Assembly (NCBI RefSeq): GCF_001368815.1
Contig: NZ_CTEI01000001.1
Location: 124,001 to 188,000, forward strand
DNA length: 64,000 nt
From: Paraliobacillus sp. PM-2
GTDB taxonomy: Bacteria; Bacillota; Bacilli; Bacillales; Amphibacillaceae
Direction of reading: 5' to 3'
Made by a program: the position numbers and the translations under genes. This document shows positions 1-64,000 of this stretch, piece after piece. How positions within the stretch are numbered: the stretch's first letter is position 1; each line of letters opens with the position of its first letter. Under the pieces are notes generated by a model. It had not been told where the DNA came from. It saw nothing but the letters and a program-made list of their open reading frames with translations, and searched no databases.

Positions 1-454
1 GACCAATAATTTCACGATTATATAAATCTACTAAAACGCAAATATAATGCCATTTCTGCCCAACCTTCACGTAGGTTAAATCGCTTACAATTACTTTTAA
101 TTCTTCATCTTGGTCAAATGCTCGATTGAGCGTGTTTCCAACTACTGATTCATTGCACGATGATTTGGACGGTTTAAATTGAGCGACTGTATATTTTGAG
201 ACAAGTCCTTGTTCTTTCATGATTCGTCCAATTCGACGTCGTGACACAACCCAGCCAAGTTTTTTTAACTCAACCTTAATCTTTCGTTGACCATAGTTAT
301 GACGACTTTTCTTAAAAATAGCAACAATCAGATCTGTTAATTCTTGATTCTGATCATCACGAATTTTTGCTTCGTAATAATACGTACTTCGGGCAATTTG
401 CAGGACGTCGCACATTGCTGATACCGAGTATTTGTGACGGTTATTTCGGATCAC
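1..454 (-). CDS. IS3-family transposase OrfB, partial
   Basis: Reading the minus strand from the GTG at 454 gives VIRNNRHKYSVSAMCDVL, then the HTH_21-like segment (QIARSTYYYEAK, KKSRHNYGQRKIK) and the start of the rve DDE integrase core, with SDLTYVKVGQKWHYICVL carrying the first catalytic Asp. The frame is open to the window edge, so the second Asp and the Glu are not visible. It is in the -1 frame relative to orfA and overlaps its stop codon, so it is probably made as an OrfAB fusion by ribosomal frameshifting; independent initiation at the GTG is the alternative. Confidence 0.85.
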   Translation of the reverse strand, partial: MIRNNRHKYSVSAMCDVLQIARSTYYYEAKIRDDQNQELTDLIVAIFKKSRHNYGQRKIKVELKKLGWVVSRRRIGRIMKEQGLVSKYTVAQFKPSKSSCNESVVGNTLNRAFDQDEELKVIVSDLTYVKVGQKWHYICVLVDLYNREIIG

Positions 455-456
455 AT

Positions 457-741
457 CTACTTTCGTCCCATGATCAGCGCGGCCTGCTTTAAAATATCAT
501 TTTCCATGGCCAACTTTTGATTTTCTTTACGAAGTTTGATTAATTCTTCTTGTTCCGGTGTGCGATTATCTTTTTCCTGAAACGATCCACTATCATGATA
601 CTGACGAACCCACTTATCAAAGGATGAAGGGGTTAATTCATAGTCTTTAATTATTTCGGCACGGGGTTTACCAGATGCATGCAATTGTACCATCTGTTCT
701 TTGAATTCTTTAGAAAAGCTTCGTCTCATTCTTCTGGTCAT
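457..741 (-). CDS. IS3-family transposase OrfA
   Basis: A 94-residue basic protein with an N-terminal helix-turn-helix of the HTH_Tnp_1/IS3_IS911 family (RRSFSKEFKEQMVQLHASGK, then SSFDKWVRQY) and a C-terminal coiled coil (EELIKLRKENQKLAMENDIL) for multimerisation. It binds the element ends and partners OrfB in strand transfer. AAGGAG lies about 8 nt before the ATG. The end IMGRK is the usual point where IS3 ribosomes shift into OrfB. Length and layout are normal for the family. Confidence 0.9.
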   Translation of the reverse strand: MTRRMRRSFSKEFKEQMVQLHASGKPRAEIIKDYELTPSSFDKWVRQYHDSGSFQEKDNRTPEQEELIKLRKENQKLAMENDILKQAALIMGRK

Positions 742-806
742 TTATAAAACTCCTTGGCTTTTTATTTGAACCAAGTCTAACTGACCTTAACTAACTTGTC
801 CAACCA

Positions 807-893
807 AGTGTAACCGATTCATATAGAGGATTCTACGAATATGGAAAAGTAGCATCAAAAGGTCAACACGAAAAAATACTTGATACAAAATGA
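807..893 (+). pseudogene. 3' remnant of a gene cut by the IS
   Basis: An open frame without a start runs from the IS border to TGA 891-893 and ends RGFYEYGKVASKGQHEKI plus four residues. The stop is followed immediately by the ribosome binding site of the next small ORF (GAGGTGAAGG), the spacing of translationally coupled operon genes. I read it as the last ~25 codons of a gene that stood upstream of the recombinase operon before the IS landed. I do not recognise the protein. Chance coding is possible at this length. Confidence 0.4.
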
Positions 894-903
894 GGTGAAG
901 GTA

Positions 904-1026
904 GTGGAAGAAAAAGAAAGTAGTGTGCTAATACCTAGTGAAACAGAAGCTAAGAAAAGCGAAGCTATTATGCTTATAGCAGAAATGATAAAAAAACACA
1001 GTCAATATGTAGACTTTGGAAAATAA
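904..1026 (+). CDS. Small hypothetical protein upstream of recombinase
   Basis: A GTG-started frame of 40 codons preceded by GAGGTGAAGG (891-900). The product is acidic at the N-terminus (VEEKESSVLIPSETEAKKSE) and ends in an amphipathic helix (AIMLIAEMIKKHSQYVDFGK). It lies between the remnant of a truncated gene and the serine recombinase on the same strand, so it probably belonged to the same operon. No family recognised; a small regulator or accessory factor of the element is a guess from position only. Confidence 0.5.
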   Translation: MEEKESSVLIPSETEAKKSEAIMLIAEMIKKHSQYVDFGK

Positions 1027-1029
1027 AAG

Positions 1030-1055
1030 CTAGGATGAGGGGGGCCCTCTCCTAG
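1030..1055 (+). other. GC-rich intercistronic hairpin before recombinase
   Basis: CTAGGA-GAGGG pairs with CCCTC-TCCTAG, with a single bulged T (1036) and a GGG loop. It sits 8 nt before the ribosome binding site of the recombinase (AAAGGAG, 1063-1069). No U-run follows, so it is not a classical terminator; it could limit read-through or protect the recombinase mRNA 5' end. Confidence 0.5.
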
Positions 1056-1077
1056 TCATCAAAAAGGAGAAATGAAA

Positions 1078-2613
1078 ATGGGTAAAACTGCTGGGATTTA
1101 TATAAGAGTATCTACAGAAGAACAGAAGAATGGTTACTCTTTAGATGCACAAGAAAAGACTCTAAGAGAATATGCAAAGAATAAGGGATATGATGTTTTT
1201 GATGTGTACAAGGATGGTGGATATTCTGGTAAGGACTTTAATCGTCCTGAAGTGCAACGGTTGTTTAAGGATTTAAGCGCTGACAAAGTAGATGTAATTC
1301 TAGTATGGAAAGTAGATAGGTTATCACGTAATAATGGCGATGTAATGTCACTAATCGATAACGAATTAAAACCTAATGATAAAAATTTAATTATAACTTC
1401 AATCGATATGGAATCATCTACAACGATTGGACACATGTTCATTTCCCTTTTAGGAACCTTTGCTAGTTATGAAAGAGCAACAATAATAGATAGGGTTAAT
1501 TCAGGCATGAGACAACGAGCCGAACAGGGTTATTGGAATGGCGGAATTATTTTAGGTTATGATTCTGTAGATAAAAATCTAGTGATTAATCAAGAGGAGG
1601 GTGAATTAGTAAAAGAAATATTTGAGTTAAGGTCAATTGGTAAAGGTTACAAGGTAATTGCCAACATACTTAATGGAAAGGGACACAAGACAAAGAAGGG
1701 AAAGGATTTTAGTATAGCCGGAATAAAAGCAATATTACACAATCATGTGTATAGGGGTAAACTTGTATGGAGGAAACACGCTGAGTGGAGTACCAAAAGA
1801 AGAAAAGGAAAAACTGAACCGATAATCGTGCAAGGTCATCATGAACCTATTATAACTGAAGAGTTGTGGAACAAGGTGCAGTCAGTAAATGAAGCACAAA
1901 AGAAGTCGTTTACCACTAATCGTAATTTTAATGGCAATTTATTTTTAACAGGAATATTAAAGTGTCCTAAGTGTGGAGCAGGAACTGTTTTAAGCAAATC
2001 AAAAGGAAGCAAGGGTTATTTGTATTACTACATGTGCCAAGCCTTTCACACAAAAGGGAAGTCTGCTTGCCGATCTAATCTAATCAAAAAGGAAGTGATA
2101 GAACCAAAAGTATTGGGGACTATTAAGCAAATGATTAACAATAAGCTTTTTGTAGAGAGTGTGGTTAAGGAAATAAAGGACAAAAATAATGATGAGAACA
2201 GCTTGTACTCCAAAGAAATAAAAATTTTTAAACGACAATTACAGAAGCTATTTGACAAGAGGTCTAAGCTAGATGAAGATTATTTTAATGATAATATAGA
2301 GGCTAGTACTTATAATAGGCTAATAGAAGGGTTGCAAAGTAAAATTCATGAATTAGAACAAAGCATTAGGACATTAGAAAGTAAACTAGAGAGCCAGGGT
2401 GTAGAATTAGATGAAGACATGATAATTTATGTCTTAAGAAACTTTGAACAGCTATTTGAAAAAGCTGATGATAAAGATAAAAAGCTATTAATAAGGTCGT
2501 TGATTAAGGAAATACACGTTAAAGAAAACCGGAAGGAAATCGAGAAGATAACCTTCTGGTTTTCTTCTGTAGATGTTTTACCACCTAATAAAGTGCGAAG
2601 AACCGTACCATAA
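1078..2613 (+). CDS. Large serine recombinase (integrase type)
   Basis: Phage/ICE-type large serine recombinase of about 511 residues that cuts and rejoins att sites through a Ser-phosphate intermediate. The N-terminal resolvase domain carries the active-site motif YIRVSTEEQ (Ser12 from this start) and the conserved VWKVDRLSRN and FASYERA motifs. The recombinase domain follows (GYWNGGIILGYDS onward), then a zinc ribbon (CPKCG, later CRSN) and a long coiled coil near residues 370-440, ending VRRTVP. The ATG at 1078 is chosen over the one at 1072 because it lies 8 nt from AAAGGAG. Full-length, so possibly active. No prophage or ICE genes follow on the right, and an IS sits on the left, so it may be the last piece of an integrated element whose rest is beyond the left edge, or a relic. 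Confidence 0.93.
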   Translation: MGKTAGIYIRVSTEEQKNGYSLDAQEKTLREYAKNKGYDVFDVYKDGGYSGKDFNRPEVQRLFKDLSADKVDVILVWKVDRLSRNNGDVMSLIDNELKPNDKNLIITSIDMESSTTIGHMFISLLGTFASYERATIIDRVNSGMRQRAEQGYWNGGIILGYDSVDKNLVINQEEGELVKEIFELRSIGKGYKVIANILNGKGHKTKKGKDFSIAGIKAILHNHVYRGKLVWRKHAEWSTKRRKGKTEPIIVQGHHEPIITEELWNKVQSVNEAQKKSFTTNRNFNGNLFLTGILKCPKCGAGTVLSKSKGSKGYLYYYMCQAFHTKGKSACRSNLIKKEVIEPKVLGTIKQMINNKLFVESVVKEIKDKNNDENSLYSKEIKIFKRQLQKLFDKRSKLDEDYFNDNIEASTYNRLIEGLQSKIHELEQSIRTLESKLESQGVELDEDMIIYVLRNFEQLFEKADDKDKKLLIRSLIKEIHVKENRKEIEKITFWFSSVDVLPPNKVRRTVP

Positions 2614-2738
2614 GTAAAAGAGGTTTTTAAAAAATAGCACCAACTCAAAAATAATCCCAAAAATTTTAACGATTATTAGTCATATAGTTTGCATTAGTCG
2701 AATAGAATCTAAAGGATGACTATACTAGGGGTGAATAT

Positions 2739-3530
2739 ATGGCTAATGCATTTGTTTCACGTTCACTAGATGAAATTCGTTTCTGGTCCAGAATAATGAA
2801 AGAGCATGCTTTATTTTTAAGTCTTGGATTTAACTATAATGATACAAAGTTAATTCAAGAAGCGCAGCAATTTATTGATTTATTTGAACGAATTGAACAA
2901 GAATTAAGTAGCTTTTCCGAAAACTCCGAACCTGAACGAATTAAAAATTTCAATATCCAAGTGTATCAAGCTGCTACTTCGATATGGGCATATAAACGAA
3001 AACTTTTAGGATTATCATTACGTTGTGAAATTGTATCCAACAACTATCCGTTATTACTTGATCACACAAGCCGTGAAGCAGCATATTTTGCTAATCGTTT
3101 AAAGGAGTTAAATGAAGGGAAGTTAAAACCGCTGCCAGAAACCATTATAAAAGAGAATGTTTTCTTTCTAAGAATTATGGCAGATCATTCTAAATTCATC
3201 GGTCACCTCCTTGATCCTTCTGAAAGGAAGTTAGTTGATCAAGCTCGAGAATTCAGTCATGATTTTGATCAATTAGTATTTCAAGCATTAGATATGGACT
3301 CCATGCGGCCTCAATCAGAAACAGTACCACTTTTAGACCAGTTCTTAGATCAAAACCGTGTTTCAGTAACCTCTTTACGTGATTTTAAGAAAACCGCAAG
3401 TGAATTAATAGAGGAATGTAAAATTAAAAGTAATATTCATCCACTTCTTGCAGACCACGTATTCCGCGAAGCTGACAGGTTCCTGCACATTATTGATATG
3501 TTCGATGAAAGCCTCACCCAGAATAATTAG
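2739..3530 (+). CDS. DUF2935 protein, two four-helix repeats
   Basis: A 263-residue all-helical soluble protein with two copies of the DUF2935 repeat (about residues 10-125 and 137-255). Each copy has the same His/Glu pattern: RIMKEHALFL and DHTSREAAYF in the first, RIMADHSKFI and DHVFREADRF in the second. Such patterns suggest a metal-binding, hemerythrin/ferritin-like bundle, and the family is common in spore-forming Firmicutes, but its function is not established. The ATG follows GGGGTG at about 8 nt. It is a single-gene unit with its own terminator. Its place next to the recombinase is probably only the element border. Confidence 0.85.
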   Translation: MANAFVSRSLDEIRFWSRIMKEHALFLSLGFNYNDTKLIQEAQQFIDLFERIEQELSSFSENSEPERIKNFNIQVYQAATSIWAYKRKLLGLSLRCEIVSNNYPLLLDHTSREAAYFANRLKELNEGKLKPLPETIIKENVFFLRIMADHSKFIGHLLDPSERKLVDQAREFSHDFDQLVFQALDMDSMRPQSETVPLLDQFLDQNRVSVTSLRDFKKTASELIEECKIKSNIHPLLADHVFREADRFLHIIDMFDESLTQNN

Positions 3531-3564
3531 TAGGTTACTAGCTAAACTGGCTTAGTAAAGAATC

Positions 3565-3598
3565 GGGCGCGTTTGTTTGATAACGCGTCTTTTATTTT
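3565..3598 (+). terminator. Rho-independent terminator of DUF2935 gene
   Basis: GGCGCGTT pairs with AACGCGTC (one G-U pair) around a TTGTTTGAT-type loop and is followed by TTTTATTTT. Confidence 0.8.
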
Positions 3599-3664
3599 GG
3601 CCATTATTAATGAATATAATCAGAAAAGTACTGAAGTTGACTGCACTTTAACCTCTCCTACTTG

Positions 3665-3832
3665 TTATTGAAAGATAATAAATTGAATTGTGAATATGAT
3701 TAGAAAGATTACACCTACAACTAGTAAACCTATATGAACAAATTTTTGAGGAAATGTTTCTGCTTTCACTTTTTTTATTGTTACTAGCGTAAACAATGTT
3801 AATAAAACACCAAATAATAAAATTATATCCAA
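3665..3832 (-). CDS. Small two-helix membrane protein
   Basis: A TTG-started frame of 55 codons with GGAGGG about 8 nt upstream. The product is almost entirely two hydrophobic helices (MDIILLFGVLLTLFTLVTI and HIGLLVVGVIFLIIFTIQ) joined by a positively charged loop (KKVKAETFPQK), so both termini are probably on the outer side. Codon use and the good ribosome binding site argue for a real gene. No family recognised. It is convergent with the DUF2935 gene and stands alone. Confidence 0.6.
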   Translation of the reverse strand: MDIILLFGVLLTLFTLVTIKKVKAETFPQKFVHIGLLVVGVIFLIIFTIQFIIFQ

Positions 3833-4325
3833 TTAAATACCCTCCAATTGAATTGTGTTTTTATATTAAATAATATTTTCTAGTAGTAAACAAAATGACT
3901 AGATGGCATAATTATTTAAAAGATGAATATTATGCATATACAACTAAATATAAAATAAGGATAGGAAAATTACTAGTCTGTTAGATTTACCTAAAACAAA
4001 AACATGGATGGAGAACTTAAAACAAAAGTAGATTACTTAGATGTATCGATAGAATGACGGTTGATGGATACGTGAATGGCTATGCATATTTATGTAAATT
4101 AAAACGAGTATAACTGAATAAATGTAGTAGTTCAAACAACTGACATAAAATATCTATATACATATGCAACCATTTTGAATATACTGAATTTATAGAAATT
4201 TTTCACTAATCTAATATGGTAAAGGAAAAATAGTTCCTAATCCATAAAAAAGAACATCACGAGGATCAATAAACACACTAATGTGAAATACATCACAAAA
4301 CAACAGAGCTGAAAGGAGTATAGGT
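3833..4325. other. AT-rich intergenic region before pntA
   Basis: No convincing gene. The right part must hold the pntA promoter. AAAGGAG at 4312-4318 is the pntA ribosome binding site. The left edge holds the promoter of the small membrane protein. Confidence 0.5.
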
Positions 4326-5873
4326 ATGAAAATAGGGATACCAAAGGAAAGTTATACTGGGGAAACCCGGGTTGCTGCGATTCCTAAAACGGTGGAACAG
4401 CTAAAGAAATTCGGTTTTGATATTTTGGTTGAAGTTGGGGCCGGAGAGCAAGCTAGTTTTACGGATGAGCAATATCAAAAGGCAGGAGCGGTCCATGCAA
4501 GTCCTGCTGACGTTTGGCAATCGGACATCATTTACAAAATAAACCCGCCAAGCGAGGATGAGATCGCAAAGATGAAAGAAGGCGCGACGTTAGTAAGTTT
4601 GATTTTTCCGCGTCAAAACGAGGAGTTAATTGATCGACTCAATCAGAAAAAAATTAATGTATTAGCGATGGATATGGTGCCACGGATTTCTCGCGCACAG
4701 TCTGTTGATGTCTTGTCTTCTATGGCCAACATTGGCGGATATCGAGCGATAATGGAGGCGTCACATGCCTTTGGTCGTTTTCTGAATGGACAAATCACTG
4801 CGGCGGGTAAAGTGCCACCTGCGAAAGTATTTGTTATTGGTGCTGGAGTAGCTGGTCTAGCTGCAATTGGTACTGGTCGTTCGCTTGGAGCGATTGTTCG
4901 AGCGTTTGATGCGCGTTCAGAAGTGGCGGAACAAATTGAATCCATGGGTGGAGAGTTTTTAAGAGTAGACATCGATGAAGATGGATCTACCGACTCTGGA
5001 TATGCAAAAGAAATGTCAGAGGCTTTTATCAAAGCGGAAATGGACTTAATAGCAGAACAGGCGAAAGAAGTAGATATCATCATCACCACCGCATTAATCC
5101 AAGGGAAACCAGCACCGAAGCTTATTACTAAAGAGATGGTAGATAGCATGAAGCCCGGATCAGTAATTGTGGACATGGCTGCCCTTACAGGTGGTAACTG
5201 TGAATATACCGTTCCTGATGAATTAGTTGTAACAGAATCTGGCGTGAAAATTATTGGATATACCGATCTTCCAGGACGCATGCCGGGGCAAGCTTCTGAT
5301 ATGTTTGCAACCAACTTGGTTAATTTAACAAAGTTGTTATGTAAAGAAAAAGACGGAAATATCACTATTGATTTTGATGATGTGATTTTACGAAACATGG
5401 CGGTTACGCGTGATGGACAAGTAACCTTTCCACCACCTGAAATAAGTGTCTCTGCTGCTCCAGTAAAGGAAGAAGAAAATCAACCGGCATTAGAAACAAA
5501 TGTAAAAGAACCGAAAAACCGCGCTGGTTGGAAATATGGTTTTGGTATAGCTGCTATGCTTTTATTCGGTTGGGTTGGGCAAGTATCACCGCCAGAATTT
5601 TTATCTCATTTTACGGTTTTCTTCCTTGCGATCGTGGTAGGCTATTACGTGATTTGGAAGGTAACATCAGCTTTGCACACGCCGCTTATGTCCGTTTCAA
5701 ATGCGATCTCAGGTATTATTGTAGTTGGTGCATTATTGCAGATTACTAGTGATATATTGGCAGTTAAGATTATCGCTTTTATTGGTATTTTAATAGCGTC
5801 TATTAATATTTTTGGTGGTTTTATGGTCACACACCGTATGTTAAAGATGTTTAGAATGGATCAGGAGGTGTAA
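4326..5873 (+). CDS. pntA: NAD(P) transhydrogenase alpha subunit
   Basis: Alpha subunit (515 aa) of the proton-translocating transhydrogenase, which couples hydride transfer from NADH to NADP+ to proton entry. Residues 1-380 form the alanine-dehydrogenase-like NAD-binding dI domain, starting MKIGIPKES and with the Rossmann motif GAGVAG at 172-177 and the mobile-loop region GYTDLPGRM. The C-terminal third has four membrane helices (about 405-510), as in the Escherichia coli alpha chain, so the two-gene architecture is used rather than a split PntAa/PntAb. It is followed 3 nt later by pntB. Many Bacillaceae, including Bacillus subtilis, lack this enzyme; here it is an extra NADPH source. Confidence 0.96.
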
Positions 5874-5876
5874 GGA

Positions 5877-7283
5877 ATGGGAATGTCTCAAGGTTTAGTT
5901 ACTGTCGCATATATCATCGCTGGTATCCTATTTATCCTTAGCTTAGCTGGTCTATCGAAACAAGAAACCGCTAAAAATGGGAACATATATGGCATGATTG
6001 GAATGGTTATTGCAATAGTTGCCACTATTTTGAGTATAAATCTTGATAAGGAAGCGTGGATCTACGTTATAGTAGCAGTGCTGCTTGGTGCCTTAATCGG
6101 TATTTTTTCAGCAACAAAAGTAAAAATGACGGAAATGCCACAACTGATCGCAGCTTTAAATAGTTTTGTAGGCTTAGCTGCTGTGTTAGTTGGTTTTAAT
6201 AGTTTTATAAAAATATATACACATGTGCCAGTTCGTGATGTTCATTTAAACATTGAATTAATTGAAGTATATGTTGGTGTACTTATTGGTGCGATTACAT
6301 TCACTGGATCTATTGTCGCTTTTGGTAAATTGCATGGCATGATTGGATCAAAACTCCTTTCCTATCCGTTTAAGGGAGCCGTGAATGTCATCCTTATAGT
6401 CAGCTCTGTTGTTCTCATGTATTTATTTATTGTCGAGGGAACTTCGTTAAACGCACTTATTTATTTAGTCATCATGACCGTGTTAGCACTGTATTTAGGT
6501 TGGCAAATGGTGATGTCCATTGGTGGGGCAGATATGCCGGTTGTTATCTCGGTGTTGAACTCTCTATCTGGGTGGGCGGCAGCAGCGGCCGGATTCTTGC
6601 TATCAAATGACCTGTTAATAATTACTGGTGCTTTGGTAGGTTCATCTGGTTGGATTTTATCTTACGTAATGTGTAAGGGGATGAATCGATCAATCGTTTC
6701 TGTTATTGCAGGTGGATTTGGTGACCAAGGATCTAGTGCATCAGCTGCTGGAGAAGCGGGTGAGCACCGTGAAATAAGTGCAGAAGATGTAGCAGAAATG
6801 TTAAAACAATCAAGCTCTGTTATCATTACGCCAGGTTATGGCATGGCTGTCGCACATGCACAATATCCCATTGCAGAAATGACAAAAAAATTACGCAATC
6901 AAGGGGTAACCGTTCGTTTCGCGATTCATCCAGTTGCAGGTCGCTTACCTGGCCATATGAATGTGCTTTTGGCGGAAGCAAATGTACCATATGACATTGT
7001 GTTGGAAATGGATGAAATCAATGATGATTTTCCTGAAACAGATACAGTGCTTGTTATTGGTGCCAATGATACGGTGAATCCAGCGGCACAAGATGATCCA
7101 ACTGGTCCAATTGCTGGCATGCCCGTTTTGGAAGTGTGGAAAGCAAGAAATGTTGTCGTGATGAAACGTTCCATGGGTGTAGGTTATGCTGGTGTTCAAA
7201 ACCCGCTGTTCTTTAAAGAAAATACAAGTATGTGTTTTGGAGACGCAAAAGAGACAACGGATAAGATATTACATTCGATATAA
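5877..7283 (+). CDS. pntB: NAD(P) transhydrogenase beta subunit
   Basis: Beta subunit (468 aa). The first ~270 residues are about nine membrane helices forming the proton channel; the rest is the NADP(H)-binding dIII domain with the conserved motifs [40 protein letters not shown] and [10 protein letters not shown]. These are hallmarks of PntB. GGAGGTG at the end of pntA serves as its ribosome binding site, so translation is coupled. A strong terminator follows, making pntAB a two-gene operon. Confidence 0.97.
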
Positions 7284-7293
7284 GATAACGATG

Positions 7294-7341
7294 AAAAACC
7301 CTCGTAAATGCAGAAATCGGCCTGCATTTACGAGGGTTTTC
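7294..7341 (+). terminator. Strong terminator of pntAB
   Basis: AAAACCCTCGTAAATGCAG (7295-7313) pairs perfectly with 7322-7340, an 8-nt loop between. A T-run is built into the 3' arm (GGGTTTTC). It could act in both directions. Confidence 0.9.
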
Positions 7342-7508
7342 ATATCAGTACTATCACCCTAAGAGTAGCCCATCCTTGTTTAATCCTAATAGCCAATATT
7401 TTAATAATGCATCCATTGTAAATGAGTATTTAGGTATATTATATTGTTAACTTCAAGAAATCCTAGAAGGCGTTACTTTTATGAGACCAACAAAATTACA
7501 AGGATCTT

Positions 7509-8345
7509 TTATCGCCCTCCCTTATAGCCCTCTCTTAGTATTTCTTGTACGCTATGGACAGTTACATAGGCATTTGAATCAATATCTTGGATTATTTTTT
7601 TTAATTGGACAATTTCTTGCTTATTAATTACAATATACAAAACCTCTTTATTTCTATTAGTATATCCACCTCTTCCTTCTAAAACAGTTATACCTCGAGT
7701 CATCCTGTTTGTCACCTTATCCAGAACTTCATCGGGAAAGCTTGAAATAATTAAAACAGCTGTACGTTCATTTGTTCCTTCCACCACAACATCAATTACT
7801 TTAGCACCAACGTAAACGGAGATTAGTGTATACATGGCTTTTTCTTGTCCGATGATGAAAGTAGAACTTGCGATAACCGTAATATCAATAACGAGCATCC
7901 CTTTTCCGATACTCCAACCCCATAACTGATTTGCCAGCCTAGCAGGAATTGAAGCTCCACCAGCTGTTCCGCCTGCACGAAATGTAAGTCCAAGTCCGAT
8001 ACCAACCATCAAACCGGCGAATAAGGCAGCTAATAATGTATCCCCATTTATTTCTTGTCCCCAACCGAATGTAAAATGTAAAAAGAGTGAAGAAAAAATG
8101 ATGGAAATCACGGTATAAATAGTTACACGTCTATCAAAAAATTTGTAACCAACTACCAATAAAGCTGAATTAATGACAAAGTTGACAATACCAGGAGACC
8201 ATTGGAATAAATAGTACGTAACCACGGTGATCCCAATTGTACCACCCTCTGATAAGCGGTTGGGAATAGCAAAATAATTAATACCAATAGCAAAAATAAA
8301 TGATCCAACAATAACAAGAAGTACATCTTTAATTGTTCTATTCAC
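7509..8345 (-). CDS. YitT family (DUF161/DUF2179) membrane protein
   Basis: A 278-residue YitT-type protein: five to six N-terminal membrane helices with the family's glycine-rich signature (GLGLTFRAGGTAGGASIPAR), then a C-terminal cytoplasmic DUF2179 domain of ferredoxin-like fold (EVLDKVTNRMTRGITVLEGR and the VLYIVINKQEI strand). The molecular role is unsettled. The start is the GTG at 8345: AAAGGAGGA lies 6 nt upstream, a promoter lies just above, and upstream codons run through a terminator. It is monocistronic. A paralogue of the several YitT proteins of Bacillus; which one cannot be said. Confidence 0.9.
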   Translation of the reverse strand: MNRTIKDVLLVIVGSFIFAIGINYFAIPNRLSEGGTIGITVVTYYLFQWSPGIVNFVINSALLVVGYKFFDRRVTIYTVISIIFSSLFLHFTFGWGQEINGDTLLAALFAGLMVGIGLGLTFRAGGTAGGASIPARLANQLWGWSIGKGMLVIDITVIASSTFIIGQEKAMYTLISVYVGAKVIDVVVEGTNERTAVLIISSFPDEVLDKVTNRMTRGITVLEGRGGYTNRNKEVLYIVINKQEIVQLKKIIQDIDSNAYVTVHSVQEILREGYKGGR

Positions 8346-8385
8346 TGTTTTCCTCCTTTCATTTAACATCAGATTATGGATGGGA

Positions 8386-8414
8386 AGTATACATATTTTT
8401 AAATGAGTCATCAA
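8386..8414 (-). promoter_or_regulatory. SigA-type promoter of the yitT-like gene
   Basis: On the minus strand, -35 TTGATG (8414-8409), a 17-nt spacer and -10 TATACT (8391-8386). It lies downstream of the terminator of the previous transcript and 40 nt before the GTG start. Confidence 0.65.
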
Positions 8415-8433
8415 GAATTTTTCGTATAATAAT

Positions 8434-8488
8434 AAAAAAACCTTATAATTAAATTTGACAGTCTTGTCCAAATCTTTAATTATAAGGT
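8434..8488 (-). terminator. Terminator of the amidohydrolase transcript
   Basis: A perfect 14-bp inverted repeat: ACCTTATAATTAAA (8440-8453) with its complement at 8475-8488. On the minus strand it is followed by seven T (8440-8434). It separates the amidohydrolase from the yitT-like gene. Confidence 0.85.
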
Positions 8489-8592
8489 GAGTACAAATAA
8501 TCTTCATTGATTATGTACCTATACTATAAAGGTTGACAAACTCTATATTAGATTTATTTTATAATCATCATTGTATAATGTTATAACTTGTA

Positions 8593-10203
8593 TCAATAAT
8601 GAGAGCTTTCCTTTTCAAAAACTATTTTTCCTCCAATCAAAGTATAAAGAATAGAAATATCTTTAATTTCAATGGGATCTATTTTTGTAGGATCTTTTTC
8701 TAATACAGCGAAATCCGCATGTTTCCCTATTTCTATACTACCTGAATTTTCTTCATCAAAGTTAAGTTGTGCACCATATATAGTCATGGCTTTTAAAGCA
8801 GTCACTACATCACATCTCTGATCTGGACCAAGTATTTCTCCTTCCCTTGTGACCCGGTTAACTGCTGACCAAACTGAGAAAAGTGGAGAAATGGGAGTAA
8901 TTGGACAATCGGAATGTAATGTAAACAACAATTGTCGATCAACTGCATCTTTTATTGGACTAATTCGACTTGCTCGTTCTGGACCTAAAAATAATTTTTG
9001 GTGTCTGTCACCCCAATAATAAACGTGATTAATAAAAAACGATCCTGCTAGTTGAAGGTCTTGCATTCTATCTAAGTCCTTGAGTGTGGCGGTCTGTACA
9101 TGCTCAATTCTGTGACGATGATCGATACGTGGTGTTTTTTCTAAGGCAAATTGAAAACCATCTATAATTGACTCGATGGCTCGATCCCCGTTACCGTGGA
9201 TAGCTATACGAAAACCGCGGTTGTGCAAATCAAAAATCTCTTCATTGAAAGCCTTTTGTTCATGAAATAATTGTCCATATAAGTTAGGTTTATTGTGATA
9301 TGGCTCTCTTAATGCACCGGTAAGTCCCTGAATTGATCCATCTTGAAACATTTTTGCACTATCTAACCGAACTAGGCCTTTGGATCTTTCTTGCATTTCT
9401 TGATCCAACTTCTTAGCATTGTACCCTGCAAATACAGCTCCCGGCCTGAAAAAATCATGCATTATCATTAGTTTTGATCGCAATGGATTTATACCTAGTG
9501 CTGCTGCTTTAAGATGCACCTCATATTCTATTATTCCAGAATATGACCCGACAGCTGCATCTGTACTTGTTGTTATTCCTTCGGCCATAAAATCTTTAGC
9601 AGCTTCTCCAAGCATATCGATCATTTCTTTCTCAGTTGGATCAGGAATTTTTTCATTAAAGGGATCCAATGCTTGCTCATACAACACACCATTAAGTTTT
9701 CCATGATTATTTTTTCCAAAGTTATCATTGGACACGCATTCATCTATTCCAACCAATTCAAGTGCCTTTGAGTTGACAACAGCTAAATGGCCACTTATAT
9801 GAGTGATAAAAACTGGATGGTTTGGAGAAACCTTATCTAAGTCAAATCTAGTAGGGTGTCGCTTTTCTGAAAGAAGTGTATCATCATAACCATACCCTAC
9901 AACCCATTCCCCTATAGGAACATCCATTGTTCTTTTCGAAATTGCTTCTAAAATATTGTCAATACTTTGATTTGGAGGACTACTGCAATTAACCCTATTA
10001 CGAGCTTGAGAATAGTCTATAATATGATTATGCGTATCAATAAAGCCAGGGAGCATTGTGGCTCCCTTTAGATTTAGAATTTTGGTATTGTCAGAAATAT
10101 TAACTTCACCACTCGGCGGCTCTGATTGAAACCATATATCACTAATCTTTCCATTCGTAACTGCCACTGATCCTGCAATAGTATTTTTTGAATCTAGTGT
10201 CAA
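8593..10203 (-). CDS. YtcJ-like amidohydrolase family protein
   Basis: Metal-dependent amidohydrolase of the YtcJ/AepA group (536 aa from the TTG at 10203). Motifs: the metal HxH of strand 1 in GFIDTHNHIID, IAIHGNGDRAIESIIDGF, RHRIEHVQ, TLHSDCPI, and the C-terminal composite strand GSIEIGKHADFAVLEKDP. The substrate is unknown. Translation may really start 13 codons upstream, at CTG 10242: that adds the conserved first strand (KVDLLITNANVLTLD) and GAGGAG lies 9 nt before it, whereas TTG 10203 has no ribosome binding site. The next upstream gene on this strand is an orphan betaine-type binding protein, hinting at use of an N-acyl or betaine-like compound; that link is speculative. Confidence 0.9.
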   Translation of the reverse strand: MTLDSKNTIAGSVAVTNGKISDIWFQSEPPSGEVNISDNTKILNLKGATMLPGFIDTHNHIIDYSQARNRVNCSSPPNQSIDNILEAISKRTMDVPIGEWVVGYGYDDTLLSEKRHPTRFDLDKVSPNHPVFITHISGHLAVVNSKALELVGIDECVSNDNFGKNNHGKLNGVLYEQALDPFNEKIPDPTEKEMIDMLGEAAKDFMAEGITTSTDAAVGSYSGIIEYEVHLKAAALGINPLRSKLMIMHDFFRPGAVFAGYNAKKLDQEMQERSKGLVRLDSAKMFQDGSIQGLTGALREPYHNKPNLYGQLFHEQKAFNEEIFDLHNRGFRIAIHGNGDRAIESIIDGFQFALEKTPRIDHRHRIEHVQTATLKDLDRMQDLQLAGSFFINHVYYWGDRHQKLFLGPERASRISPIKDAVDRQLLFTLHSDCPITPISPLFSVWSAVNRVTREGEILGPDQRCDVVTALKAMTIYGAQLNFDEENSGSIEIGKHADFAVLEKDPTKIDPIEIKDISILYTLIGGKIVFEKESSHY

Positions 10204-10344
10204 AACGTTAGCATTAGTAATTAATAAATCTACTTTATTCAGAATTCATCACTCCTCTATACTGGGTCATATGTTTAACGTGATAGCCAATGTTTTGTAT
10301 CTACAGTTCCTCTTTTATAAATGAGACTGTGAATTTTATCTTTT

Positions 10345-11241
10345 TTATTTCTCTATCATTTCTTCAACTTTTTCTTGGTTATTATCAATCCACTCACGTG
10401 CAACTTCTTCTGGTTCATCACCACTATCAATCATTGTAATCATCTCTTCAACATCTTTAAGCGATATGCTCCAATTACTTAAAAAATTGTAAACATCAGA
10501 ATCGTTTTCTTTCAACTCCTTATTTGCTATGACATTAACAGTAGAAGCATTAAAGTATTCTGGTGTTTTTTCATTACTTATTATTTTAACGTTATATTTA
10601 TTAAACATTGTATGGGGGCGCCAACCATAAAACATAACTGGCTCTTCTTTTTTCATCATACGAACTGCTTGAGCCATCATAGCACCTTCAGAAGAGTTAA
10701 TTTGTACCATGTCTAAATCATAACCTTCAATCACTTTGTCGATATTCTTTGTTGCTGGATCCCCTTCTCCGACCGAATATATTTCATTATTAAACATATC
10801 CTCTTTGCCTTTTATGTCTCCAATATCATTGATATCTTCCATATATTTTGGTACAACCAAACCGGAATCAGCGTCATCATAACTTAAAGCAACTTTTTCA
10901 ATCTTATCAGAAAATTTTTCTAAATAATTACTTTGTCCCGGAAGCCATGAATCCATAAACACATCAATATCTCCACGTGCAAGACCAGCGTAGACACTTC
11001 CAGCTTCTGCTTCTATTTCTTCTACTTCATACCCCATATCTTGTAAAATAAGGCTTGCAATCTTAGTTGGAGGTACTGTACTTGTCCACGGAGTAACACC
11101 AAAAGTTATTGTTTGACCTTTTTCATCACTATCTTTTGCTTCCTCTTGATCTGCTGTAGCATTCGATTCCTCTTCTGATGAACAACCAATAATAAATACT
11201 AAAAATAATACTGCCAATAGACCTAATAAAGCTTTTTTCAC
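10345..11241 (-). CDS. Glycine-betaine-type ABC substrate-binding lipoprotein, orphan
   Basis: A 298-residue OpuAC/ProX-family binding protein. It has a lipoprotein signal (LFLVFIIGC, Cys20) and an acidic linker, then the binding core with ITFGVTPWTSTVPPTK, DVFMDSWLPGQ, VVPKYMEDIND and YGWRPHTMF; the Trp residues resemble the aromatic box that holds quaternary amines. GTG start with AAAGGAGAGG 8 nt upstream. No permease or ATPase gene is near, so it must share a transporter encoded elsewhere or act as a receptor. It lies upstream of the amidohydrolase on the same strand (gap ~100 nt), so co-transcription is likely. Confidence 0.92.
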   Translation of the reverse strand: MKKALLGLLAVLFLVFIIGCSSEEESNATADQEEAKDSDEKGQTITFGVTPWTSTVPPTKIASLILQDMGYEVEEIEAEAGSVYAGLARGDIDVFMDSWLPGQSNYLEKFSDKIEKVALSYDDADSGLVVPKYMEDINDIGDIKGKEDMFNNEIYSVGEGDPATKNIDKVIEGYDLDMVQINSSEGAMMAQAVRMMKKEEPVMFYGWRPHTMFNKYNVKIISNEKTPEYFNASTVNVIANKELKENDSDVYNFLSNWSISLKDVEEMITMIDSGDEPEEVAREWIDNNQEKVEEMIEK

Positions 11242-11610
11242 TGTGACCTCTCCTTTTATATTTATGATTTTGTCTTAAACCGTGAGTCTCCCTAGCAAAA
11301 ACCCCAAGAGAATATAAATACATGACATTGTTACTATTAATTCTATAATTAGGTATTTTGCATCTAAGCAATACCAGTCAATTAACGGAGTTTATCTAGC
11401 GAATATTCAGACCAGTCTGACAATTTGTTTGATTACGTTACGTACTATACCATCCAGACGGTTGTGTTTGCAAACATTCTATAATAAAAAGTACTAATAT
11501 TCATCTCATTAGAACATTTACCTTACCACTCAACCCTGCACAATGCTGGTGTTTCTATTCATTTAAGGAAAAATACACAAAAAATTTAATGAAATCATAA
11601 AAATATCCTC

Positions 11611-11646
11611 TTGGTGGTACCCCCCCTCAGTACCTACCAATTTTTT
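11611..11646 (+). terminator. Terminator-like hairpin with no plus-strand gene upstream
   Basis: TTGGTGGTAC (11611-11620) pairs with GTACCTACCAA (11630-11640) with one bulged T and a C-rich loop, followed by six T. No plus-strand coding gene precedes it, so it ends either antisense transcription or a small RNA. GGTGGTAC superficially recalls a T-box but the rest does not fit. Confidence 0.45.
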
Positions 11647-11701
11647 CATGCTGTTTTTTTATTCAAAGTAGTACATAGATCCCCCATAAATAAAAGATCC
11701 C

Positions 11702-11730
11702 ACTCGTATAGTATAAATAGTTATACGAGT
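11702..11730 (+). repeat. 9-bp inverted repeat upstream of TPR gene
   Basis: ACTCGTATA (11702-11710) and TATACGAGT (11722-11730) form a perfect stem with an 11-nt loop, followed by four T. It is a weak terminator or an operator for the downstream gene. Confidence 0.4.
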
Positions 11731-11857
11731 TTTTCTGAGGTATATGTAAATAACACGATGCAACGAATGAGACAAGCATGATCGGAATACGAATAGATGT
11801 ATGCTGAAGTAATCAGGTGCATCGCATCATAAAAAAATGACAATGTGAGGGATTAGT

Positions 11858-13957
11858 GTGACAACCGAGAATGAACGAATTAGTAAATCCTATTATCAAA
11901 CGATTATAGATGAAAGCAACAAACAAGGACACGCAGTCAAGATATTGGGTGACATGTACATAGAAGAAATGCAAAAACAACAGCCGAACCTATCATCGAT
12001 TCGCTTCGCCCAAGGGGAAGTTTATTTCTTGAATAATGATTATGAAGCTGCCATTTTTAAATGGAGGCAACCTCTAGAAGAGGAGCTTATTCCATGGGGA
12101 CAGAAGAATATAGCAGATGCTCACATGGAATTAGGATTATTGGAAGATGCAGAAGAACTTTACAGGCAAGTCAACACGTCATCACTTGCCCTACAATCGG
12201 AGGTTTTCTTGCAGCTACTTTCCTTGCATGTACAACAAGGCAATCAAGCAAAAGCAGTTAGCACTATCAAGGAAGCTGTTGCGTTAAATCCTGATTATCC
12301 TCGCCTAACAGAGATAGCCCAGACCTATTTGGAGGATATTAATGATTGGGATCATGCTATTGAACTAGCAGTTGGTGAGGCAATACGAACACAATCGGTC
12401 TATTGGGTTGATGTCTTATCAGGATATGTTCAACAAGGGTTGAACGTTAATCATCCACCAGACTATTTTAATGGTCTACTGATTGATTTACTGCAGTTGG
12501 ACCGTGACCGTTTTGAAAGCTTTACAGAAGTATTATGGAATAGCTATCGGCAAAGCGCTTATTATTTAGAATGGCTGAACGTGATGAACCGGCTGCTTTA
12601 CGATTTGCAAAATGAACTACCTTTTGTGTGGGAGAAGCTTCCGAATTTATATCAAGAAGCATACTTCGACTTAATTAGTGGTGACTTTTTAATCAAGGAT
12701 ATCTCTGATTTGGTACAAAATCATTTAGCGAACTGGATAGAAATAACGTCAGAATCAGATGCGTTGGTTTCTTCCACGGCCATCCTTGCATGGGATGAAA
12801 CCTTCCCTTCGACGCTTGATGCAGATCTAATTAGTAAAGCCACCTACCTGTATGAAAATGCAACACCGAATCAAAATGGAAGAAAAGATGGGGTGAAGCT
12901 TTTTCATGCTATTAACGATTGGGCAAAAGAAGAAGGCTTGTTAGAAGCGTTAACGGAGCATATAGAGCCGATGCTAACGGGTTACAATATAGAGGTGGCG
13001 AGTCCGTCAAGCATCCATCAAGTGGTTAAAGCTTCGATAGCTTTCCTGCTGCAACAAAGAGTAGATTTGGAAAAAGGCATAGAGGAAGATATTCACTGGA
13101 ATGAAGCATTACTAGCTAGCTTACAGCATAGCCACCAACAGCTTGGAACGATGGAGAAGGAAGCGGCCTATGAGATGACAGATGCGTTCCGTAAGATGAA
13201 AAATTCCTTAACGCAACGTGTGTTGACTGATCTGCCTAAACACTTACAAGCTAGTTCCAGTATTATTCAGGAGGACAGTGATTTTTCCACGATCCATGAA
13301 GACTTAAATGAAGAAATGAATCAACGTATTGTTACCTTCATGAAAAAATTTGTGAACAATGACGTGAAACATGCGGTACAGCAGTGGGTTGAGGATTCTA
13401 AAACGGAATTCCAGAAACACCAAGTAGCATGTGACGAATTAAGTGAGACAATTAATAAGCAATTTGGTGAAGAAAAGATTGTCCTGCAGGGTGACTTTAA
13501 AGTGATCGATGATTGGCAAAGAGACTTGGAACGGATATCCCGCGGATTGCTGCGTTTTGAAAAAATAAATGTTTTGCGCCGTAATACCCCTTCCCAGTTA
13601 TTTTTAAAAGGAGCGGGCAAACTAATTGGTTCCTTCTCCAAGAATAACGACATGCTTTATAGTAAATATATAAACTATGTTGAAAATGAGGATTATAGTG
13701 AGACAGTTAAGGATATCATCACCCCATTTATGCAGCAATTGGAATTCTTTGAGGGATCGATAGGGTGGGACGTTAGCAGGTTCTTCTCCAATCCATTGGA
13801 AGTATTGAATATGGAAATGGAGAAGGTTGAAACAGATATTCAAAGCCATACACATGTCTTACAAAAAATGCACGACAACCCTGAAACCTATCGCGATCCA
13901 CTGACCTTGTTCGAATTGAGGTTGAGTCAGTATGAGTTGATGCATATGATTGGTTAA
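11858..13957 (+). CDS. Large cytoplasmic TPR-repeat protein
   Basis: A 699-residue soluble protein of unknown role. Residues ~10-180 are tetratricopeptide-like helical pairs (GEVYFLNNDYEAAIFKWRQP, NIADAHMELGLLEDAEELYR, HVQQGNQAKAVSTIKEAVAL). The middle is helical without clear repeats, and the last ~250 residues are rich in charged helices, suggesting a coiled-coil scaffold. There is no signal peptide, membrane helix or catalytic motif. GTG start with GTGAGGG 7 nt upstream. It stands alone between an intergenic region and a convergent transporter. I do not recognise a specific family beyond TPR; a protein-protein adaptor is the most that can be inferred. Confidence 0.75.
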   Translation: MTTENERISKSYYQTIIDESNKQGHAVKILGDMYIEEMQKQQPNLSSIRFAQGEVYFLNNDYEAAIFKWRQPLEEELIPWGQKNIADAHMELGLLEDAEELYRQVNTSSLALQSEVFLQLLSLHVQQGNQAKAVSTIKEAVALNPDYPRLTEIAQTYLEDINDWDHAIELAVGEAIRTQSVYWVDVLSGYVQQGLNVNHPPDYFNGLLIDLLQLDRDRFESFTEVLWNSYRQSAYYLEWLNVMNRLLYDLQNELPFVWEKLPNLYQEAYFDLISGDFLIKDISDLVQNHLANWIEITSESDALVSSTAILAWDETFPSTLDADLISKATYLYENATPNQNGRKDGVKLFHAINDWAKEEGLLEALTEHIEPMLTGYNIEVASPSSIHQVVKASIAFLLQQRVDLEKGIEEDIHWNEALLASLQHSHQQLGTMEKEAAYEMTDAFRKMKNSLTQRVLTDLPKHLQASSSIIQEDSDFSTIHEDLNEEMNQRIVTFMKKFVNNDVKHAVQQWVEDSKTEFQKHQVACDELSETINKQFGEEKIVLQGDFKVIDDWQRDLERISRGLLRFEKINVLRRNTPSQLFLKGAGKLIGSFSKNNDMLYSKYINYVENEDYSETVKDIITPFMQQLEFFEGSIGWDVSRFFSNPLEVLNMEMEKVETDIQSHTHVLQKMHDNPETYRDPLTLFELRLSQYELMHMIG

Positions 13958-14047
13958 GTGTAGAAGCAATAAAGTAATATAAAAAGCTGTGTGATTTCTA
14001 AGTAGGATATGCAGTGAACTTCATCATGACTAAAATATATTGTTAGC

Positions 14048-14085
14048 AAAAAACAGCACCACTCATGGTTATTGAGTGGTGCTGT
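14048..14085 (-). terminator. Terminator of pbuE
   Basis: ACAGCACCACTCA (14053-14065) pairs perfectly with 14073-14085 around a 7-nt loop. On the minus strand a run of six T follows (14053-14048). It also separates the convergent TPR gene. Confidence 0.88.
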
Positions 14086-14108
14086 CTACTTCTATTCTAA
14101 ATCCCAAA

Positions 14109-15299
14109 TCACCCATTACTCTCCGCAGTCAATCCAACTTTCCCATTCTCCTCCAGACCAGTTTTCCTAGTCAAAGAAAATACTGCGCATAGCAAGGAAA
14201 TGACCACTAGGATGCCACCGAACCAGGCCATGTTAGAAATGGAACTAGAGAAATTCAACACGACGCCACCATAGGCTGATCCAAGTGAGATACCGATTTG
14301 TAATGCTGAGTTATTAAAGCTTTGCTGAATGTCGGATGTCACAGGGTCTGATTGAATCAGATAGCTTTGTTGTGGTGGTGCTAGACTCCAGCTTAATCCA
14401 GCCCATATCATCATTACCGGTATAAACACCACAATGGAGAACGTAGTGAATGGCAAGATGAATAGGACGGCAGCGAATGCAACGATAACGGCAATAATAC
14501 TTTTTGGTGGTCCGATTCGATCGGAAAGAATACCACCGAATGCGCCACCGCTTACTGCTGCAACCCCAAATAATAGATAGCTAATGCTAATCCAAGTAGA
14601 GTTCAAGCCAAGCTCTGTCTCTAAAAATGGTGTGAAGTATGCATATAACGTATAATGTCCTGCTAGCATAAACATCGTTGCAAGGTGGGCACTTCCTAAC
14701 TTGAAGCTACTCACTGCTTTTAACTGTTGTTTTAATGGAACGGTCTTTTCTCCAGGGATCCGCTCTAAAAAGATCGAGATTAGGATAAAGGAACCGATGG
14801 ATAAAATAGAAATACCGAGAAAAATAATGCGCCAGCCAAATTGTTCGGAAATTAGAATGCCGAGTGGCACACCCATCACAAGGGAGGAGCTAATTCCCAT
14901 ATAGATAAGTCCTAGTGCTTTAGCTCGGTGTGCTGGTGCCACAATTTTCGATGCGATCGTTAAGGATAATACAACGATCAGTGCGGTACTCATGGCGGTT
15001 AATATCCTTGCGATCATCATTAAGGTAAAAGTTGGACTGAAATAGGTCATCATATTACCGATGAAGAAAGCGAACAAGGATATAAGGTATAGCTTTTTTC
15101 GTTCCATTTTGCTAGTTAAGACTAGTAACACAGGGCCAGCAATGGCATATATAAGTGCAAAAATTGTGATTAGTTGTCCTGCGGAGCTTAAAGTAATATT
15201 TAAATCATCTGCGATAGCTGGTAGGATGCCTCCAACGACTAATTCAACGAGTCCAACTGCTACGGTTGATAATGCGAGTATAAAAACTTTTATATTCAT
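14109..15299 (-). CDS. pbuE: Purine base efflux pump PbuE (MFS DHA1)
   Basis: A 396-residue MFS carrier with 12 predicted helices. The N-terminus ([20 protein letters not shown]), the loop [16 protein letters not shown] and the motif [12 protein letters not shown] closely resemble Bacillus subtilis PbuE (YdhL), which exports adenine and hypoxanthine. The identification is strengthened by the 5' leader, an adenine-type purine riboswitch as in B. subtilis pbuE. It is a single gene with its own promoter, riboswitch and terminator. Expected behaviour is induction when adenine accumulates. Confidence 0.93.
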
Positions 15300-15350
15300 A
15301 GTCTGTTTTTCTTCCTTTCTACTGTATCGATGTTGTCTATATTTTTAGGA

Positions 15351-15404
15351 ATAAAAAAATCCTGATTACAAAAAATGAACAGTTCATTTTCTGTAATCAG
15401 GATT
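15351..15404 (-). terminator. Riboswitch expression platform (regulatory terminator)
   Basis: On the minus strand a 23-nt arm (15404-15382) pairs with 15380-15358 with one mismatch, then seven T follow. The first arm contains the 3' strand of aptamer helix P1 and of P3, so forming this terminator destroys the aptamer. Ligand binding should therefore favour read-through into pbuE. Confidence 0.88.
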
Positions 15405-15453
15405 TTGTGGTTCCTGGTAGAGACCCTCAGCCATATTCTGAGGTTATACAGGT
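15391..15453 (-). promoter_or_regulatory. Purine riboswitch, adenine type
   Basis: On the minus strand: P1 5' strand CTGTA with J1/2 TAA; P2 CCTCAG / CTGAGG closing the conserved loop AATATGG; J2/3 GTCTCTACC; P3 CAGGA / TCCTG with loop ACCACAAAA; J3/1 ATT, then the P1 3' strand TACAG. The core matches the purine aptamer (TATAA, ATATGG, TCTACC). The J3/1 base equivalent to position 74 is T (GATTAC, as in B. subtilis pbuE GATTAT, versus GACTAT in guanine types), which predicts adenine specificity. Confidence 0.92.
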
Positions 15454-15477
15454 AATTTATTTGATAAACACTAGAAT

Positions 15478-15506
15478 AGTTTACTAGCTTTTGTTGAGTT
15501 TATCAA
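15478..15506 (-). promoter_or_regulatory. Promoter of the pbuE riboswitch transcript
   Basis: On the minus strand, -35 TTGATA (15506-15501), a 17-nt spacer and -10 TAAACT (15483-15478), about 25 nt before the aptamer. The -10 is only a moderate match. Confidence 0.5.
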
Positions 15507-15783
15507 GTATTAAATAATTCAATGACGACACCATGAGCCTAGTACGAGTGTTTTTAGTAAGTGGGCATGTCGACATCGTTTAACCTACGCTTCAAAAATA
15601 TAAGATCTCCATATTCACTTAAAAGTTTATGCAGAGGTGTCCTTACGTTTTTTAATAGACTAAACTGAGGTAAATTAGAATAAAAAAGAGTGAACAAGCA
15701 AAAAAATTTACTTTCTAAAACCAATATTTTAAACTAAACCGAACAATGCTCATCCATAGTAGTCTGGAAAGGATGTTATATAA

Positions 15784-16785
15784 ATGAAACTTAGTATCTT
15801 AGATCAAGCCCCGATTACGAGAGGGAATGATGCAACAGATGCATTAAAAAAAGCAGAAGAACTAGCCGTTTTAGGTGATGAACTAGGCTATCATCGCATG
15901 TGGATGGCAGAACATCATGCCAGTCGCGATGTAAATGTGTTTGCAAGCTCTGCTCCTGAGATTTCAACAGCCTTTCTAACAGCTAAAACAAAGCATCTTC
16001 GTATCGGAACAGGTGGTGTAATGATGATGCATTACTCTCCACTTAAATTGGCTGAAGTATTTAAAACCTTAAATGCCTATGTGCCGGGCCGAATTGACTT
16101 TGGCGTTGGCCGAGCCCCTGGTGGAGATAATCACGCCATTTATGCTTTATCTGAAGGACGGCAACCAATGATAAACAATCTGTATGAAAAATTTGATACG
16201 ACCTTACAGTTGCTTCATGACGAAGTACCTGAAGATCGTTTATATCAGAAAACAATCGCAACACCAAACGACATTGTTTTGCCAGAAGCATGGTTATTAG
16301 GTTCAAGTGGTAACAGTGCAGTTGAAGCGGGCCGTAGAGGTGTCGGTTATTCTTTTGCACAGTTTTTCAATGGGGAAATGTCGCAAGAAATCTTAGATGC
16401 ATACAGAAACCATTTCCAACCTTCTGCGTTTATGCAAAAACCTGAAATAAATGTTTCATATATGGTCACAACAGCTCAATCAAAAGAAGAAGCTGAATTC
16501 GAAGCAAAACCGCAAGATATTTGGCGTTTGTTATTTATGCGAGGGAAAGTCACCCCAGTCATGACACCTGAAGAGGCCCGTGATTACCCATTGACGGAAA
16601 TGGATCGAATGATTATTGAACAGAATCGTAAAGTCCATTTAGTTGGAGATGTAAAAGAAATCGCAACAACGTTACAAGAAGAGCAAGCCTATTATGGTTT
16701 TGATGAAGCGATGATCTGTAGCATTCCCCACTCACAAGAAAAACGTTTAAATGTGTATCGGCTATTGGCTAATGAATTGATTTGA
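15784..16785 (+). CDS. LLM-class flavin-dependent oxidoreductase
   Basis: A 333-residue luciferase-like monooxygenase (TIM barrel, F-type flavin cofactor), of the single-subunit bacterial group with MKLSILDQAPI at the N-terminus. Conserved stretches are LGYHRMWMAEHH, FLTAKTKHLRIGTGGVMMMHYSPLKLAEVF, RIDFGVGRAPGG and LLGSSGNSAVEAGRRGVGYSF. Enzymes of this group use reduced FMN and oxygen on small organic substrates; the substrate here is unknown. GGAAAGGATG precedes the ATG. It is monocistronic with its own terminator. Confidence 0.9.
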   Translation: MKLSILDQAPITRGNDATDALKKAEELAVLGDELGYHRMWMAEHHASRDVNVFASSAPEISTAFLTAKTKHLRIGTGGVMMMHYSPLKLAEVFKTLNAYVPGRIDFGVGRAPGGDNHAIYALSEGRQPMINNLYEKFDTTLQLLHDEVPEDRLYQKTIATPNDIVLPEAWLLGSSGNSAVEAGRRGVGYSFAQFFNGEMSQEILDAYRNHFQPSAFMQKPEINVSYMVTTAQSKEEAEFEAKPQDIWRLLFMRGKVTPVMTPEEARDYPLTEMDRMIIEQNRKVHLVGDVKEIATTLQEEQAYYGFDEAMICSIPHSQEKRLNVYRLLANELI

Positions 16786-16855
16786 AGTATTGAGGTTTAA
16801 GGAAATATGTCATTAGTCGAATTTTACAAATAATATTAGTAAAATACTTTAGACT

Positions 16856-16898
16856 GCCTATATGCTGACGATTCACATTGTTAGTTTATAGGCTTTTA
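16856..16898 (+). terminator. Terminator of the LLM oxidoreductase gene
   Basis: GCCTATA-GCTGAC pairs with GTTAGT-TATAGGC (two G-U pairs) and is followed by TTTTAATTTT. It shows that the next gene does not start before this point. Confidence 0.75.
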
Positions 16899-16953
16899 AT
16901 TTTGGTTATATATGATGAAACAGTTAGATTTGTAACCAGTTTACCAGGTCAAA

Positions 16954-16979
16954 TATTCTATTATAGAATAGAGTATAAT
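16954..16979 (+). promoter_or_regulatory. Helicase promoter -10 with overlapping palindromic operator
   Basis: TATTCTAT-T-ATAGAATA (16954-16970) is a perfect palindrome with 8-bp arms. It lies 3 bp upstream of a consensus -10 TATAAT (16974-16979), where it would cover the -35/spacer region. The -35 itself is poor, so transcription may depend on, or be blocked by, a dimeric DNA-binding protein. Confidence 0.6.
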
Positions 16980-17021
16980 ACTAACTATGCATATAAATAT
17001 TTTAATTTGGGAGATATTAAC

Positions 17022-19901
17022 ATGTCTAACTTCATTTATCAATTGCAGCAGTCCTATGAAAAAGGATTTATTAATAAGAACAATAAGTATAAAGGGAAAT
17101 TTAAGCCAGAGTTATTGTTAAATAATCAACATAAAAAGCAAAACGTACTAACAACGTTAATAGATGAGTTGAAAGATTGTCGATCTTTCTTATTTTCAGT
17201 TGCTTTTATTACAGAAGGTGGGTTAGCAACTTTAAAGTCCCATTTGCTAGATTTGCATCATAAAGATGTCAAAGGATGTATTCTTACTTCAACTTATCAA
17301 TATTTTAATCAACCTAAGATATTTAAAGAATTACTTAAGTTAAAAAATGTAGAAGTGCGTATATCGGATGTAGAAGGTTTTCATTCAAAAGGTTACATTT
17401 TCCAACACGACAACTATTCTACATTAATTGTAGGAAGCTCAAACTTATCTGCCAATGCTCTAAAGGTGAACTATGAATGGAATATTAAATTAACCTCACA
17501 TGATAATGGCGAATTACTTCATTATTTTCAAAAGCAATTTAATGAAATGTGGGGGCATTCGACAACGTTAACATATGATTGGATTGAACAATACCAAAGT
17601 CAATGTAAACAGATTCAACACACAAAGGTTGCTGAAATGGCTCCTAGTTACATAAGTAATAAAATGGAGCAAGCGCTAACCATTGAACCAAATAAAATGC
17701 AAGTACAAGCTCTAAAGGGAATTCAGGCTATTAGAAACCAAGGTCAGGATCGAGGACTAATCATCTCCGCTACTGGTACTGGAAAGACCTATTTAGCAGC
17801 ATTTGATGTAAGAAACGAAAGGCCAAAACGTATGTTGTTCATTGTTCATCGGGAACAAATTTTGCAAAAAGCAAAACAAGACTTTATGAAAATATTAGGT
17901 GGAAATGAAAATGATTTTGGAATTTTAACAGGTAGTAGTAAGCAAATTGATCGGAAATATGTTTTTGCAACGGTCCAAACAATTTCTAAAGAAGAAACGT
18001 TGCAACAACTTAACGAAGATTCTTTTGATTATATATTAATAGATGAGAGTCATCGAGCTGGTGCTAATTCCTATCAACGTATTATTAATCATTTTAGTCC
18101 AGAATTCTTATTAGGTATGACTGCTACACCAGAACGAACCGATGGGTATGATTTATTTCAATTATTTAATTACAATATAGCTTATGAAATTAGACTACAA
18201 GAAGCATTAGAAGAAGATATGCTGGTACCTTTTCATTATTATGGTGTGACCGACCTTGAAATTGACGGAGAGGTTAAAGATGTTGCACTCTTTAATCAAT
18301 TGGTTTCTGATGAGCGAATAAAGCAGATTATTGAAAAAATTGAATATTATAGTTATTCAGGTGATAAAGTTAGAGGTTTAATGTTTTGTAGCACAAAAAA
18401 AGAAGCGAGTCATTTATCTGCGTTATTTAACCAACATGGTTTAAAAACAGTTGCATTAACAGGTGATGATCCACAAGAAACTAGACAATATCAAGTGAAT
18501 AGACTTGAGAATGGATACCTAGATTACATTATCACGGTTAATATTTTTAATGAAGGTATTGATATACCAGCAATTAATCAAGTAGTTATGCTTAGACAAA
18601 CAGATTCTAGTATTATTTTTATCCAGCAGCTAGGCAGAGGATTGCGAAAGCATGAGTCGAAGCAACATCTCACAGTGATTGACTTCATTGGAAATTATCA
18701 AAATAACTTCTTAATTCCAGTTGCTTTATCAGGGGATAATTCACAAAATAAAGATTCTATCCGGCGTAAAATGATTGATACAAGCTATATCAAGGGTACA
18801 TCAACCGTTAATTTTGAAGCGGTTGCAAAGCAGAGAATCTATGAATCTATTAAAACGGCCAATTTAATGCACATGAAAGTATTAAAGGATGCCTATCAAA
18901 CATTAAAAATGCGCATTGGACGTATGCCATTATTAGAAGATTTTTATGATTATAATTCAGTAGATCCTACCGTCATTGTAGATAAGAAAAGCAATATGTT
19001 AGTCTTCTTACAATCTATTAAGGAAGAAGTAAGTGATATACCCAAGCATGCTGAACAAATTTTGACCTTTATCTCTCAGGAGGTACTACCAGGAAAACGA
19101 AAACATGAAATTATTCTGTTGCAAACGTTGCTAGAAAACGTTTCACTTAGTAAACATATGTTTATGGAAATACTCGCTTCAAAAGGTTTACCGATGGATG
19201 ATCAAATAGTAAGATCCGTTGAAAGAATAGTGCAGCTGGAATTCTTCACAGCACCAGAACAAAAGAAATATGGAAGTGAACCGATTGTTAATGTACGAGA
19301 TGATAAGTATGAGATGCCAGAAAAATTCCAACAATATCTAACGCAGTCATGGTTTAAAAAATTAGTACAAGACGTATTAGCCGTGGCGGAAAAAAGATCT
19401 CGTCGTTTTGACAAAGAACAGTCCTTAACAAGGTTAGAAAAATACTCACGTAAAGATGTTTGTAAGTATTTAAATTGGGATAATGACGAAGGTTCTACAA
19501 TGTATGGATATAAAACAAAGCATGGAACTTGTCCTATTTTTGTTACATATCATAAAAAAGAAGATGTGGAAGCTAGCGTCAATTATGAAGATACTTTTAA
19601 GAGTCCTGAAGTATTACATTGGTATACAAAAAGTAGACGTCGTAAGACCTCAAAAGAAGTAATAAATATAATTGAAGCAGAAGAAAGAAACATAAATATA
19701 CATTTGTTTGTTAAGAAAGATGATGATGAAGGTAATGACTTTTATTATTTGGGTGAAGCAACACCTGATCAGGCAACTGTAGAAGAAACTACAATGATTG
19801 GTAAAAATAAAGAAGAACTTCCAGTGGTTACGATGGATTTACATCTAGATGAGACAGTAGATCAAGCAATCTATGATTATTTGCATGAAAATATTATATA
19901 A
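17022..19901 (+). CDS. PLD-nuclease/SF2 helicase with DUF3427-like C-terminus
   Basis: A 959-residue multidomain protein. Residues ~40-190 form a phospholipase-D-like nuclease module with the HxK motif at 121-123 (HSKGY) and GSSNLSANAL at 138-147. Residues ~220-400 are the DEAD/DEAH ATPase with Walker A SATGTGKT (249-256), DESH (341-344) and TATPERTDG. The helicase C domain follows with IFNEGIDIP and motif VI QQLGRGLRKH. The last ~300 residues match the position and style of DUF3427 (RKDVCKYLNWDNDEGSTMYG, TCPIFVTYHK). Helicases of this layout are widespread in accessory regions and are suspected to act in DNA repair or phage defence. Start 17022 is chosen because GGGAG precedes it and a terminator and promoter lie upstream. 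Convergent with a Nudix gene. Confidence 0.92.
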   Translation: MSNFIYQLQQSYEKGFINKNNKYKGKFKPELLLNNQHKKQNVLTTLIDELKDCRSFLFSVAFITEGGLATLKSHLLDLHHKDVKGCILTSTYQYFNQPKIFKELLKLKNVEVRISDVEGFHSKGYIFQHDNYSTLIVGSSNLSANALKVNYEWNIKLTSHDNGELLHYFQKQFNEMWGHSTTLTYDWIEQYQSQCKQIQHTKVAEMAPSYISNKMEQALTIEPNKMQVQALKGIQAIRNQGQDRGLIISATGTGKTYLAAFDVRNERPKRMLFIVHREQILQKAKQDFMKILGGNENDFGILTGSSKQIDRKYVFATVQTISKEETLQQLNEDSFDYILIDESHRAGANSYQRIINHFSPEFLLGMTATPERTDGYDLFQLFNYNIAYEIRLQEALEEDMLVPFHYYGVTDLEIDGEVKDVALFNQLVSDERIKQIIEKIEYYSYSGDKVRGLMFCSTKKEASHLSALFNQHGLKTVALTGDDPQETRQYQVNRLENGYLDYIITVNIFNEGIDIPAINQVVMLRQTDSSIIFIQQLGRGLRKHESKQHLTVIDFIGNYQNNFLIPVALSGDNSQNKDSIRRKMIDTSYIKGTSTVNFEAVAKQRIYESIKTANLMHMKVLKDAYQTLKMRIGRMPLLEDFYDYNSVDPTVIVDKKSNMLVFLQSIKEEVSDIPKHAEQILTFISQEVLPGKRKHEIILLQTLLENVSLSKHMFMEILASKGLPMDDQIVRSVERIVQLEFFTAPEQKKYGSEPIVNVRDDKYEMPEKFQQYLTQSWFKKLVQDVLAVAEKRSRRFDKEQSLTRLEKYSRKDVCKYLNWDNDEGSTMYGYKTKHGTCPIFVTYHKKEDVEASVNYEDTFKSPEVLHWYTKSRRRKTSKEVINIIEAEERNINIHLFVKKDDDEGNDFYYLGEATPDQATVEETTMIGKNKEELPVVTMDLHLDETVDQAIYDYLHENII

Positions 19902-19905
19902 TAAG

Positions 19906-19936
19906 AAGAGCACATCAGTATTTATGTGCTCTTTCC
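19906..19936 (+). terminator. Terminator of helicase gene inside Nudix 3' end
   Basis: AAGAGCACA (19906-19914) pairs with TGTGCTCTT (19925-19933) and is followed by TT. The 3' arm is part of the last codons of the convergent Nudix gene, so the two convergent genes share this hairpin. Confidence 0.75.
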
Positions 19937-20328
19937 GTTTGTTTCATTATCGTTTCTACAGCTGGAATATCTGCAGGAGCCCAAACAATTGAATTGAGGT
20001 TTTCCTTTGGCAACCAAATTAATTTTGTGTGTTCACTTGCTATCGGTGTGCCAGAGATAAGAGTTGCTTCAAGTGCAATTAATTGAATAATAAAGTTATC
20101 ATATTCATGTGTATGATCATGGATCACATTACCAGCTTGAATTACACAATCTAATTCCTCTTGAATTTCGCGTTCCAAAGCTTCTTGTAAATTCTCTCCT
20201 GCTTCTACTTTTCCGCCAGGAAACTCCCACTTGTTTGGTATAGACATATCGAGCGAGCGTAAAGCACATAAAACTTCCTCTTTAGTATTCTGCATAACAG
20301 CTGCTACTACTTTTACTTTCTTCTTCAT
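19915..20328 (-). CDS. Nudix (deoxy)nucleoside triphosphate pyrophosphohydrolase
   Basis: A 137-residue MutT-like Nudix hydrolase. The Nudix box is complete: GGKVEAGENLQEAL then REIQEELDC. The neighbouring ALRSLDMSIPNKWEFPGGK and the C-terminal WLPKENL are typical of 8-oxo-dGTP/CTP pyrophosphohydrolases that clean nucleotide pools. The ATG at 20328 is preferred because GGAGG lies 5 nt upstream; the longer frame has none. It converges with the DUF3427-type helicase. Nudix enzymes and this helicase type seem to occur together in several bacteria (from memory, not checked), which suggests a functional pair. Confidence 0.9.
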   Translation of the reverse strand: MKKKVKVVAAVMQNTKEEVLCALRSLDMSIPNKWEFPGGKVEAGENLQEALEREIQEELDCVIQAGNVIHDHTHEYDNFIIQLIALEATLISGTPIASEHTKLIWLPKENLNSIVWAPADIPAVETIMKQTERAHKY

Positions 20329-20501
20329 GTGAAACCTCCGAATTATCGTAGTTATTATATATTCTAGCATTTAAAAGATGGACCAGCTAGATTTTTGGAT
20401 CTTAAGATTAGATATTGTACAGATTTGAAAACGAAACTGTTTGGTGAGATAAGATGTTAGTGAAAATGAATAGAATAGTTAATTTAAAGTTTTTACGGGG
20501 C

Positions 20502-20512
20502 GTCACTGTGAC
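20502..20512. repeat. 11-bp palindrome GTCAC-T-GTGAC
   Basis: Perfect palindrome in the otherwise empty stretch 20329-20556. Possible protein-binding site; nothing else was recognised in this stretch. Confidence 0.3.
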
Positions 20513-20556
20513 AAAAGATCATTTAATAAGGTAAAGCATTTTGATAATTATTGAAA

Positions 20557-20611
20557 AGAAGCATAGGAGGAACAATTAACCCATTATGTTAGTTGTTTCT
20601 CCTATGCTTCT
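20557..20611 (-). terminator. Terminator of exported-protein gene
   Basis: 24-bp arms (20557-20580 and 20588-20611) pair with two mismatches around a 7-nt loop. On the minus strand the stem ends in CTTCTTTTC. The gene's stop codon is 10 nt upstream. Confidence 0.8.
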
Positions 20612-20621
20612 TTATAGAATA

Positions 20622-21122
20622 CTATTTTCTTTTGCTTGCTAACTTTTCTTTGATTTTTTGATCAATCTCATCAATTGGTGTTTCTAAAGACGGGTAATCC
20701 TTATTGTGTCCTGATGCATATCTTAAAGCCTTACCTTTTATAATGTTAAATTTGCCTTGATGAGCACCAACTACACCATAATACGCTTCATCTAGTACGT
20801 TTAAGTCTCCATTGGCTCCAAACAAGATCACTTTTTCATTGGGTTTCATATTTGGAACGCCATCAAAGTGGGCATAAGCTGATGAGCCATATGATCCAGT
20901 TTCATAAAAAGATTGCTTTTCAGCGAATGGCTGAATTTCTTGACTTTGTTCAGTAAGATTAACATCTCCATACTTTTTCACAAATGCTGTGTCTTCTGAA
21001 TTAAATTCTTTTCCGGTTTCATATTTTTGATTGATTTCATTAAATCGTTGTTGAATCTCACTTTCTGTTAATTTAGTATTACCCTCTTCAGCCCCTACTA
21101 GAATAGGAACAAGAAACCCCAT
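20622..21122 (-). CDS. Exported protein of unknown function, frameshifted signal peptide
   Basis: A 166-residue frame whose N-terminus (MGFLVPILVGAEEGN) looks like the second half of a signal peptide. The module EIQQRFNEINQKYETGKEFN plus FVKKYGD is shared with the next upstream gene, as is SFYETGSYGSS. The C-terminal half (KPNEKVILFGANGDL, YYGVVGAHQGKFNII) is not shared and not recognised. The frame as it stands has no good ribosome binding site. A TTG at 21160 with AAAGGG upstream would start MKKIIVSTLFF, but one T is missing in a seven-T tract, so the two parts are out of frame. The gene may be inactive, slippage-controlled or affected by a sequencing error. Confidence 0.65.
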   Translation of the reverse strand: MGFLVPILVGAEEGNTKLTESEIQQRFNEINQKYETGKEFNSEDTAFVKKYGDVNLTEQSQEIQPFAEKQSFYETGSYGSSAYAHFDGVPNMKPNEKVILFGANGDLNVLDEAYYGVVGAHQGKFNIIKGKALRYASGHNKDYPSLETPIDEIDQKIKEKLASKRK

Positions 21123-21160
21123 AGATAAAAAAACAAGGTACTAACAATAATTTTCTTCAA
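21123..21160 (-). other. Out-of-frame signal-peptide start with T7 tract
   Basis: TTG 21160 opens MKKIIVSTLFF. The T7 tract at 21133-21127 breaks the frame; with eight T the reading would run MKKIIVSTLFFLSMGFLVPI and on into the mature protein, ending in an Ala-type cleavage region before EEGN. Confidence 0.65.
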
Positions 21161-21324
21161 AACTATCAACCCTTTCTTTTTTTAAATTTTGGCATCAATG
21201 GTTATAATAGTACATTGTTTATTAAAAAGTGTAAATAGAGAGAGTAAATTACATTTCTATTCTGTTATTTTATAAAAACGGTTAGAAGGAATGAAAGTCT
21301 AAACAAATTTAACGTTCCTTAGTA

Positions 21325-22059
21325 CTACACTGGATCACCTAAAATTGTAAAAGAACCGTCTAACAGTTTAAAATCTACATATGTATTAGTTGCGGAATAA
21401 GCTACACTACCTCTATACTCAACCGATCTTGAAAAGAATATTGAGTTTTGATTTGTGACAGAATCACTAAGAGTTTTTGAATACACAATCCCAATGCCCC
21501 CACTTCCTATTGTTCCGTAAGCTGTATGAGTAACATAAGCTGTGATTTTTGAAGGTGTAATATCATTAGTATCTAATTTTCCGGCAGTTATGGCTATACT
21601 ATAAGAGTTTTTGAAGACTCCATGTTCTGAACTAATTGTTCCTTCTAAGTATCCATCAAAACTATCAGAAGAGTTATATGATTCAGTTTCATAGAAAGAC
21701 TTTGTTTCCAGTAATGGAATTTCGATTTCTTGAATTGTCTCAGGAATATTATGATCATCTCCATACTTTTTCACAAATGCTGCATCTTCCAAATCAAATT
21801 CTTCTCCCATTTCATATTTTTGATTAATTTCATCAAAACGATGTTGGATCTCACGTGCTGTTAATTCTGATTCTATATTTTTAGTACTTACTAAAATGAA
21901 AATTGAAAATCCTATTAACAAAACTAAGATCAAACTAAAGAAACCAATAGTTATTTTTTTAAAACCTTTCAATCTTTTAATGACTAAGACTATTAAAACT
22001 ATTATGCTTATTGTAAAAATTAAGATAAGCATTCCGATTAAGTTGTAATTATCTAACAT
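21325..22059 (-). CDS. Membrane-anchored paralogue of the neighbouring exported protein
   Basis: About 244 residues. Two N-terminal membrane helices (roughly residues 9-30 and 38-60), then the module ELTAREIQHRFDEINQKYEM and FVKKYGDDH that the downstream gene also has, the SFYETESYNSS segment, and a C-terminal ~110-residue beta-rich domain (ITAYVTHTAYGTIGSGGIGI, SFTILGDP) that looks extracellular. ATG 22059 is chosen since AAAAAGGA lies 9 nt upstream; ATG 22068 overlaps that site. The two genes probably arose by duplication of the shared module followed by acquisition of different C-terminal domains. Function unknown. Confidence 0.7.
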   Translation of the reverse strand: MLDNYNLIGMLILIFTISIIVLIVLVIKRLKGFKKITIGFFSLILVLLIGFSIFILVSTKNIESELTAREIQHRFDEINQKYEMGEEFDLEDAAFVKKYGDDHNIPETIQEIEIPLLETKSFYETESYNSSDSFDGYLEGTISSEHGVFKNSYSIAITAGKLDTNDITPSKITAYVTHTAYGTIGSGGIGIVYSKTLSDSVTNQNSIFFSRSVEYRGSVAYSATNTYVDFKLLDGSFTILGDPV

Positions 22060-22283
22060 TCTAGACATCCTTTTTCAATTGTATTTTTATGGATTTCACA
22101 ATAACTTTATCATGCATCTTACAATTTAAAAAGGGATATTAAAATAGAGATTCTTTTTCTAACAAGTAAAAATACCGATTGTAGTGGAGCCCCCCTTTCT
22201 ATCTTAACAGAAGAAGATGTAGAGAATAACGAAGATTATTTTACTTTAATAAACAGAAGCATTAAAAGGATAACTATGCTTAA

Positions 22284-22321
22284 AAAAGAACCGGATAGTC
22301 ATGCTACCCGGTTCTTTTCCT
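22284..22321 (-). terminator. Terminator of the tandem-repeat exported protein
   Basis: AAAAGAACCGG (22284-22294) pairs with CCGGTTCTTTT (22308-22318). On the minus strand a six-T run follows. Confidence 0.85.
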
Positions 22322-22837
22322 TTACTTAATGATTTGATTAAAAACTTCGCCATTGTTCAAGTCAACAATTTTTAATCTGTTTGTATCTTTAATAAAAATA
22401 CTTTTATATTGTTTTTGACTGTCTTCACTATTTACGAACATCACACGTTTATGCTGGTTATCTTCTACAATGCATGCATGATCGTCATCAGCATCGATTT
22501 GTGCTTCTAGTGTATCAAATTCATAAAAATCATCTACATCAACAGCTGATTCATTTTCTTCTTCAGATTCGTTATCATCGTCATCTGCTTCTGGTTTGTC
22601 TGTATTTGTAATCACTTGATTGAAAACTTCGCTATTGTTTAGGTCAACAATTTTCAATCTGTTTGTGTCTTTAATAAAGATACTCTTATATTGTTTTTGA
22701 CTGTCTTCGCTGTTTACGAACATCACGCGTTTCTGTTGGTTATCTTCTACGATGCGTGCATGATCGTCATTAGCATCAATTTGTGCTTCTAGTGTGTCAA
22801 ACTCATAAAAATCATCTACATCAACAGCTGACTCATT
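22322..22837 (-). repeat. Two near-identical 282-bp tandem units within the exported protein gene
   Basis: Units 22837-22556 and 22555-22322 (the last lacks the linker) encode NESAVDVDDFYEFDTLEAQI onward with only a handful of amino-acid changes. The first, older copy upstream is clearly diverged. Confidence 0.85.
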
Positions 22838-23233
22838 TTCCTCTTCTAATTCATTGTCATCATCTGCTTCTGGTTCATCTGTAGGTGTGATCACTTGATT
22901 TAGAATTGGACCTTTATCCAAGTCAATTACTTTTAGTCTGTTTGTGTTTTTAATAAAAATGCTTTTGTATTGCTGATTATTGTCGGTAAGTACAAGGACA
23001 CGTTTTTCAGCATTGTCTTCAACGACTTGCACGTTGTAATCTTCCACATCATCAATGTACGCTTCTAACACCTCATATTCGGTGAACTGTTGTAAATTAT
23101 CACCATCATTTATCTGATCATGAACATACGATTGTCCTTTCATTTGATCAGTTGCATCAACACTTCCCGTCCCAGCAAAACCTCCTGTGAATAATAATGC
23201 ACCTGCCATGGCAGTTAAAAATAATGTTTTCAT
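22322..23233 (-). CDS. Secreted acidic protein with three tandem repeats
   Basis: A 303-residue protein with a signal peptide (MKTLFLTAMAGALLFTGGFA) and three copies of a ~68-residue domain at about 48-116, 141-208 and 235-303. Each reads Y/F-E-x-x-x-LEAxID, VEDN..KRV, QYKSIFIK-TNRLK, and ends FNQ-I. They are joined by linkers almost wholly of Asp/Glu (EADDDNELEEENES). Copies 2 and 3 are near-identical, so a recent duplication. GGAGG precedes the ATG. It is divergent from the response regulator of a two-component system with a PepSY partner. The small alpha-beta repeats are compatible with a PepSY-like fold, but that is a guess; a cell-surface sensor, inhibitor or cation-binding protein are options. 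Confidence 0.8.
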   Translation of the reverse strand: MKTLFLTAMAGALLFTGGFAGTGSVDATDQMKGQSYVHDQINDGDNLQQFTEYEVLEAYIDDVEDYNVQVVEDNAEKRVLVLTDNNQQYKSIFIKNTNRLKVIDLDKGPILNQVITPTDEPEADDDNELEEENESAVDVDDFYEFDTLEAQIDANDDHARIVEDNQQKRVMFVNSEDSQKQYKSIFIKDTNRLKIVDLNNSEVFNQVITNTDKPEADDDDNESEEENESAVDVDDFYEFDTLEAQIDADDDHACIVEDNQHKRVMFVNSEDSQKQYKSIFIKDTNRLKIVDLNNGEVFNQIIK

Positions 23234-23402
23234 ACGTTTACCTCCTTGTTTAACTGAATAATTCCATTATATCGATGAAAGATAATAGCATCTTTAGAAC
23301 AAAATTAGAATTTGATTAGAATAGCTTTAAAAAGTTATTTCTTAAATGTCTAATGATATAATGAAAGGAGAATAATTTAGACGGTCGAAAGAAGGGAAGT
23401 AA

Positions 23403-24083
23403 ATGACACGGATACTGATTGTGGAAGATGAAGCATCTATTGCGCGTGTATTAGCGTTGGAACTGAAGCATGAAGGATATCAAGTGATAACTGCTGAGAC
23501 AGGTGATGAAGGTTTAATGCGTGCGGAAAGCGAATCTTGGGATTTGCTTTTGCTAGATGTGATGCTTCCAGAACGTAGCGGTATGGATATTTTACGCCGT
23601 TTGCGATCTGGGGGTAATGCAACTCCGGTTATTATGCTAACAGCACGTGATGCAGTACCAGATAAAGTTTCGGGGCTTGACCAAGGTGCGAATGATTATG
23701 TCACAAAACCTTTTGATATGGAGGAATTATTGGCTCGGGTACGTGCTTGCTTACGCCAAGGTCATACAGCGGTCGAATCTGAAGTTTTCACCGTTGCAGA
23801 TTTATCTGCCAATGTTCAAACGCGTCAAGTTACACGTGCAAACCATCCAATTGAATTGACACCACGCGAATTCGACCTGTTAATTTATTTATTGCGCAAT
23901 AAAGACATCGTATTAACACGTGATCAACTCCTTCATAACGTTTGGGGGTTTGATTATGCGGGAGAAACGAATGTTGTCGATGTTTATATTCGTTATCTAC
24001 GGCAAAAAATTGATCATAATTATACAGGAACGTTGATCCAGACGGTCCGGGGCGTTGGCTATGTATTGCGTGAGGCCACATGA
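23403..24083 (+). CDS. OmpR-family response regulator (YkoG-like)
   Basis: A 226-residue response regulator. The receiver domain has the acidic pocket Glu8-Asp9, phospho-acceptor Asp52 (LLLLDVMLPERSG), Thr80 and Lys102 (VTKPFD). The C-terminal winged helix (ELTPREFDLLIYLLRNKD, NVVDVYIRYLRQKID, QTVRGVGYVLRE) is of OmpR/PhoB type. Its stop overlaps the kinase start by 4 nt (ATGA), so they are coupled. With the PepSY gene that follows, the set resembles B. subtilis ykoG-ykoH-ykoI. A likely target is the divergently transcribed repeat-protein gene ~170 nt upstream (inference). Confidence 0.93.
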   Translation: MTRILIVEDEASIARVLALELKHEGYQVITAETGDEGLMRAESESWDLLLLDVMLPERSGMDILRRLRSGGNATPVIMLTARDAVPDKVSGLDQGANDYVTKPFDMEELLARVRACLRQGHTAVESEVFTVADLSANVQTRQVTRANHPIELTPREFDLLIYLLRNKDIVLTRDQLLHNVWGFDYAGETNVVDVYIRYLRQKIDHNYTGTLIQTVRGVGYVLREAT

Positions 24084-25435
24084 AGTTAAAGACAAGGATT
24101 CAGCTATTAACAACGGGATTACTCGTTGTACTGTTGTTGGCAGCACATGTCGGTATTTATGTTGCATCTAATCATTTACTTGTAAAAACAGTGACCGATC
24201 GATTAGACGATCAATCAGAGGATATTTTACAAGCCTTGCAAAAGAGTGATGGAGATGAATCAATAGCACAGCTAATTAAAGCATCTACCCCAACGAATGG
24301 CATGGTCCGCGTTATTTCTGACGGTGACACTATACTATCCATAGGTACCCGTGTTCCCGAATTACGGGAATTGGAACCTTCTTACGCTGGAAAGTATCAG
24401 ACAGCTGTACGTGACACATCGGTTGGACGGGCAGCGTCTGTTTTCTTTCCACTAATTTGGTCTGATGGTCAAGTCGTAACGTTAGAGATCACGGAAAGTT
24501 TGGCACAGGAAGAAAAAACATTAACGGTATTGCGTGGGGTTTTGCTCGTTAGCGCACTATTTATCTTGCTACCGGTGGTTTTCGGAGCCCGACTGCTTGC
24601 AGGATTAATTACCAAACCTATTGGAACACTGATCACGACGATGGATGATATTGAACGAAGTGGCAGTTTTCAAACCATTTCTAAAAAAAGACGCACGAAT
24701 GATGAACTTAGCTTATTAACTCAAACGTTTAACCGGATGATTAATCGTTTGGAGGGTAATTTTTCGCGTCAGCAGCAATTCGTTTCTGATGCTTCGCATG
24801 AACTCAAAACCCCTTTAACCGTTATTAATAGTTATGCGAGTGTATTGTCACGTTGGGGGAAGAGTGATCCTGCCGTTCGTGATGAAGCGATTGAAGCCAT
24901 TCAATCCGAAACAAACCGGATGCAGCATTTGGTGAAACAGTTACTGGATTTAGCTCGGGAAGACCAGCAAGGTGAACTAAATCTAGAGCAACATAATATT
25001 ATACATCTAAGTAGACAAACGGTTCAGCGTATGAAGCAAATAACCAATAATGAGATGACAGTGAGCGGACCGGAACTAACGGTATTCATTGATGCAGAAA
25101 AGTATCAGCAGTTACTGTTTATTCTTCTAGATAATGCGATTAAATATGGAGATGATCCGATTTCCGTTTCAATAACAAAAGATGAGCAAGCGTTCATACT
25201 GACGGTAGCTGATCATGGACCTGGTATTGATCCGGCAGAGTGGGATCGGGTTTTTGATAGGTTCTTCCGAGTTGATAAAGCGCGCAGTCGAAATAAAGGT
25301 GGTACTGGGCTTGGCTTAGCGCTTGCCTATCAGATTGTTAAGGCTCATGGTGGGACAATTCAGGTGCAGGGCAACGAACCTCAAGGCACCAAGTTCATTG
25401 TTTGTTTACCTTTGGAAGTAATAGAGAGGAGGTAG
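24080..25435 (+). CDS. Two-component sensor histidine kinase (YkoH-like)
   Basis: A 451-residue membrane kinase: helix 1 at ~9-30, an extracellular loop ~31-150 with a sensor fold, helix 2 at ~152-175, HAMP (~176-230), then the H-box SDASHELKTPL with phospho-acceptor His240, and the HATPase domain with the N-box LLDNAIKYG, G1 VADHGPGID, F FDRFFRVDKA and G2 GGTGLGLAL. All catalytic motifs are intact. It partners the upstream regulator. The signal is unknown; a cell-envelope cue fits with the PepSY protein downstream. Confidence 0.94.
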   Translation: MKLKTRIQLLTTGLLVVLLLAAHVGIYVASNHLLVKTVTDRLDDQSEDILQALQKSDGDESIAQLIKASTPTNGMVRVISDGDTILSIGTRVPELRELEPSYAGKYQTAVRDTSVGRAASVFFPLIWSDGQVVTLEITESLAQEEKTLTVLRGVLLVSALFILLPVVFGARLLAGLITKPIGTLITTMDDIERSGSFQTISKKRRTNDELSLLTQTFNRMINRLEGNFSRQQQFVSDASHELKTPLTVINSYASVLSRWGKSDPAVRDEAIEAIQSETNRMQHLVKQLLDLAREDQQGELNLEQHNIIHLSRQTVQRMKQITNNEMTVSGPELTVFIDAEKYQQLLFILLDNAIKYGDDPISVSITKDEQAFILTVADHGPGIDPAEWDRVFDRFFRVDKARSRNKGGTGLGLALAYQIVKAHGGTIQVQGNEPQGTKFIVCLPLEVIERR

Positions 25436-25442
25436 TTGGAAA

Positions 25443-26042
25443 ATGTTTAAGCGTATAAGTATTATATTAGGAGTTGGTACTCTTTTAATCATCTGTCTCA
25501 TTTACTTTTGGCCATTTCAAACAGAATCGCTTTCTACGGAAGCAGCAAGTCAGCGTGCCCAAAAGCTGTACGGTGGAACAATTGAAGATACGACGAAGGC
25601 TGATGGTTATTATGTTGTCAGACTTATTAAAGAGGGGCGAGTCTACGAAGTCAAGGTGGATGACGCTGATGGGGCAATTATAAACATGGCTGCACTTGAA
25701 GAAGTTGCACAATCAGATGAATCCAATGAACAAAAGGAGCCCTCCAACGAGGAAATACAACAGGAAGATGACCAGCGTACAGATGAGAAACAACCACAAC
25801 CCCAAAACCCCGAGGATGAAAATGGCGGATTAATCACGGCAGTTCAAGCCAGTGATATTGTATTAGAACGTATGGATGGCAATGTGAAAAAGTCAAATAT
25901 TGAATCGGAACTTGATGAAGATGATGATCGCTATATATATGAAGTAAAGATAGAATTGACGAACGGGAGCGAGGTAGAAGCTGAGGTCGATGCTGTTACC
26001 GGAAAAGTGTTGTATTTTTATACCGAGGAAGCAGAAGAGTAA
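25443..26042 (+). CDS. Membrane-anchored protein with two PepSY domains
   Basis: A 199-residue protein with one N-terminal membrane helix (ISIILGVGTLLIICLIYFWP) and two PepSY domains outside the membrane (about 35-85 and 130-195), each with the pattern YxVxLx-G-xYEVKVD-x-GxI (VRLIKEGRVYEVKVDDADG; YIYEVKIELTNGSEVEAEVD). A Glu/Gln/Pro linker joins them (EQKEPSNEEIQQEDDQ). PepSY domains are thought to inhibit peptidases or modulate sensors. It starts 7 nt after the kinase and so belongs to the same operon, where it likely tunes the kinase or a secreted protease. Confidence 0.88.
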   Translation: MFKRISIILGVGTLLIICLIYFWPFQTESLSTEAASQRAQKLYGGTIEDTTKADGYYVVRLIKEGRVYEVKVDDADGAIINMAALEEVAQSDESNEQKEPSNEEIQQEDDQRTDEKQPQPQNPEDENGGLITAVQASDIVLERMDGNVKKSNIESELDEDDDRYIYEVKIELTNGSEVEAEVDAVTGKVLYFYTEEAEE

Positions 26043-26505
26043 CACGAGATCCTTTTGAGCGACACTATAATGTATTCAAAGTTTCCGTTCAATTGTGTAG
26101 GTAGAGACAGGCAGTCTGGCTTTTACGACTTATTACTACTCTACTCGCGCTATGTATTACTTTAGATTCATGACGATCAATCCTTCTAAACCTTTTCTAT
26201 CTTACATTACTCTCGGGCCTTATCTAAATGATAAGGCTTTTTTTTGTTTGTCATTACTAATAATTAGTTGTATGCGAAAGTTTAAGATGTCATAAATTGC
26301 ATTTAGAAAATAGACTGGTTAAATCTAATATAACCGTCACACTATTTTCATATTTAAAACCAAGAAACTATTTAAAGTTTTCTGGTTTCCTGTTATTATT
26401 TATGTATGGAGAAGGAAATTAATAGTTGGCCAAGTAAAAGAGACTACTTCCTTAAATTCAAGTTTTTAATTTATAAACATTTATAAAATACAGGAGGAAA
26501 GTAAA
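26043..26505. other. Intergenic region between PepSY operon and M20 cluster
   Basis: Holds the operon terminator (26217-26245) and an imperfect hairpin AAACCAAGAAACT / AGTTTTCTGGTTT (26357-26369 with 26376-26388, two mismatches) in the likely leader of the amidohydrolase gene. No gene seen. Confidence 0.5.
26217..26245 (+). terminator. Terminator of the two-component/PepSY operon
   Basis: GCCTTATC (26217-26224) pairs with GATAAGGC (26230-26237), loop TAAAT, then eight T. Confidence 0.9.
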
Positions 26506-27681
26506 ATGACACAATTAAATTGGCATGATCTAATTCCGAAAGAAAAGATTATTGAATGGAGAAGGCATTTACATCAAAATCCTGAATTGTCATTTGAAGA
26601 GTATAATACATCACAATTTATTTATGATACATTGGCAGTTTTCCCGAATCTTGAATTAAATCGTCCGACTAAAACAAGTGTTGTTGCAACTTTAAAAGGA
26701 GGCGCCGGCGAAGGTCGAACCATTGCACTTCGGGCTGATATGGATGCTTTACCAATTCAAGAAGAAGCAGATGTTCATTTCCCATCGCTTAATAAAGGTG
26801 TCATGCACGCCTGTGGACATGATGCACACGTATCCATGCTTCTCGGTGCAGTTCAAGTCCTCTCACATATGAATGATAAACTCGCTGGCACTGTGAAGTT
26901 TATCTTCCAACACGCTGAAGAACTTGTACCTGGTGGTGCACAGGAGTTAGTTGATGCTGGCGTTTTAGAAGATGTTGATGAAATTTATGGAATTCATATT
27001 TTTCCTACATTTAAAAAGGGCACCATTGGGATCGTAGATGGTGCGGCAACAATTGCAGCAGACGGTTTTTTTCTAAAAATACAAGGTAAAGGTTCACATG
27101 CATCAACACCCGAGCTGGCAATTGATCCAATTATTGTTGGTAGTGAAATAGTTTCAGCATTACAAACGGTTCGTTCAAGAAGTGTCAAATCAAGTGAAAA
27201 TGCCATTATTAGTGTTGGGGAATTTGTAAGTGGACAAGCACCTAATATCATTCCTGATACGGCTAAGCTTAGCTGTTCAATTCGTTCTTTTAGTGAGGAA
27301 ACACGTAACTTAATTGAAACACGTGTGAAGGATATTATTGAACATGTCACAAAAGCGCATGGCGCAACTTATGAACTTAATTATATTCGTGGTTATTCAC
27401 CCGTCATTAACAATAATGAGCAAGCTGTTAAAGCAAAAAGAGCTGCAACAAAAGCATTGGGTGAAGCGTTAGTATATGATGCTGAAACGTTAATGGGAAG
27501 TGAAGATTTCTCTGCTTATACAAAAGTCGTTCCTGGCTGCTTTATGTTTTTAGGTGCTGGAACTGAGGAGGATAATTGTAGTTATTTTAATCACCATCCA
27601 AAATTCAATATTGTTGAGGAAACAATGTTTAATGGAACAAAAGTAGAAATACAGCTTATTCTTGACTTGATTGGAAGATGA
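26506..27681 (+). CDS. M20-family amidohydrolase, copy 1
   Basis: A 391-residue M20D metallopeptidase-type hydrolase, the family of N-acyl-amino-acid and N-acetyl-cysteine deacetylases and IAA-amino-acid hydrolases. Metal and catalytic motifs: RRHLHQNPELSFEE, MHACGHDAH (His101, Cys103, His105), QHAEELVPGGA (His136, Glu138, Glu139) and GSEDFSAYTKVVPG. The dimerisation domain lies in the middle (SHASTPELAIDPIIVGSEIV). AGGAGGAAAG precedes the ATG. The next gene encodes a close paralogue, followed by two MFS carriers and a TetR regulator; together they look like an uptake-and-hydrolysis cluster for an N-acylated compound (inference). Confidence 0.93.
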   Translation: MTQLNWHDLIPKEKIIEWRRHLHQNPELSFEEYNTSQFIYDTLAVFPNLELNRPTKTSVVATLKGGAGEGRTIALRADMDALPIQEEADVHFPSLNKGVMHACGHDAHVSMLLGAVQVLSHMNDKLAGTVKFIFQHAEELVPGGAQELVDAGVLEDVDEIYGIHIFPTFKKGTIGIVDGAATIAADGFFLKIQGKGSHASTPELAIDPIIVGSEIVSALQTVRSRSVKSSENAIISVGEFVSGQAPNIIPDTAKLSCSIRSFSEETRNLIETRVKDIIEHVTKAHGATYELNYIRGYSPVINNNEQAVKAKRAATKALGEALVYDAETLMGSEDFSAYTKVVPGCFMFLGAGTEEDNCSYFNHHPKFNIVEETMFNGTKVEIQLILDLIGR

Positions 27682-27781
27682 TGAATCATTCATGCAATAG
27701 CACAAAATAGCTTGTTACCAATTCAGTATGACGTAATAGGTATGTGCGTTTAAATAAAGTATAAGAGGTGGAGTAAATAAT

Positions 27782-28957
27782 ATGATAACAGATTGGAATA
27801 ATTTAGTTCCGAAAGAAAAGATTATTAAGTGGAGAAGACAACTGCATCAAAATCCTGAATTGTCATTTGAAGAGTATAATACCTCTCAGTTCATTTTTGA
27901 TACGTTAGCGACTTTCCCTAACTTAGAATTAACACGTCCTACTGAAACAAGTGTAGTTGCAACTTTAAAAGGTGGTGCAGGTGAAGGACAAACGATTGCG
28001 CTGCGTGCTGACATGGACGCATTACCAATTAAAGAAGAAACAGATGTTAAATTCAAGTCCAAAAACCAAGGTGTCATGCATGCATGTGGCCATGACACAC
28101 ATGTTGCCATGCTTCTTGGTGCGGCGAAAGTACTAACCAGTATGAAGGATAACCTTGCAGGAACAGTCAAATTCATTTTTCAACATGCTGAAGAACAAGT
28201 ACCAGGTGGTGCACAGCAAATCATCGATGCTGGCGTTTTAAAAGATGTTGACGAGATATATGGTATACACATACTGCCAACATTTAAAAAAGGTTCAATA
28301 GGCATTGTTGATGGTGCAGCTACAATCGCAGCTGATGGATTTTACTTGAAGATACAAGGTAAAGGCTCACATGCTTCAACACCTGAGTTAGCAATTGATC
28401 CAATTATCGTCGGTAGTGAACTCGTCACGGCATTACAGACTATTCGTTCCAGAAGTGTTAAATCGAGTGAAAATGCAATTATTAGTATTGGTGAATTTAT
28501 TAGTGGACAAGCTCCGAATATCATTGCGGATACAGCAAAATTAAGCTGTTCTATTCGTTCATTCAATGAGAAAACACGTGATTTAGTTGAAAAACGTGTC
28601 AGAGAAATTGTTGAACATGTGACAAAAGCTCATGGTGCATCTTATGAGCTTAATTATATCCGTGGCTATTCTCCTGTCATAAATAATCATGAATTAGCTG
28701 TCAAAGCAAAACAAGCAGCTATCAATGTTTTAGGTGAAGAGTTAGTTTATGATGCAAACACACTAATGGCAAGTGAAGATTTCTCTGCGTACACAAAAGT
28801 GGTACCTGGCTGCTTTATGTTTTTAGGAGCAGGCACAGAAGAAGATGGCATTAAATACTTTAACCATAATCCGAAGTTCGATGTTTTAGAAGAATCGATG
28901 TTTAATGGGACAAAAGTAGAAGTACAAGTAATACTAGACCTACTAGGTAGATATTAA
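27782..28957 (+). CDS. M20-family amidohydrolase, copy 2
   Basis: Same length (391 aa) and the same motifs as the gene 100 nt upstream: MHACGHDTH, QHAEEQVPGGAQ, SEDFSAYTKVVPGCFMFLGA. I estimate roughly 80% identity by eye. All metal ligands are kept in both. Differences cluster on the surface and in KEETDVKFKSKNQ near the active site, so the pair may differ in acyl preference. GAGGTGGAG precedes the ATG. A tandem duplication retained intact suggests dosage or specialisation. Confidence 0.93.
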   Translation: MITDWNNLVPKEKIIKWRRQLHQNPELSFEEYNTSQFIFDTLATFPNLELTRPTETSVVATLKGGAGEGQTIALRADMDALPIKEETDVKFKSKNQGVMHACGHDTHVAMLLGAAKVLTSMKDNLAGTVKFIFQHAEEQVPGGAQQIIDAGVLKDVDEIYGIHILPTFKKGSIGIVDGAATIAADGFYLKIQGKGSHASTPELAIDPIIVGSELVTALQTIRSRSVKSSENAIISIGEFISGQAPNIIADTAKLSCSIRSFNEKTRDLVEKRVREIVEHVTKAHGASYELNYIRGYSPVINNHELAVKAKQAAINVLGEELVYDANTLMASEDFSAYTKVVPGCFMFLGAGTEEDGIKYFNHNPKFDVLEESMFNGTKVEVQVILDLLGRY

Positions 28958-29166
28958 ACATATAAAACAGCTAATTGTCTTAATTTTACTGTAATTAATT
29001 GCGCGTTTTATTGCTACTTTAAGCTTTTATTGTCATATCATTACAAGCATATTATTCTGCAAATACAAAAAAAGCCAAATGTAAATATAGGTAAGACATA
29101 TAAAAAACGCAATATTTTAAATTGTAAACATTATTACACAAAAATTTTTTAGGATGGTGAATAACA

Positions 29167-30396
29167 ATGGCAAAAAACAAGAAAATCTTTTATGGTTGGT
29201 GGATTGTTGTCGCATGCTTCATCTCAATGACGACACTATTTACACCAATTGTAAACTTAATATCATTATTTACAGACCCTGTTTCTCAAGATTTAGGCAT
29301 TAGTAGATCTCAGTTTAATTTATATTTTACAATTGTTACTTTTTCAGCAATGATTGCCAGTCCATTTGCTGGTCGCTTAATGAAAAAGTTTGATATAAGG
29401 GTTTATTTAACATTCTTTACTATCCTAGCAGCTATATCATATATCGGTTTTTCATTCTCAACGAACATCATTATGTTCTATTTTTTCTCCATTCTTCAGG
29501 GGATTGCTTTAATTGCTGGCTCTATTATTCCGGCATCTGTTTTAATTACAAACTGGTTTAATGAAAAACGTGGTTTAAGCTTAGGGATTGCATTGTCTGG
29601 TAGTGGTTTCGGTGGAATTATTTTAAGCCCTGTGATAAATACACTAATCACACAATTGGGATGGAGAACAACGTATCTAATTATTGCGGGTATTATTTTA
29701 ATCACAATTCTTCCATTTACTATATTTGTTGTTCGGTTTAGACCTGCAGATTTAGGCTTGGCGCCATTGGGGGAAACGACTGTAAAGGATCCTAAAGAAG
29801 CAAAAGAGTTGAAGGGTTTAATGCAAGGGCAAGCAATCAAAACACCTTCATTCTGGTTGTTGGCATTGGCAATAATTATTACAGGTATTGTTGCCAATAC
29901 GATGATCATTAACTTAACACCTTACTTGACAGATATAGGTGCTACAACCCAACGAGCAGCCTTTTTACTAGCCTTTGGTTCAGCTACAGTGTTGATTGGT
30001 AAGTTGGTTGTTGGCCGCTTGTTTGATAAAGTTAATTTGGTAACAGCCTTAATAATTTTAAGTGTTTGTAATATCCTCAGCTTTGTTTCATTATTGGGTG
30101 CGGATAAATTAATACCTGGCTTGCTTTATGCGACATTTACCGGTGTTGGTGCTACAGCATTAACAATTGCGCCATCTTATGTAACAGCTAAGATCTTTGG
30201 TGAAAAAGACTTTAGTTCCATTTTTGGCGTTGTTTCAATATTTTCATCTCTAGGTACAGCACTTGCAGCAGTTGTATCTGGTGTTTTGTACAGCATTAAT
30301 AATTCATACATCTTAGTGTTATATACACTTATGGTGTTAGCTGCTGTTAGCTTTATTCTATATGCTTTAGCTGTTAAAACAAAACCAAAATATTAA
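29167..30396 (+). CDS. MFS transporter (OFA/monocarboxylate-porter-like)
   Basis: A 409-residue carrier with 12 helices, starting with the FYGWWIVVACF motif typical of the oxalate/formate antiporter-like group. It has the cytoplasmic motif AGRLMKKFDIRVYL and ends on a lysine-rich tail. Substrate unknown; by position it may import or export the substrate or product of the two M20 hydrolases. GGATGGTG precedes the ATG. A strong terminator follows, so the next MFS gene has its own promoter or depends on read-through. Confidence 0.9.
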   Translation: MAKNKKIFYGWWIVVACFISMTTLFTPIVNLISLFTDPVSQDLGISRSQFNLYFTIVTFSAMIASPFAGRLMKKFDIRVYLTFFTILAAISYIGFSFSTNIIMFYFFSILQGIALIAGSIIPASVLITNWFNEKRGLSLGIALSGSGFGGIILSPVINTLITQLGWRTTYLIIAGIILITILPFTIFVVRFRPADLGLAPLGETTVKDPKEAKELKGLMQGQAIKTPSFWLLALAIIITGIVANTMIINLTPYLTDIGATTQRAAFLLAFGSATVLIGKLVVGRLFDKVNLVTALIILSVCNILSFVSLLGADKLIPGLLYATFTGVGATALTIAPSYVTAKIFGEKDFSSIFGVVSIFSSLGTALAAVVSGVLYSINNSYILVLYTLMVLAAVSFILYALAVKTKPKY

Positions 30397-30398
30397 TT

Positions 30399-30447
30399 TA
30401 AAAAGGATAACTTCAAATTAAATTGTATTTTGAAGTTGTCCTTTTTT
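30399..30447 (+). terminator. Terminator between the two MFS genes
   Basis: AAAAAGGATAACTTCAAA (30400-30417) pairs with TTTGAAGTTGTCCTTTTT (30428-30445, one G-U pair), then T and AAA. The stem could work both ways. Confidence 0.85.
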
Positions 30448-30485
30448 AAAATTACTTGGTCCTTTGATTTAGGGAGATAATGAAT

Positions 30486-31682
30486 ATGAACTATACACAA
30501 CAACAATGGAAAATAGCATTCACGTTATTTCTAATAGGTACGCTTGTTTATATCGATAAAAACTTAATATCTATTACGATACTTGCATTAGGACAAGAAT
30601 TCGATTGGGACACAAGCCAAACAGGCATTATTCTTAGTTTATATTATATCGGCTTTATCTTAATTACCTTACCGGGCGGTTGGTTTGTTGATCACTTCGG
30701 GTATAAACGATTTATAGTCATTGCTTTATCTATTGTAGTCATTTCTTCTATATTGTTTAGCTTCGGTACATCCTTATGGTTACTTGCTATAATTAGAATT
30801 GGAATTGGGGCCGGTCATGCCGGATACACAAATGGGAGTCCTAAGGTGATTAGTGAGAATTTTGAAGGAAAGCAACGTACAGCACTTCAATCTAAAATCC
30901 TAGCCACCTCTGGTATAGGGGGGTTAATTGCTTATACAGGGGGGATAAAAGTGATTGGAATCAATTGGCGATCCGCATATTTGCTGTTAGCAATATTGGC
31001 AGTACTTGCATTAATTTCTCTTATCCTCTTTGTTCCTGATAAAAAGCCAGAAAAAAAAGAAGTTTTTTTAAGTCGTGCCTCGATATTTATTGCTTGTAGA
31101 AATAAAAGTGTTTTGATTATTTCAATAGGTATGTTTTTCGTTAATCTAGTGACTGTTGGCTTGATGTCATGGCTTCCGGCCGTGTTGAAAACAAATTTCT
31201 CTGTGTCTAATACACAATTAGGTGAATATTTAACAATTAATTCTATTGTTATGTCTGCTGCAGCGATGAGTGCTGGTTTTATCATCATGAAATTCTTTGC
31301 CAACTATGAAAAACAATTTATCGCCATTTTTAGCACAATTGGTGCTATTAGTTTAATTGTATTTATTTATTCAACACATATCATTGCAGCCATTACATTA
31401 TTGTTTCTTATTACGGTCTTTTCAATGTTTGTATTTACAGCTTTTTTAATAGTTCCATATAAAATCATTCCATCAGTGATTATCGGATCATCATATGCCG
31501 CTATTAACATTGGTGCTTTTATCGGTGGGAGTGTTTCTCCACTTATAATTGGTAATTTAATTACCATTTCAGGTGGTTCTTTCAAATTGGCCTTTATAAT
31601 CATGGCAGTATGCTTATTATTGGCTGGGGTTAGTGCAATATTGCTTCAAATAGATATAGATGTTGGGGAAAATGTGAATTAA
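30486..31682 (+). CDS. MFS transporter (ACS/DHA-type)
   Basis: A 398-residue carrier with 12 helices. The N-terminus YIDKNLISITILALGQEFDWDTSQTG is typical of the anion:cation symporter-like group, and the loop-2 motif is GGWFVDHFGYKRF. ATG 30486 is preferred to 30480 because AGGGAG (30471-30476) is then 9 nt away. It is unlike the previous carrier in sequence, so not a duplicate. Substrate unknown; perhaps an organic acid linked to the M20 enzymes. Confidence 0.88.
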   Translation: MNYTQQQWKIAFTLFLIGTLVYIDKNLISITILALGQEFDWDTSQTGIILSLYYIGFILITLPGGWFVDHFGYKRFIVIALSIVVISSILFSFGTSLWLLAIIRIGIGAGHAGYTNGSPKVISENFEGKQRTALQSKILATSGIGGLIAYTGGIKVIGINWRSAYLLLAILAVLALISLILFVPDKKPEKKEVFLSRASIFIACRNKSVLIISIGMFFVNLVTVGLMSWLPAVLKTNFSVSNTQLGEYLTINSIVMSAAAMSAGFIIMKFFANYEKQFIAIFSTIGAISLIVFIYSTHIIAAITLLFLITVFSMFVFTAFLIVPYKIIPSVIIGSSYAAINIGAFIGGSVSPLIIGNLITISGGSFKLAFIIMAVCLLLAGVSAILLQIDIDVGENVN

Positions 31683-31694
31683 TCACAATTATAA

Positions 31695-31731
31695 AAGTGG
31701 CTACAGTCTCCACAGGAAGCTGTAGCCGCTT
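31695..31731. terminator. Bidirectional terminator between MFS and TetR genes
   Basis: AAGTGGCTACAG (31695-31706) pairs with CTGTAGCCGCTT (31720-31731), one G-U pair. It lies between converging genes, with only short T-runs on either side. Confidence 0.7.
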
Positions 31732-31736
31732 GTTAT

Positions 31737-32384
31737 TCAATCAGTTTTTAAGAGGTGAAGGAGATTGGGAAAATCGACCGTTTGCTGTGAATCGACAAGA
31801 AACATCTGAATAATTAATTTATATGAATGAATTAGGACTGTATTAATATCAAATTCATAATCAGTTAAGTCAGTTTCAATGGCTTGGTCGATAATTGCCG
31901 ATAACAAAAAAATTAATAAATCAACCGTATGTTCTTCTTGTAACTTCATTGGCGAATTAGGGATATTTGTGATTTTTTTGATAAAAACCCCTTTTTCTAC
32001 CCCTTCAGTGTAAATGCGTCTGACATAATCTCGACGATTTACACTGAATCTCTTAAATTTCTCCCATTCGTGTGGTAAAAACTGTCTTAACTCATTCATA
32101 TACTGTTTTCTGAGCATTTTAATATTGTACAAAAAGAAAACAGCCTGCATTTTTTCAACATAATTGTCTTTTTCATCAATTAATCGTTTCATTTCTGTAA
32201 GATCTTTTTCAATAATTGAATTAATAATTGCACTAATTAAGTCATCTTTACTTGAAAAATGTATATAAATCGTTTTTTTGCTGATGCGTAGCTTTCGTGC
32301 TAACTCATCCATTGTAAATTTGCGAAAACCTTTTAACTCTATTAGTTTTTTACCTTCTTCAATAATTTTTTGGTTAACGTCCAT
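31737..32384 (-). CDS. TetR/AcrR-family transcriptional regulator
   Basis: A 215-residue regulator. The N-terminal TetR HTH is clear (GFRKFTMDELARKLRISKKT then IYIHFSSKDDLISAIINSII); the C-terminal ligand domain is not diagnostic. ATG 32384 is chosen because AAAGG lies 8 nt upstream, while the GTG at 32393 overlaps that site. It converges with the second MFS gene and probably controls the hydrolase/MFS cluster and itself. TTGGTA-CTAAT-TACCAA at 32497-32513 is a candidate operator. Confidence 0.9.
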   Translation of the reverse strand: MDVNQKIIEEGKKLIELKGFRKFTMDELARKLRISKKTIYIHFSSKDDLISAIINSIIEKDLTEMKRLIDEKDNYVEKMQAVFFLYNIKMLRKQYMNELRQFLPHEWEKFKRFSVNRRDYVRRIYTEGVEKGVFIKKITNIPNSPMKLQEEHTVDLLIFLLSAIIDQAIETDLTDYEFDINTVLIHSYKLIIQMFLVDSQQTVDFPNLLHLLKTD

Positions 32385-32496
32385 TGGCTTCACCTTTTAT
32401 CATTTGTCATAGCATAAAATATAGCACGATTATTTTACTTACTTTTCTATAAATATATCATAATAGACTAGATTTTACAATTGAGTAAGCCCTATA

Positions 32497-32513
32497 TTGG
32501 TACTAATTACCAA
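32497..32513. promoter_or_regulatory. Candidate TetR operator palindrome
   Basis: TTGGTA and TACCAA arms separated by CTAAT, about 110 bp upstream of the TetR start, between it and the GntR gene. I see no obvious second copy at the M20 promoter. Confidence 0.35.
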
Positions 32514-32589
32514 AAAAGGACCTATCTTTATTTTGTGCATAAAACTCTATAATTGCAACAGATTTAAGTAGTCAATACTAATTCAAATG

Positions 32590-32639
32590 TTGTTATAGAC
32601 AATATAGAACAGATTTGTTATAGTATATATAGAACAGAT
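32590..32639 (+). promoter_or_regulatory. Two abutting 25-bp direct repeats, GntR operators
   Basis: 32590-32614 and 32615-32639 share TTGTTATAG at the left and TATAGAACAGAT at the right, differing only in 3 of the 4 central bases. Each unit contains the imperfect dyad GTTATA...TATAGAAC. They lie just before the ribosome binding site of the GntR gene and probably include its promoter, so they are likely autoregulatory sites. Confidence 0.6.
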
Positions 32640-32681
32640 AAACTTTTCTATAAAATGAGTATAGATCGGGGGTTCATATCG

Positions 32682-33059
32682 GTGATCAGTTTAAATCATG
32701 CATTAGATATTCCTCTGTATAGGCAGCTTAGCACGCAAATCATGGAGAGCGTGGTGCGCGGGGAGCTATTAGCTGGTGACACACTGCCATCAGTCCGTGC
32801 ACTAGCAGGGGACTTAGGTGTAAATATGCATACCGTGAATAAAAGCTATCATGAATTGGAAGCAAAGGGGATCATTGAGATTGTCCCAAAAAAAGGTGCT
32901 GTTATCAAAGCAAAAGAACAAAAGATATCTACCAAGCGTTTGGAAGGCTTATCTGATGAATTTAGGCCCATTGTTGTTGAAGCGTTAATTAATGGTATGA
33001 ATCAAGAGGAGATCTACATGTTAATTACGAATATTATCTCTAAAGTTAGGGAGGATTAA
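32682..33059 (+). CDS. YtrA-type GntR transcriptional regulator
   Basis: A 125-residue regulator with the GntR winged helix (PLYRQLSTQIMESVVRGELL, LPSVRALAGDLGVNMHTVNK, SYHELEAKGIIEIVPKKGA) and only a short C-terminal dimerisation helix, as in the YtrA subfamily. The start is the GTG at 32682, 9 nt after GGGGG and giving the usual VISLNHALDIPLY N-terminus; ATG 32655 has no ribosome binding site. It is followed 3 nt later by a DUF1648 membrane protein, and YtrA-type regulators commonly repress the membrane or ABC genes they are co-transcribed with. Confidence 0.9.
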   Translation: MISLNHALDIPLYRQLSTQIMESVVRGELLAGDTLPSVRALAGDLGVNMHTVNKSYHELEAKGIIEIVPKKGAVIKAKEQKISTKRLEGLSDEFRPIVVEALINGMNQEEIYMLITNIISKVRED

Positions 33060-33062
33060 ATC

Positions 33063-34175
33063 ATGGAATTTGCTATTTTGATTATGACGATCTTATTTGT
33101 TAGTTTATTTCAGATTGGTGTACCATTTTTCGTGAAACGTACGGTTGTTTTTGGGGTAACCATTCCTTATGAACAAGCGAGACATCCTAAAGTGATGCAC
33201 TATAAAAAGCTTTATGCCATGTTAACAACGATTGTTGCGTTTGTTGCAATAGTTGGTTTCTTCATCTGGAATCAAGCAAATCCACTCGATGAAACAAAAC
33301 TGGTGCTTATCGGAAGTATTGCTCCATTCGTTATTTTGCTAACAGGTCTAGCATTCTATTTCTATTTTCATTATAAAATAACAAAGTTAAAGAAAGCTAA
33401 AAAATGGTTCGGTGAAGTAAAACAAGTCCGTGTTGCTGACTTGACTGCTCGCGCAAAAGATGAAATGTTATCCTCATTTTTTCATTTTATTCCTACAGTC
33501 ATCGCAGTAACCTTAATCATTTTATCCGTTAACTTGTTTGACCAACTACCAAATCAAATTCCAACGCACTGGGGTCCGGATGGTATGCCTGATGCGTTTA
33601 CTGATAAGAGTTGGTTGTCTGTGTTGAATTTACCGATTATGTTAATTGTGTTGCAAGTGATGTTTTTTGGTATTAATTTTTTCACCAAGCGATCCGGTAT
33701 TAAAATCAATGCAGGGAATATGAAATCTTCTAAACTACGCCAATTACGTTTGCGAAAATATACAAGTTGGTTCTTGTTTGTGACAAACATCTTAATGACT
33801 TTATTGTTTGCCTTCCTACAACTGAATCTTCTTTACGAGAACTTGTTTAGTCATGCGTTACTAGTTGTGTTTCCTGTTGGTTTTACAGTAATTATGTTAG
33901 TGGGTGCGCTTGTTCTAGCGGTCAAGGTCGGTAGTGTGGACTCTGATTTGGAAGGAAAACTTGTAGTAGATCAATCAGGGAAAACCAAAACAGAGAGTAT
34001 AGACGAGGATAGATATTGGAAGGGTGGATTAGTTTATTTCAATCCCAATGATCCGTCTGTCTTTGTCGAAAAGCGTTTTGGTATTGGGTGGACATTGAAT
34101 TTTGCTAATCCAATTGGTTACTTTGTTCTTATTCTGCCAATTGTGCTGATTTTCGTTTTTTCTTTTCTCATTTAA
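33063..34175 (+). CDS. DUF1648/DUF5808 membrane protein
   Basis: A 370-residue protein with about eight membrane helices. It has the DUF1648 signature PTHWGPDGMPD (residues ~168-178) between helices, and near the C-terminus the DUF5808 motif DRYWKGGLVYFNPNDPSVFV then FGIGWTLNFANP. Related SdpI-like DUF1648 proteins serve as immunity or signal receptors for peptide toxins, but this larger subgroup has no known role. It is co-transcribed with the GntR regulator, whose stop lies 3 nt upstream. Confidence 0.87.
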   Translation: MEFAILIMTILFVSLFQIGVPFFVKRTVVFGVTIPYEQARHPKVMHYKKLYAMLTTIVAFVAIVGFFIWNQANPLDETKLVLIGSIAPFVILLTGLAFYFYFHYKITKLKKAKKWFGEVKQVRVADLTARAKDEMLSSFFHFIPTVIAVTLIILSVNLFDQLPNQIPTHWGPDGMPDAFTDKSWLSVLNLPIMLIVLQVMFFGINFFTKRSGIKINAGNMKSSKLRQLRLRKYTSWFLFVTNILMTLLFAFLQLNLLYENLFSHALLVVFPVGFTVIMLVGALVLAVKVGSVDSDLEGKLVVDQSGKTKTESIDEDRYWKGGLVYFNPNDPSVFVEKRFGIGWTLNFANPIGYFVLILPIVLIFVFSFLI

Positions 34176-34222
34176 GAAATACCGATATGAAATAGTATAG
34201 ATCATCAAAGAGAGATTGTGTA

Positions 34223-34251
34223 TTGACAAACCAATACAATCTTGAGATAAT
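34223..34251 (+). promoter_or_regulatory. Promoter of the cytosine operon
   Basis: Consensus -35 TTGACA (34223-34228), a 17-nt spacer and -10 GATAAT (34246-34251), with the start of the PyrR leader directly after it. Confidence 0.85.
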
Positions 34252-34257
34252 AAGTCC

Positions 34258-34400
34258 AATTAAATATTGGTACCTTTAATTCAGTCCCGTGAGGCTGACA
34301 AGGATAACGGATTTGAAAATAGAGAACAGATGTGTAGGTGTAACCATTTGTATCTATTTTTCAAAAGCTTCTTGTCGGTCGGGCAGGAAGCTTTTTTAAT
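34258..34400 (+). promoter_or_regulatory. PyrR-responsive attenuator leader of codBA
   Basis: The leader contains the PyrR anti-antiterminator loop, reading TTTAATTCAGTCCCGTGAGG and then CTGACAAGG (34275-34303), very like the pyr-operon sites of B. subtilis (CAGTCC-GAGAGGCTG-AAGG). It ends in a terminator: AAAAGCTTCTTGTC (34363-34376) pairs with GGCAGGAAGCTTTT (34382-34395), with two G-U pairs, followed by TT. UMP/UTP-bound PyrR should expose the terminator and shut off cytosine uptake and deamination when pyrimidines are plentiful. Confidence 0.85.
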
Positions 34401-34498
34401 GATAAGATGATAGGGAACTTCATCTAGTAGTATCCTATTCTATCATGAAAAAACCTGCTCGACGCTGGTACCAGTAACCAGACGAGGAGGAAGAAAGA

Positions 34499-35752
34499 AT
34501 GGATAAAGAATTTTCACTAAAGGCAGTACCTCAATCTTATCGAAATAGTTTCTTAAAAATGTTTGTGGTGATGCTTGGGTTCACCTTTTTCTCTGCAAGT
34601 ATGCTTTCTGGAGGAGAATTAGGTCTTGGATTAAGCATGAAGCAATTTATTTGGATCGTTTTACTTGGTAACTTGATTCTCGGATTATATACAGGTGGGC
34701 TTGCTTACATGGCAGCAAAAACGGGCTTGTCTACACACTTACTGGCTAGATACGCATTTGGTGAGAAGGGCTCTTATCTAGCTTCGTTTCTATTAGGTGC
34801 CACACAAGTAGGTTGGTTTGGTGTCGGATTAGCAATGTTTGCTGTCCCTGTTCATAAGGTAACTGGAATCGATATGTTAACATTAATTATTATCTCAGGG
34901 CTTGTAATGACAGGTTCTGCATTCTTCGGTATGAAGGCTTTAGCAATATTGAGTTTTATCGCAGTACCTTCGATTGCAATTCTAGGAAGTGTATCGGTTG
35001 GCGTTGCTATTAATGATTTAGGCGGCATGGCAGAACTCTTTGCTTATCAACCGGAAACTTCAATGGGTCTTGCAGCTGCATTAACGATTTGTGTGGGCTC
35101 ATTTGCAAGTGGCGGAACATTAACACCAGACTTTGCTCGTTTTGCAAAAACAAAAAAGTCGGCTGTTATTACAACATTAATTGCCTTCTTTATTGGAAAC
35201 ACGCTTATGTTCCTATTTGGTGCAGTTGGTTCGATCGCAACTGGGTTAGGTGACATTTCAGAAGTAATGTTTGTTCAAGGATTAATCGTACCAGCAATTA
35301 TTGTTTTAGGATTAAATATCTGGACAACAAATGATAATGCGTTATATGCATCTGGATTAGGGTTTTCAAATATAACAAAAATAAAGAAAAGTAAAATGGT
35401 TATTTTCAATGGGATTGTTGGGACGATCTTTGCGATGTGGTTATATAATAACTTCGTTGGTTGGTTGACACTGCTAGGAGGCGCATTGCCACCAATTGGA
35501 GCGATCGTGTTAGCGGACTTTTTCATACTAAGAAAGGGACGTTACCCAGCATTAGAAGAAATGACGTTTCAAGCGGTTCGTTGGCCGGCGATTATTGCTT
35601 GGGTTGGTGGGTTTGCGGCAGCACAATGGTTACCCGGTATTCCACCACTAAACGGAATCTTCAGCGCAATTGTATTATTCGTCAGCTTTACGCTACTAAC
35701 AGAAAAAGTAGTAAGTACGGAAAAAAGGATGGCATTAGGAAAAGAGGTATAG
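34499..35752 (+). CDS. codB: Cytosine permease CodB
   Basis: A 417-residue NCS1-family transporter with about 12 helices. It opens MDKEFSLKAVPQSYR and carries family motifs (GGELGLGLSMKQFIW, GLSTHLLARYAFGEKGSYL, GGTLTPDFARFAKTKK, WTTNDNALYASGLGFSNI) that match CodB-type cytosine permeases. GAGGAGG lies 8 nt before the ATG. It is followed 3 nt later by codA; a PyrR leader controls both. Confidence 0.95.
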   Translation: MDKEFSLKAVPQSYRNSFLKMFVVMLGFTFFSASMLSGGELGLGLSMKQFIWIVLLGNLILGLYTGGLAYMAAKTGLSTHLLARYAFGEKGSYLASFLLGATQVGWFGVGLAMFAVPVHKVTGIDMLTLIIISGLVMTGSAFFGMKALAILSFIAVPSIAILGSVSVGVAINDLGGMAELFAYQPETSMGLAAALTICVGSFASGGTLTPDFARFAKTKKSAVITTLIAFFIGNTLMFLFGAVGSIATGLGDISEVMFVQGLIVPAIIVLGLNIWTTNDNALYASGLGFSNITKIKKSKMVIFNGIVGTIFAMWLYNNFVGWLTLLGGALPPIGAIVLADFFILRKGRYPALEEMTFQAVRWPAIIAWVGGFAAAQWLPGIPPLNGIFSAIVLFVSFTLLTEKVVSTEKRMALGKEV

Positions 35753-35755
35753 AAC

Positions 35756-37018
35756 ATGATTATTACACATACGGCATTGCCAAAACGAGAAGGGCTTTGG
35801 AACATTCATATTGAGGATGGCAAATTCGCTAAAATAGAAGAAGCAAAAGCCGTAGAAGGAGCAATAGATGTAAAAGGGAAGCTAGTAAGTGCTCCATTTA
35901 TTGAACCACATGTCCATTTGGATACCACGTTGACTGCAGGCGAACCAAAGTGGAATGAAAGTGGTACCTTGTTTGAGGGGATTGCTACGTGGGCGGAACG
36001 AAAAAAATCTCTGACGATAGAAGATGTGAAACAAAGGGCAACTAAAGCACTGAGATGGCAAATTGCCCAAGGCATTCAGCATGTTCGTACACATGTGGAT
36101 GTCTGTGATCCATCACTTACTGCAATGAAAGCATTGTTGGAAGTAAAAGAAGAAATGAAAGATTATGTTGATATCCAATTGGTTGCTTTTCCACAAGAAG
36201 GTTATTTATCCTATCCAAATGGTAATGGTACGGAATTAGTAGAGGAAGCATTAAAAATGGGCGCAGATGTAGTCGGAGGCATTCCACACTTTGAGTTTAC
36301 GCGAGAATATGGTGTAGAATCGATGAAAATTGCCTTTGACTTGGCGGAAAAATATGATCGGTTAGTGGATATTCATTGTGATGAAATAGATGATGAACAA
36401 TCTCGTTTCATTGAAGTGGTTGCTTTAGAAGCATATAAACGTGGTTTAGGGAATAAAGTAACAGCTAGTCATACAACTGCTATGCATTCTTACAATGGTG
36501 CGTATGTGTCAAAGTTAATGAAATTATTGGGACTATCCAATATTAACTTTGTTGCCAACCCACTGGTAAACACACATTTACAAGGTCGTTTCGATGATTA
36601 TCCGAAGCGTCGCGGGATTACCCGTGTTAAAGAGTTAAAAGAGGCTGGATTGAATGTTTGCTTTGGACATGATGATATTTTTGACCCGTGGTACCCACTT
36701 GGAACAGGCAACATGCTGCAAGTGTTGCATATGGGAATTCATGTAACGCATTTGATGGGATATCATCAAATCGTAGATGCTTTTGATTTTATTACGGATA
36801 ATAGTGCGATTACACTAGATATTCAAGATCGGTATGGCATTGAAGTAGGTAAACCAGCAAACTTCATTATACTAAATGCTACGAATCGATATGATGCCAT
36901 TCGTAAACAGGCAGAAGTCCTAGCTTCGTATCGAAATGGTAAGAAATTAGCAGAAACGAAACCAAAAGAAACATCAGTATATTTAAATGAAGCAATAGAA
37001 ATTGATTTTGAAAGATAA
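35756..37018 (+). CDS. codA: Cytosine deaminase CodA
   Basis: A 420-residue amidohydrolase-superfamily enzyme converting cytosine to uracil and ammonia. Metal and catalytic residues align with the E. coli enzyme: PHVHLD (His52, His54), HCDE (His207, Glu210), SHTTAM (His239) and GHDDIFDPW (His305, Asp306). The C-terminal composite strand is [11 protein letters not shown]. It starts 3 nt after codB; uracil made here would enter salvage to UMP, consistent with PyrR control. Confidence 0.97.
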
Positions 37019-37062
37019 AAGATTTAACATTGGGATTACTTACAGGAACAGTATACGCCACC

Positions 37063-37247
37063 GTAATCCGTAGATACTTCGCTTTCCGCAGGCACGGCTT
37101 CAGCTAACTCCTTAAAGCAAAAAACGCTTTAAGGAGTGGATCTTCAGCTCGTGCTGTTCCTGCAGGACAAGGAAGTTTTCGGCAGCGATACATCGCACGA
37201 AGAAAATTGCACTTTATTTTCGAGGAGTCTACGTATCTATGGATTAC
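37063..37247. repeat. Dispersed non-coding repeat element, ~185 bp, inverted ends
   Basis: Bounded by GTAATCCGTAGATAC (37063-37077) and GTATCTATGGATTAC (37233-37247), inverted repeats with one mismatch. The body is more GC-rich than its surroundings and includes the motif CGCTTTCCGCAGGCACGG, the perfect stem ACTCCTTAAAGC / GCTTTAAGGAGT (37107-37118 with 37126-37137) and GCACGAAGAAAAT. From memory, this kind of sequence recurs in many Bacillaceae genomes. A decayed relative lies at 48311-48506 in the opposite orientation. Confidence 0.75.
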
Positions 37248-37362
37248 TTTGTTTTGGTTATTTCCCTTTTTAAATAAACGATATTACACAAATTTATACT
37301 ATGAGTATGGTATTTAAATATGTTTATACGATCAAATTGTGATTAAGCATATGTTAAAATAA

Positions 37363-37410
37363 AACTTGCTACTTCTATGATTGGAGGTAGCAAGTTCTTT
37401 TATTTTTATT
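37363..37410 (+). terminator. Terminator-like hairpin upstream of eutH
   Basis: AACTTGCTACTTC (37363-37375) pairs with GAGGTAGCAAGTT (37384-37396) with one G-U pair, followed by CTTTTATTTTTATT. It is only 20 nt before the eutH start, so it either ends the codBA transcript or acts as an attenuator for eutH. Confidence 0.75.
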
Positions 37411-37430
37411 AAGTAATAGGAGTTAAGCAG

Positions 37431-38507
37431 ATGGGGATCAATGAAATAATTGTATATATAGTTATTGGCTTCTTATGTCTAGGAGCAATGGATAAATTAT
37501 TGGGGAACAAGTGGGGGATTGGAAATAGATTTACAGAGGGGTTTATGGCGATGGGGTCTCTGACACTTGCTATGGTTGGGATTATATCATTAGCTCCTGT
37601 GCTCGCAAGTATCCTAACCCCTGTTATTGCTCCAATATATCGTTTGATAGGGGCTGATCCTGCAGCTTTTGCCAACACCATCTTAGCACTAGACATGGGT
37701 GGGTACTCTCTAGCAATGGAGATGTCTCAAACAGAAGAAGCGGGCGTATTTGCATGGGTTTTTCTAGGGACGATGATGGGACCGACATTAGCATTTACGA
37801 TTCCGGTTGCACTAAATCTCATTAATAAAGAGGATCATCCTTACTTTGCCAAGGGTATTCTACTCGGGTTAATTACTGTTCCGGTTGGTTGTTTGATAGG
37901 TGGTATTGTTGCAAACATAAACCTGATAGTTATTGTGAAAAACCTTATTCCTACTATCCTCTTATCTATTATGATAGCTATTGGACTGTTTAGATATACG
38001 GATAAGATGATCGCTGGTTTTTCTGTTTTCGCTAAACTAATTGAAATGATGGCGGTAGTTGGTTTAGTAGCGATCAGTGTCGAGACAGTAACGGGCATTG
38101 TCATCATTCCAAATATGACTCCTCTTGTTGAAGGGGTAGAGATTGTAGCAATGATCGCTATTTTTCTTGCCGGTGCTTTTCCGTTGGTTGCTTTTATTTC
38201 TTTTCTTTTAAAAAAGCCACTGAACAAAATCGGTGCGCTATTAGGTATGAATGAAGTTGCTACGGCTGGGATTATTGCAACTTTAGCTCATAACATTCCG
38301 ATGCTGTCTTTACTAAAGGATATGGATCAAAGGGGTAAAATAATTAACGTAGCTTTTGCTGTAAGTGGAGCTTTCGTATTTGGAAGTCACTTAGGCTTTG
38401 TGGCCGGAGTGAACCAAGACATTGTGTTTGCAATGATGATCGGAAAATTAGCGGGAGGAATGAGTGCCGTTCTACTAGCGATTTTTGTTACAAGAAAGTC
38501 GGTTTAG
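37431..38507 (+). CDS. eutH: EutH-type ethanolamine transporter
   Basis: A 358-residue protein with about ten helices. It matches EutH throughout (GAMDKLLGNKWGIGNRFTEG, LALDMGGYSLAMEM, GTMMGPTLAFTIP, FGSHLGFVAGVNQDI). EutH moves ethanolamine across the membrane at low external concentration. No other eut genes (eutBC, shell proteins, the EutVW antiterminator pair) are in the window, so ethanolamine would be used by enzymes encoded elsewhere. AATAGGAG lies 8 nt before the ATG. A lipoprotein gene follows after 36 nt. Confidence 0.93.
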   Translation: MGINEIIVYIVIGFLCLGAMDKLLGNKWGIGNRFTEGFMAMGSLTLAMVGIISLAPVLASILTPVIAPIYRLIGADPAAFANTILALDMGGYSLAMEMSQTEEAGVFAWVFLGTMMGPTLAFTIPVALNLINKEDHPYFAKGILLGLITVPVGCLIGGIVANINLIVIVKNLIPTILLSIMIAIGLFRYTDKMIAGFSVFAKLIEMMAVVGLVAISVETVTGIVIIPNMTPLVEGVEIVAMIAIFLAGAFPLVAFISFLLKKPLNKIGALLGMNEVATAGIIATLAHNIPMLSLLKDMDQRGKIINVAFAVSGAFVFGSHLGFVAGVNQDIVFAMMIGKLAGGMSAVLLAIFVTRKSV

Positions 38508-38543
38508 TAAATAGTCATTATCGAGATGAAAGGAGAGGATAGC

Positions 38544-39032
38544 TTGAAATTATTTTTATTTGTAATTCTGTTTCCACTTTTACTTATCGGTTGTAGCAGT
38601 CCGAACACAATGGAAGAAGTCTTTCATCATAAAATGGAAAATAATAAAGAAATCGAATCCTATGAGCTAGTGGAAATGGTAGAGGAAGATCAGGTTATTA
38701 TTTTCACTGCTTACACAGAGGAGGATGACAATAAAGATCAACCAATGCTTGCGTATTTTACAAAACCCAATGACAAGTGGACATGGACAAGGACAAGCAG
38801 CTGTTCATCGGAATGGAGTGGAAATGTTGGGAGCGAACCATATTTATGGTGTGGAACAGTAACGGAACCAAAGTATGAAAAAGTTATTGTAGGCGATACA
38901 GAAGCCAAGTTGATTGCTATGAATGATGGGACGAAACGTGTTTGGTATCAGTTAAGTCAAAACAAGAACGAGGAAATAAAAGCGATATTAACAGATGGAT
39001 CAGAGGAATGGCTTAAAGAAGTGGTCCATTAA
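38544..39032 (+). CDS. Small lipoprotein of unknown function
   Basis: About 162 residues. TTG start at 38544, 8 nt after AAAGGAGAGG; the ATG at 38526 lies before that site and is rejected. It has a lipobox (FPLLLIGCSS) and a mature part with a Cys/Trp-rich centre (WTWTRTSSCSSEWSGN, YLWCGTV). The two mature cysteines may form a disulfide. It follows eutH closely and may be co-transcribed. No family recognised. Confidence 0.75.
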   Translation: MKLFLFVILFPLLLIGCSSPNTMEEVFHHKMENNKEIESYELVEMVEEDQVIIFTAYTEEDDNKDQPMLAYFTKPNDKWTWTRTSSCSSEWSGNVGSEPYLWCGTVTEPKYEKVIVGDTEAKLIAMNDGTKRVWYQLSQNKNEEIKAILTDGSEEWLKEVVH

Positions 39033-39227
39033 TGATAGACCTTTACTTGTTAAGGATGCATGTATCTTTCTTATTCTGTACATCTTTGATATGATTAATT
39101 TTGTCTGTTTGGCGTAACCTTAAATAAATTTTTATCAAAATACGTTGATATAAGAATAAATAAGCAGCTATTTGCTATTTTATCGAGAAGATTTTGTGAG
39201 AATGTAGACAGAATGAGGAGATGACAG

Positions 39228-40151
39228 GTGTTGAATAAGCTATTAATGAAGCCACATATAGCGATTATGATCGCTATTTTTTGTTCGATTCTTTGGGGAA
39301 GTGCTTTCCCTGTTTTGAAAATAAGTTACAGTGAATTACAAATGGCACCAAATGATGTGGTAGCTAAAATGGTGTTTGCTGGCTTGCGTTTTTTACTGGC
39401 AGGAATCATGGTGCTTGTGTTTCTTGCATTTATGAATGTGAAGAAACTAAAAGTAACGAAAAGGCAGTTACTCGTTCTAGTTTTATTAGGTGTGATTCAA
39501 ACAGCACTTCAATATTACTTTTTCTATAATGGATTAGGTGCAGTATCTGGGATGAAAGGTGCGATCCTTTCATCGAGTGGGATATTTTTTACGGTATTAT
39601 TAGCGCATTTTTACTATAAGAATGATCGTTTAAATCGAAGAAAGTGGATTGGCATTACAGCAGGCTTTATCGGTATTATTTTAGCTAACTGGGGAGAGGC
39701 TTTTCAGTTAACTTTTCAATGGACTGGTGAAGGATATATGATTATGGCGGGAGTGACGAGTGCTGTTGCAACAATTATGGCAAAAGAACTGGCTGTTGGT
39801 ATTCATCCTTTTGCTATCACGGGGTGGCAACTAACAATAGGAGCTATCGTGTTACTTGTGATTGGATTTCCGCAATTACAGGCGGATGCGATTCAGTTTA
39901 CACCACTTGGCACAGGATTGTTACTATATTCTGCTTTATTATCAGCTGCAGCTTTCGCTTTATGGTATTCTCTATTAAAGTATCACCCAGCTAGTAAAAT
40001 CAGTATGTACAAATTTATTGTTCCTGTAACAGGGGTGCTGTTATCGACCATATTTATTCCGGGCGAACAGTTAAATGTGATGATTATTGGTGCGATTGTA
40101 ATGGTTGCATCAGGTATTGTGGTAGTTAATTATAGAAAAACTCCGAAGTAG
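39228..40151 (+). CDS. EamA-family (DMT) transporter
   Basis: A 307-residue drug/metabolite transporter: two EamA repeats of five helices each (about 12-150 and 160-300), with the family signature WGSAFPVLKISYSELQ in the first helix. Such proteins are mostly exporters of amino acids or other small metabolites; substrate unknown. GTG start with GAGGAG 8 nt upstream. Single gene; a transposon follows ~40 bp downstream. Confidence 0.9.
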   Translation: MLNKLLMKPHIAIMIAIFCSILWGSAFPVLKISYSELQMAPNDVVAKMVFAGLRFLLAGIMVLVFLAFMNVKKLKVTKRQLLVLVLLGVIQTALQYYFFYNGLGAVSGMKGAILSSSGIFFTVLLAHFYYKNDRLNRRKWIGITAGFIGIILANWGEAFQLTFQWTGEGYMIMAGVTSAVATIMAKELAVGIHPFAITGWQLTIGAIVLLVIGFPQLQADAIQFTPLGTGLLLYSALLSAAAFALWYSLLKYHPASKISMYKFIVPVTGVLLSTIFIPGEQLNVMIIGAIVMVASGIVVVNYRKTPK

Positions 40152-40235
40152 CATCGGTTATACAATAAATGGCGTTTGTGAGCTTAAAATGAACTGCCCC
40201 CTGTCAAGTAGACAGTGGAAATAATAAAATGTAGC

Positions 40236-41039
40236 CTAAGCGGCTTTAGTTCTGTATTCAACAGGACTTAGGCCGTTTAGTCTTTCTTGATATCTATCAT
40301 GATTATAGAAGTAAATGTATTCATCAATTGCTTTATAAAGGTTTTCAAATGTATCATACTTGTGTAAATAATATTTCTCACATTTCAGTGTTCCCCAAAA
40401 CGACTCGATTGGTCCGTTATCAATACATTTTCCTACGCGAGACATACTATGTCTCATTCCTTCTTGATCTAACCTTCGTTTAAAACCGTGAGAAGTGTAC
40501 TGGTATCCTTGGTCACTATGAATAAGTGGGTGTTCTCCATCTAATTGACTAGTGGCTTTATCAAGTGTTTCAAATACAAGTTTATTATTATTGGAATGTC
40601 CTAAAACATAACCAATAATCGAACCATCGTACAAATCTAGAATGGCACTTAAATAAGCCTTCCGTGATGATCCATATTTGAACTCGGTAACGTCCGTTAC
40701 CCATTTCTCATTTGGTTTTTTAGCTGAAAATTCACGATTTAATAAATTCTCCGCAATGTGTTGAGGATTGGTACGTTTATATTTCATTTTCTTTATTCGT
40801 ATTACAGATTGAATCCCTGCAATATTCATTAGCCTAAAAATACGTTTATGATTATATTTATGATTAAATAATCTATTGATATTTAAGGTCATTCGACGAT
40901 ACCCATAAATACCCTCCACTCTTTTATAGAGCTTCTTCATTTCCTTTAGGATTTCTTCGTTCTCAAGCTCTCTAGTAGAAGGCTCACGTTGTAACCATTT
41001 ATAATAAGCAGCACGAGAAATATCTGCGATATCACACAA
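40236..41039 (-). CDS. IS3-family transposase OrfB
   Basis: The integrase part of the transposase (267 aa when read alone from TTG 41039). It has HTH_21 (KKLYKRVEGIYGYRRMT) and the rve core with the DDE residues in KWVTDVTEFKYGSS, LIHSDQGYQYTS and IESFWGTLKCE. The frame actually extends upstream without a stop through KVRGDRKEAKINQVRYEDRY to the slippery site at 41144-41150, so the true product is the OrfAB fusion. No inactivating mutation seen. Confidence 0.93.
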   Translation of the reverse strand: MCDIADISRAAYYKWLQREPSTRELENEEILKEMKKLYKRVEGIYGYRRMTLNINRLFNHKYNHKRIFRLMNIAGIQSVIRIKKMKYKRTNPQHIAENLLNREFSAKKPNEKWVTDVTEFKYGSSRKAYLSAILDLYDGSIIGYVLGHSNNNKLVFETLDKATSQLDGEHPLIHSDQGYQYTSHGFKRRLDQEGMRHSMSRVGKCIDNGPIESFWGTLKCEKYYLHKYDTFENLYKAIDEYIYFYNHDRYQERLNGLSPVEYRTKAA

Positions 41040-41113
41040 TAAAACAATACTCAGATTCTCTTTTTTATGTAATTCTTTAATTGCGACATACCTATCTTCG
41101 TATCTTACTTGGT

Positions 41114-41794
41114 TTATCTTCGCCTCCTTTCGATCTCCTCTAACTTTTTTAGAAAGGCATTTTCTGCACGCAAACGCTCATTTTCTTTTTTGATTCGTCG
41201 CACCTCTAACTTCATTTTCTCTTCAGACGTCAGTTCCTCGTCTCCTTTAGTACGTCCTCGCCTATCCTTTAATGCATCCCAACCACCATTTTCAACTTTA
41301 CGAACCCATTGATACACTTGTTGATAAGACACTTTGTAATTATTCGCTGTTTGTTGATAATCCTTTTCGTGAACTAAAGCATCTTGTACAATCTCAATTC
41401 GTTCTTTCCAAGTTGTTTTTCTTCCTTTAGTCATAGAGCTTGTTCTCCTTTTTTCCGAATCTTTTAATTCTCTATGACCATTATACTTCTTTATCCAATG
41501 ACGAAGGGTAGAATCACTTGGAATTTCATATTTTCTAGTAACTTGTAGTAAAGAGTACTCCCCACTCAAATAATCCATAACTGCTTTCAGTTTAAGTTCC
41601 TTAGAATACTTCTTCCAAGACGATGACTCTTTTAATCCTTTGATTCCGTATTTTTTATATTTGTATACCCAATCATAAATTGTTCTATCATATACATGAT
41701 AAATAGATGCTAACTCAGAAATAGTATGAGTATGATTTTCAAGAGCTTTTACTATCTGAACTTTTTCTTCTAAAGAACGTGCTCTTTTAGACAT
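41114..41794 (-). CDS. IS3-family transposase OrfA
   Basis: A 226-residue OrfA with two helix-turn-helix units (about residues 8-55 and 60-110), a third related HTH (KERIEIVQDALVHEKDYQQT, NNYKVSYQQVYQWVRK), and a C-terminal leucine-zipper helix (EKMKLEVRRIKKENERLRAE). It binds the terminal repeats and joins OrfB by frameshifting at the A6G near its end (AFLKKLEEIERRRR). Confidence 0.92.
   Translation of the reverse strand: MSKRARSLEEKVQIVKALENHTHTISELASIYHVYDRTIYDWVYKYKKYGIKGLKESSSWKKYSKELKLKAVMDYLSGEYSLLQVTRKYEIPSDSTLRHWIKKYNGHRELKDSEKRRTSSMTKGRKTTWKERIEIVQDALVHEKDYQQTANNYKVSYQQVYQWVRKVENGGWDALKDRRGRTKGDEELTSEEKMKLEVRRIKKENERLRAENAFLKKLEEIERRRR
41144..41150 (-). other. A6G slippery site for -1 frameshifting in IS
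   Basis: On the minus strand AAAAAAG near the orfA 3' end. A -1 slip gives an uninterrupted continuation into orfB, the usual IS3 mechanism. Confidence 0.85.
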
Positions 41795-42057
41795 AAAAAC
41801 ATCCCCCCAAAGTATACAGATTTTTATTTTTTAACCTGTCTACTTTAGGGGGAGCATATCAAAGCTTACTGACGTCATTTTCTTTTATTATAAGACAGTA
41901 AATCATCAGGTAGAATGAGGGTTTAAAAATCAAATTCTGTATAGTCTTTTGAGTAATTATGATTTCTCTAACAGAATAAATCATAGTTAAAAAATGCCAG
42001 GTTTTCAGAGTGAATCCTTGATTCCTTGATATATCAGCTTTGTATTCGCATTCATTT

Positions 42058-42090
42058 GAAAACATGTTTTTTAAAATGAAATATGTTTTC
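42058..42090. repeat. Inverted repeat downstream of the RpiR gene
   Basis: GAAAACAT (42058-42065) and ATGTTTTC (42083-42090), 17-nt spacer. The rest of 41862-42147 shows nothing convincing. Confidence 0.35.
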
Positions 42091-42147
42091 AAAAGCTCCA
42101 CATTCTATATTATTTTTATTTGGCCTCCTGTATGATGTAGTTAATTA

Positions 42148-42867
42148 TTAGTTAGGAGGTTGATTAAGAAAGTCACTAAACAAATGTTCAAAAAGAAGAA
42201 GTATTTCAGCAAAAAAAGTATTAGGAGTATGTTTTGGTTGATCTAATTTTTTGTATCGATTTATAACAATAGGCAATGAAGAATAATTTAAAACAGGCGA
42301 ATTTGGATTACCTAAAAAGGAAATGATATCTATTTCATTTTGATGAGCATTCTTTAAGATTTCGACAACTCTGGGCGTTTCACCTGATTGGGAAATTATT
42401 ATTAATAGAATACGTTCTTTAAAATGCTTGGATAAGAGCTGGAGATGGGTATTTGAAGTACTGTTAAAGTCTTGAATTAACAACTTTTCATTAATATAGT
42501 CGGCTACCAACTTTGAAAATCCTAGTCCAAATATCACAATTTGTTTATCTTTATACTTTGTGAAAAGCTCTTGAAATTTATTTTGGCATTCTAAAAGTTG
42601 ATATTGCATTTCGGATGACAAATCAGGAACATTGAAATTTAGCTCTTTATTTTTGGAGTACATGATGTGATAAATCATATCAGTATATCCTTCGAATCCT
42701 AATTTTTTAGCAAGTTTCATAATTGTTGCAGCAGAGGTATTATTTTCTTTAGCAGCAACACGTATACCAAGCTTATTTATTGGTTCTGGATGGGATAGAA
42801 AATACATTAATATTTCTTTTTCAAGGTTGTCTAATTGGTGTTTATCACTTAGATGTTCAATATTCAA
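42148..42867 (-). CDS. RpiR/MurR-family regulator with SIS domain
   Basis: About 239 residues: an N-terminal RpiR HTH (ELEKEIL-like start, then INKLGIRVAAKENNTSAATI and MKLAKKLGFEGYTDM) and a C-terminal sugar-isomerase (SIS) domain that binds a phosphosugar (IVIFGLGFSKLVADYI, IIISQSGETPRVVEIL). TTG 42867 is chosen because GGGAGGGA lies 8 nt upstream. It is divergent from the PTS operon across 90 bp and is its obvious regulator, sensing the phosphorylated sugar made by the PTS. Confidence 0.92.
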   Translation of the reverse strand: MNIEHLSDKHQLDNLEKEILMYFLSHPEPINKLGIRVAAKENNTSAATIMKLAKKLGFEGYTDMIYHIMYSKNKELNFNVPDLSSEMQYQLLECQNKFQELFTKYKDKQIVIFGLGFSKLVADYINEKLLIQDFNSTSNTHLQLLSKHFKERILLIIISQSGETPRVVEILKNAHQNEIDIISFLGNPNSPVLNYSSLPIVINRYKKLDQPKHTPNTFFAEILLLFEHLFSDFLNQPPN

Positions 42868-42957
42868 AGTTTGTCCCTCCCAGTTAAGTCTGATCAATAT
42901 ATTATAATATCATTTGCCTATTAGAAAATCAATTAACTATTAAGGAGAGAGTTTACA

Positions 42958-43569
42958 ATGAACAATTTTACTGAAGATCCATGGGCAAGAATTACAACAC
43001 GTAATGGTTATGCGTCTGATGAGGTCATTTCAAGTTTGCAAAAACTAATTAGAAGAGGAAAAGAAGAAGCGGCTTGTGAATTTGCTTATGAGCTATACAT
43101 AACTTCTCCTCAAGCTGAAGAAAAGTTATGGAGAAGACTTATTACAATTTCTGTTGAAGATATAGGAATGGGGGATCCAACAGCAGCTACTCTAATTAAT
43201 AACTTACATGAAATGAGTAAAAAGTTTATGTATGGAGATGGGGATAGGACACTTTTTATAATTCATGCTATTCGATATCTATGTTCTTGTGAAAAAGATC
43301 GATCTAGTGATCTTTTGAAAAATATAGTTACTAAGAACTTTGCAATGGGATACCTACCAGAAGTGCCAGATATTGCACTAGATAAACACACAACTAGAGG
43401 TAAAGAGATGGGAAGAGGATCTAAACACTTTTTAGAGGAAGCAAGTTACGTAACTCCTCAAAAAAAGGTTAATAACAATTACAAGCAGCGTTATAAAGAA
43501 ATTTTAGAGACTTATAACCCTGAAAGCGTAGTTGAATCAGCATTTAAATCTAATAGTTGGCAATATTAA
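42958..43569 (+). CDS. Stand-alone RarA/MgsA C-terminal-like protein in a PTS operon
   Basis: 203 residues. The sequence follows the C-terminal region of the AAA+ ATPase RarA (MgsA): DEVISSLQKLIRRGKEEAAC resembles its SALQKSIRGSDVDAAL, RRLITISVEDIGMGDPTAAT resembles RRLLVIAYEDIGLANPQA, and the tail TRGKEMGRGSKHFLEEASYV resembles KGAKELGHG..Y. In RarA this region forms the tetramerisation and DNA-end-binding part. No Walker A, Walker B or sensor motif is present, and the gene is complete with AAGGAGAGAG before its ATG, so it is not a truncated rarA. It is the first gene after the RpiR regulator and is followed by IIB, IIC, IIA and a phosphatase. Its role is unknown; the placement suggests the domain has been reused in sugar metabolism. 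Confidence 0.75.
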   Translation: MNNFTEDPWARITTRNGYASDEVISSLQKLIRRGKEEAACEFAYELYITSPQAEEKLWRRLITISVEDIGMGDPTAATLINNLHEMSKKFMYGDGDRTLFIIHAIRYLCSCEKDRSSDLLKNIVTKNFAMGYLPEVPDIALDKHTTRGKEMGRGSKHFLEEASYVTPQKKVNNNYKQRYKEILETYNPESVVESAFKSNSWQY

Positions 43570-43591
43570 TATTCACTATTTTTTCATTTAT

Positions 43592-43605
43592 GGAAAGCGT
43601 TCTCT
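43592..43605 (+). promoter_or_regulatory. Candidate cre (CcpA) site before the PTS IIB gene
   Basis: GGAAAGCGTTCTCT keeps the AAAGCGTT core and matches 11 of 14 positions of a typical TGAAAGCGTTATCA cre. It lies between the RarA-like gene and IIB, about 110 bp before IIB. Confidence 0.4.
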
Positions 43606-43712
43606 TTAATGCAATGACACAAATTAAGATTTATCTATAAAGAGATCCTACATCCACAATACTATTATAAACTATTTATAAAACTAATGATGGATCGAAA
43701 GGGAGTATATAA

Positions 43713-44051
43713 ATGAATATCTTGCTAATATGTGAAGCCGGTGCTTCAACTGGAATTTTAGTTAATAGAATGAAGACCTTTGTATCTGAACACGAGAAAT
43801 TAAAACATAAGGAAATAAATATTAATGCCACTTCAGTAAATTCCTTAAGAACTGAACTAGAAACAGGAAAAGTTGATGTAGTCCTTGTAGCTCCTCAAAT
43901 CCGTTCTAAAGAAGATGATGTGAAGGAATTATGCCAGTCTAAATCTGTTAGTTCTGGTACTATAAACTCAGTTGATTATGGAAGAATTGATGCACCTGCT
44001 GTAATTAAATTTGCAATTGAACTTTATAAAAATATTTCTAATGAGAAGTAA
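43713..44051 (+). CDS. PTS lactose/cellobiose-type EIIB
   Basis: 112 residues with the P-loop-like phosphocysteine motif LICEAGASTGILVNRM (Cys7), which receives phosphate from IIA and gives it to the incoming sugar. The body VDVVLVAPQIRSK and the C-terminal helix are typical of the lichenan/cellobiose IIB group. AAAGGGAG precedes the ATG. Followed 15 nt later by IIC. Confidence 0.92.
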   Translation: MNILLICEAGASTGILVNRMKTFVSEHEKLKHKEININATSVNSLRTELETGKVDVVLVAPQIRSKEDDVKELCQSKSVSSGTINSVDYGRIDAPAVIKFAIELYKNISNEK

Positions 44052-44066
44052 GGAAGTGAGGTTTTC

Positions 44067-45377
44067 ATGGTGGTAGAAGAAACTAATAGTAAATTTCAAA
44101 AAGCACTACAAAAATTTCTTGTTCCTGTAGCAAAAAAATTGGAAAACCAAGTCCACATTCAAGCTATTAAAGAGGGTATGATGAGTATTGTTCCGCTTAT
44201 AATCATAGGATCTTTTTCATTACTTTCATTAGCGCTTTTAAATATGTTGTCTGAGGGAAATATAATACACTCATTTATCTTAGAAAATTTAAACTATTTC
44301 ATGTTAGCTTCAGATTTTACAATGGGTATTATCTCAATTTACTCAGCATTTTTTATAGCACAATCTTTAGCTAGTAAATATGAGCTGAATTCTATAGAAG
44401 TGGGGATTACCTCAGTTATAGTTCAATTTATTTTATGTGCTAAAGTTGTGGAAAATGGGATTAACACAAGCAATTTAGATGCCCAAGGGATATTTGTAAG
44501 TATTATTGTTGCACTTTTAGTTGTAGAAATAACTAGGTTTATGAATACTAAATCTCTAGTGATTAAACTTCCTAAAGAGGTACCTAGTATTGTAGGTAAA
44601 AGTTTCAATAACTTGTTACCAATGGTTATAAGTGTAGTTTTGTTCACTTTAGTATCAGCTCTTTCTTTTGAAATTGCTGGGAAGTCATTTCCTGAACTAA
44701 TAATGGGTATATTAGCACCGGCAATTCAAAGTATTGATAATGTTTATGCAGTGGTAATAATTTTGTTACTGACTCAATTATTATGGTTCTTTGGATTACA
44801 TGGTGCAGCAATTACATCCAGTGTGTGGCTACCAATTGCTACAACCTATATGGCAACTAATGCGACAAATATAGCTTCCGGACTAGAGCCAACACACGTT
44901 TTTACAATGGGCTTTTATTATGGCATTCTCCAAGTTACTGGATCTGGCTTAACCTTAGGATTAGTTGTTTTTATGATGAGAAGTAAATCAAAAACACTTA
45001 ATCCAATTGGAAAAGCATCAATCATTCCTTCACTCTTTGGAATTAATGAACCAGTGATATTTGGAGCACCAATTGTACTTAATCCGTTTTTATTTATTCC
45101 TTTTGTTTTTGGTCCACCTATCATTGGCGGGATTAACTACTTTATGTTCTCTAGTGGAATTATAGGAAAACCAATTGTAGAGCCACCCGGTTTCTTACCA
45201 CCTGGAGTTGGGGCATTTATAATGACGTTAGATTGGAAAGCGATTATAGCGGTAATAGTTAGTTTAATAGTAATGACACTTATATATTATCCATTTTTTA
45301 AAGCTTTTGAAAAAGATGAACTTAGAAAAGAAGAGCGCCAGGAAGATACTCTTTCAGACGAAAGTTTTAATTTTTAA
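44067..45377 (+). CDS. PTS lactose/cellobiose-type EIIC permease
   Basis: 436 residues with about ten helices. It has the EIIC signatures LWFFGLHGAAITSSVWLPIA, GINEPVIFGAPIVLNP and EPPGFLPPGVGAF, which form the sugar site of the lactose/N,N'-diacetylchitobiose/beta-glucoside family. Sugar not predictable from sequence alone; the absence of a phospho-glycosidase in the operon argues for a sugar whose phosphate is not cleaved here or is cleaved by a distant enzyme. Confidence 0.93.
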   Translation: MVVEETNSKFQKALQKFLVPVAKKLENQVHIQAIKEGMMSIVPLIIIGSFSLLSLALLNMLSEGNIIHSFILENLNYFMLASDFTMGIISIYSAFFIAQSLASKYELNSIEVGITSVIVQFILCAKVVENGINTSNLDAQGIFVSIIVALLVVEITRFMNTKSLVIKLPKEVPSIVGKSFNNLLPMVISVVLFTLVSALSFEIAGKSFPELIMGILAPAIQSIDNVYAVVIILLLTQLLWFFGLHGAAITSSVWLPIATTYMATNATNIASGLEPTHVFTMGFYYGILQVTGSGLTLGLVVFMMRSKSKTLNPIGKASIIPSLFGINEPVIFGAPIVLNPFLFIPFVFGPPIIGGINYFMFSSGIIGKPIVEPPGFLPPGVGAFIMTLDWKAIIAVIVSLIVMTLIYYPFFKAFEKDELRKEERQEDTLSDESFNF

Positions 45378-45473
45378 AAATAACTTAATAACTAATTACT
45401 TATTCATTCATATAAAGGTATTCATTTCTATATGAATACCTTTTAAAAAAAATAAGAAAATGGGGAATTCACT

Positions 45474-45797
45474 ATGTTGGATAAAAATAATTTAGAAAAT
45501 ATCGCATTTCAGATCATTTCACTAGCTGGAGATGCGAAAAGTGAAACGTTAATTGCTTTAAGAGAGGTTAAAAGTGGGAACTATAAAGAAGCACGTGAAT
45601 TATTAGAGAATGCCGGTAAAAAACTAGAAGAAGCATCAAATGTACATCTCAAACTTTTAGCTGATTCAATGGATGAAGGTAATTCTAATATACCTTTCTT
45701 AATCATCCATGCAGAAGATCATTATTCTATGGCTTCTTACTCACATGCTTTAATAACAGAACTAATTGATGTTTTTGATGTGGCTGAGAAGAGATGA
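45474..45797 (+). CDS. PTS lactose/cellobiose-type EIIA
   Basis: 107 residues, an all-helical trimer-forming IIA. The start NLENIAFQIISLAGDAKS and the phospho-acceptor region PFLIIHAEDHYSMA (His79, with His83) match the family. It lies ~100 nt after IIC with its own GGGG-type ribosome binding site and overlaps the phosphatase gene by 4 nt (ATGA). Confidence 0.92.
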   Translation: MLDKNNLENIAFQIISLAGDAKSETLIALREVKSGNYKEARELLENAGKKLEEASNVHLKLLADSMDEGNSNIPFLIIHAEDHYSMASYSHALITELIDVFDVAEKR

Positions 45798-46639
45798 AGT
45801 TAATTGCTATTGATTTAGATGGAACACTTTTAAATGGAGATTGTGAAGTTAGTGACAAAAATATCGATGCAATACATAGAGCAATTAATAAAGGAATCGA
45901 TATTGTTATTGTAACAGGAAGGCCATTTATAGCTGCAAAATCTTTGCTAAATAAGGTTGGGTTATCATTACCAATTATTAGTTTAAATGGAGCCGTGATT
46001 TATTCTAATAAAGAAGAAGTAATAGAAATAACTCCAATGAATTTGAGTATCAGCCAACAGATACTTACTATTTTCCAAGAAAATAAAATTTATACTGAAA
46101 TATATACAAATAAAGGTACTTATTCAATTAATAAAAAAGATGTCATAAATAACATCATGGTAAGAGCTAACAGTCACATTGAAAAAAATGTTGCATTACA
46201 ACGAGCTAACCAAAGAATTGAGGTAGAAAAAGTTAAGTTTATAGAAGATTATAATACTTTAATTACTTTAGAAGACATTTATATATATAAAATTCAAGGT
46301 TTTTCACTTAAGCAAAAGTTATTGAGAAGGATGTGTAGTCAACTAAATACGGAGGATATTATTATAACTTCATCTGGAAATATAAGTATTGAAATCAATC
46401 ATGTAGATGCACAAAAAGGAATAGCTTTGTGTATGTTTGCAAGAGATAAGGGAATTCAAATGAAAGATACCATGGCAATCGGGGATAACTTAAATGATAT
46501 TTCAATGTTAAATATAGTTGGACAAAGTGTTGCGATGGGAAATGCTGATAACGAGATTAAAAAGGTATGTCATTATACAACAAAAAATAATAACGAAGAT
46601 GGAGTAGCTTTTGCTATTGAAAAGGTGTTATCAAAATAA
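45794..46639 (+). CDS. Cof-type HAD-IIB phosphatase
   Basis: 281 residues. HAD motifs: I DLDGTLLNG (two Asp), II VTGRPF, III the Lys within HVDAQKGIAL, IV AIGDNLNDISML. A C2B cap lies between. Such enzymes dephosphorylate sugar phosphates or FMN/PLP. Overlap with IIA and a terminator downstream make it the last gene of the PTS operon, so it probably removes the phosphate from the imported sugar phosphate or detoxifies an excess. Confidence 0.9.
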   Translation: MKLIAIDLDGTLLNGDCEVSDKNIDAIHRAINKGIDIVIVTGRPFIAAKSLLNKVGLSLPIISLNGAVIYSNKEEVIEITPMNLSISQQILTIFQENKIYTEIYTNKGTYSINKKDVINNIMVRANSHIEKNVALQRANQRIEVEKVKFIEDYNTLITLEDIYIYKIQGFSLKQKLLRRMCSQLNTEDIIITSSGNISIEINHVDAQKGIALCMFARDKGIQMKDTMAIGDNLNDISMLNIVGQSVAMGNADNEIKKVCHYTTKNNNEDGVAFAIEKVLSK

Positions 46640-46728
46640 AAATCCAAGGGGAATCTTGTCTAAACTAATTGTTAAGGTGTTTCTAAAATAATTTTTGCTA
46701 ATTTAATTTTAAAAATAGAGTTTAAATG

Positions 46729-46766
46729 AAAACAGCTGGATGTATTCATCAATATCTAGCTGTTTT
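46729..46766 (+). terminator. Terminator of the RarA-like/PTS operon
   Basis: AAAACAGCTGGA (46729-46740) pairs with TCTAGCTGTTTT (46755-46766), one mismatch, with the T-run inside the arm. Twenty nt later the next gene begins. Confidence 0.75.
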
Positions 46767-46786
46767 AATCTAGGAGTGAATTTTAG

Positions 46787-48118
46787 TTGAATATACAACA
46801 GGGAAGATTGTCCAACAAGAATGGATTTAATCTATATGATAGGCTAGAAAAGATATTTTGTATTCAATCAGAAGGAGCAATTGTAAAGACAGAAGTGATT
46901 GCTGGTTTAACATCGTTTATGACTGTAGCATACATAATTGCTGTCAATGGTTTAATATTAAGTTCGGCAGGCATGCCCTATGAGGCAGTTACTATTGCTA
47001 CGGTAATTAGTTCATTTTTAGGATGCATGTTGATGGCGTTCCGCGCAAACTCACCACTTATTATCGTTCCAGGGATGGGAGATAACGCCTTTTTTGTTTT
47101 TACATTAGTTGTTTCTTTGGGATTGACGTGGCAGCAGTCACTAGCTGCTGTTTTATTGGCTGGTATAGTTTTTATGTTACTAACGGTAACAAAGGGTGCG
47201 GTTTACTTATCAAAAACTATTCCAAAATCTATGATTAGTGCAATGACGGTAGGGATTGGTTTTTTTATTGCGTTTTTAGGTTTGAAAAATGGAGGATTGA
47301 TTGTTCCCAACGAAGGTTCATTCGTAACCTTGGCAAACCTTAGTAATCCTGAAGCTCTAACAACCCTTCTTACTTTACTTATTTTGATACCATTGTTTTT
47401 AAAAAATGTGAAAGGAAACTTCTTAATTGGTATTTTCTTAGGGACAATTATAGGAGCCTTTTTAGGAATAGTAGATTTTTCAATATTACGAGATTTTAAC
47501 TTATCCTTATCTGGATATGAAACAATCTTTTTTGCTTTTGATTTCAGTGCTATTAGTAAATTAAATTTTTGGACAGCGGTATTTTCATTATCAATGGTAA
47601 TTGTTTTTCAAAACATGGGTACTCAGATTGGAATGCTTCCTGATAAATCAAAATTTAAAAAGTCTTTTCAAGCAAACTCCTTTTCGGTTATCAGTGCAAG
47701 TATTTTAGGTTGCAGTCCTACAACGACAGCGGCAGAGTCAGCCACAGGAGTTGCTGCTGGAGGAAAAACTGGATTAACTTCATTTACTACTGGACTTCTA
47801 TTTATACCTGCATTATTTATTATTCCAATATTTCAAGTTATACCGAATAGTGCCATTTCCCCTGTATTAATTATTGTGGGTTGTCTTATGATTCAAAATA
47901 TAAAAGATATTCCTTTTGCAGAATTTTCGGATGCTTTTCCTGCTTATTTAATGATAACTATTATGCCCTTATCTTTTAATATTGCCAATGGAATAGCGTT
48001 TGGTTTTATAGCATATCCCATTATAAAAGTTATTACAGGAAAAAAGAATGAAGTTTCTAAAACAATGTATATTATTGCATTTTTCTTCTTACTTTACTTT
48101 ATCTTAGGTGGAATTTAA
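46787..48118 (+). CDS. AzgA-type purine (adenine/guanine/hypoxanthine) permease
   Basis: 443 residues, NCS2/AzgA family with 14 predicted membrane segments. It has the signatures TEVIAGLTSFMTVAYIIAVN, PGMGDNAFFVF and GCSPTTTAAESATGVAAGGKTGLTS (here in two overlapping parts) of the PbuG/PbuO/YicO group. TTG start 9 nt after AGGAG. No purine riboswitch is visible in front of it, unlike B. subtilis pbuG. Follows the PTS operon after a terminator. Which base it prefers cannot be decided. Confidence 0.9.
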   Translation: MNIQQGRLSNKNGFNLYDRLEKIFCIQSEGAIVKTEVIAGLTSFMTVAYIIAVNGLILSSAGMPYEAVTIATVISSFLGCMLMAFRANSPLIIVPGMGDNAFFVFTLVVSLGLTWQQSLAAVLLAGIVFMLLTVTKGAVYLSKTIPKSMISAMTVGIGFFIAFLGLKNGGLIVPNEGSFVTLANLSNPEALTTLLTLLILIPLFLKNVKGNFLIGIFLGTIIGAFLGIVDFSILRDFNLSLSGYETIFFAFDFSAISKLNFWTAVFSLSMVIVFQNMGTQIGMLPDKSKFKKSFQANSFSVISASILGCSPTTTAAESATGVAAGGKTGLTSFTTGLLFIPALFIIPIFQVIPNSAISPVLIIVGCLMIQNIKDIPFAEFSDAFPAYLMITIMPLSFNIANGIAFGFIAYPIIKVITGKKNEVSKTMYIIAFFFLLYFILGGI

Positions 48119-48648
48119 ATTTTAGTAACGATTAAAGGGGATTTTTCTAAAGCCTAAAATGCTTTAATCGTTCTCTAACTAGAAATAGCTGTGAAAAGGA
48201 ATGATAAGTGTCTATAATTATAAGTGATAAATATCAGCAGGCTGGGACAAATACGAACATAATAACCCTTTTGAGATTAGCACTTTGTTGAAAAAAATAA
48301 TTAAGTAGTAGTGGAAATATACAACACTCATCGAAAATAAAAAGTTATTTTCTTCGTGCAATCGTTATTTGTCTTATGGGGATAATGCTGATGATCTCGC
48401 TTATTAAAAAAAGGTGTTAGACTAACCGTCCTGTCTAGTTTTAACATCTAACTGACTCACCAGATGTAGCCCAAAACCGTGATTGAGAGAGATAGTATAT
48501 TTCCACTTTTTAGTAATATAATAATGTTTTGTTCTAAACTCTAGGCTCTATTTATTTTATTAGTCTATAAAAGACATCCACGTAATGAACAAAATTAAGC
48601 GTTTTAGTATTTTTTATAAGTTATACTCGATATGATGAAATTCATTAA
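48119..48648. other. Intergenic region with hairpin and repeat remnant
   Basis: AACGATTAAAG (48127-48137) and CTTTAATCGTT (48162-48172) may end the permease transcript. Then comes GGCTGGGACAAA (48240-48251), a motif I recall as recurrent in Firmicute intergenic regions, and a decayed dispersed repeat (48311-48506). No gene seen. Confidence 0.5.
48311..48506. repeat. Decayed copy of the dispersed repeat, inverted orientation
   Basis: GTGGAAATATA (48311-48321) and TATATTTCCAC (48496-48506) are perfect inverted ends ~196 bp apart. Inside, CGAAAATAAA..TATTTTCTTCGTGCAA is the reverse complement of the GCACGAAGAAAAT..CTTTATTTTCG stretch near the right end of the 37063-37247 element. Length and layout agree, the middle does not. 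Confidence 0.6.
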
Positions 48649-48660
48649 TTAATGAATTTC
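48637..48660. repeat. Perfect 24-bp AT-rich palindrome over the mnmH stop
   Basis: GAAATTCATTAA followed by its exact complement TTAATGAATTTC. The mnmH stop codon is in the centre. No T-run follows, so termination is uncertain. Confidence 0.6.
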
Positions 48661-49671
48661 CTGTTTGATTTTTTCCATCGCATCTTCCGCGTTTTCCGCT
48701 TCAATAAATGTTTGTTGGTTTTCTGGATAAACCGTTGCATAATCATAACGTGGATCATAATAATGCACTAATAATAACTCTACAGCCCTAGTAAATGCAT
48801 TGGTTCCCAAAGATTGCTCAATTTCCTGGGCAATCGGTGTGTGAATTCGTCGTTTTAAGAGACGAAAAGCTTCAATGAATTTTTCTGGATTATCCCATGG
48901 TTGATAATCTTCAAGGATATGTGCGATGCGTTGTTCCATTGGTAGTTCAATAAACAGTTGTCTACTCGATTCTTTCTTTTGATACAACTTTTCGGGTAGG
49001 GTTACCTTACCAATTCGTTTACTTTCCCCTTCTATTAAAATGAAAGGCTCCTGTTGATAGGTGAGCAATTTTTCTAGTAATAAAAAGTCAAACGTACGTT
49101 GGTTTGCTGGCTCTAATCCGATTTGTCCAAAAATAGAACCACGGTGTCCGGCCATCTGTTCAAGATTGATAACGGGATAGCCTTCTTTCAACAATCTTTC
49201 TAGTATAATCGTTTTTCCATTCCCTGTATGACCATTTAAAACCATAAGTTCAGGTAAAAAGTCTAGTTTATCTAAAAGTTGAACGGTCCACTCTCTATAT
49301 GCTCGGATACCTCCGGTTAATCGACTTACCTGCATACCCATAAGATCTACCACAGTCGCTGCGGTTTTACTACGCATCCCTCCACGCCAACAAAAAACGG
49401 TAATGGGTGTATCAATCTTTTGAAAAGATGTAATAAAGTTAGGGAGCTTCTTCGAAAAGATAGCAAGTCCTTTTTGCTTGGCTGCTTCTGGACCCTCTTG
49501 CTTATAGATGGTTCCAACTGCTGCACGCTCTTCATTAGAAAAAACAGGGATATTAATACTGCCTGGTATGGTTGATTCATGGAATTCTTTCGGCGAACGA
49601 ACATCAACAATGGTATGGTGTTGTTGCGTTTTTCGTTGATAAAATACTTCTGGTTTTATATCTTCAAACAT
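48649..49671 (-). CDS. mnmH: tRNA 2-selenouridine synthase
   Basis: 340 residues (SelU/YbbB family). It converts 2-thiouridine at the wobble position of tRNAs for Lys, Glu and Gln into 2-selenouridine, through a geranylated intermediate, using selenophosphate. N-terminal rhodanese domain with catalytic Cys94 in VFCWRGGMRS; C-terminal P-loop domain with GHTGNGKT at 147-154. It lies 15 nt downstream of selD on the same strand, the standard pair. Confidence 0.95.
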   Translation of the reverse strand: MFEDIKPEVFYQRKTQQHHTIVDVRSPKEFHESTIPGSINIPVFSNEERAAVGTIYKQEGPEAAKQKGLAIFSKKLPNFITSFQKIDTPITVFCWRGGMRSKTAATVVDLMGMQVSRLTGGIRAYREWTVQLLDKLDFLPELMVLNGHTGNGKTIILERLLKEGYPVINLEQMAGHRGSIFGQIGLEPANQRTFDFLLLEKLLTYQQEPFILIEGESKRIGKVTLPEKLYQKKESSRQLFIELPMEQRIAHILEDYQPWDNPEKFIEAFRLLKRRIHTPIAQEIEQSLGTNAFTRAVELLLVHYYDPRYDYATVYPENQQTFIEAENAEDAMEKIKQEIH

Positions 49672-49686
49672 AACCTACTTCACTTC

Positions 49687-50730
49687 CTATTTTACTTGAA
49701 TATGACCGGTATTTCCTGCTGTGATTTCACCGATCCGTGCTGCTTGGATATGATTTTGCTGTAGCTCGTTAAGTAGTGCACTTGCATCTTCTTTTGCAAC
49801 TGCTAAAAGCAATCCACCTGAGGTTACAGCATCGGCAAGCATCCATTGGTCAATTTGATCGAATTGCTCTGAAAAAGTAACAGTATCCTTTACATGATTT
49901 AAATTATTTTTCGTACCTCCAGGGACTGCACCCGCTTCTGCTAGCTCACGAACTCGAGGAAGCATTGGAATATCGTTATAATAAAGCGTAATTTCCTGTT
50001 TGCTCTCTTGTGCCATTTCGGTTGCGTGTCCAAGTAATCCAAAACCCGTCACATCGGTACAAGCATGTACGTGATATTTCTGCATGATTTCTGAAGCAAA
50101 TTTATTCAAAGTAGCCATCACTTTTGTAACGTTTGCTATTTCTTCTTTACTTAATAAATTTCGTTTAATGGATGTCGTGTAGATTCCCACACCAATCGGC
50201 TTGGTTAAAATCAATTGATCACCAATTTGTGCACCTGCATTCGTTTTCACTTTATCTGGATGGACGGTTCCGGTAACTGCTAGACCGAATTTCGGTTCCT
50301 GATCATCAATCGAATGGCCGCCAACCAAGGTAACACCTGCTTCTTGGAGCTTATCACTTGCCCCGCGTAAAATATCGGACAGAATCGTTTTATCTAAGTT
50401 TGCAATCGGAAATGCCACAATATTTAAAGCGGTAATAGGGGTTCCCCCCATGGCGTATACATCACTAATTGCGTTAGCCGCTGCAATTTGTCCAAAGTCA
50501 TAAGGATCATCGACAATTGGTGTGAAAAAGTCAACCGTTTGGACGAGTGCGGTTGTGTCATTTAGTTTGTACACACCAGCATCATCTCCCGTTTCAAGTC
50601 CCACAATAAGATTGGGGTCTTTTACAGTTGGAGGGAGTTTACGTAGTACTTGGTCGAGATCAGCGGGCCCAATCTTACAACCACAACCTCCCTTAGAAGT
50701 TAACGTGGTAAGTTTAATCGTTTCTGACAT
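49687..50730 (-). CDS. selD: Selenide, water dikinase
   Basis: 347 residues; makes selenophosphate from selenide and ATP. The active-site loop is GGCGCK with Cys16 (not selenocysteine) and Lys19, followed by GDDAGVYKL, the metal-binding Asp residues in VQTVDFFTPIVDDPYDFG, and GGHSIDDQEPKFGLA. Pairing with mnmH indicates that selenium here serves tRNA modification. No selA/selB/tRNA-Sec is seen in the window. RBS AAAAGGATG precedes the ATG. Confidence 0.97.
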   Translation of the reverse strand: MSETIKLTTLTSKGGCGCKIGPADLDQVLRKLPPTVKDPNLIVGLETGDDAGVYKLNDTTALVQTVDFFTPIVDDPYDFGQIAAANAISDVYAMGGTPITALNIVAFPIANLDKTILSDILRGASDKLQEAGVTLVGGHSIDDQEPKFGLAVTGTVHPDKVKTNAGAQIGDQLILTKPIGVGIYTTSIKRNLLSKEEIANVTKVMATLNKFASEIMQKYHVHACTDVTGFGLLGHATEMAQESKQEITLYYNDIPMLPRVRELAEAGAVPGGTKNNLNHVKDTVTFSEQFDQIDQWMLADAVTSGGLLLAVAKEDASALLNELQQNHIQAARIGEITAGNTGHIQVK

Positions 50731-51239
50731 TTCAATTCATCCTTTTTTGTTTACTATGTAAAGCTAGTCTGTGATGAGGTTTAATGGAATCTATAAATGA
50801 TTACTTGCTTATGGTTACTATATTTAATTTTACCATTAATTGACGAGAAGCATGTAGTGTGAAGTATTTACTTTTCACTCTTTTTTTAAAGCATTTAAGT
50901 AGTAAACCTCTATGTTGGTTAAAATTATGTAGATTTATGTAGAAAATGAGTATAAATGCTCAGTATTTCACGAAGGTTTTTAATCGATAGAAAGAGAATA
51001 TAGTAGAGAAAAGTTTATAGTGTTAAAACTATTGGAGTGAGAGGGTGTGAAATCGGGTAAGCGTATCGCTAAATGAACATTATAATCTTTTGTTAGTTCC
51101 AAAACGAATAGAGTGAATAGTAAAGCTTTTTCAGAAGTGCTTCTTTGATTATTTTACAATTAGAAATTACATAGAGTAACTCGAAATAAATCTATTTCTC
51201 GTTTTGTTTTAGGAAAAATGGAAAGGGAGGAAACTAGAT
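50731..51239. other. Intergenic region between selD and the GH84 gene
   Basis: No gene recognised. A weak hairpin AGTGTGAAG / CTTTTCACT followed by seven T near 50856-50890 could be a plus-strand terminator or leader structure. The GH84 ribosome binding site GGGAGGAAA is at its right edge. Confidence 0.4.
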
Positions 51240-54200
51240 ATGAAGAAAAAAATTTGCTTTAATCTAACGATAATAGCTACTTTATTATTAAGTACAGTAT
51301 TTTCAATAAATCCATTTGTTGTTCATGCTGTAGACAACTCTTTAATAGAATACGAGATATATCCTACACCTCAGGATATCGAATATTATGAAACGACCAC
51401 AACATTGGATGATGAAATTCAAGTTGTCTATGATGATACAATTGATGCTGTAACTAAAAAAAAGGTGAAAACTATTTTTTCAGAAAATGGTTATCAAGAG
51501 CCAACAATTGTTGATGAACCAACAGATGACAAAATTAATATATTAGTTGGTACGAAGGATTCAAATGGTCCAGTGGATACTTATGCTAAAGAGAATATTA
51601 ATAGTGAAGGTATGGATTTTAGTAATATCGATGCGTATCAATTAGAAATTAAAGATAACAATATTACCATATTAGGAAAAGATACTAATGCAAGTTTTTA
51701 TGGTGTTGTATCTTTGGAGGCAATTCTTCAGCAAAGTGTCGATAAGGTAGTGCGTAATTTAAGTATAAAAGATTTCGCAAACACACAACTTAGGGGCTTT
51801 ATTGAAGGGTACTATGGTATTCCTTGGAGTAATGAAGACCGAATGTCATTGATGGAGTTTGGCGGTAAATTTAAAATGACAGCATATGTATTTGCTCCAA
51901 AAGATGATCCATATCATCGTGATAAATGGAAGGAATTATATCCTCAGGAAAAACTAAATGAGATTGAAGAAATGGTGCAAGTGGGTAAAGAATCAAAGAC
52001 AAGATTTGTATGGACTATTTCTCCATTAGAAGAAGTTGCTAAGCTTGCCCAAAATTTTGGTCAAGATGCTGCAATGGAACATCTAGAAGAAAACACCGCT
52101 ATTCTATTAGAAAAGTTTGAACAACTTTATGACATTGGGGTAAGACAATTTGGAGTTCATGGTGATGATGTAGGGGCATTACCATATGATTATGTAATAG
52201 AATTGATGAATTCTGTATCCAAATGGGCAGATGAAAAAGGGGATGTTTATGATGTCCTTTTCACTCCAGCAAGTTACAACTCAGCATGGGCTTGGAATCC
52301 TAATGAATTAAACGCTTATGAGAAAGGGTTTGACGAAGATATCCATATTTTTTGGACAGGTGCATCTACTTGTGCTCCAGTTGTCCAAAGTACAATCGAC
52401 GTATTTAAAAATCACCAAAATGACGGAGTGGAAAGAAGAGATCCTTCTTTCTGGTTAAATTGGCCTGTCAATGATGTAGATATGTCACGTGTTTTCCTAG
52501 GAAAAGGTGAAATGTTACAACCAGGAATTAAAAATCTTAAGGGCGTTGTGACAAATCCAATGCAAGAGGCAGAAGCTTCAAAAGTTTCTCTTTTTGCTAT
52601 TGCAGACTATTCATGGAACACAGAAGATTTTAACGATCAGAAAAGTTGGGAAGATAGTTTTAAATACATTGAACCCGATGCGACTGAAGAATTTCATGTA
52701 TTAGCTAAGCACATGTCAGATGCATACCCTAATGGAATACAGACAGAGGAAAGTGAAAACATTAAAGGGTTGCTAAATGATGTCGAAAATAAAATAAGTA
52801 ATGGTGAATCTATTAAAGATGTGGCACCAGAGATAATTGCCGAATTAGAAAAAATTTCAGAAGCAGCAGAGGGATTTTTAGCTAAAACGCAAAATGAAAA
52901 TTTAAAAGAAGAGTTAGAACCATTTGTGAAAGCACTCAGAGATATGGTTCTTGCTGATATTGAATTTATTAAAACAGATATGGCATTAGAGAATGGCAAT
53001 AAAAAAGATATATGGGAAAAATTCTCTCAATCCATATCCTTGCGTGAACAAAGTTTAAGTCATGATCGACCAATGATAAAAGGAACAGAGCAAGCAAAGC
53101 CCGCTCAAAAGAGATTACAGCCGTTTACCGATAGTTTAGAGAATAGTATTACACCAAAAGTAGAAGAAGCATTAGGAATTGAAGCTGTGAGATCAGAGGC
53201 AAGTATCTTTACAAATGTTGATGCTTATAATGATCTATCATTAACAGAAGAACCTGCAGTAACTTCCATTACTGATAAAGCAACAATTAAATTAGATGCC
53301 AATAGATACGTTGGAGTCAAGCTAAGTCGAATTAAAGATATAACTAATATTGAAGTTTCGTCAGCCAACGGTTTAACATTAGAGTCATCTTTAAATGGAA
53401 TTGAGTGGAAAACTATTAAAGACGTCAACAGTGTTGAGGATGCGAGATATGTTAGAGTAATAAATAAAGGAAGTAAATCTGTTCAATTTGATTTAGATAC
53501 ATTTAAAGTTCATTCACTAGAATTTGAACCAAAATCTGTCTTGGAATCAAACTATGCAGCTTTAGAAAATCCATTAGCTATTTTTGATGGTGATTTAGAA
53601 CGATATGCTTATTACCGAGATGTTCAAAATGAAGGAAAATATATTACTTATGATTTAGGTCAAGAGATCACGCTTGAAAGTTTGAAGGTCTATGTTAACA
53701 AAGGAGAACATGATTTCCCACGACATGCTGTTTTTGAAGCTTCATTAGATGGGGAAGAATGGGATACTGTTATGGAATTTGGTAATCAAGATGGTCCAAA
53801 TGAGGGTGAAGCAGTAGAAGAAGATCGTATTGAAGAAATATTTGATGAAATTGAAGGTGACTATCGTACCAAGGAAGTACGTAGCCTAAATCAAAAAGTT
53901 AAATATTTGAGACACAGAGTTACAAGAAGTAAAGAGGGTCCGGTTAAATGGGCAAGACTTCAAGAAGTTGTAATTAACGATGGTGAGTTCTTCCCTAAAG
54001 TAAATGATCCTACGATAACTACTAATGTAGAAACAGATAAAGACTTTCTAGTTAATAATATAAATGACAAAACATTAGAAGCAAAATTCAATGCATTAAA
54101 CAATGATGCTGGTGAATTACTATATCATGTTGGTGAAGTAGGGACAAAAATAACTGATATTACTGTTTTGGAAGATATAAATAATTTATCTGAAGGTTTG

Positions 54201-54773
54201 GTCTCTGTTAGAACATTAAAAGGTTGGAAGCAATTAGGCGATATCCAATCTGCCTATGGATTTTTTAATACCGAATCAATTGATGATATTTTAGATATAA
54301 AAATAGAATGGGATAAAGGAAAAGCACCTACCGTTTATGAAGTGATTGTTAATAAAGAATCTGTAAATGGAGAGATAGTTGAAAAATCTGCATTAAAGGA
54401 AATAGTTAAAGAAGCAGAAGAAAGAGAACAAGCAAATTATACTGAAGATAGCTGGGGACTATTTGCTTCTGCATTAAAAGAGGCTAAGATTGTTTTGGAG
54501 GCTAAAGATGCAACACAAGCAGAAGTTGATAAAGCATACAGTAATTTACTATCGGTAGGATCTGAGTTAATTAAGGTGTCGCCAAATGAAGACGCGGAAG
54601 AAGATGATAACTCTAATGGGTCGGATAGTTCAGTAGATAAACCTACATCTGAAGGGGACGAATTGCCAGAAACTGCAACTAGTATGTTTAATTACCTACT
54701 AATCGGTTTCATCGTATTAGCATCTGGCGCATTCTTGTATTTACGCAAAAGAAAAAGTAGTCAAAATGCTTAA
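51240..54773 (+). CDS. Cell-wall-anchored GH84 beta-N-acetylglucosaminidase
   Basis: 1177 residues. Signal peptide (1-30); GH20b-like N-terminal domain (~35-180); GH84 catalytic barrel (~184-480) with RGFIEGYYGIPWS at the entry and the catalytic pair Asp309-Asp310 in FGVHGDDVG; a helical domain (~510-640); beta domains including an F5/8-type C carbohydrate-binding module (~770-910; ALENPLAIFDGDLERYAYYR); a FIVAR-like helical module (~1060-1125); then the sorting signal LPETA (1142), a membrane helix and RKRK. It would remove terminal GlcNAc from host or environmental glycans (O-GlcNAc, hyaluronan or mucin type) by substrate-assisted catalysis at the cell surface. Monocistronic. The LPETA ends in Ala rather than Gly, so it may depend on a particular sortase class. 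Confidence 0.93.
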   Translation: MKKKICFNLTIIATLLLSTVFSINPFVVHAVDNSLIEYEIYPTPQDIEYYETTTTLDDEIQVVYDDTIDAVTKKKVKTIFSENGYQEPTIVDEPTDDKINILVGTKDSNGPVDTYAKENINSEGMDFSNIDAYQLEIKDNNITILGKDTNASFYGVVSLEAILQQSVDKVVRNLSIKDFANTQLRGFIEGYYGIPWSNEDRMSLMEFGGKFKMTAYVFAPKDDPYHRDKWKELYPQEKLNEIEEMVQVGKESKTRFVWTISPLEEVAKLAQNFGQDAAMEHLEENTAILLEKFEQLYDIGVRQFGVHGDDVGALPYDYVIELMNSVSKWADEKGDVYDVLFTPASYNSAWAWNPNELNAYEKGFDEDIHIFWTGASTCAPVVQSTIDVFKNHQNDGVERRDPSFWLNWPVNDVDMSRVFLGKGEMLQPGIKNLKGVVTNPMQEAEASKVSLFAIADYSWNTEDFNDQKSWEDSFKYIEPDATEEFHVLAKHMSDAYPNGIQTEESENIKGLLNDVENKISNGESIKDVAPEIIAELEKISEAAEGFLAKTQNENLKEELEPFVKALRDMVLADIEFIKTDMALENGNKKDIWEKFSQSISLREQSLSHDRPMIKGTEQAKPAQKRLQPFTDSLENSITPKVEEALGIEAVRSEASIFTNVDAYNDLSLTEEPAVTSITDKATIKLDANRYVGVKLSRIKDITNIEVSSANGLTLESSLNGIEWKTIKDVNSVEDARYVRVINKGSKSVQFDLDTFKVHSLEFEPKSVLESNYAALENPLAIFDGDLERYAYYRDVQNEGKYITYDLGQEITLESLKVYVNKGEHDFPRHAVFEASLDGEEWDTVMEFGNQDGPNEGEAVEEDRIEEIFDEIEGDYRTKEVRSLNQKVKYLRHRVTRSKEGPVKWARLQEVVINDGEFFPKVNDPTITTNVETDKDFLVNNINDKTLEAKFNALNNDAGELLYHVGEVGTKITDITVLEDINNLSEGLVSVRTLKGWKQLGDIQSAYGFFNTESIDDILDIKIEWDKGKAPTVYEVIVNKESVNGEIVEKSALKEIVKEAEEREQANYTEDSWGLFASALKEAKIVLEAKDATQAEVDKAYSNLLSVGSELIKVSPNEDAEEDDNSNGSDSSVDKPTSEGDELPETATSMFNYLLIGFIVLASGAFLYLRKRKSSQNA

Positions 54774-54797
54774 AAAAGAATAATGGTTAACATACAA

Positions 54798-54822
54798 GGG
54801 ATTTACCGTCACGGTAAATCCC
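54798..54822 (+). terminator. Terminator of the GH84 gene
   Basis: GGGATTTACCGT (54798-54809) pairs with ACGGTAAATCCC (54811-54822), giving a tight hairpin; only a short T stretch follows. Confidence 0.75.
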
Positions 54823-54849
54823 CTTACTTTAAATAGAAAGAAGATAATA

Positions 54850-54886
54850 AAAAATCATGCCGTATATCATATACGACATGATTTTT
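54850..54886 (-). terminator. Terminator of the second betaine-type binding-protein gene
   Basis: 18-nt arms (54850-54867 and 54869-54886) pair with one U-G pair on the minus strand, and a T-run follows there. It ends 6 nt from the stop codon. Confidence 0.85.
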
Positions 54887-54891
54887 CTAAA

Positions 54892-55836
54892 TTATTTCTC
54901 TAACCATTGATCAACAGTATCTGGATTTTCTTCTACCCAAGTTTCTGCTAATTGTCTTGGTGTTTTCCCTTCGTCAATAGAAATTAACCATTGTTCCACC
55001 ATACCAATATCTAAATCCATATTAGAGAACAATGTATATGCAGTTGGTGAATCTTCTTCAAATGAAGGAGTAACTCCAATTTCAATATCATCTAATTTCC
55101 AAGAATTTAATGGGTCATCTAAAAATTTAATATCAAATCGAACAAACATAGGGTGGGGACGCCATGCATTGAATGCAATAGGTTCTTTATTGTCGATAGA
55201 ATTTTGCACTTCTGTCAGCATCGCTGCAGTGGTGCTGTTTTTGACTTTGAAATTATCCATTCCGTAGTCTTCCATCATGGCGTTTGTTGTTAATGCCATC
55301 CCACTACCAGGTTCAATGGCATATAGCTCATTGTTGAATAAATCTGGGTTTGCAGCTAAATCTTCAATGGAATTAATATCTTCCATATATGTCGGAACGG
55401 CGATCCCAAGTGGCATATCTGAAAAAATGGTTCCTGCGGTTTCAAAAGTATCATCATATTTCTCCAAATAAGACTCATGTAAATTAGGGCGCCATATATC
55501 AATAAAGGCGTCGATTCCCTGTGTCGATAATGCCTTATATAAAATTCCTACATCTGCTTCTTCAATTTCTACATTATATCCCTCTTGTTCTAAGATAACC
55601 TGTGACAAATATGCTGGTACGGTAGCATAATCATAAGGGTCAAGTCCAATGGATATATCTGTTACTTCGTCTGTGTTCTGTTCATTTTCTGCTGTGCTGT
55701 TGTTTTCATCTGAACCACAAGCTGAAAGCAACATAACAAATCCGACTAAAACTAGGATAAACAATCTGTTGTAAGTTCTCTTTGTAATAATGGTAACTGC
55801 TCCTTTAAATAATGTTATTTTGTAATGATATACCAA
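54892..55836 (-). CDS. Second glycine-betaine-type ABC substrate-binding lipoprotein
   Basis: OpuAC/ProX-family binding protein, related to the one at 10345-11241 but clearly diverged. Lipobox VMLLSACGS; core motifs ISIGLDPYDYATVPAYLSQV, DAFIDIWRPNLHESYLEKYD, AVPTYMEDINSIEDL and AFNAWRPHPMFVRFD, with Trp/Tyr residues suited to a quaternary amine. The TTG at 55836 lacks a ribosome binding site. AAAGGAG lies ~8 nt before an in-frame ATT at 55791, giving a more typical KRTYNRLFILVLVGF signal peptide, so translation may start there. No permease or ATPase gene adjoins. Confidence 0.9.
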   Translation of the reverse strand: MVYHYKITLFKGAVTIITKRTYNRLFILVLVGFVMLLSACGSDENNSTAENEQNTDEVTDISIGLDPYDYATVPAYLSQVILEQEGYNVEIEEADVGILYKALSTQGIDAFIDIWRPNLHESYLEKYDDTFETAGTIFSDMPLGIAVPTYMEDINSIEDLAANPDLFNNELYAIEPGSGMALTTNAMMEDYGMDNFKVKNSTTAAMLTEVQNSIDNKEPIAFNAWRPHPMFVRFDIKFLDDPLNSWKLDDIEIGVTPSFEEDSPTAYTLFSNMDLDIGMVEQWLISIDEGKTPRQLAETWVEENPDTVDQWLEK

Positions 55837-56061
55837 ATAATTATATTAAAAAATTGTGCTATACGCAAATGAGAGCCTTCATTAAATTACACTCCTTTTT
55901 GTTTGTTAAAAAAATTGTATTGATAAATAGTGATTTAACTTAAATAAAAAATGATCTTATTGGAAGAGGATCATTCACACTTCCAATAAGATTACAACAT
56001 ACAAACTAGGGGCTTTTTTTATCTATACTAGTCCACTTTATTAGCTAAAAAAAGATAATTA
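55837..56061. other. Intergenic region with 12-bp inverted repeat
   Basis: ATCTTATTGGAA (55954-55965) and TTCCAATAAGAT (55981-55992), with GGATCATT between them able to pair with AATGATC before the stem; a compact hairpin with no gene nearby on the plus strand. Possibly a terminator of the small ORF at 56062-56178 (minus strand). Confidence 0.45.
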
Positions 56062-56178
56062 CTATTTCTTTACCATATTTTCTAATATCTTTCGTCCTTC
56101 TGGGGTTAAATAGGCATTTTTATCTTTAAGCAATTGCTTGGCTAAGTCAGGTGTCATAGATTTTGATGACGTATTCAA
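56062..56178 (-). CDS. 38-residue hypothetical protein
   Basis: TTG start with AGGAGGG 6 nt upstream, an ideal ribosome binding site. The product is MNTSSKSMTPDLAKQLLKDK followed by NAYLTPEGRKILENMVKK: two amphipathic helices and a basic end, with no membrane segment. It is probably a genuine short protein; I do not recognise a family. It stands alone between a possible terminator and the 52-bp tandem array. Confidence 0.6.
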   Translation of the reverse strand: MNTSSKSMTPDLAKQLLKDKNAYLTPEGRKILENMVKK

Positions 56179-56410
56179 GCGATCCCTCCTTCCCTATTCT
56201 GTAATATAATATGCTTTACTAAGAGAGCTGAAAGAGGAAGGTATATTAAGATAGATGTGGATTTTTTAATTGCAAAAATGTCTATCTTATTTATGAGAAC
56301 GAATGATTCAGAAACGCTAAAAATAATAAATTCAAAGATAAGAGAGGAATATGCCATTTTATGTAGAATAATGTCAATAGTGATTGGTTATTTCAACCAA
56401 CGGGGAATAA

Positions 56411-56724
56411 CGAACAAAAAGCGTTGAGCTATTGGGGTGAATGAACGAAAAAACGATTTAATCGAATAAAAAGTGTTGGAACATTGCAATAAGTGAACGA
56501 AAAACTGAGTTAATCGAACAAAGCGCGTTGAAATATTGCTATGAGTGAACGAAAAACTGAGTTAATCGAACAAAGCGTGTTGAGATATTGCTATGAGTGA
56601 ACGAAAAAACGAGTTAATCGAACAAAGTGCGTTGAGATATTGCTATGAGTGAACGAAAAAACGATTTAATCGAACAAAAAGCGTTGAAATATTGCTATGA
56701 TTGAACGAAAAACTTTATTAACAG
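56411..56724. repeat. 52-bp tandem repeat array, about six copies
   Basis: The block GAACGAAAAA..GAGTTAATCGAACA..GCGTTGAAATATTGCTATGAGT recurs exactly every 52 bp, with copies starting at 56443, 56495, 56547, 56599, 56651 and 56703, and a partial copy before the first. Units differ by a few bases. 52 is not a multiple of three and each unit has stops, so it is non-coding. There are no unique spacers, hence not a CRISPR array. Confidence 0.92.
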
Positions 56725-56813
56725 TTAATACTCCTGCTAAATCAACCTTATTGTATAAGATAAACTAGGAGAGATAGTCTATTATGTATATTTTAAATAT
56801 GGGGGGAAAATAA

Positions 56814-57752
56814 ATGATCATAAAAGAGCGTAAAAAACCAAAAGAACTTGTTATTTTAGAAATACTTATGAAACGAAAAGAACTGAGCCAAAGAGATTAT
56901 ATGAAGTATCAACATTTAATGAGAGGGTATGAAGGAGAATTACGCTTTGATTCTTATTTGAAAAGATATGGTAAGAACCTAATGGTACTAAATGATATAC
57001 AATTAAAGTACAATGAAAAATACTTTCAGATTGATACAATTGTTATAACGAATGATATCATTTATCTTTTTGAAATAAAAAACTACCATGGTCAATATTA
57101 TTTTGATCAGGATATACTTTATAAAGTGCCAAATAAAGAGATTGAAAACCCAACGCTTCAACGTAATCGAACGATCTCATTATTCCGAATGTTTCTAAAG
57201 TCTAAGGGTATTGACATGCCTCTTAAATCTTATATTGTTTTTATTCATCCACAATGTTCCATTTATCAAACACCTCTAAATCAACAAATCATTTTTCACT
57301 CCAATGTGCATTCGATTCTTACCCAGTTAAATGAAAATGAGTACAGCGGTAAAAAAAGTAAAAATATAGTCAGAGTTCTCGAATCTTCTCTTTATCATGC
57401 ATTTCACCAAGAAGATATTTTCAACTATACATTTGATGAGTTGCAAAAAGGAATACCATGTTATCAATGTGGTTCAATGGAAACTTATCCAATTAATCGC
57501 GTTGTTAAATGTAAATGCTGTGAAGCAGAAGAAATAGTCAGCATTTCAATCCTTCGTTGTATTAAAAATTTTCAGAAACTATTTCCAAATGAAAAATTAA
57601 CCTCAAATATTATTTCAAAATGGTGTGGTGATTCTATAACTCATACAAGGTGTAAACGTGTATTGCTTAATCATTTTACTAAACAAGGTAATACAAAGAG
57701 CACGTATTTTATTAAAAAAGTCGATACGCCACGATCGTCTACATCTTATTAA
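56814..57752 (+). CDS. NERD-domain (nuclease-related) protein
   Basis: 312 residues. The NERD domain lies at about 38-160 with the nuclease-fold residues in GYEGELRFDSYL, YFQIDTIVITNDIIYLFEIKNYHG (split here: IDTIVI and FEIKNYHG) resembling the D-ExK of PD-(D/E)XK nucleases. A zinc ribbon follows (CYQCGS and CKCC, ~215-240), then a small C-terminal helical domain (LTSNIISKWCGDSITHTRCK). NERD proteins are thought to act in DNA processing; the exact role is unknown. The ATG follows GGGGGGAAA. It stands alone, right after the tandem repeat array. Confidence 0.88.
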   Translation: MIIKERKKPKELVILEILMKRKELSQRDYMKYQHLMRGYEGELRFDSYLKRYGKNLMVLNDIQLKYNEKYFQIDTIVITNDIIYLFEIKNYHGQYYFDQDILYKVPNKEIENPTLQRNRTISLFRMFLKSKGIDMPLKSYIVFIHPQCSIYQTPLNQQIIFHSNVHSILTQLNENEYSGKKSKNIVRVLESSLYHAFHQEDIFNYTFDELQKGIPCYQCGSMETYPINRVVKCKCCEAEEIVSISILRCIKNFQKLFPNEKLTSNIISKWCGDSITHTRCKRVLLNHFTKQGNTKSTYFIKKVDTPRSSTSY

Positions 57753-57783
57753 TCTCTCTTTTTTGTCATTTATATGAATAAAT

Positions 57784-57816
57784 AAAACACACCTCCCTGC
57801 GAAGTGTGTTTTAATT
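57784..57816 (+). terminator. Terminator of the NERD gene
   Basis: AAAACACAC (57784-57792) pairs with GTGTGTTTT (57804-57812) around an 11-nt loop. Confidence 0.75.
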
Positions 57817-57861
57817 GAGCTCATTTCATTGTAATCATTTTTAGTGTAATTCCGAGTTACG

Positions 57862-58731
57862 CTATCCATTTAAGCGAGTGTGCAAAAATTGAATCACTTG
57901 CTTTAGGGCATCTTGAACGATAGGACGATTAAATTCTTTATCAAATACATGCTCACCATTTGTAATTGTAATGAGTTCTGCATCAATTCCTTTGTTTACT
58001 AAGGTATCTCTCGTTAAAACCGATTGTTCATAAGGTACATCTGTGTCTGCTGTGCCGTGTAGTAACAAAGTAGCTGGATAGTCTTCCTGAATATGATAAA
58101 TTGGCGAGTATAAGGTGAGTTCTCTTTGGTTCAAATTTGGACTTATACCAGTGATTTCCTCCACCCATTCCCCTGTTTGTCTTGCATATAAATATAACAG
58201 ATATCTTTTTTGTATTGGCCCTTCTGTAATAGTAGATTTAGATATAAATTGTTTTGCGATTTTTTCAGGAATGATTTCTTTTTGACGATAGTGTTGACTT
58301 GGCTTAATCGCCCAGGCTGCATTCAAATCGCTATAACCATAAAATGATACAATTGCTTTCGGTTTGTTTTCAAAAGTCCCTGTACTAAGAGCAAGAAAAC
58401 CACCAGCGGAGCCGCCAACTACAGCCATTTTTTGTGGATTAATAGAAAAATGTTTTACTCCTTCGGTTTGTATCCACTTTATAGCATCCTGAATATCGTG
58501 GAGAATATCTGGCAATTTTGTTTCCGGTGCTAGTCTATAGTCAATGGAAAATAATGAAAATCCGCTGTCTGTATATAGTTGAATCATTTCTTTAGAAATT
58601 TCTTTTCGTGTCCCCCAGAGTAAACCGCCTCCATGAATATAAATAATTACGGGAGCTTCTTGCTGGTTAGCTTCATATAAGTCTGCTTTTAGCGTATAGT
58701 GTTTATTTTGCTTATAAATAATTGTCTTCAT
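57862..58731 (-). CDS. Alpha/beta hydrolase (HSL-type esterase)
   Basis: 289 residues with the oxyanion-hole motif YIHGGGLLWG (residues 32-40), the nucleophile elbow VVGGSAGGFL (Ser108), the acid in LLHGTADTDVP and the His in NGEHVFDKEF. This set fits the hormone-sensitive-lipase/acetyl-esterase family. Cytoplasmic; substrate unknown, probably short-chain esters. Single gene, no clear partner. Confidence 0.9.
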   Translation of the reverse strand: MKTIIYKQNKHYTLKADLYEANQQEAPVIIYIHGGGLLWGTRKEISKEMIQLYTDSGFSLFSIDYRLAPETKLPDILHDIQDAIKWIQTEGVKHFSINPQKMAVVGGSAGGFLALSTGTFENKPKAIVSFYGYSDLNAAWAIKPSQHYRQKEIIPEKIAKQFISKSTITEGPIQKRYLLYLYARQTGEWVEEITGISPNLNQRELTLYSPIYHIQEDYPATLLLHGTADTDVPYEQSVLTRDTLVNKGIDAELITITNGEHVFDKEFNRPIVQDALKQVIQFLHTRLNG

Positions 58732-58950
58732 AATTGTTAGTCACTTCCTATCTAAGTACCAATAAACAATGTGTATTCGTTTTCTATAATAAAGTATAAG
58801 GAACTACTTCGTATAGTTCATTGTTAATTGTGTACAATAAAAGCTATATTTTTTTGGGGAGCTTATACAATGACTTCATACCTTTGATTTTATAAAAATC
58901 AAGCTAGATTATTACTAGAAATAGATGCCATCTTCTGTAAAAGTCAATAC

Positions 58951-58979
58951 AAAAAACACTCCATTGTGAAGTGTTTTTT
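58951..58979 (-). terminator. Terminator of the DAACS symporter gene
   Basis: AAAAAACACT (58951-58960) pairs perfectly with AGTGTTTTTT (58970-58979), the T-run being part of the arm. Confidence 0.85.
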
Positions 58980-58999
58980 ATCTTCATTATTTACAACTA

Positions 59000-60259
59000 C
59001 TAGTCTGTATCCACTGCTAACTGGTTAGAGTGTGTCGATTTCTTTTCTGATTTATCTACTACTGCTGCACCGATGATATCTCCTACTACATTTGATGCGG
59101 TACCACCCATTCCTATTAAAGCATCAACACCTGCAATGAGTGCCACAATTTCTAATGGAAGATCAAATAGTGTTAAGACAGCGGCTAATGTAACGAGACC
59201 TGCTGCTGGAACACCAGCTGTTCCAATCGAAAGTAGGGTTCCAACAAGAACAATCGTAACAAGGTCCATTAGAGAAAAGTTCGCTCCTGTCACATTTGCT
59301 GCAAATACAATGGAAGCACCCATTCGAAGTGCTCCACCATCAGAATTAAAGACAGCTCCTAATGGTAAGCTAAAATGTACAATTTTGTCTGATATTCCTG
59401 CTTTTTTTGCACTCTCCATCGCTACTGGTAAGGTAGCGATACTGCTAGATGTAAAAAAGGCTGTGGTAAAAGCGTCTTTCGTTTGTGCATAAAAGTGACG
59501 AACAGGTACCTTGAAAATACGAAGCATACCAGTATAAATAAATACCCAAAGCAAAATAATTCCAAGATAAAAGACAGCAGAAAATTTCAGTAACGACGTA
59601 AACGTATCCCATCCTTGTGTTCCGAAAGTAGAAGCAGCAATGGAAAAAATACCGATCGGAGCATAATAAAGAATACCGTTTAATATCTTGAAAAATAATG
59701 CGTTCCCTGCTTCAAATAGATTTTGTAAATAGCTACCGTAGCGTTTCATTTTTTCATCATTCGCATAATTCATGTTGGAAATAGTAAATCCAACAATAAT
59801 AGCAAGGAATAGAATTGCCATTAAATTACCGCTACTAAAAGCATTAAACAAGTTACTAGGTACAATATTTAAAAGGACGTCGGAGAAACTTGGATTTGCT
59901 GGTTCATCTACCGACACATTAGGTAAAGATAATGATTCACCTGGATTTATCCATAACGCTAAGCCGAGGCCAATTAAAACCGCTGCTGCCGTGGTTGTTC
60001 CATAATAAAGGATTAATTTACCGCCCGTCCTTCCTAATTCCTTTGGATTCATTTTATTAACAGCAAGTACTACTGTTAAAAAGACAACAGGTGTTGCGAT
60101 CATACTAAGTAAATTTATTAACACGGTACCAAGTGGTTTAATTACCTCTGCTGGAGGGCCAATAATAACACCGACAAGAATACCTGAAATGAAACCAATA
60201 GTCATTTTTAGTATAAAAGAAGAATCTTTATATAAAGTCCATAATTTCACTTTTTTCAC
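59000..60259 (-). CDS. Dicarboxylate/amino acid:cation symporter (DAACS)
   Basis: 419 residues, GltP/GltT/DctA-type. Eight helices plus two re-entrant loops; key motifs are the serine-rich TSSSIATLPVA (here FFTSSSIATLPVAMES), the GAVFNSDGGALRMGASIVFA loop with unusual Asp-Gly, the second hairpin GTAGVPAAGLVTLAAVL and the substrate-binding GVDALIGMGGTASNVVGD. Likely imports glutamate, aspartate or C4-dicarboxylates with Na+ or H+. GTG 60250 (6 nt after AGGGGTG) may be the real start rather than GTG 60259. Confidence 0.93.
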   Translation of the reverse strand: MKKVKLWTLYKDSSFILKMTIGFISGILVGVIIGPPAEVIKPLGTVLINLLSMIATPVVFLTVVLAVNKMNPKELGRTGGKLILYYGTTTAAAVLIGLGLALWINPGESLSLPNVSVDEPANPSFSDVLLNIVPSNLFNAFSSGNLMAILFLAIIVGFTISNMNYANDEKMKRYGSYLQNLFEAGNALFFKILNGILYYAPIGIFSIAASTFGTQGWDTFTSLLKFSAVFYLGIILLWVFIYTGMLRIFKVPVRHFYAQTKDAFTTAFFTSSSIATLPVAMESAKKAGISDKIVHFSLPLGAVFNSDGGALRMGASIVFAANVTGANFSLMDLVTIVLVGTLLSIGTAGVPAAGLVTLAAVLTLFDLPLEIVALIAGVDALIGMGGTASNVVGDIIGAAVVDKSEKKSTHSNQLAVDTD

Positions 60260-60517
60260 CCCTAAAATTTTTCCTGCTTCCTTATTATAAACGAGAGAGA
60301 ATGATGTACCAAATTATAGGCCTTTCAAAAAGGATTTTTTATTTTAATATGTGAGATGAGATGTATTTAATGTGAATAGTAAAGTGTTTGATTTGTGATA
60401 AAATTGTATGTGAGTATGACTTATCAAGCAAACCTCTATAATAGGAAAAGATTTTTCAAAAGATAAAGATACATCGTTTAATTTTAAAATGAAGAAAAAG
60501 AATAGGTAGGTGGAAAT

Positions 60518-61360
60518 ATGGATTTTGCTGTGCGTAAGGAATGGTTGGCAGAAAAACTAACCAATGATCAAGTTAAAATTGTCGATTGTCGGTTTGAATT
60601 AGGTGATCAGGATAAGGGGGAAAAGCTTTATCAGGAAGGACACATACCAGGAGCCTTTTATTTTGACTTAGAAAAACAATTGTCTGGACCTGTTTCAAAG
60701 CATGGTGGAAGGCATCCGCTTCCAGATATGGACCAATTCAAACGTGAAATCGAAAAAATAGGAATTGATCGTACAAAAACCGTAGTTGCTTATGACGGTG
60801 GGGAAGGTCAATTTGCATCTCGCTTTTGGTGGTTACTTACGTATATAGGCCATGAAAAAGTATACATATTAAATGAGGGAATTAAAGGATGGTCTGAGGC
60901 TGGTTATATGATAACGAAAGAAATGCCTACATCAGAACTAGCTACATTTGAAGTAACTATTCAAAAGGATATGTTAGCTTCTTATGATGAAGTAAAAGAC
61001 ATCGTTGATAACAAGAAATCATCTCCTATTTTAATAGATTCACGAGTGAAATCCCGTTATTTAGGTGAGGTGGAGTCAATAGATAGGATAGCTGGTCATA
61101 TCCCGGGTGCCATCAATATGTATTGGGCTGAAGGATTGGAGAACGGTTCCTTTAAAAGCAGTGAAGAGCAGAAAGTACGATTTACCGGATTAGATCAGCA
61201 AACGCCTATTATTGTGTATTGCGGATCAGGAGTTACTGCTGCACCTAACTATATGGCATTAAAGATGGCCGGATATCAGCATGTAAAGCTATATATAGGG
61301 AGTTATAGTGATTGGGTTTCTTATACTGATAATCCAGTAGCAACAGGAGAGGGAATTTAA
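60518..61360 (+). CDS. Two-domain sulfurtransferase (rhodanese/MST type)
   Basis: 280 residues: two rhodanese domains (about 5-130 and 150-275). Only the second has the active Cys (Cys235) in YCGSGVTAAPN, the CGSGVT loop of 3-mercaptopyruvate sulfurtransferases rather than the CRKGVT of thiosulfate enzymes; the first has Asp93 (YDGGEGQFA) at the equivalent place. It transfers sulfur from 3-mercaptopyruvate (or thiosulfate) to thiol acceptors. Single gene with a strong terminator. Confidence 0.93.
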   Translation: MDFAVRKEWLAEKLTNDQVKIVDCRFELGDQDKGEKLYQEGHIPGAFYFDLEKQLSGPVSKHGGRHPLPDMDQFKREIEKIGIDRTKTVVAYDGGEGQFASRFWWLLTYIGHEKVYILNEGIKGWSEAGYMITKEMPTSELATFEVTIQKDMLASYDEVKDIVDNKKSSPILIDSRVKSRYLGEVESIDRIAGHIPGAINMYWAEGLENGSFKSSEEQKVRFTGLDQQTPIIVYCGSGVTAAPNYMALKMAGYQHVKLYIGSYSDWVSYTDNPVATGEGI

Positions 61361-61407
61361 AAGATAGGGTAAAAATAAAAAATATATCGATAGTTTGAAA
61401 TAAAACC

Positions 61408-61458
61408 AAAGATACTAGGTTGCTATTGTTTATAAACATAGCAACCTAGTATCTTTTT
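61408..61458 (+). terminator. Strong terminator of the sulfurtransferase gene
   Basis: AAAGATACTAGGTTGCTAT (61408-61426) pairs perfectly with 61438-61456, then further T. Confidence 0.92.
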
Positions 61459-61487
61459 CATGCTCATTTTTTGGCGATTTTTTAAAA

Positions 61488-61518
61488 ATGGGACACGGTG
61501 CCTGTCCCTCCGTCCCAT
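61488..61518. repeat. Short palindromic GGGAC/GTCCC repeat
   Basis: ATGGGAC (61488-61494) and GTCCCAT (61512-61518) flank ACGGTGCCTGTCCCTCC. The CCTGTCCC core is, from memory, part of a small palindromic repeat found in many Bacillaceae genomes. Confidence 0.55.
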
Positions 61519-61681
61519 TATTGTGCTAATATAATAGTATGTTCGATTATGTTGGAAAATTAATTTTTAAACAAAAATAAACATATATATAGGAGGATTG
61601 ATTAAATAAAGTGTATAGAAAATGAACCAAAGTCTCAAGGGGAGTATGTATCATTTAACATATTGTGGGAGGAGTGCAAGC

Positions 61682-62542
61682 ATGAACATAAAAGCAATTG
61701 CGTTGGATATGGATGGGACAACGTTGGATTCTAATAATACAGTAAGTAGGGAGTTAGTTCATACGCTAAAGAAAGTACAGAATAACGATATAAAGGTTAT
61801 TTTATCAACAGGAAGAACAATGCGTGAAATTGAAGATGTTCTTCCAGCCGATTTCCCGTATGATGGAGCGGTTACTTCTAATGGAATGGGCTGTTATACC
61901 AATAATCAAGCGGTTTTTCAATATGCGTTAGATCCTGAATTAGTAAAACAAGTTATTGAAGAGGCCCAAAATAATGAGGTCTATTATGAAATGCATACAA
62001 AAAAGGGAAACCGTTTCGCTTTAGTGGAAGATAGGTTGCTCATGAAAGAAGAAGTATATGGAGACGATCCAGAAACATTAGGTGAGAATGAACGGAATGC
62101 TCGTTTTGATGCTTTTGAACAAAAAATCAGTTGGGAAGATAGACTAATAACAGAAGACATTGTGAAAATATATTTCTTTAGTAAGAATTTAAGCAAAATT
62201 AATAAATGGAAACAGTGTTTAACAAATATGAAACAAAAAAAACAATTTACAACATCATCTTCCTCTGATCATAATGTGGAAATTATGGTTGAGGGCGTTT
62301 CTAAAGCTACAGGATTGCATTTATTACTACAACATTTAAATGTAACATCCGAACAATTATTAGTGGTCGGTGACGGTGAAAATGATTTACCTATGTTTGA
62401 AGTCGCTGGGTATGCTGTTGCTATGAATAATGCTAGCGAACTTGTTAAAACGAAAGCAGATGAAGTAACAAATGAGACAAATGATGAAAATGGTTTAGCT
62501 AAGTATTTAAGCAATAAATTGTTTGAGGGAATACAAGCTTAA
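61682..62542 (+). CDS. Cof-type HAD-IIB phosphatase
   Basis: 286 residues with HAD motifs I LDMDGTTLDSN, II LSTGRTM, III the Lys in GVSKATGLHLL, and IV VVGDGENDLPMFEVAG. The C2B cap is at ~85-190. ATG 61682 is chosen as GGGAGGAG lies 8 nt upstream. Same family as the PTS-operon phosphatase at 45794 but not a close copy. Located 270 bp before lacR; a role in sugar-phosphate dephosphorylation is inferred. Confidence 0.9.
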   Translation: MNIKAIALDMDGTTLDSNNTVSRELVHTLKKVQNNDIKVILSTGRTMREIEDVLPADFPYDGAVTSNGMGCYTNNQAVFQYALDPELVKQVIEEAQNNEVYYEMHTKKGNRFALVEDRLLMKEEVYGDDPETLGENERNARFDAFEQKISWEDRLITEDIVKIYFFSKNLSKINKWKQCLTNMKQKKQFTTSSSSDHNVEIMVEGVSKATGLHLLLQHLNVTSEQLLVVGDGENDLPMFEVAGYAVAMNNASELVKTKADEVTNETNDENGLAKYLSNKLFEGIQA

Positions 62543-62568
62543 TGACTGATATAGAAGGAAAAAAGGAC

Positions 62569-62600
62569 AAAAAGTCTACTTGTAAAGAGTAGGCTTTTTT
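62569..62600 (+). terminator. Terminator of the HAD phosphatase gene
   Basis: AAAAAGTCTACT (62569-62580) pairs with AGTAGGCTTTTT (62588-62599), one G-U pair, then T. Confidence 0.85.
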
Positions 62601-62736
62601 ACTAATATCCGAAGTGAATAAACGAGTACACGCATAAAATACAAAAAGGATTTTTCAAATTTTTGCAAGTGTTTTTTTTAGTATAATCTTCTTTTTTTAT
62701 AAAATGTGAAAAAAATTTGAAATTCTAAATAAAGTA

Positions 62737-62765
62737 TTGCGTTAAACGCTTTCATAATATAAAAT
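62737..62765 (+). promoter_or_regulatory. lac operon promoter with embedded cre site
   Basis: -35 TTGCGT (62737-62742), a 17-nt spacer and -10 TAAAAT (62760-62765). The minus strand of 62741-62754 reads TGAAAGCGTTTAAC, matching 12 of 14 cre positions, and covers the -35/-10 spacer, where CcpA binding would block RNA polymerase. Confidence 0.7.
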
Positions 62766-62808
62766 AAACATGTAACAACAAAAAGCAACATAAACGAACA
62801 TTAGGGAG

Positions 62809-63570
62809 GTGAATAACCTGAAAGAGATTCGGCACAAAAACATCATTCAATTGCTTGAAAAAAATAACTTCTTAAAAATATCAGATGTTTCAAAAAAGTT
62901 AAATGTGACACCGATGACAATTCGAAGAGATCTCACAGAATTAGCGGATAGGGGTTTAGTCGAGAAAATTCACGGTGGAGCAAAGCGGAAGATGGACGAT
63001 GATAAGTACATCGAACTTTCTCACACAGAGAAAAAGGGAATCAATATTAAAGCAAAAGAGCACGCAGCAAAGAAAGCTGCTGAATTAATTGAAGAAAATG
63101 ATATCGTTTTTATCGGAGCGGGAACAACAACTGAGCTCATGTTTCAATATTTAACTGTGAGTCATGCGAAGATTATTACGAATTCGATTACTATTTTTAA
63201 TCAATTTAAAAATGAACATCAATATGAGCTTATTTTAGTTGGTGGTACGTTACGAGAAAAAACTGGTACGTTTGTTGGTTATTTCACCCGTAAACTCATT
63301 CAAGATATCAGAGTTCAAAAGTGCTTCATTGGTGCGAATGGTATCTATGGCGATTACGTTACTACGGCAGATGAAGAAGAAGGAGTAGTTCAACAAATCG
63401 TTATGAATAATTCCCTTAATCGATATATTGTTGCTGATAATAGTAAGTTTGGTGTAGAAGCATTTCAAGTGTTGTATGAAATTGATCAATTAACAGCAAT
63501 TATTACAGATAGCCAAATCCCTGAAGAATACAAGCACTATTATGATGAGAAGTGCAAAATAATCAACTAA
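62809..63570 (+). CDS. lacR: DeoR-family repressor, LacR type
   Basis: About 253 residues. N-terminal DeoR HTH (RHKNIIQLLEKNNFLKISDV, KLNVTPMTIRRDLTELADRG, LVEKIHGGAKR) and the C-terminal DeoRC sugar-phosphate sensor domain with the motifs FIGAGTTTELMFQYL, ITNSITIFN, LVGGTLREKTGTFVG and KCFIGANGI. By analogy it senses tagatose-6-phosphate. The GTG at 62809 overlaps GGGAGG; a CTG at 62818 (8 nt spacing) may be the actual start. It is directly followed by lacA, hence the lacR name; the window ends before lacB and lacD. Confidence 0.9.
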   Translation: MNNLKEIRHKNIIQLLEKNNFLKISDVSKKLNVTPMTIRRDLTELADRGLVEKIHGGAKRKMDDDKYIELSHTEKKGINIKAKEHAAKKAAELIEENDIVFIGAGTTTELMFQYLTVSHAKIITNSITIFNQFKNEHQYELILVGGTLREKTGTFVGYFTRKLIQDIRVQKCFIGANGIYGDYVTTADEEEGVVQQIVMNNSLNRYIVADNSKFGVEAFQVLYEIDQLTAIITDSQIPEEYKHYYDEKCKIIN

Positions 63571-63607
63571 GATGGATTGATTGGCTAATAGATTGGGAGG
63601 ATTACAA

Positions 63608-64000
63608 ATGAAAATTGCTATTGGCAGTGATGCTAAAGGTTTTGAACTAAAAGAACATATGAAGGAAGTGTTGAATCATCTAGGACACGAAGTTTTAGAT
63701 GAGACACCAGACGAAGATTTGGATTTTTTCGATGCAACAACCAAGGTTGTATCTGTTGTGCAAGATAATCAAGCTGATCGAGGAATTATTATTGATGAAT
63801 ATGGTGCGGGTCCATTTATGGTAGCAAATAAACACAAAGGAATTATTTGTGCGAACGTGTTTGATGAGCATTCCGCAAAAATGACTAGAGGACATAATAA
63901 TACTTCCATAATCGCAATTGGTGCTGGAATTGTTGGCCCTAAATTAGCTGAAAAAATTGTTGAATCTTATGTTAATGCAGATTATGACGGGGGAAGACAT
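63608..64000 (+). CDS. lacA: Galactose-6-phosphate isomerase subunit LacA, partial
   Basis: 131 codons up to the window edge; the family is ~141 residues, so only the last few are missing. MKIAIGSDAKGFELKEHMKE and the RpiB/LacAB-fold motifs DEYGAGPFMVANKHKGIICA and RGHNNTSIIAIGAGIVG are clear. The catalytic Cys of RpiB is replaced here (DEYGAGP), as in LacA, which needs LacB as partner. GGGAGG lies 8 nt before the ATG. With LacB it isomerises galactose-6-phosphate to tagatose-6-phosphate. Confidence 0.93.
   Translation, partial: MKIAIGSDAKGFELKEHMKEVLNHLGHEVLDETPDEDLDFFDATTKVVSVVQDNQADRGIIIDEYGAGPFMVANKHKGIICANVFDEHSAKMTRGHNNTSIIAIGAGIVGPKLAEKIVESYVNADYDGGRH

What the first reader, a model, noticed from the sequence alone, without database searches (positions are those of the whole stretch)
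17022..20328. PLD-SF2-helicase (DUF3427 type) paired with a Nudix hydrolase
A nuclease-helicase with intact HxK, Walker A and DESH motifs converges on a Nudix nucleotide hydrolase, sharing one terminator. The layout suggests a two-gene module acting on damaged nucleotides or DNA, or a phage-defence unit that both attacks DNA and cleans nucleotide pools. Neither partner has an established role in this combination as far as I know.
Basis: partly seen in the sequence, partly recalled or inferred. Interest (0 to 1): 0.6.

Follow-up and report, generated by a model that had tools for sequence, protein, structure and literature searches.

The report
Methyl-DNA restriction enzyme with nucleotide-cleaner partner
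The window carries a known kind of bacterial enzyme that cuts DNA containing methylated cytosine, next to a small enzyme that probably destroys methylated-cytosine building blocks; the two genes travel together across bacteria and archaea, which suggests the second one stops the first from attacking the cell's own DNA or starves viruses that use such bases.

Summary
In detail: two intact convergent genes share a hairpin. The large gene is not of unknown role: it is a full-length relative of SauUSI, the Type IV restriction enzyme that cuts DNA carrying m5C or hm5C (7clg, residues 1-954, E 2e-275). The small gene is the Nudix protein that PADLOC lists separately as PDC-S07. The pairing is deep. 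Of 98 Bacilli genomes with a strong DUF3427 match, 91 have the Nudix within 6 kb (42 of 45 genera); so do 68 of 80 named loci, in three bacterial phyla and archaea. Gene arrangement changed 13 times on the tree while linkage held. McrC, a control from another m5C system, is near it in 1 of 71 places. [quoted passage not shown] Best reading: a dedicated dNTP-pool partner that keeps these bases out of host DNA (inferred, 0.45). Rival: it starves phages of modified dCTP. The adjacency is already in print twice, without a function.

The parts
17022..19901 (+). SauUSI-type Type IV restriction enzyme (PLD nuclease, SF2 ATPase, DUF3427), 959 aa
   Evidence: Pfam; PADLOC mREase_IV 952.6 bits over the whole length; 7clg_A residues 1-954, E 2e-275
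17235..17552 (+). PLDc_2 nuclease domain (aa 72-177); HxK = H121, K123 at 17382-17390
   Evidence: H121, K123, S139, N141, E152 invariant in the 12-sequence alignment
17682..18137 (+). ResIII helicase domain 1 (aa 221-372); Walker A ATGTGKT 17769-17789; DESH 18042-18053
18357..18650 (+). Helicase_C domain (aa 446-543) with QQLGRGLRK motif
19068..19883 (+). DUF3427 (aa 683-954), the domain proposed for SauUSI to recognise the modified substrate
   Evidence: 294.8 bits; role as cited in PMC3874153
19905..19934 (.). shared hairpin between the convergent genes, terminator-like on both strands, overlapping the end of the Nudix gene
   Evidence: both strands; -14.4 kcal/mol, z -4.37
19915..20328 (-). 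Nudix hydrolase (PDC-S07 type), 137 aa, predicted 5-methyl/5-hydroxymethyl-dCTP pyrophosphatase
   Evidence: NUDIX; PDC-S07 162.1 bits
20146..20214 (-). Nudix box (aa 39-61: G39 x5 E45 x7 R53 E54 xx E57 E58; the usual later G is D60)
   Evidence: sequence; these G, E, R positions are 100% conserved in 142 Nudix sequences from helicase loci
17009..17013 (+). ribosome-binding-like GGGAG before gene A
   Evidence: sequence
20335..20339 (-). ribosome-binding-like GGAGG before gene B
   Evidence: sequence

Best explanation
The locus is a two-gene Type IV restriction module. Shown by comparison: the large protein is a SauUSI-type enzyme, and the small one is its conserved partner. Inferred from SauUSI: the large protein binds m5C or hm5C in foreign DNA with DUF3427, uses ATP, and cuts with the PLD domain. 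[quoted passage not shown] Such triphosphates can arise when methylated foreign DNA is degraded and its nucleotides are salvaged, or during infection by phages that make them. Polymerases would put them into the host chromosome and create SauUSI targets. The Nudix partner would therefore act as an immunity gene that works on the precursor pool rather than on the nuclease. The host genome has no PF00145 C5-cytosine methyltransferase, so the pool could be its main internal source of m5C. Identity of the two genes is near certain; the stated confidence is for the self-protection mechanism.
For: Identity. Linkage: 91 of 98 Bacilli genomes with DUF3427 at 130 bits or more, 42 of 45 genera; 68 of 80 named loci, of the other 12 three run off a contig end; 7 of 7 strong DUF3427 Bacteroidota, one being the centre of that sample. 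13 arrangement changes among linked loci by parsimony. In the same-strand class the Nudix comes first, median gap 4 bases. Asymmetry: 95 of 98 strong-DUF3427 genomes hold a strong Nudix somewhere, against 49 of 300 others. Substrate match: the closest characterised relative by sequence (3gwy, Q5LBB1) has kcat/Km 6.7e6 on 5-Me-CTP, 4.8e6 on 5-Me-dCTP, 4.4e6 on 5-hydroxymethyl-dCTP and 8.5e4 on 5-OH-dCTP (PMC5158307); E. coli NudG has 1.3e6 on 5-methyl-dCTP against 4.7e4 on CTP; SauUSI cuts m5C and hm5C DNA but not m4C or glucosylated hm5C (PMC3874153). H at NudG position 98, shared by NudG, Q5LBB1 and MutT2 and G in E. coli MutT, is in the window and in 99% of 142 Nudix from helicase loci. No PF00145 match in the host. 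PMC10742078 (passages): 5-methyl-dCTP may come mainly from degraded methylated DNA, and polymerases use it like dCTP.
Against: No biochemistry on this Nudix or on any Nudix known to be SauUSI-linked was found. McrC, from another m5C-dependent system, is not linked to the Nudix (1 of 71 places, and that one lies beside a SauUSI pair), and McrC-only genomes hold it only slightly more often than genomes with neither (11 of 40 against 38 of 260, p 0.06); a general need for self-protection would predict more. Some SauUSI relatives have no strong Nudix in the genome (G208, G279; lactobacilli L216, L251, L258, L262, L263). The Nudix scores below the curated cut-offs of NudG (96 against 156) and MutT (75.8 against 97.9), and differs from NudG at R72 and R77. 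NudG itself is also credited with 2-OH-dATP and annotated as 5-hydroxy-CTP diphosphatase. H98 is also in 93% of 44 unlinked Nudix, so it does not mark a partner-specific function. Bacterial kinases may discriminate against 5-methyl-dCMP (recalled), which would keep the pool small.
Confidence: 0.45

Rival explanations
1. The Nudix is itself an anti-phage weapon: it destroys the hm-dCTP or 5-methyl-dCTP that modifying phages need, while SauUSI cuts phage DNA that still carries the base. The two layers act on the same modification.
For: Same substrate match as the best explanation; PADLOC already lists both as defence genes or candidates; pairs occur on plasmids.
Against: Removing the modified nucleotide would lower the number of SauUSI targets in phage DNA, so the layers partly conflict. 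Many strong Nudix relatives have no SauUSI-type gene nearby (54 of 150 listed), and the few neighbours scanned look mostly like housekeeping (13 proteins at 10 of these 54 loci), which fits pool cleaning.
Confidence: 0.25
2. The Nudix is a general pool-cleaning enzyme (8-oxo-dGTP, 5-OH-dCTP or others) that eases the replication stress or mutation caused by restriction, without a link to the modified base.
For: MutT-like family names in databases; many relatives without SauUSI nearby.
Against: Linkage is strong to DUF3427 enzymes and absent for McrC; PLD-helicases without DUF3427 are not linked unless in tandem with a DUF3427 enzyme. H98 is shared with NudG, Q5LBB1 and MutT2, and W114 with Q5LBB1 and MutT2, not with E. 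coli MutT.
Confidence: 0.15
3. The Nudix regulates or partners the nuclease directly, for example by binding it or by sensing modified mono- or triphosphates.
For: Conserved operon with the Nudix first; distance matrices of the two proteins correlate (142 pairs, Mantel r 0.45, 0 of 999 permutations as high), which also follows from shared descent.
Against: SauUSI alone was enough for activity in vitro and in E. coli (PMC3874153). Catalytic Nudix residues are 100% conserved, so catalysis matters. Convergent arrangements do not suggest fixed stoichiometry.
Confidence: 0.1
4. Linkage without function: both are mobile defence genes carried together.
For: Unlinked copies of each exist; plasmid copies.
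Against: Next most frequent neighbour family is in 7 of 80 loci against 62 for the Nudix by the same method; 13 changes of arrangement kept the pair.
Confidence: 0.05

Closest known systems
SauUSI (Staphylococcus aureus, PDB 7clg; the name of that entry as SauUSI is recalled)
   Same: Same domain order and length; full-length alignment 1-954, 919 bits; catalytic motifs kept.
   Different: The window's Nudix partner is convergent and downstream; in staphylococci it is on the same strand directly upstream (for example S. simulans L214; S. aureus record). Activity of the window enzyme untested.
PADLOC PDC-S07 (candidate defence gene)
   Same: The window Nudix matches over residues 1-131 at 162.1 bits.
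   Different: PADLOC treats it as a separate entry; here it appears as the usual partner of SauUSI-type enzymes.
Q5LBB1 of Bacteroides fragilis (3gwy) and E. coli NudG/Orf135
   Same: Nudix box; H98 and D118; the window also has H72, Y74, F77 and W114 as Q5LBB1 does (H72, Y74, F77 also in 3hhj and 3r03). NudG 37% identical, MutT 28%.
   Different: Below the NudG curated cut-off; NudG is not beside a restriction gene in E. coli K-12 (5.5 kb viewed). Whether Q5LBB1 sits beside a SauUSI homologue was not tested.
McrBC
   Same: Also m5C-dependent Type IV restriction.
   Different: Different nuclease and GTPase (PMC3874153); McrC not linked to the Nudix.

Membership tests
SauUSI-type Type IV restriction enzyme | Full-length colinear PLD + SF2 ATPase + DUF3427 | tested here: met
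SauUSI-type Type IV restriction enzyme | PLD catalytic residues and ATPase motifs intact | tested here: met
   (H121, K123, S139, N141, E152, Walker A invariant); that four PLD residues are needed is from PMC3874153, which four was not checked
SauUSI-type Type IV restriction enzyme | No cognate C5 methyltransferase | tested here: met
   0 PF00145 matches in the host genome; the same search finds it in 10 of 14 control genomes
SauUSI-type Type IV restriction enzyme | ATP-dependent cutting of m5C or hm5C DNA | not testable with these tools
   needs purified protein
PDC-S07 Nudix | Match to PDLC04899 over the model | tested here: met
   162.1 bits, model positions 3-132 of 135
NudG equivalog (PRK10546) | Score above curated cut-off (156 bits) | tested here: not met
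   96 bits, so not filed as NudG
MutT equivalog (TIGR00586) | Score above curated cut-off (97.9 bits) | tested here: not met
   75.8 bits, so not filed as MutT
5-methyl-dCTP-type Nudix (works like) | H at NudG position 98, shared by NudG, Q5LBB1 and MutT2, G in E. coli MutT (a correlate found here, not an established criterion) | tested here: met
5-methyl-dCTP-type Nudix (works like) | Hydrolysis of 5-methyl-dCTP or hm-dCTP | not testable with these tools
   needs an assay

The most novel reading that the evidence does not exclude
SauUSI-type enzymes are two-gene restriction systems in which self-protection is achieved not by methylation, inhibition or repair but by keeping the forbidden base out of the DNA precursor pool: nuclease and nucleotide hydrolase read the same chemical mark, one in DNA and one in dNTPs. 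In Bacteroidota a fused LexA-like autoprotease may add a second, damage-triggered safety.
Probability: 0.4. Interest if true: 0.78.

Novelty: new variant of a known kind. Interest (0 to 1): 0.6.

Why it matters
Modification-dependent restriction enzymes have no cognate methylase, so how hosts avoid self-cutting when modified nucleotides enter the pool is open. A matched pair of DNA cutter and dNTP hydrolase would be a new way to tell self from non-self, would give a function to a PADLOC candidate gene, and makes a direct prediction: loss of the Nudix should be harmful only when SauUSI is present and modified dCTP is available. Type IV restriction is also a known barrier to transformation of S. 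aureus (abstract of PMC4373697, listing), so the partner gene may matter for strain engineering.

Tried and rejected
Unlinked Nudix as a clue to other partners: 54 of 150 listed Nudix matches had no listed helicase within 10 kb (the helicase list was itself cut at 285 bits). I fetched these 54 places, laid out their genes and scanned 13 neighbour proteins at 10 of them out of 265 neighbours. Most of the 13 look like housekeeping; L083 lies beside DISARM DrmA/DrmB, L084 beside a divergent helicase and PDC-S41. No second restriction partner emerged, but most neighbours were not scanned.

McrBC as a second partner: rejected, 1 of 71 McrC places.

Alternative partner in lactobacilli: an Exo_endo_phos gene of 275 aa lies upstream of SauUSI in L119 and L263 (scanned) and, by similarity or equal size, in L118, L249 and L262. 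Few and closely related; not pursued.

Fused forms: none. Phage-borne pairs: five phage records cover 80% or more of the query, all unannotated fecal or unverified contigs; treated as unsafe, though one (L266) has the Nudix too. A Pseudomonadota plasmid DUF3427 protein (L267) has no Nudix in the 5.7 kb fetched.

Early error: my ORF caller missed the Nudix in some loci, mainly GC-rich ones (62 of 80); a six-frame HMM search gave 68 of 80, and arrangement counts were redone. The labels use the first version; the neighbour comparison 62 against 7 uses it for both.

Promoter scan: at chance level. Structure prediction was not run: both proteins have close solved relatives. The first report was returned once for checking; in mending it I corrected counts of scanned neighbours, the role of sample centres, and several residue statements.
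Full report
What is there. Gene A (17022-19901, +) and gene B (19915-20328, -) converge on a hairpin at 19905-19934. Gene A is PLDc_2, ResIII, Helicase_C and DUF3427. It aligns end to end with 7clg (residues 1-954, 919 bits) and with PADLOC mREase_IV (952.6 bits). The PDB chain is labelled only 'putative helicase'; that it is SauUSI is my recall, supported by the PADLOC name and the domain order given for SauUSI in PMC3874153 (passages read). Gene B is a Nudix protein matching PADLOC PDC-S07 (162.1 bits).

What SauUSI does. From PMC3874153 (passages): one polypeptide, ATP-dependent, cuts DNA with m5C or hm5C at Sm5CNGS, needs two sites, does not cut m4C or glucosylated hm5C; DUF3427 is the proposed recognition domain; mutating any of four PLD residues abolishes activity.

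The pairing in Bacilli. Three searches covered 398 Bacilli genomes: mREase_IV (166 genomes with a match), PDC-S07 (227 genomes) and DUF3427 (132 genomes). The printed Nudix list is cut at 150 rows (95 bits or more) and the mREase list at 150 rows (285 bits or more); the DUF3427 list is complete (138 rows). DUF3427 at 130 bits or more: 98 genomes, 91 with a listed Nudix within 6 kb, 42 of 45 genera, 24 of 27 families. The seven others: three of one genus keep a strong Nudix elsewhere (G159, G169, G180); G129 has helicase and Nudix each near a contig end; G208 and G279 have none; G113 has only a short DUF3427 frame and no Nudix. A strong Nudix (130 bits or more) is present in 95 of these 98 genomes and in 49 of the other 300. 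Weaker DUF3427 matches (28-130 bits): 7 of 40 rows linked.

Controls. Of 53 listed mREase rows under 355 bits, 8 lie within 10 kb of a Nudix: three in tandem with a DUF3427 enzyme (G053, G096, G138; L148, L145, L150), the others with DUF3427 matches of their own (G144, G236, G259, G273, G383). Four PLD-helicases checked by Pfam lack DUF3427 (L168, L174, L176 and the first gene of L145); the first three have no Nudix in the locus. McrC: 71 rows in 65 genomes, 1 within 6 kb, beside a SauUSI pair. In 80 named loci the next most frequent neighbour family occurs in 7, against 62 for the Nudix by the same method.

Beyond Bacilli. Linked: 14 of 14 Actinomycetota, 2 of 2 Bacteroidota, 3 of 3 archaeal loci not cut, 49 of 58 Bacillota not cut; 43 of 49 genera. 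Of the nine without, eight genomes were searched: three keep a strong Nudix elsewhere (L206, L210, L249), five lactobacilli do not; L259 was not searched. A sample of 180 Bacteroidota centred on G409 (the genome of L261): 20 genomes with DUF3427, 7 strong including the centre, all 7 with the Nudix directly upstream on the same strand; of 14 weaker rows 12 were fetched, some cut by contig ends, and 4 had it. A sample of 188 Actinomycetota centred on G402 (the genome of L230): 19 genomes with DUF3427; the only strong one is the centre, which is linked; none of the 18 weak ones is.

Arrangement. After the six-frame correction, of 173 helicase rows (four of them without DUF3427) 98 have the Nudix upstream on the same strand, 44 convergent as in the window, 10 downstream on the same strand, 19 without, 2 unclear. 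On a FastTree tree 13 changes of arrangement are needed among linked rows. That tree has 46 of 168 weak inner branches and some long ones; with the first labels, well-supported branches alone forced 14 changes for same-strand upstream, 10 for convergent and 4 for downstream, each against all other rows. Same-strand pairs: median gap 4 bases, 32 of 92 overlapping or touching, with starts taken as the longest frame (before the correction). On the Nudix tree linked and unlinked rows mix (23 changes, 9 forced by well-supported branches), so the Nudix has been joined to or parted from these enzymes many times. That tree has few columns and long branches.

What the Nudix probably does. Its closest solved relatives are 5x1x (no function given), 3gwy and 2rrk. 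3gwy is Q5LBB1, which hydrolyses 5-Me-CTP, 5-Me-dCTP and 5-hydroxymethyl-dCTP at 4 to 7 million per molar per second, 5-OH-dCTP about 50-fold less, and canonical NTPs much less (PMC5158307, passages). 2rrk is E. coli NudG, for which the same paper lists 5-methyl-dCTP and 2-OH-dATP as likely substrates. [quoted passage not shown] At NudG position 98 all three have H, where E. coli MutT, 3hhj (labelled mutator MutT) and 3r03 (labelled NUDIX hydrolase) have G; the window has H, as do 99% of 142 Nudix from helicase loci and 93% of 44 unlinked ones. The 142 include near-copies and one weak second match (L140). D118 separates NudG from E. coli MutT but not from 3hhj and 3r03. The window differs from NudG at R72 and R77 (residues I recall as important in NudG) and matches Q5LBB1 there, as 3hhj and 3r03 also do. 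It fails the curated cut-offs for NudG and MutT, so I file it only as PDC-S07 and say it works like a 5-methyl-dCTP pyrophosphatase.

Mechanism. The nuclease reads m5C and hm5C in DNA; the partner's nearest characterised relative reads the same marks in nucleotides. PMC10742078 says that 5-methyl-dCTP may come mainly from degraded methylated DNA and that polymerases use it like dCTP. The host has no PF00145 methyltransferase, though a McrC homologue is present. A pool-cleaning immunity function follows naturally and fits the asymmetry (the nuclease rarely without the Nudix, the Nudix often without the nuclease) and the Nudix-first operon. It does not explain why McrBC lacks the partner. The anti-phage reading fits the same substrate match. 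I put self-protection at 0.45 and pool attack on phages at 0.25.

What is already in print. PMC7641849 (passage) states in a figure legend that small proteins adjacent to SauUSI homologues in Streptococcus are MutT homologues. PMC12813430 (passage) reports PDC-S07 and RM type IV co-localised in 23 of 23 Streptococcus suis occurrences. PMC11514479 (passages) lists PDC-S07 in two S. thermophilus strains. No paper linking modified-dCTP hydrolysis to Type IV restriction appeared among the listed results of ten searches; several of these listed only the top of hundreds of hits, and the library omits most subscription journals and preprints. The original SauUSI paper is not held.

Verdict.

Noticed in passing
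L261, L269, L271, L272, L273 (C-terminal part of the SauUSI homologue): Five Bacteroidota SauUSI homologues (1116-1160 aa) have extra sequence after DUF3427; Pfam finds Peptidase_S24 (LexA/UmuD-like) in the three scanned, and all five show an AAAG cleavage-like site, a GESM or GNSM serine and a TIK or TVK lysine (motif roles recalled). This suggests damage-triggered self-cleavage of a restriction enzyme. Two others (L270, L274) lack the extension.
   Followed up: partly
L118, L119, L249, L262, L263: In some lactobacilli and in G208/G279 an Exo_endo_phos family gene (275 aa; L119 and L263 scanned) lies upstream of SauUSI where the Nudix is missing.
   Followed up: partly
window 20622-21122 and 21325-22068 (-): Two neighbouring proteins without Pfam match share a motif (IQxRFxEINQKYExGxEF...FVKKYGD), so they look like diverged paralogues.
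   Followed up: no
window 26506-27681 and 27782-28957 (+): Tandem, very similar 391-aa proteins that look like M20-type amidohydrolases (family name recalled).
   Followed up: no
G000:C1:908108-909052: The host genome also has a McrC (PF10117) match far from the pair, so it may hold a second modification-dependent system.
   Followed up: no
L145, L148, L150: A PLD-helicase without a DUF3427 match lies in tandem before or beside a DUF3427 enzyme and its Nudix in three genomes.
   Followed up: no
L083: A Nudix close to the window's (198 bits by phmmer) in a genome of the same family lies beside DISARM drmA/drmB with no SauUSI-like gene in the 12 kb fetched.
   Followed up: partly
L264 (S. aureus NZ_CP077890.1): A linear plasmid record with the Nudix ending 1 base before the SauUSI match; SauUSI is in more than one open piece and also appears on the other strand further on.
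   Followed up: no
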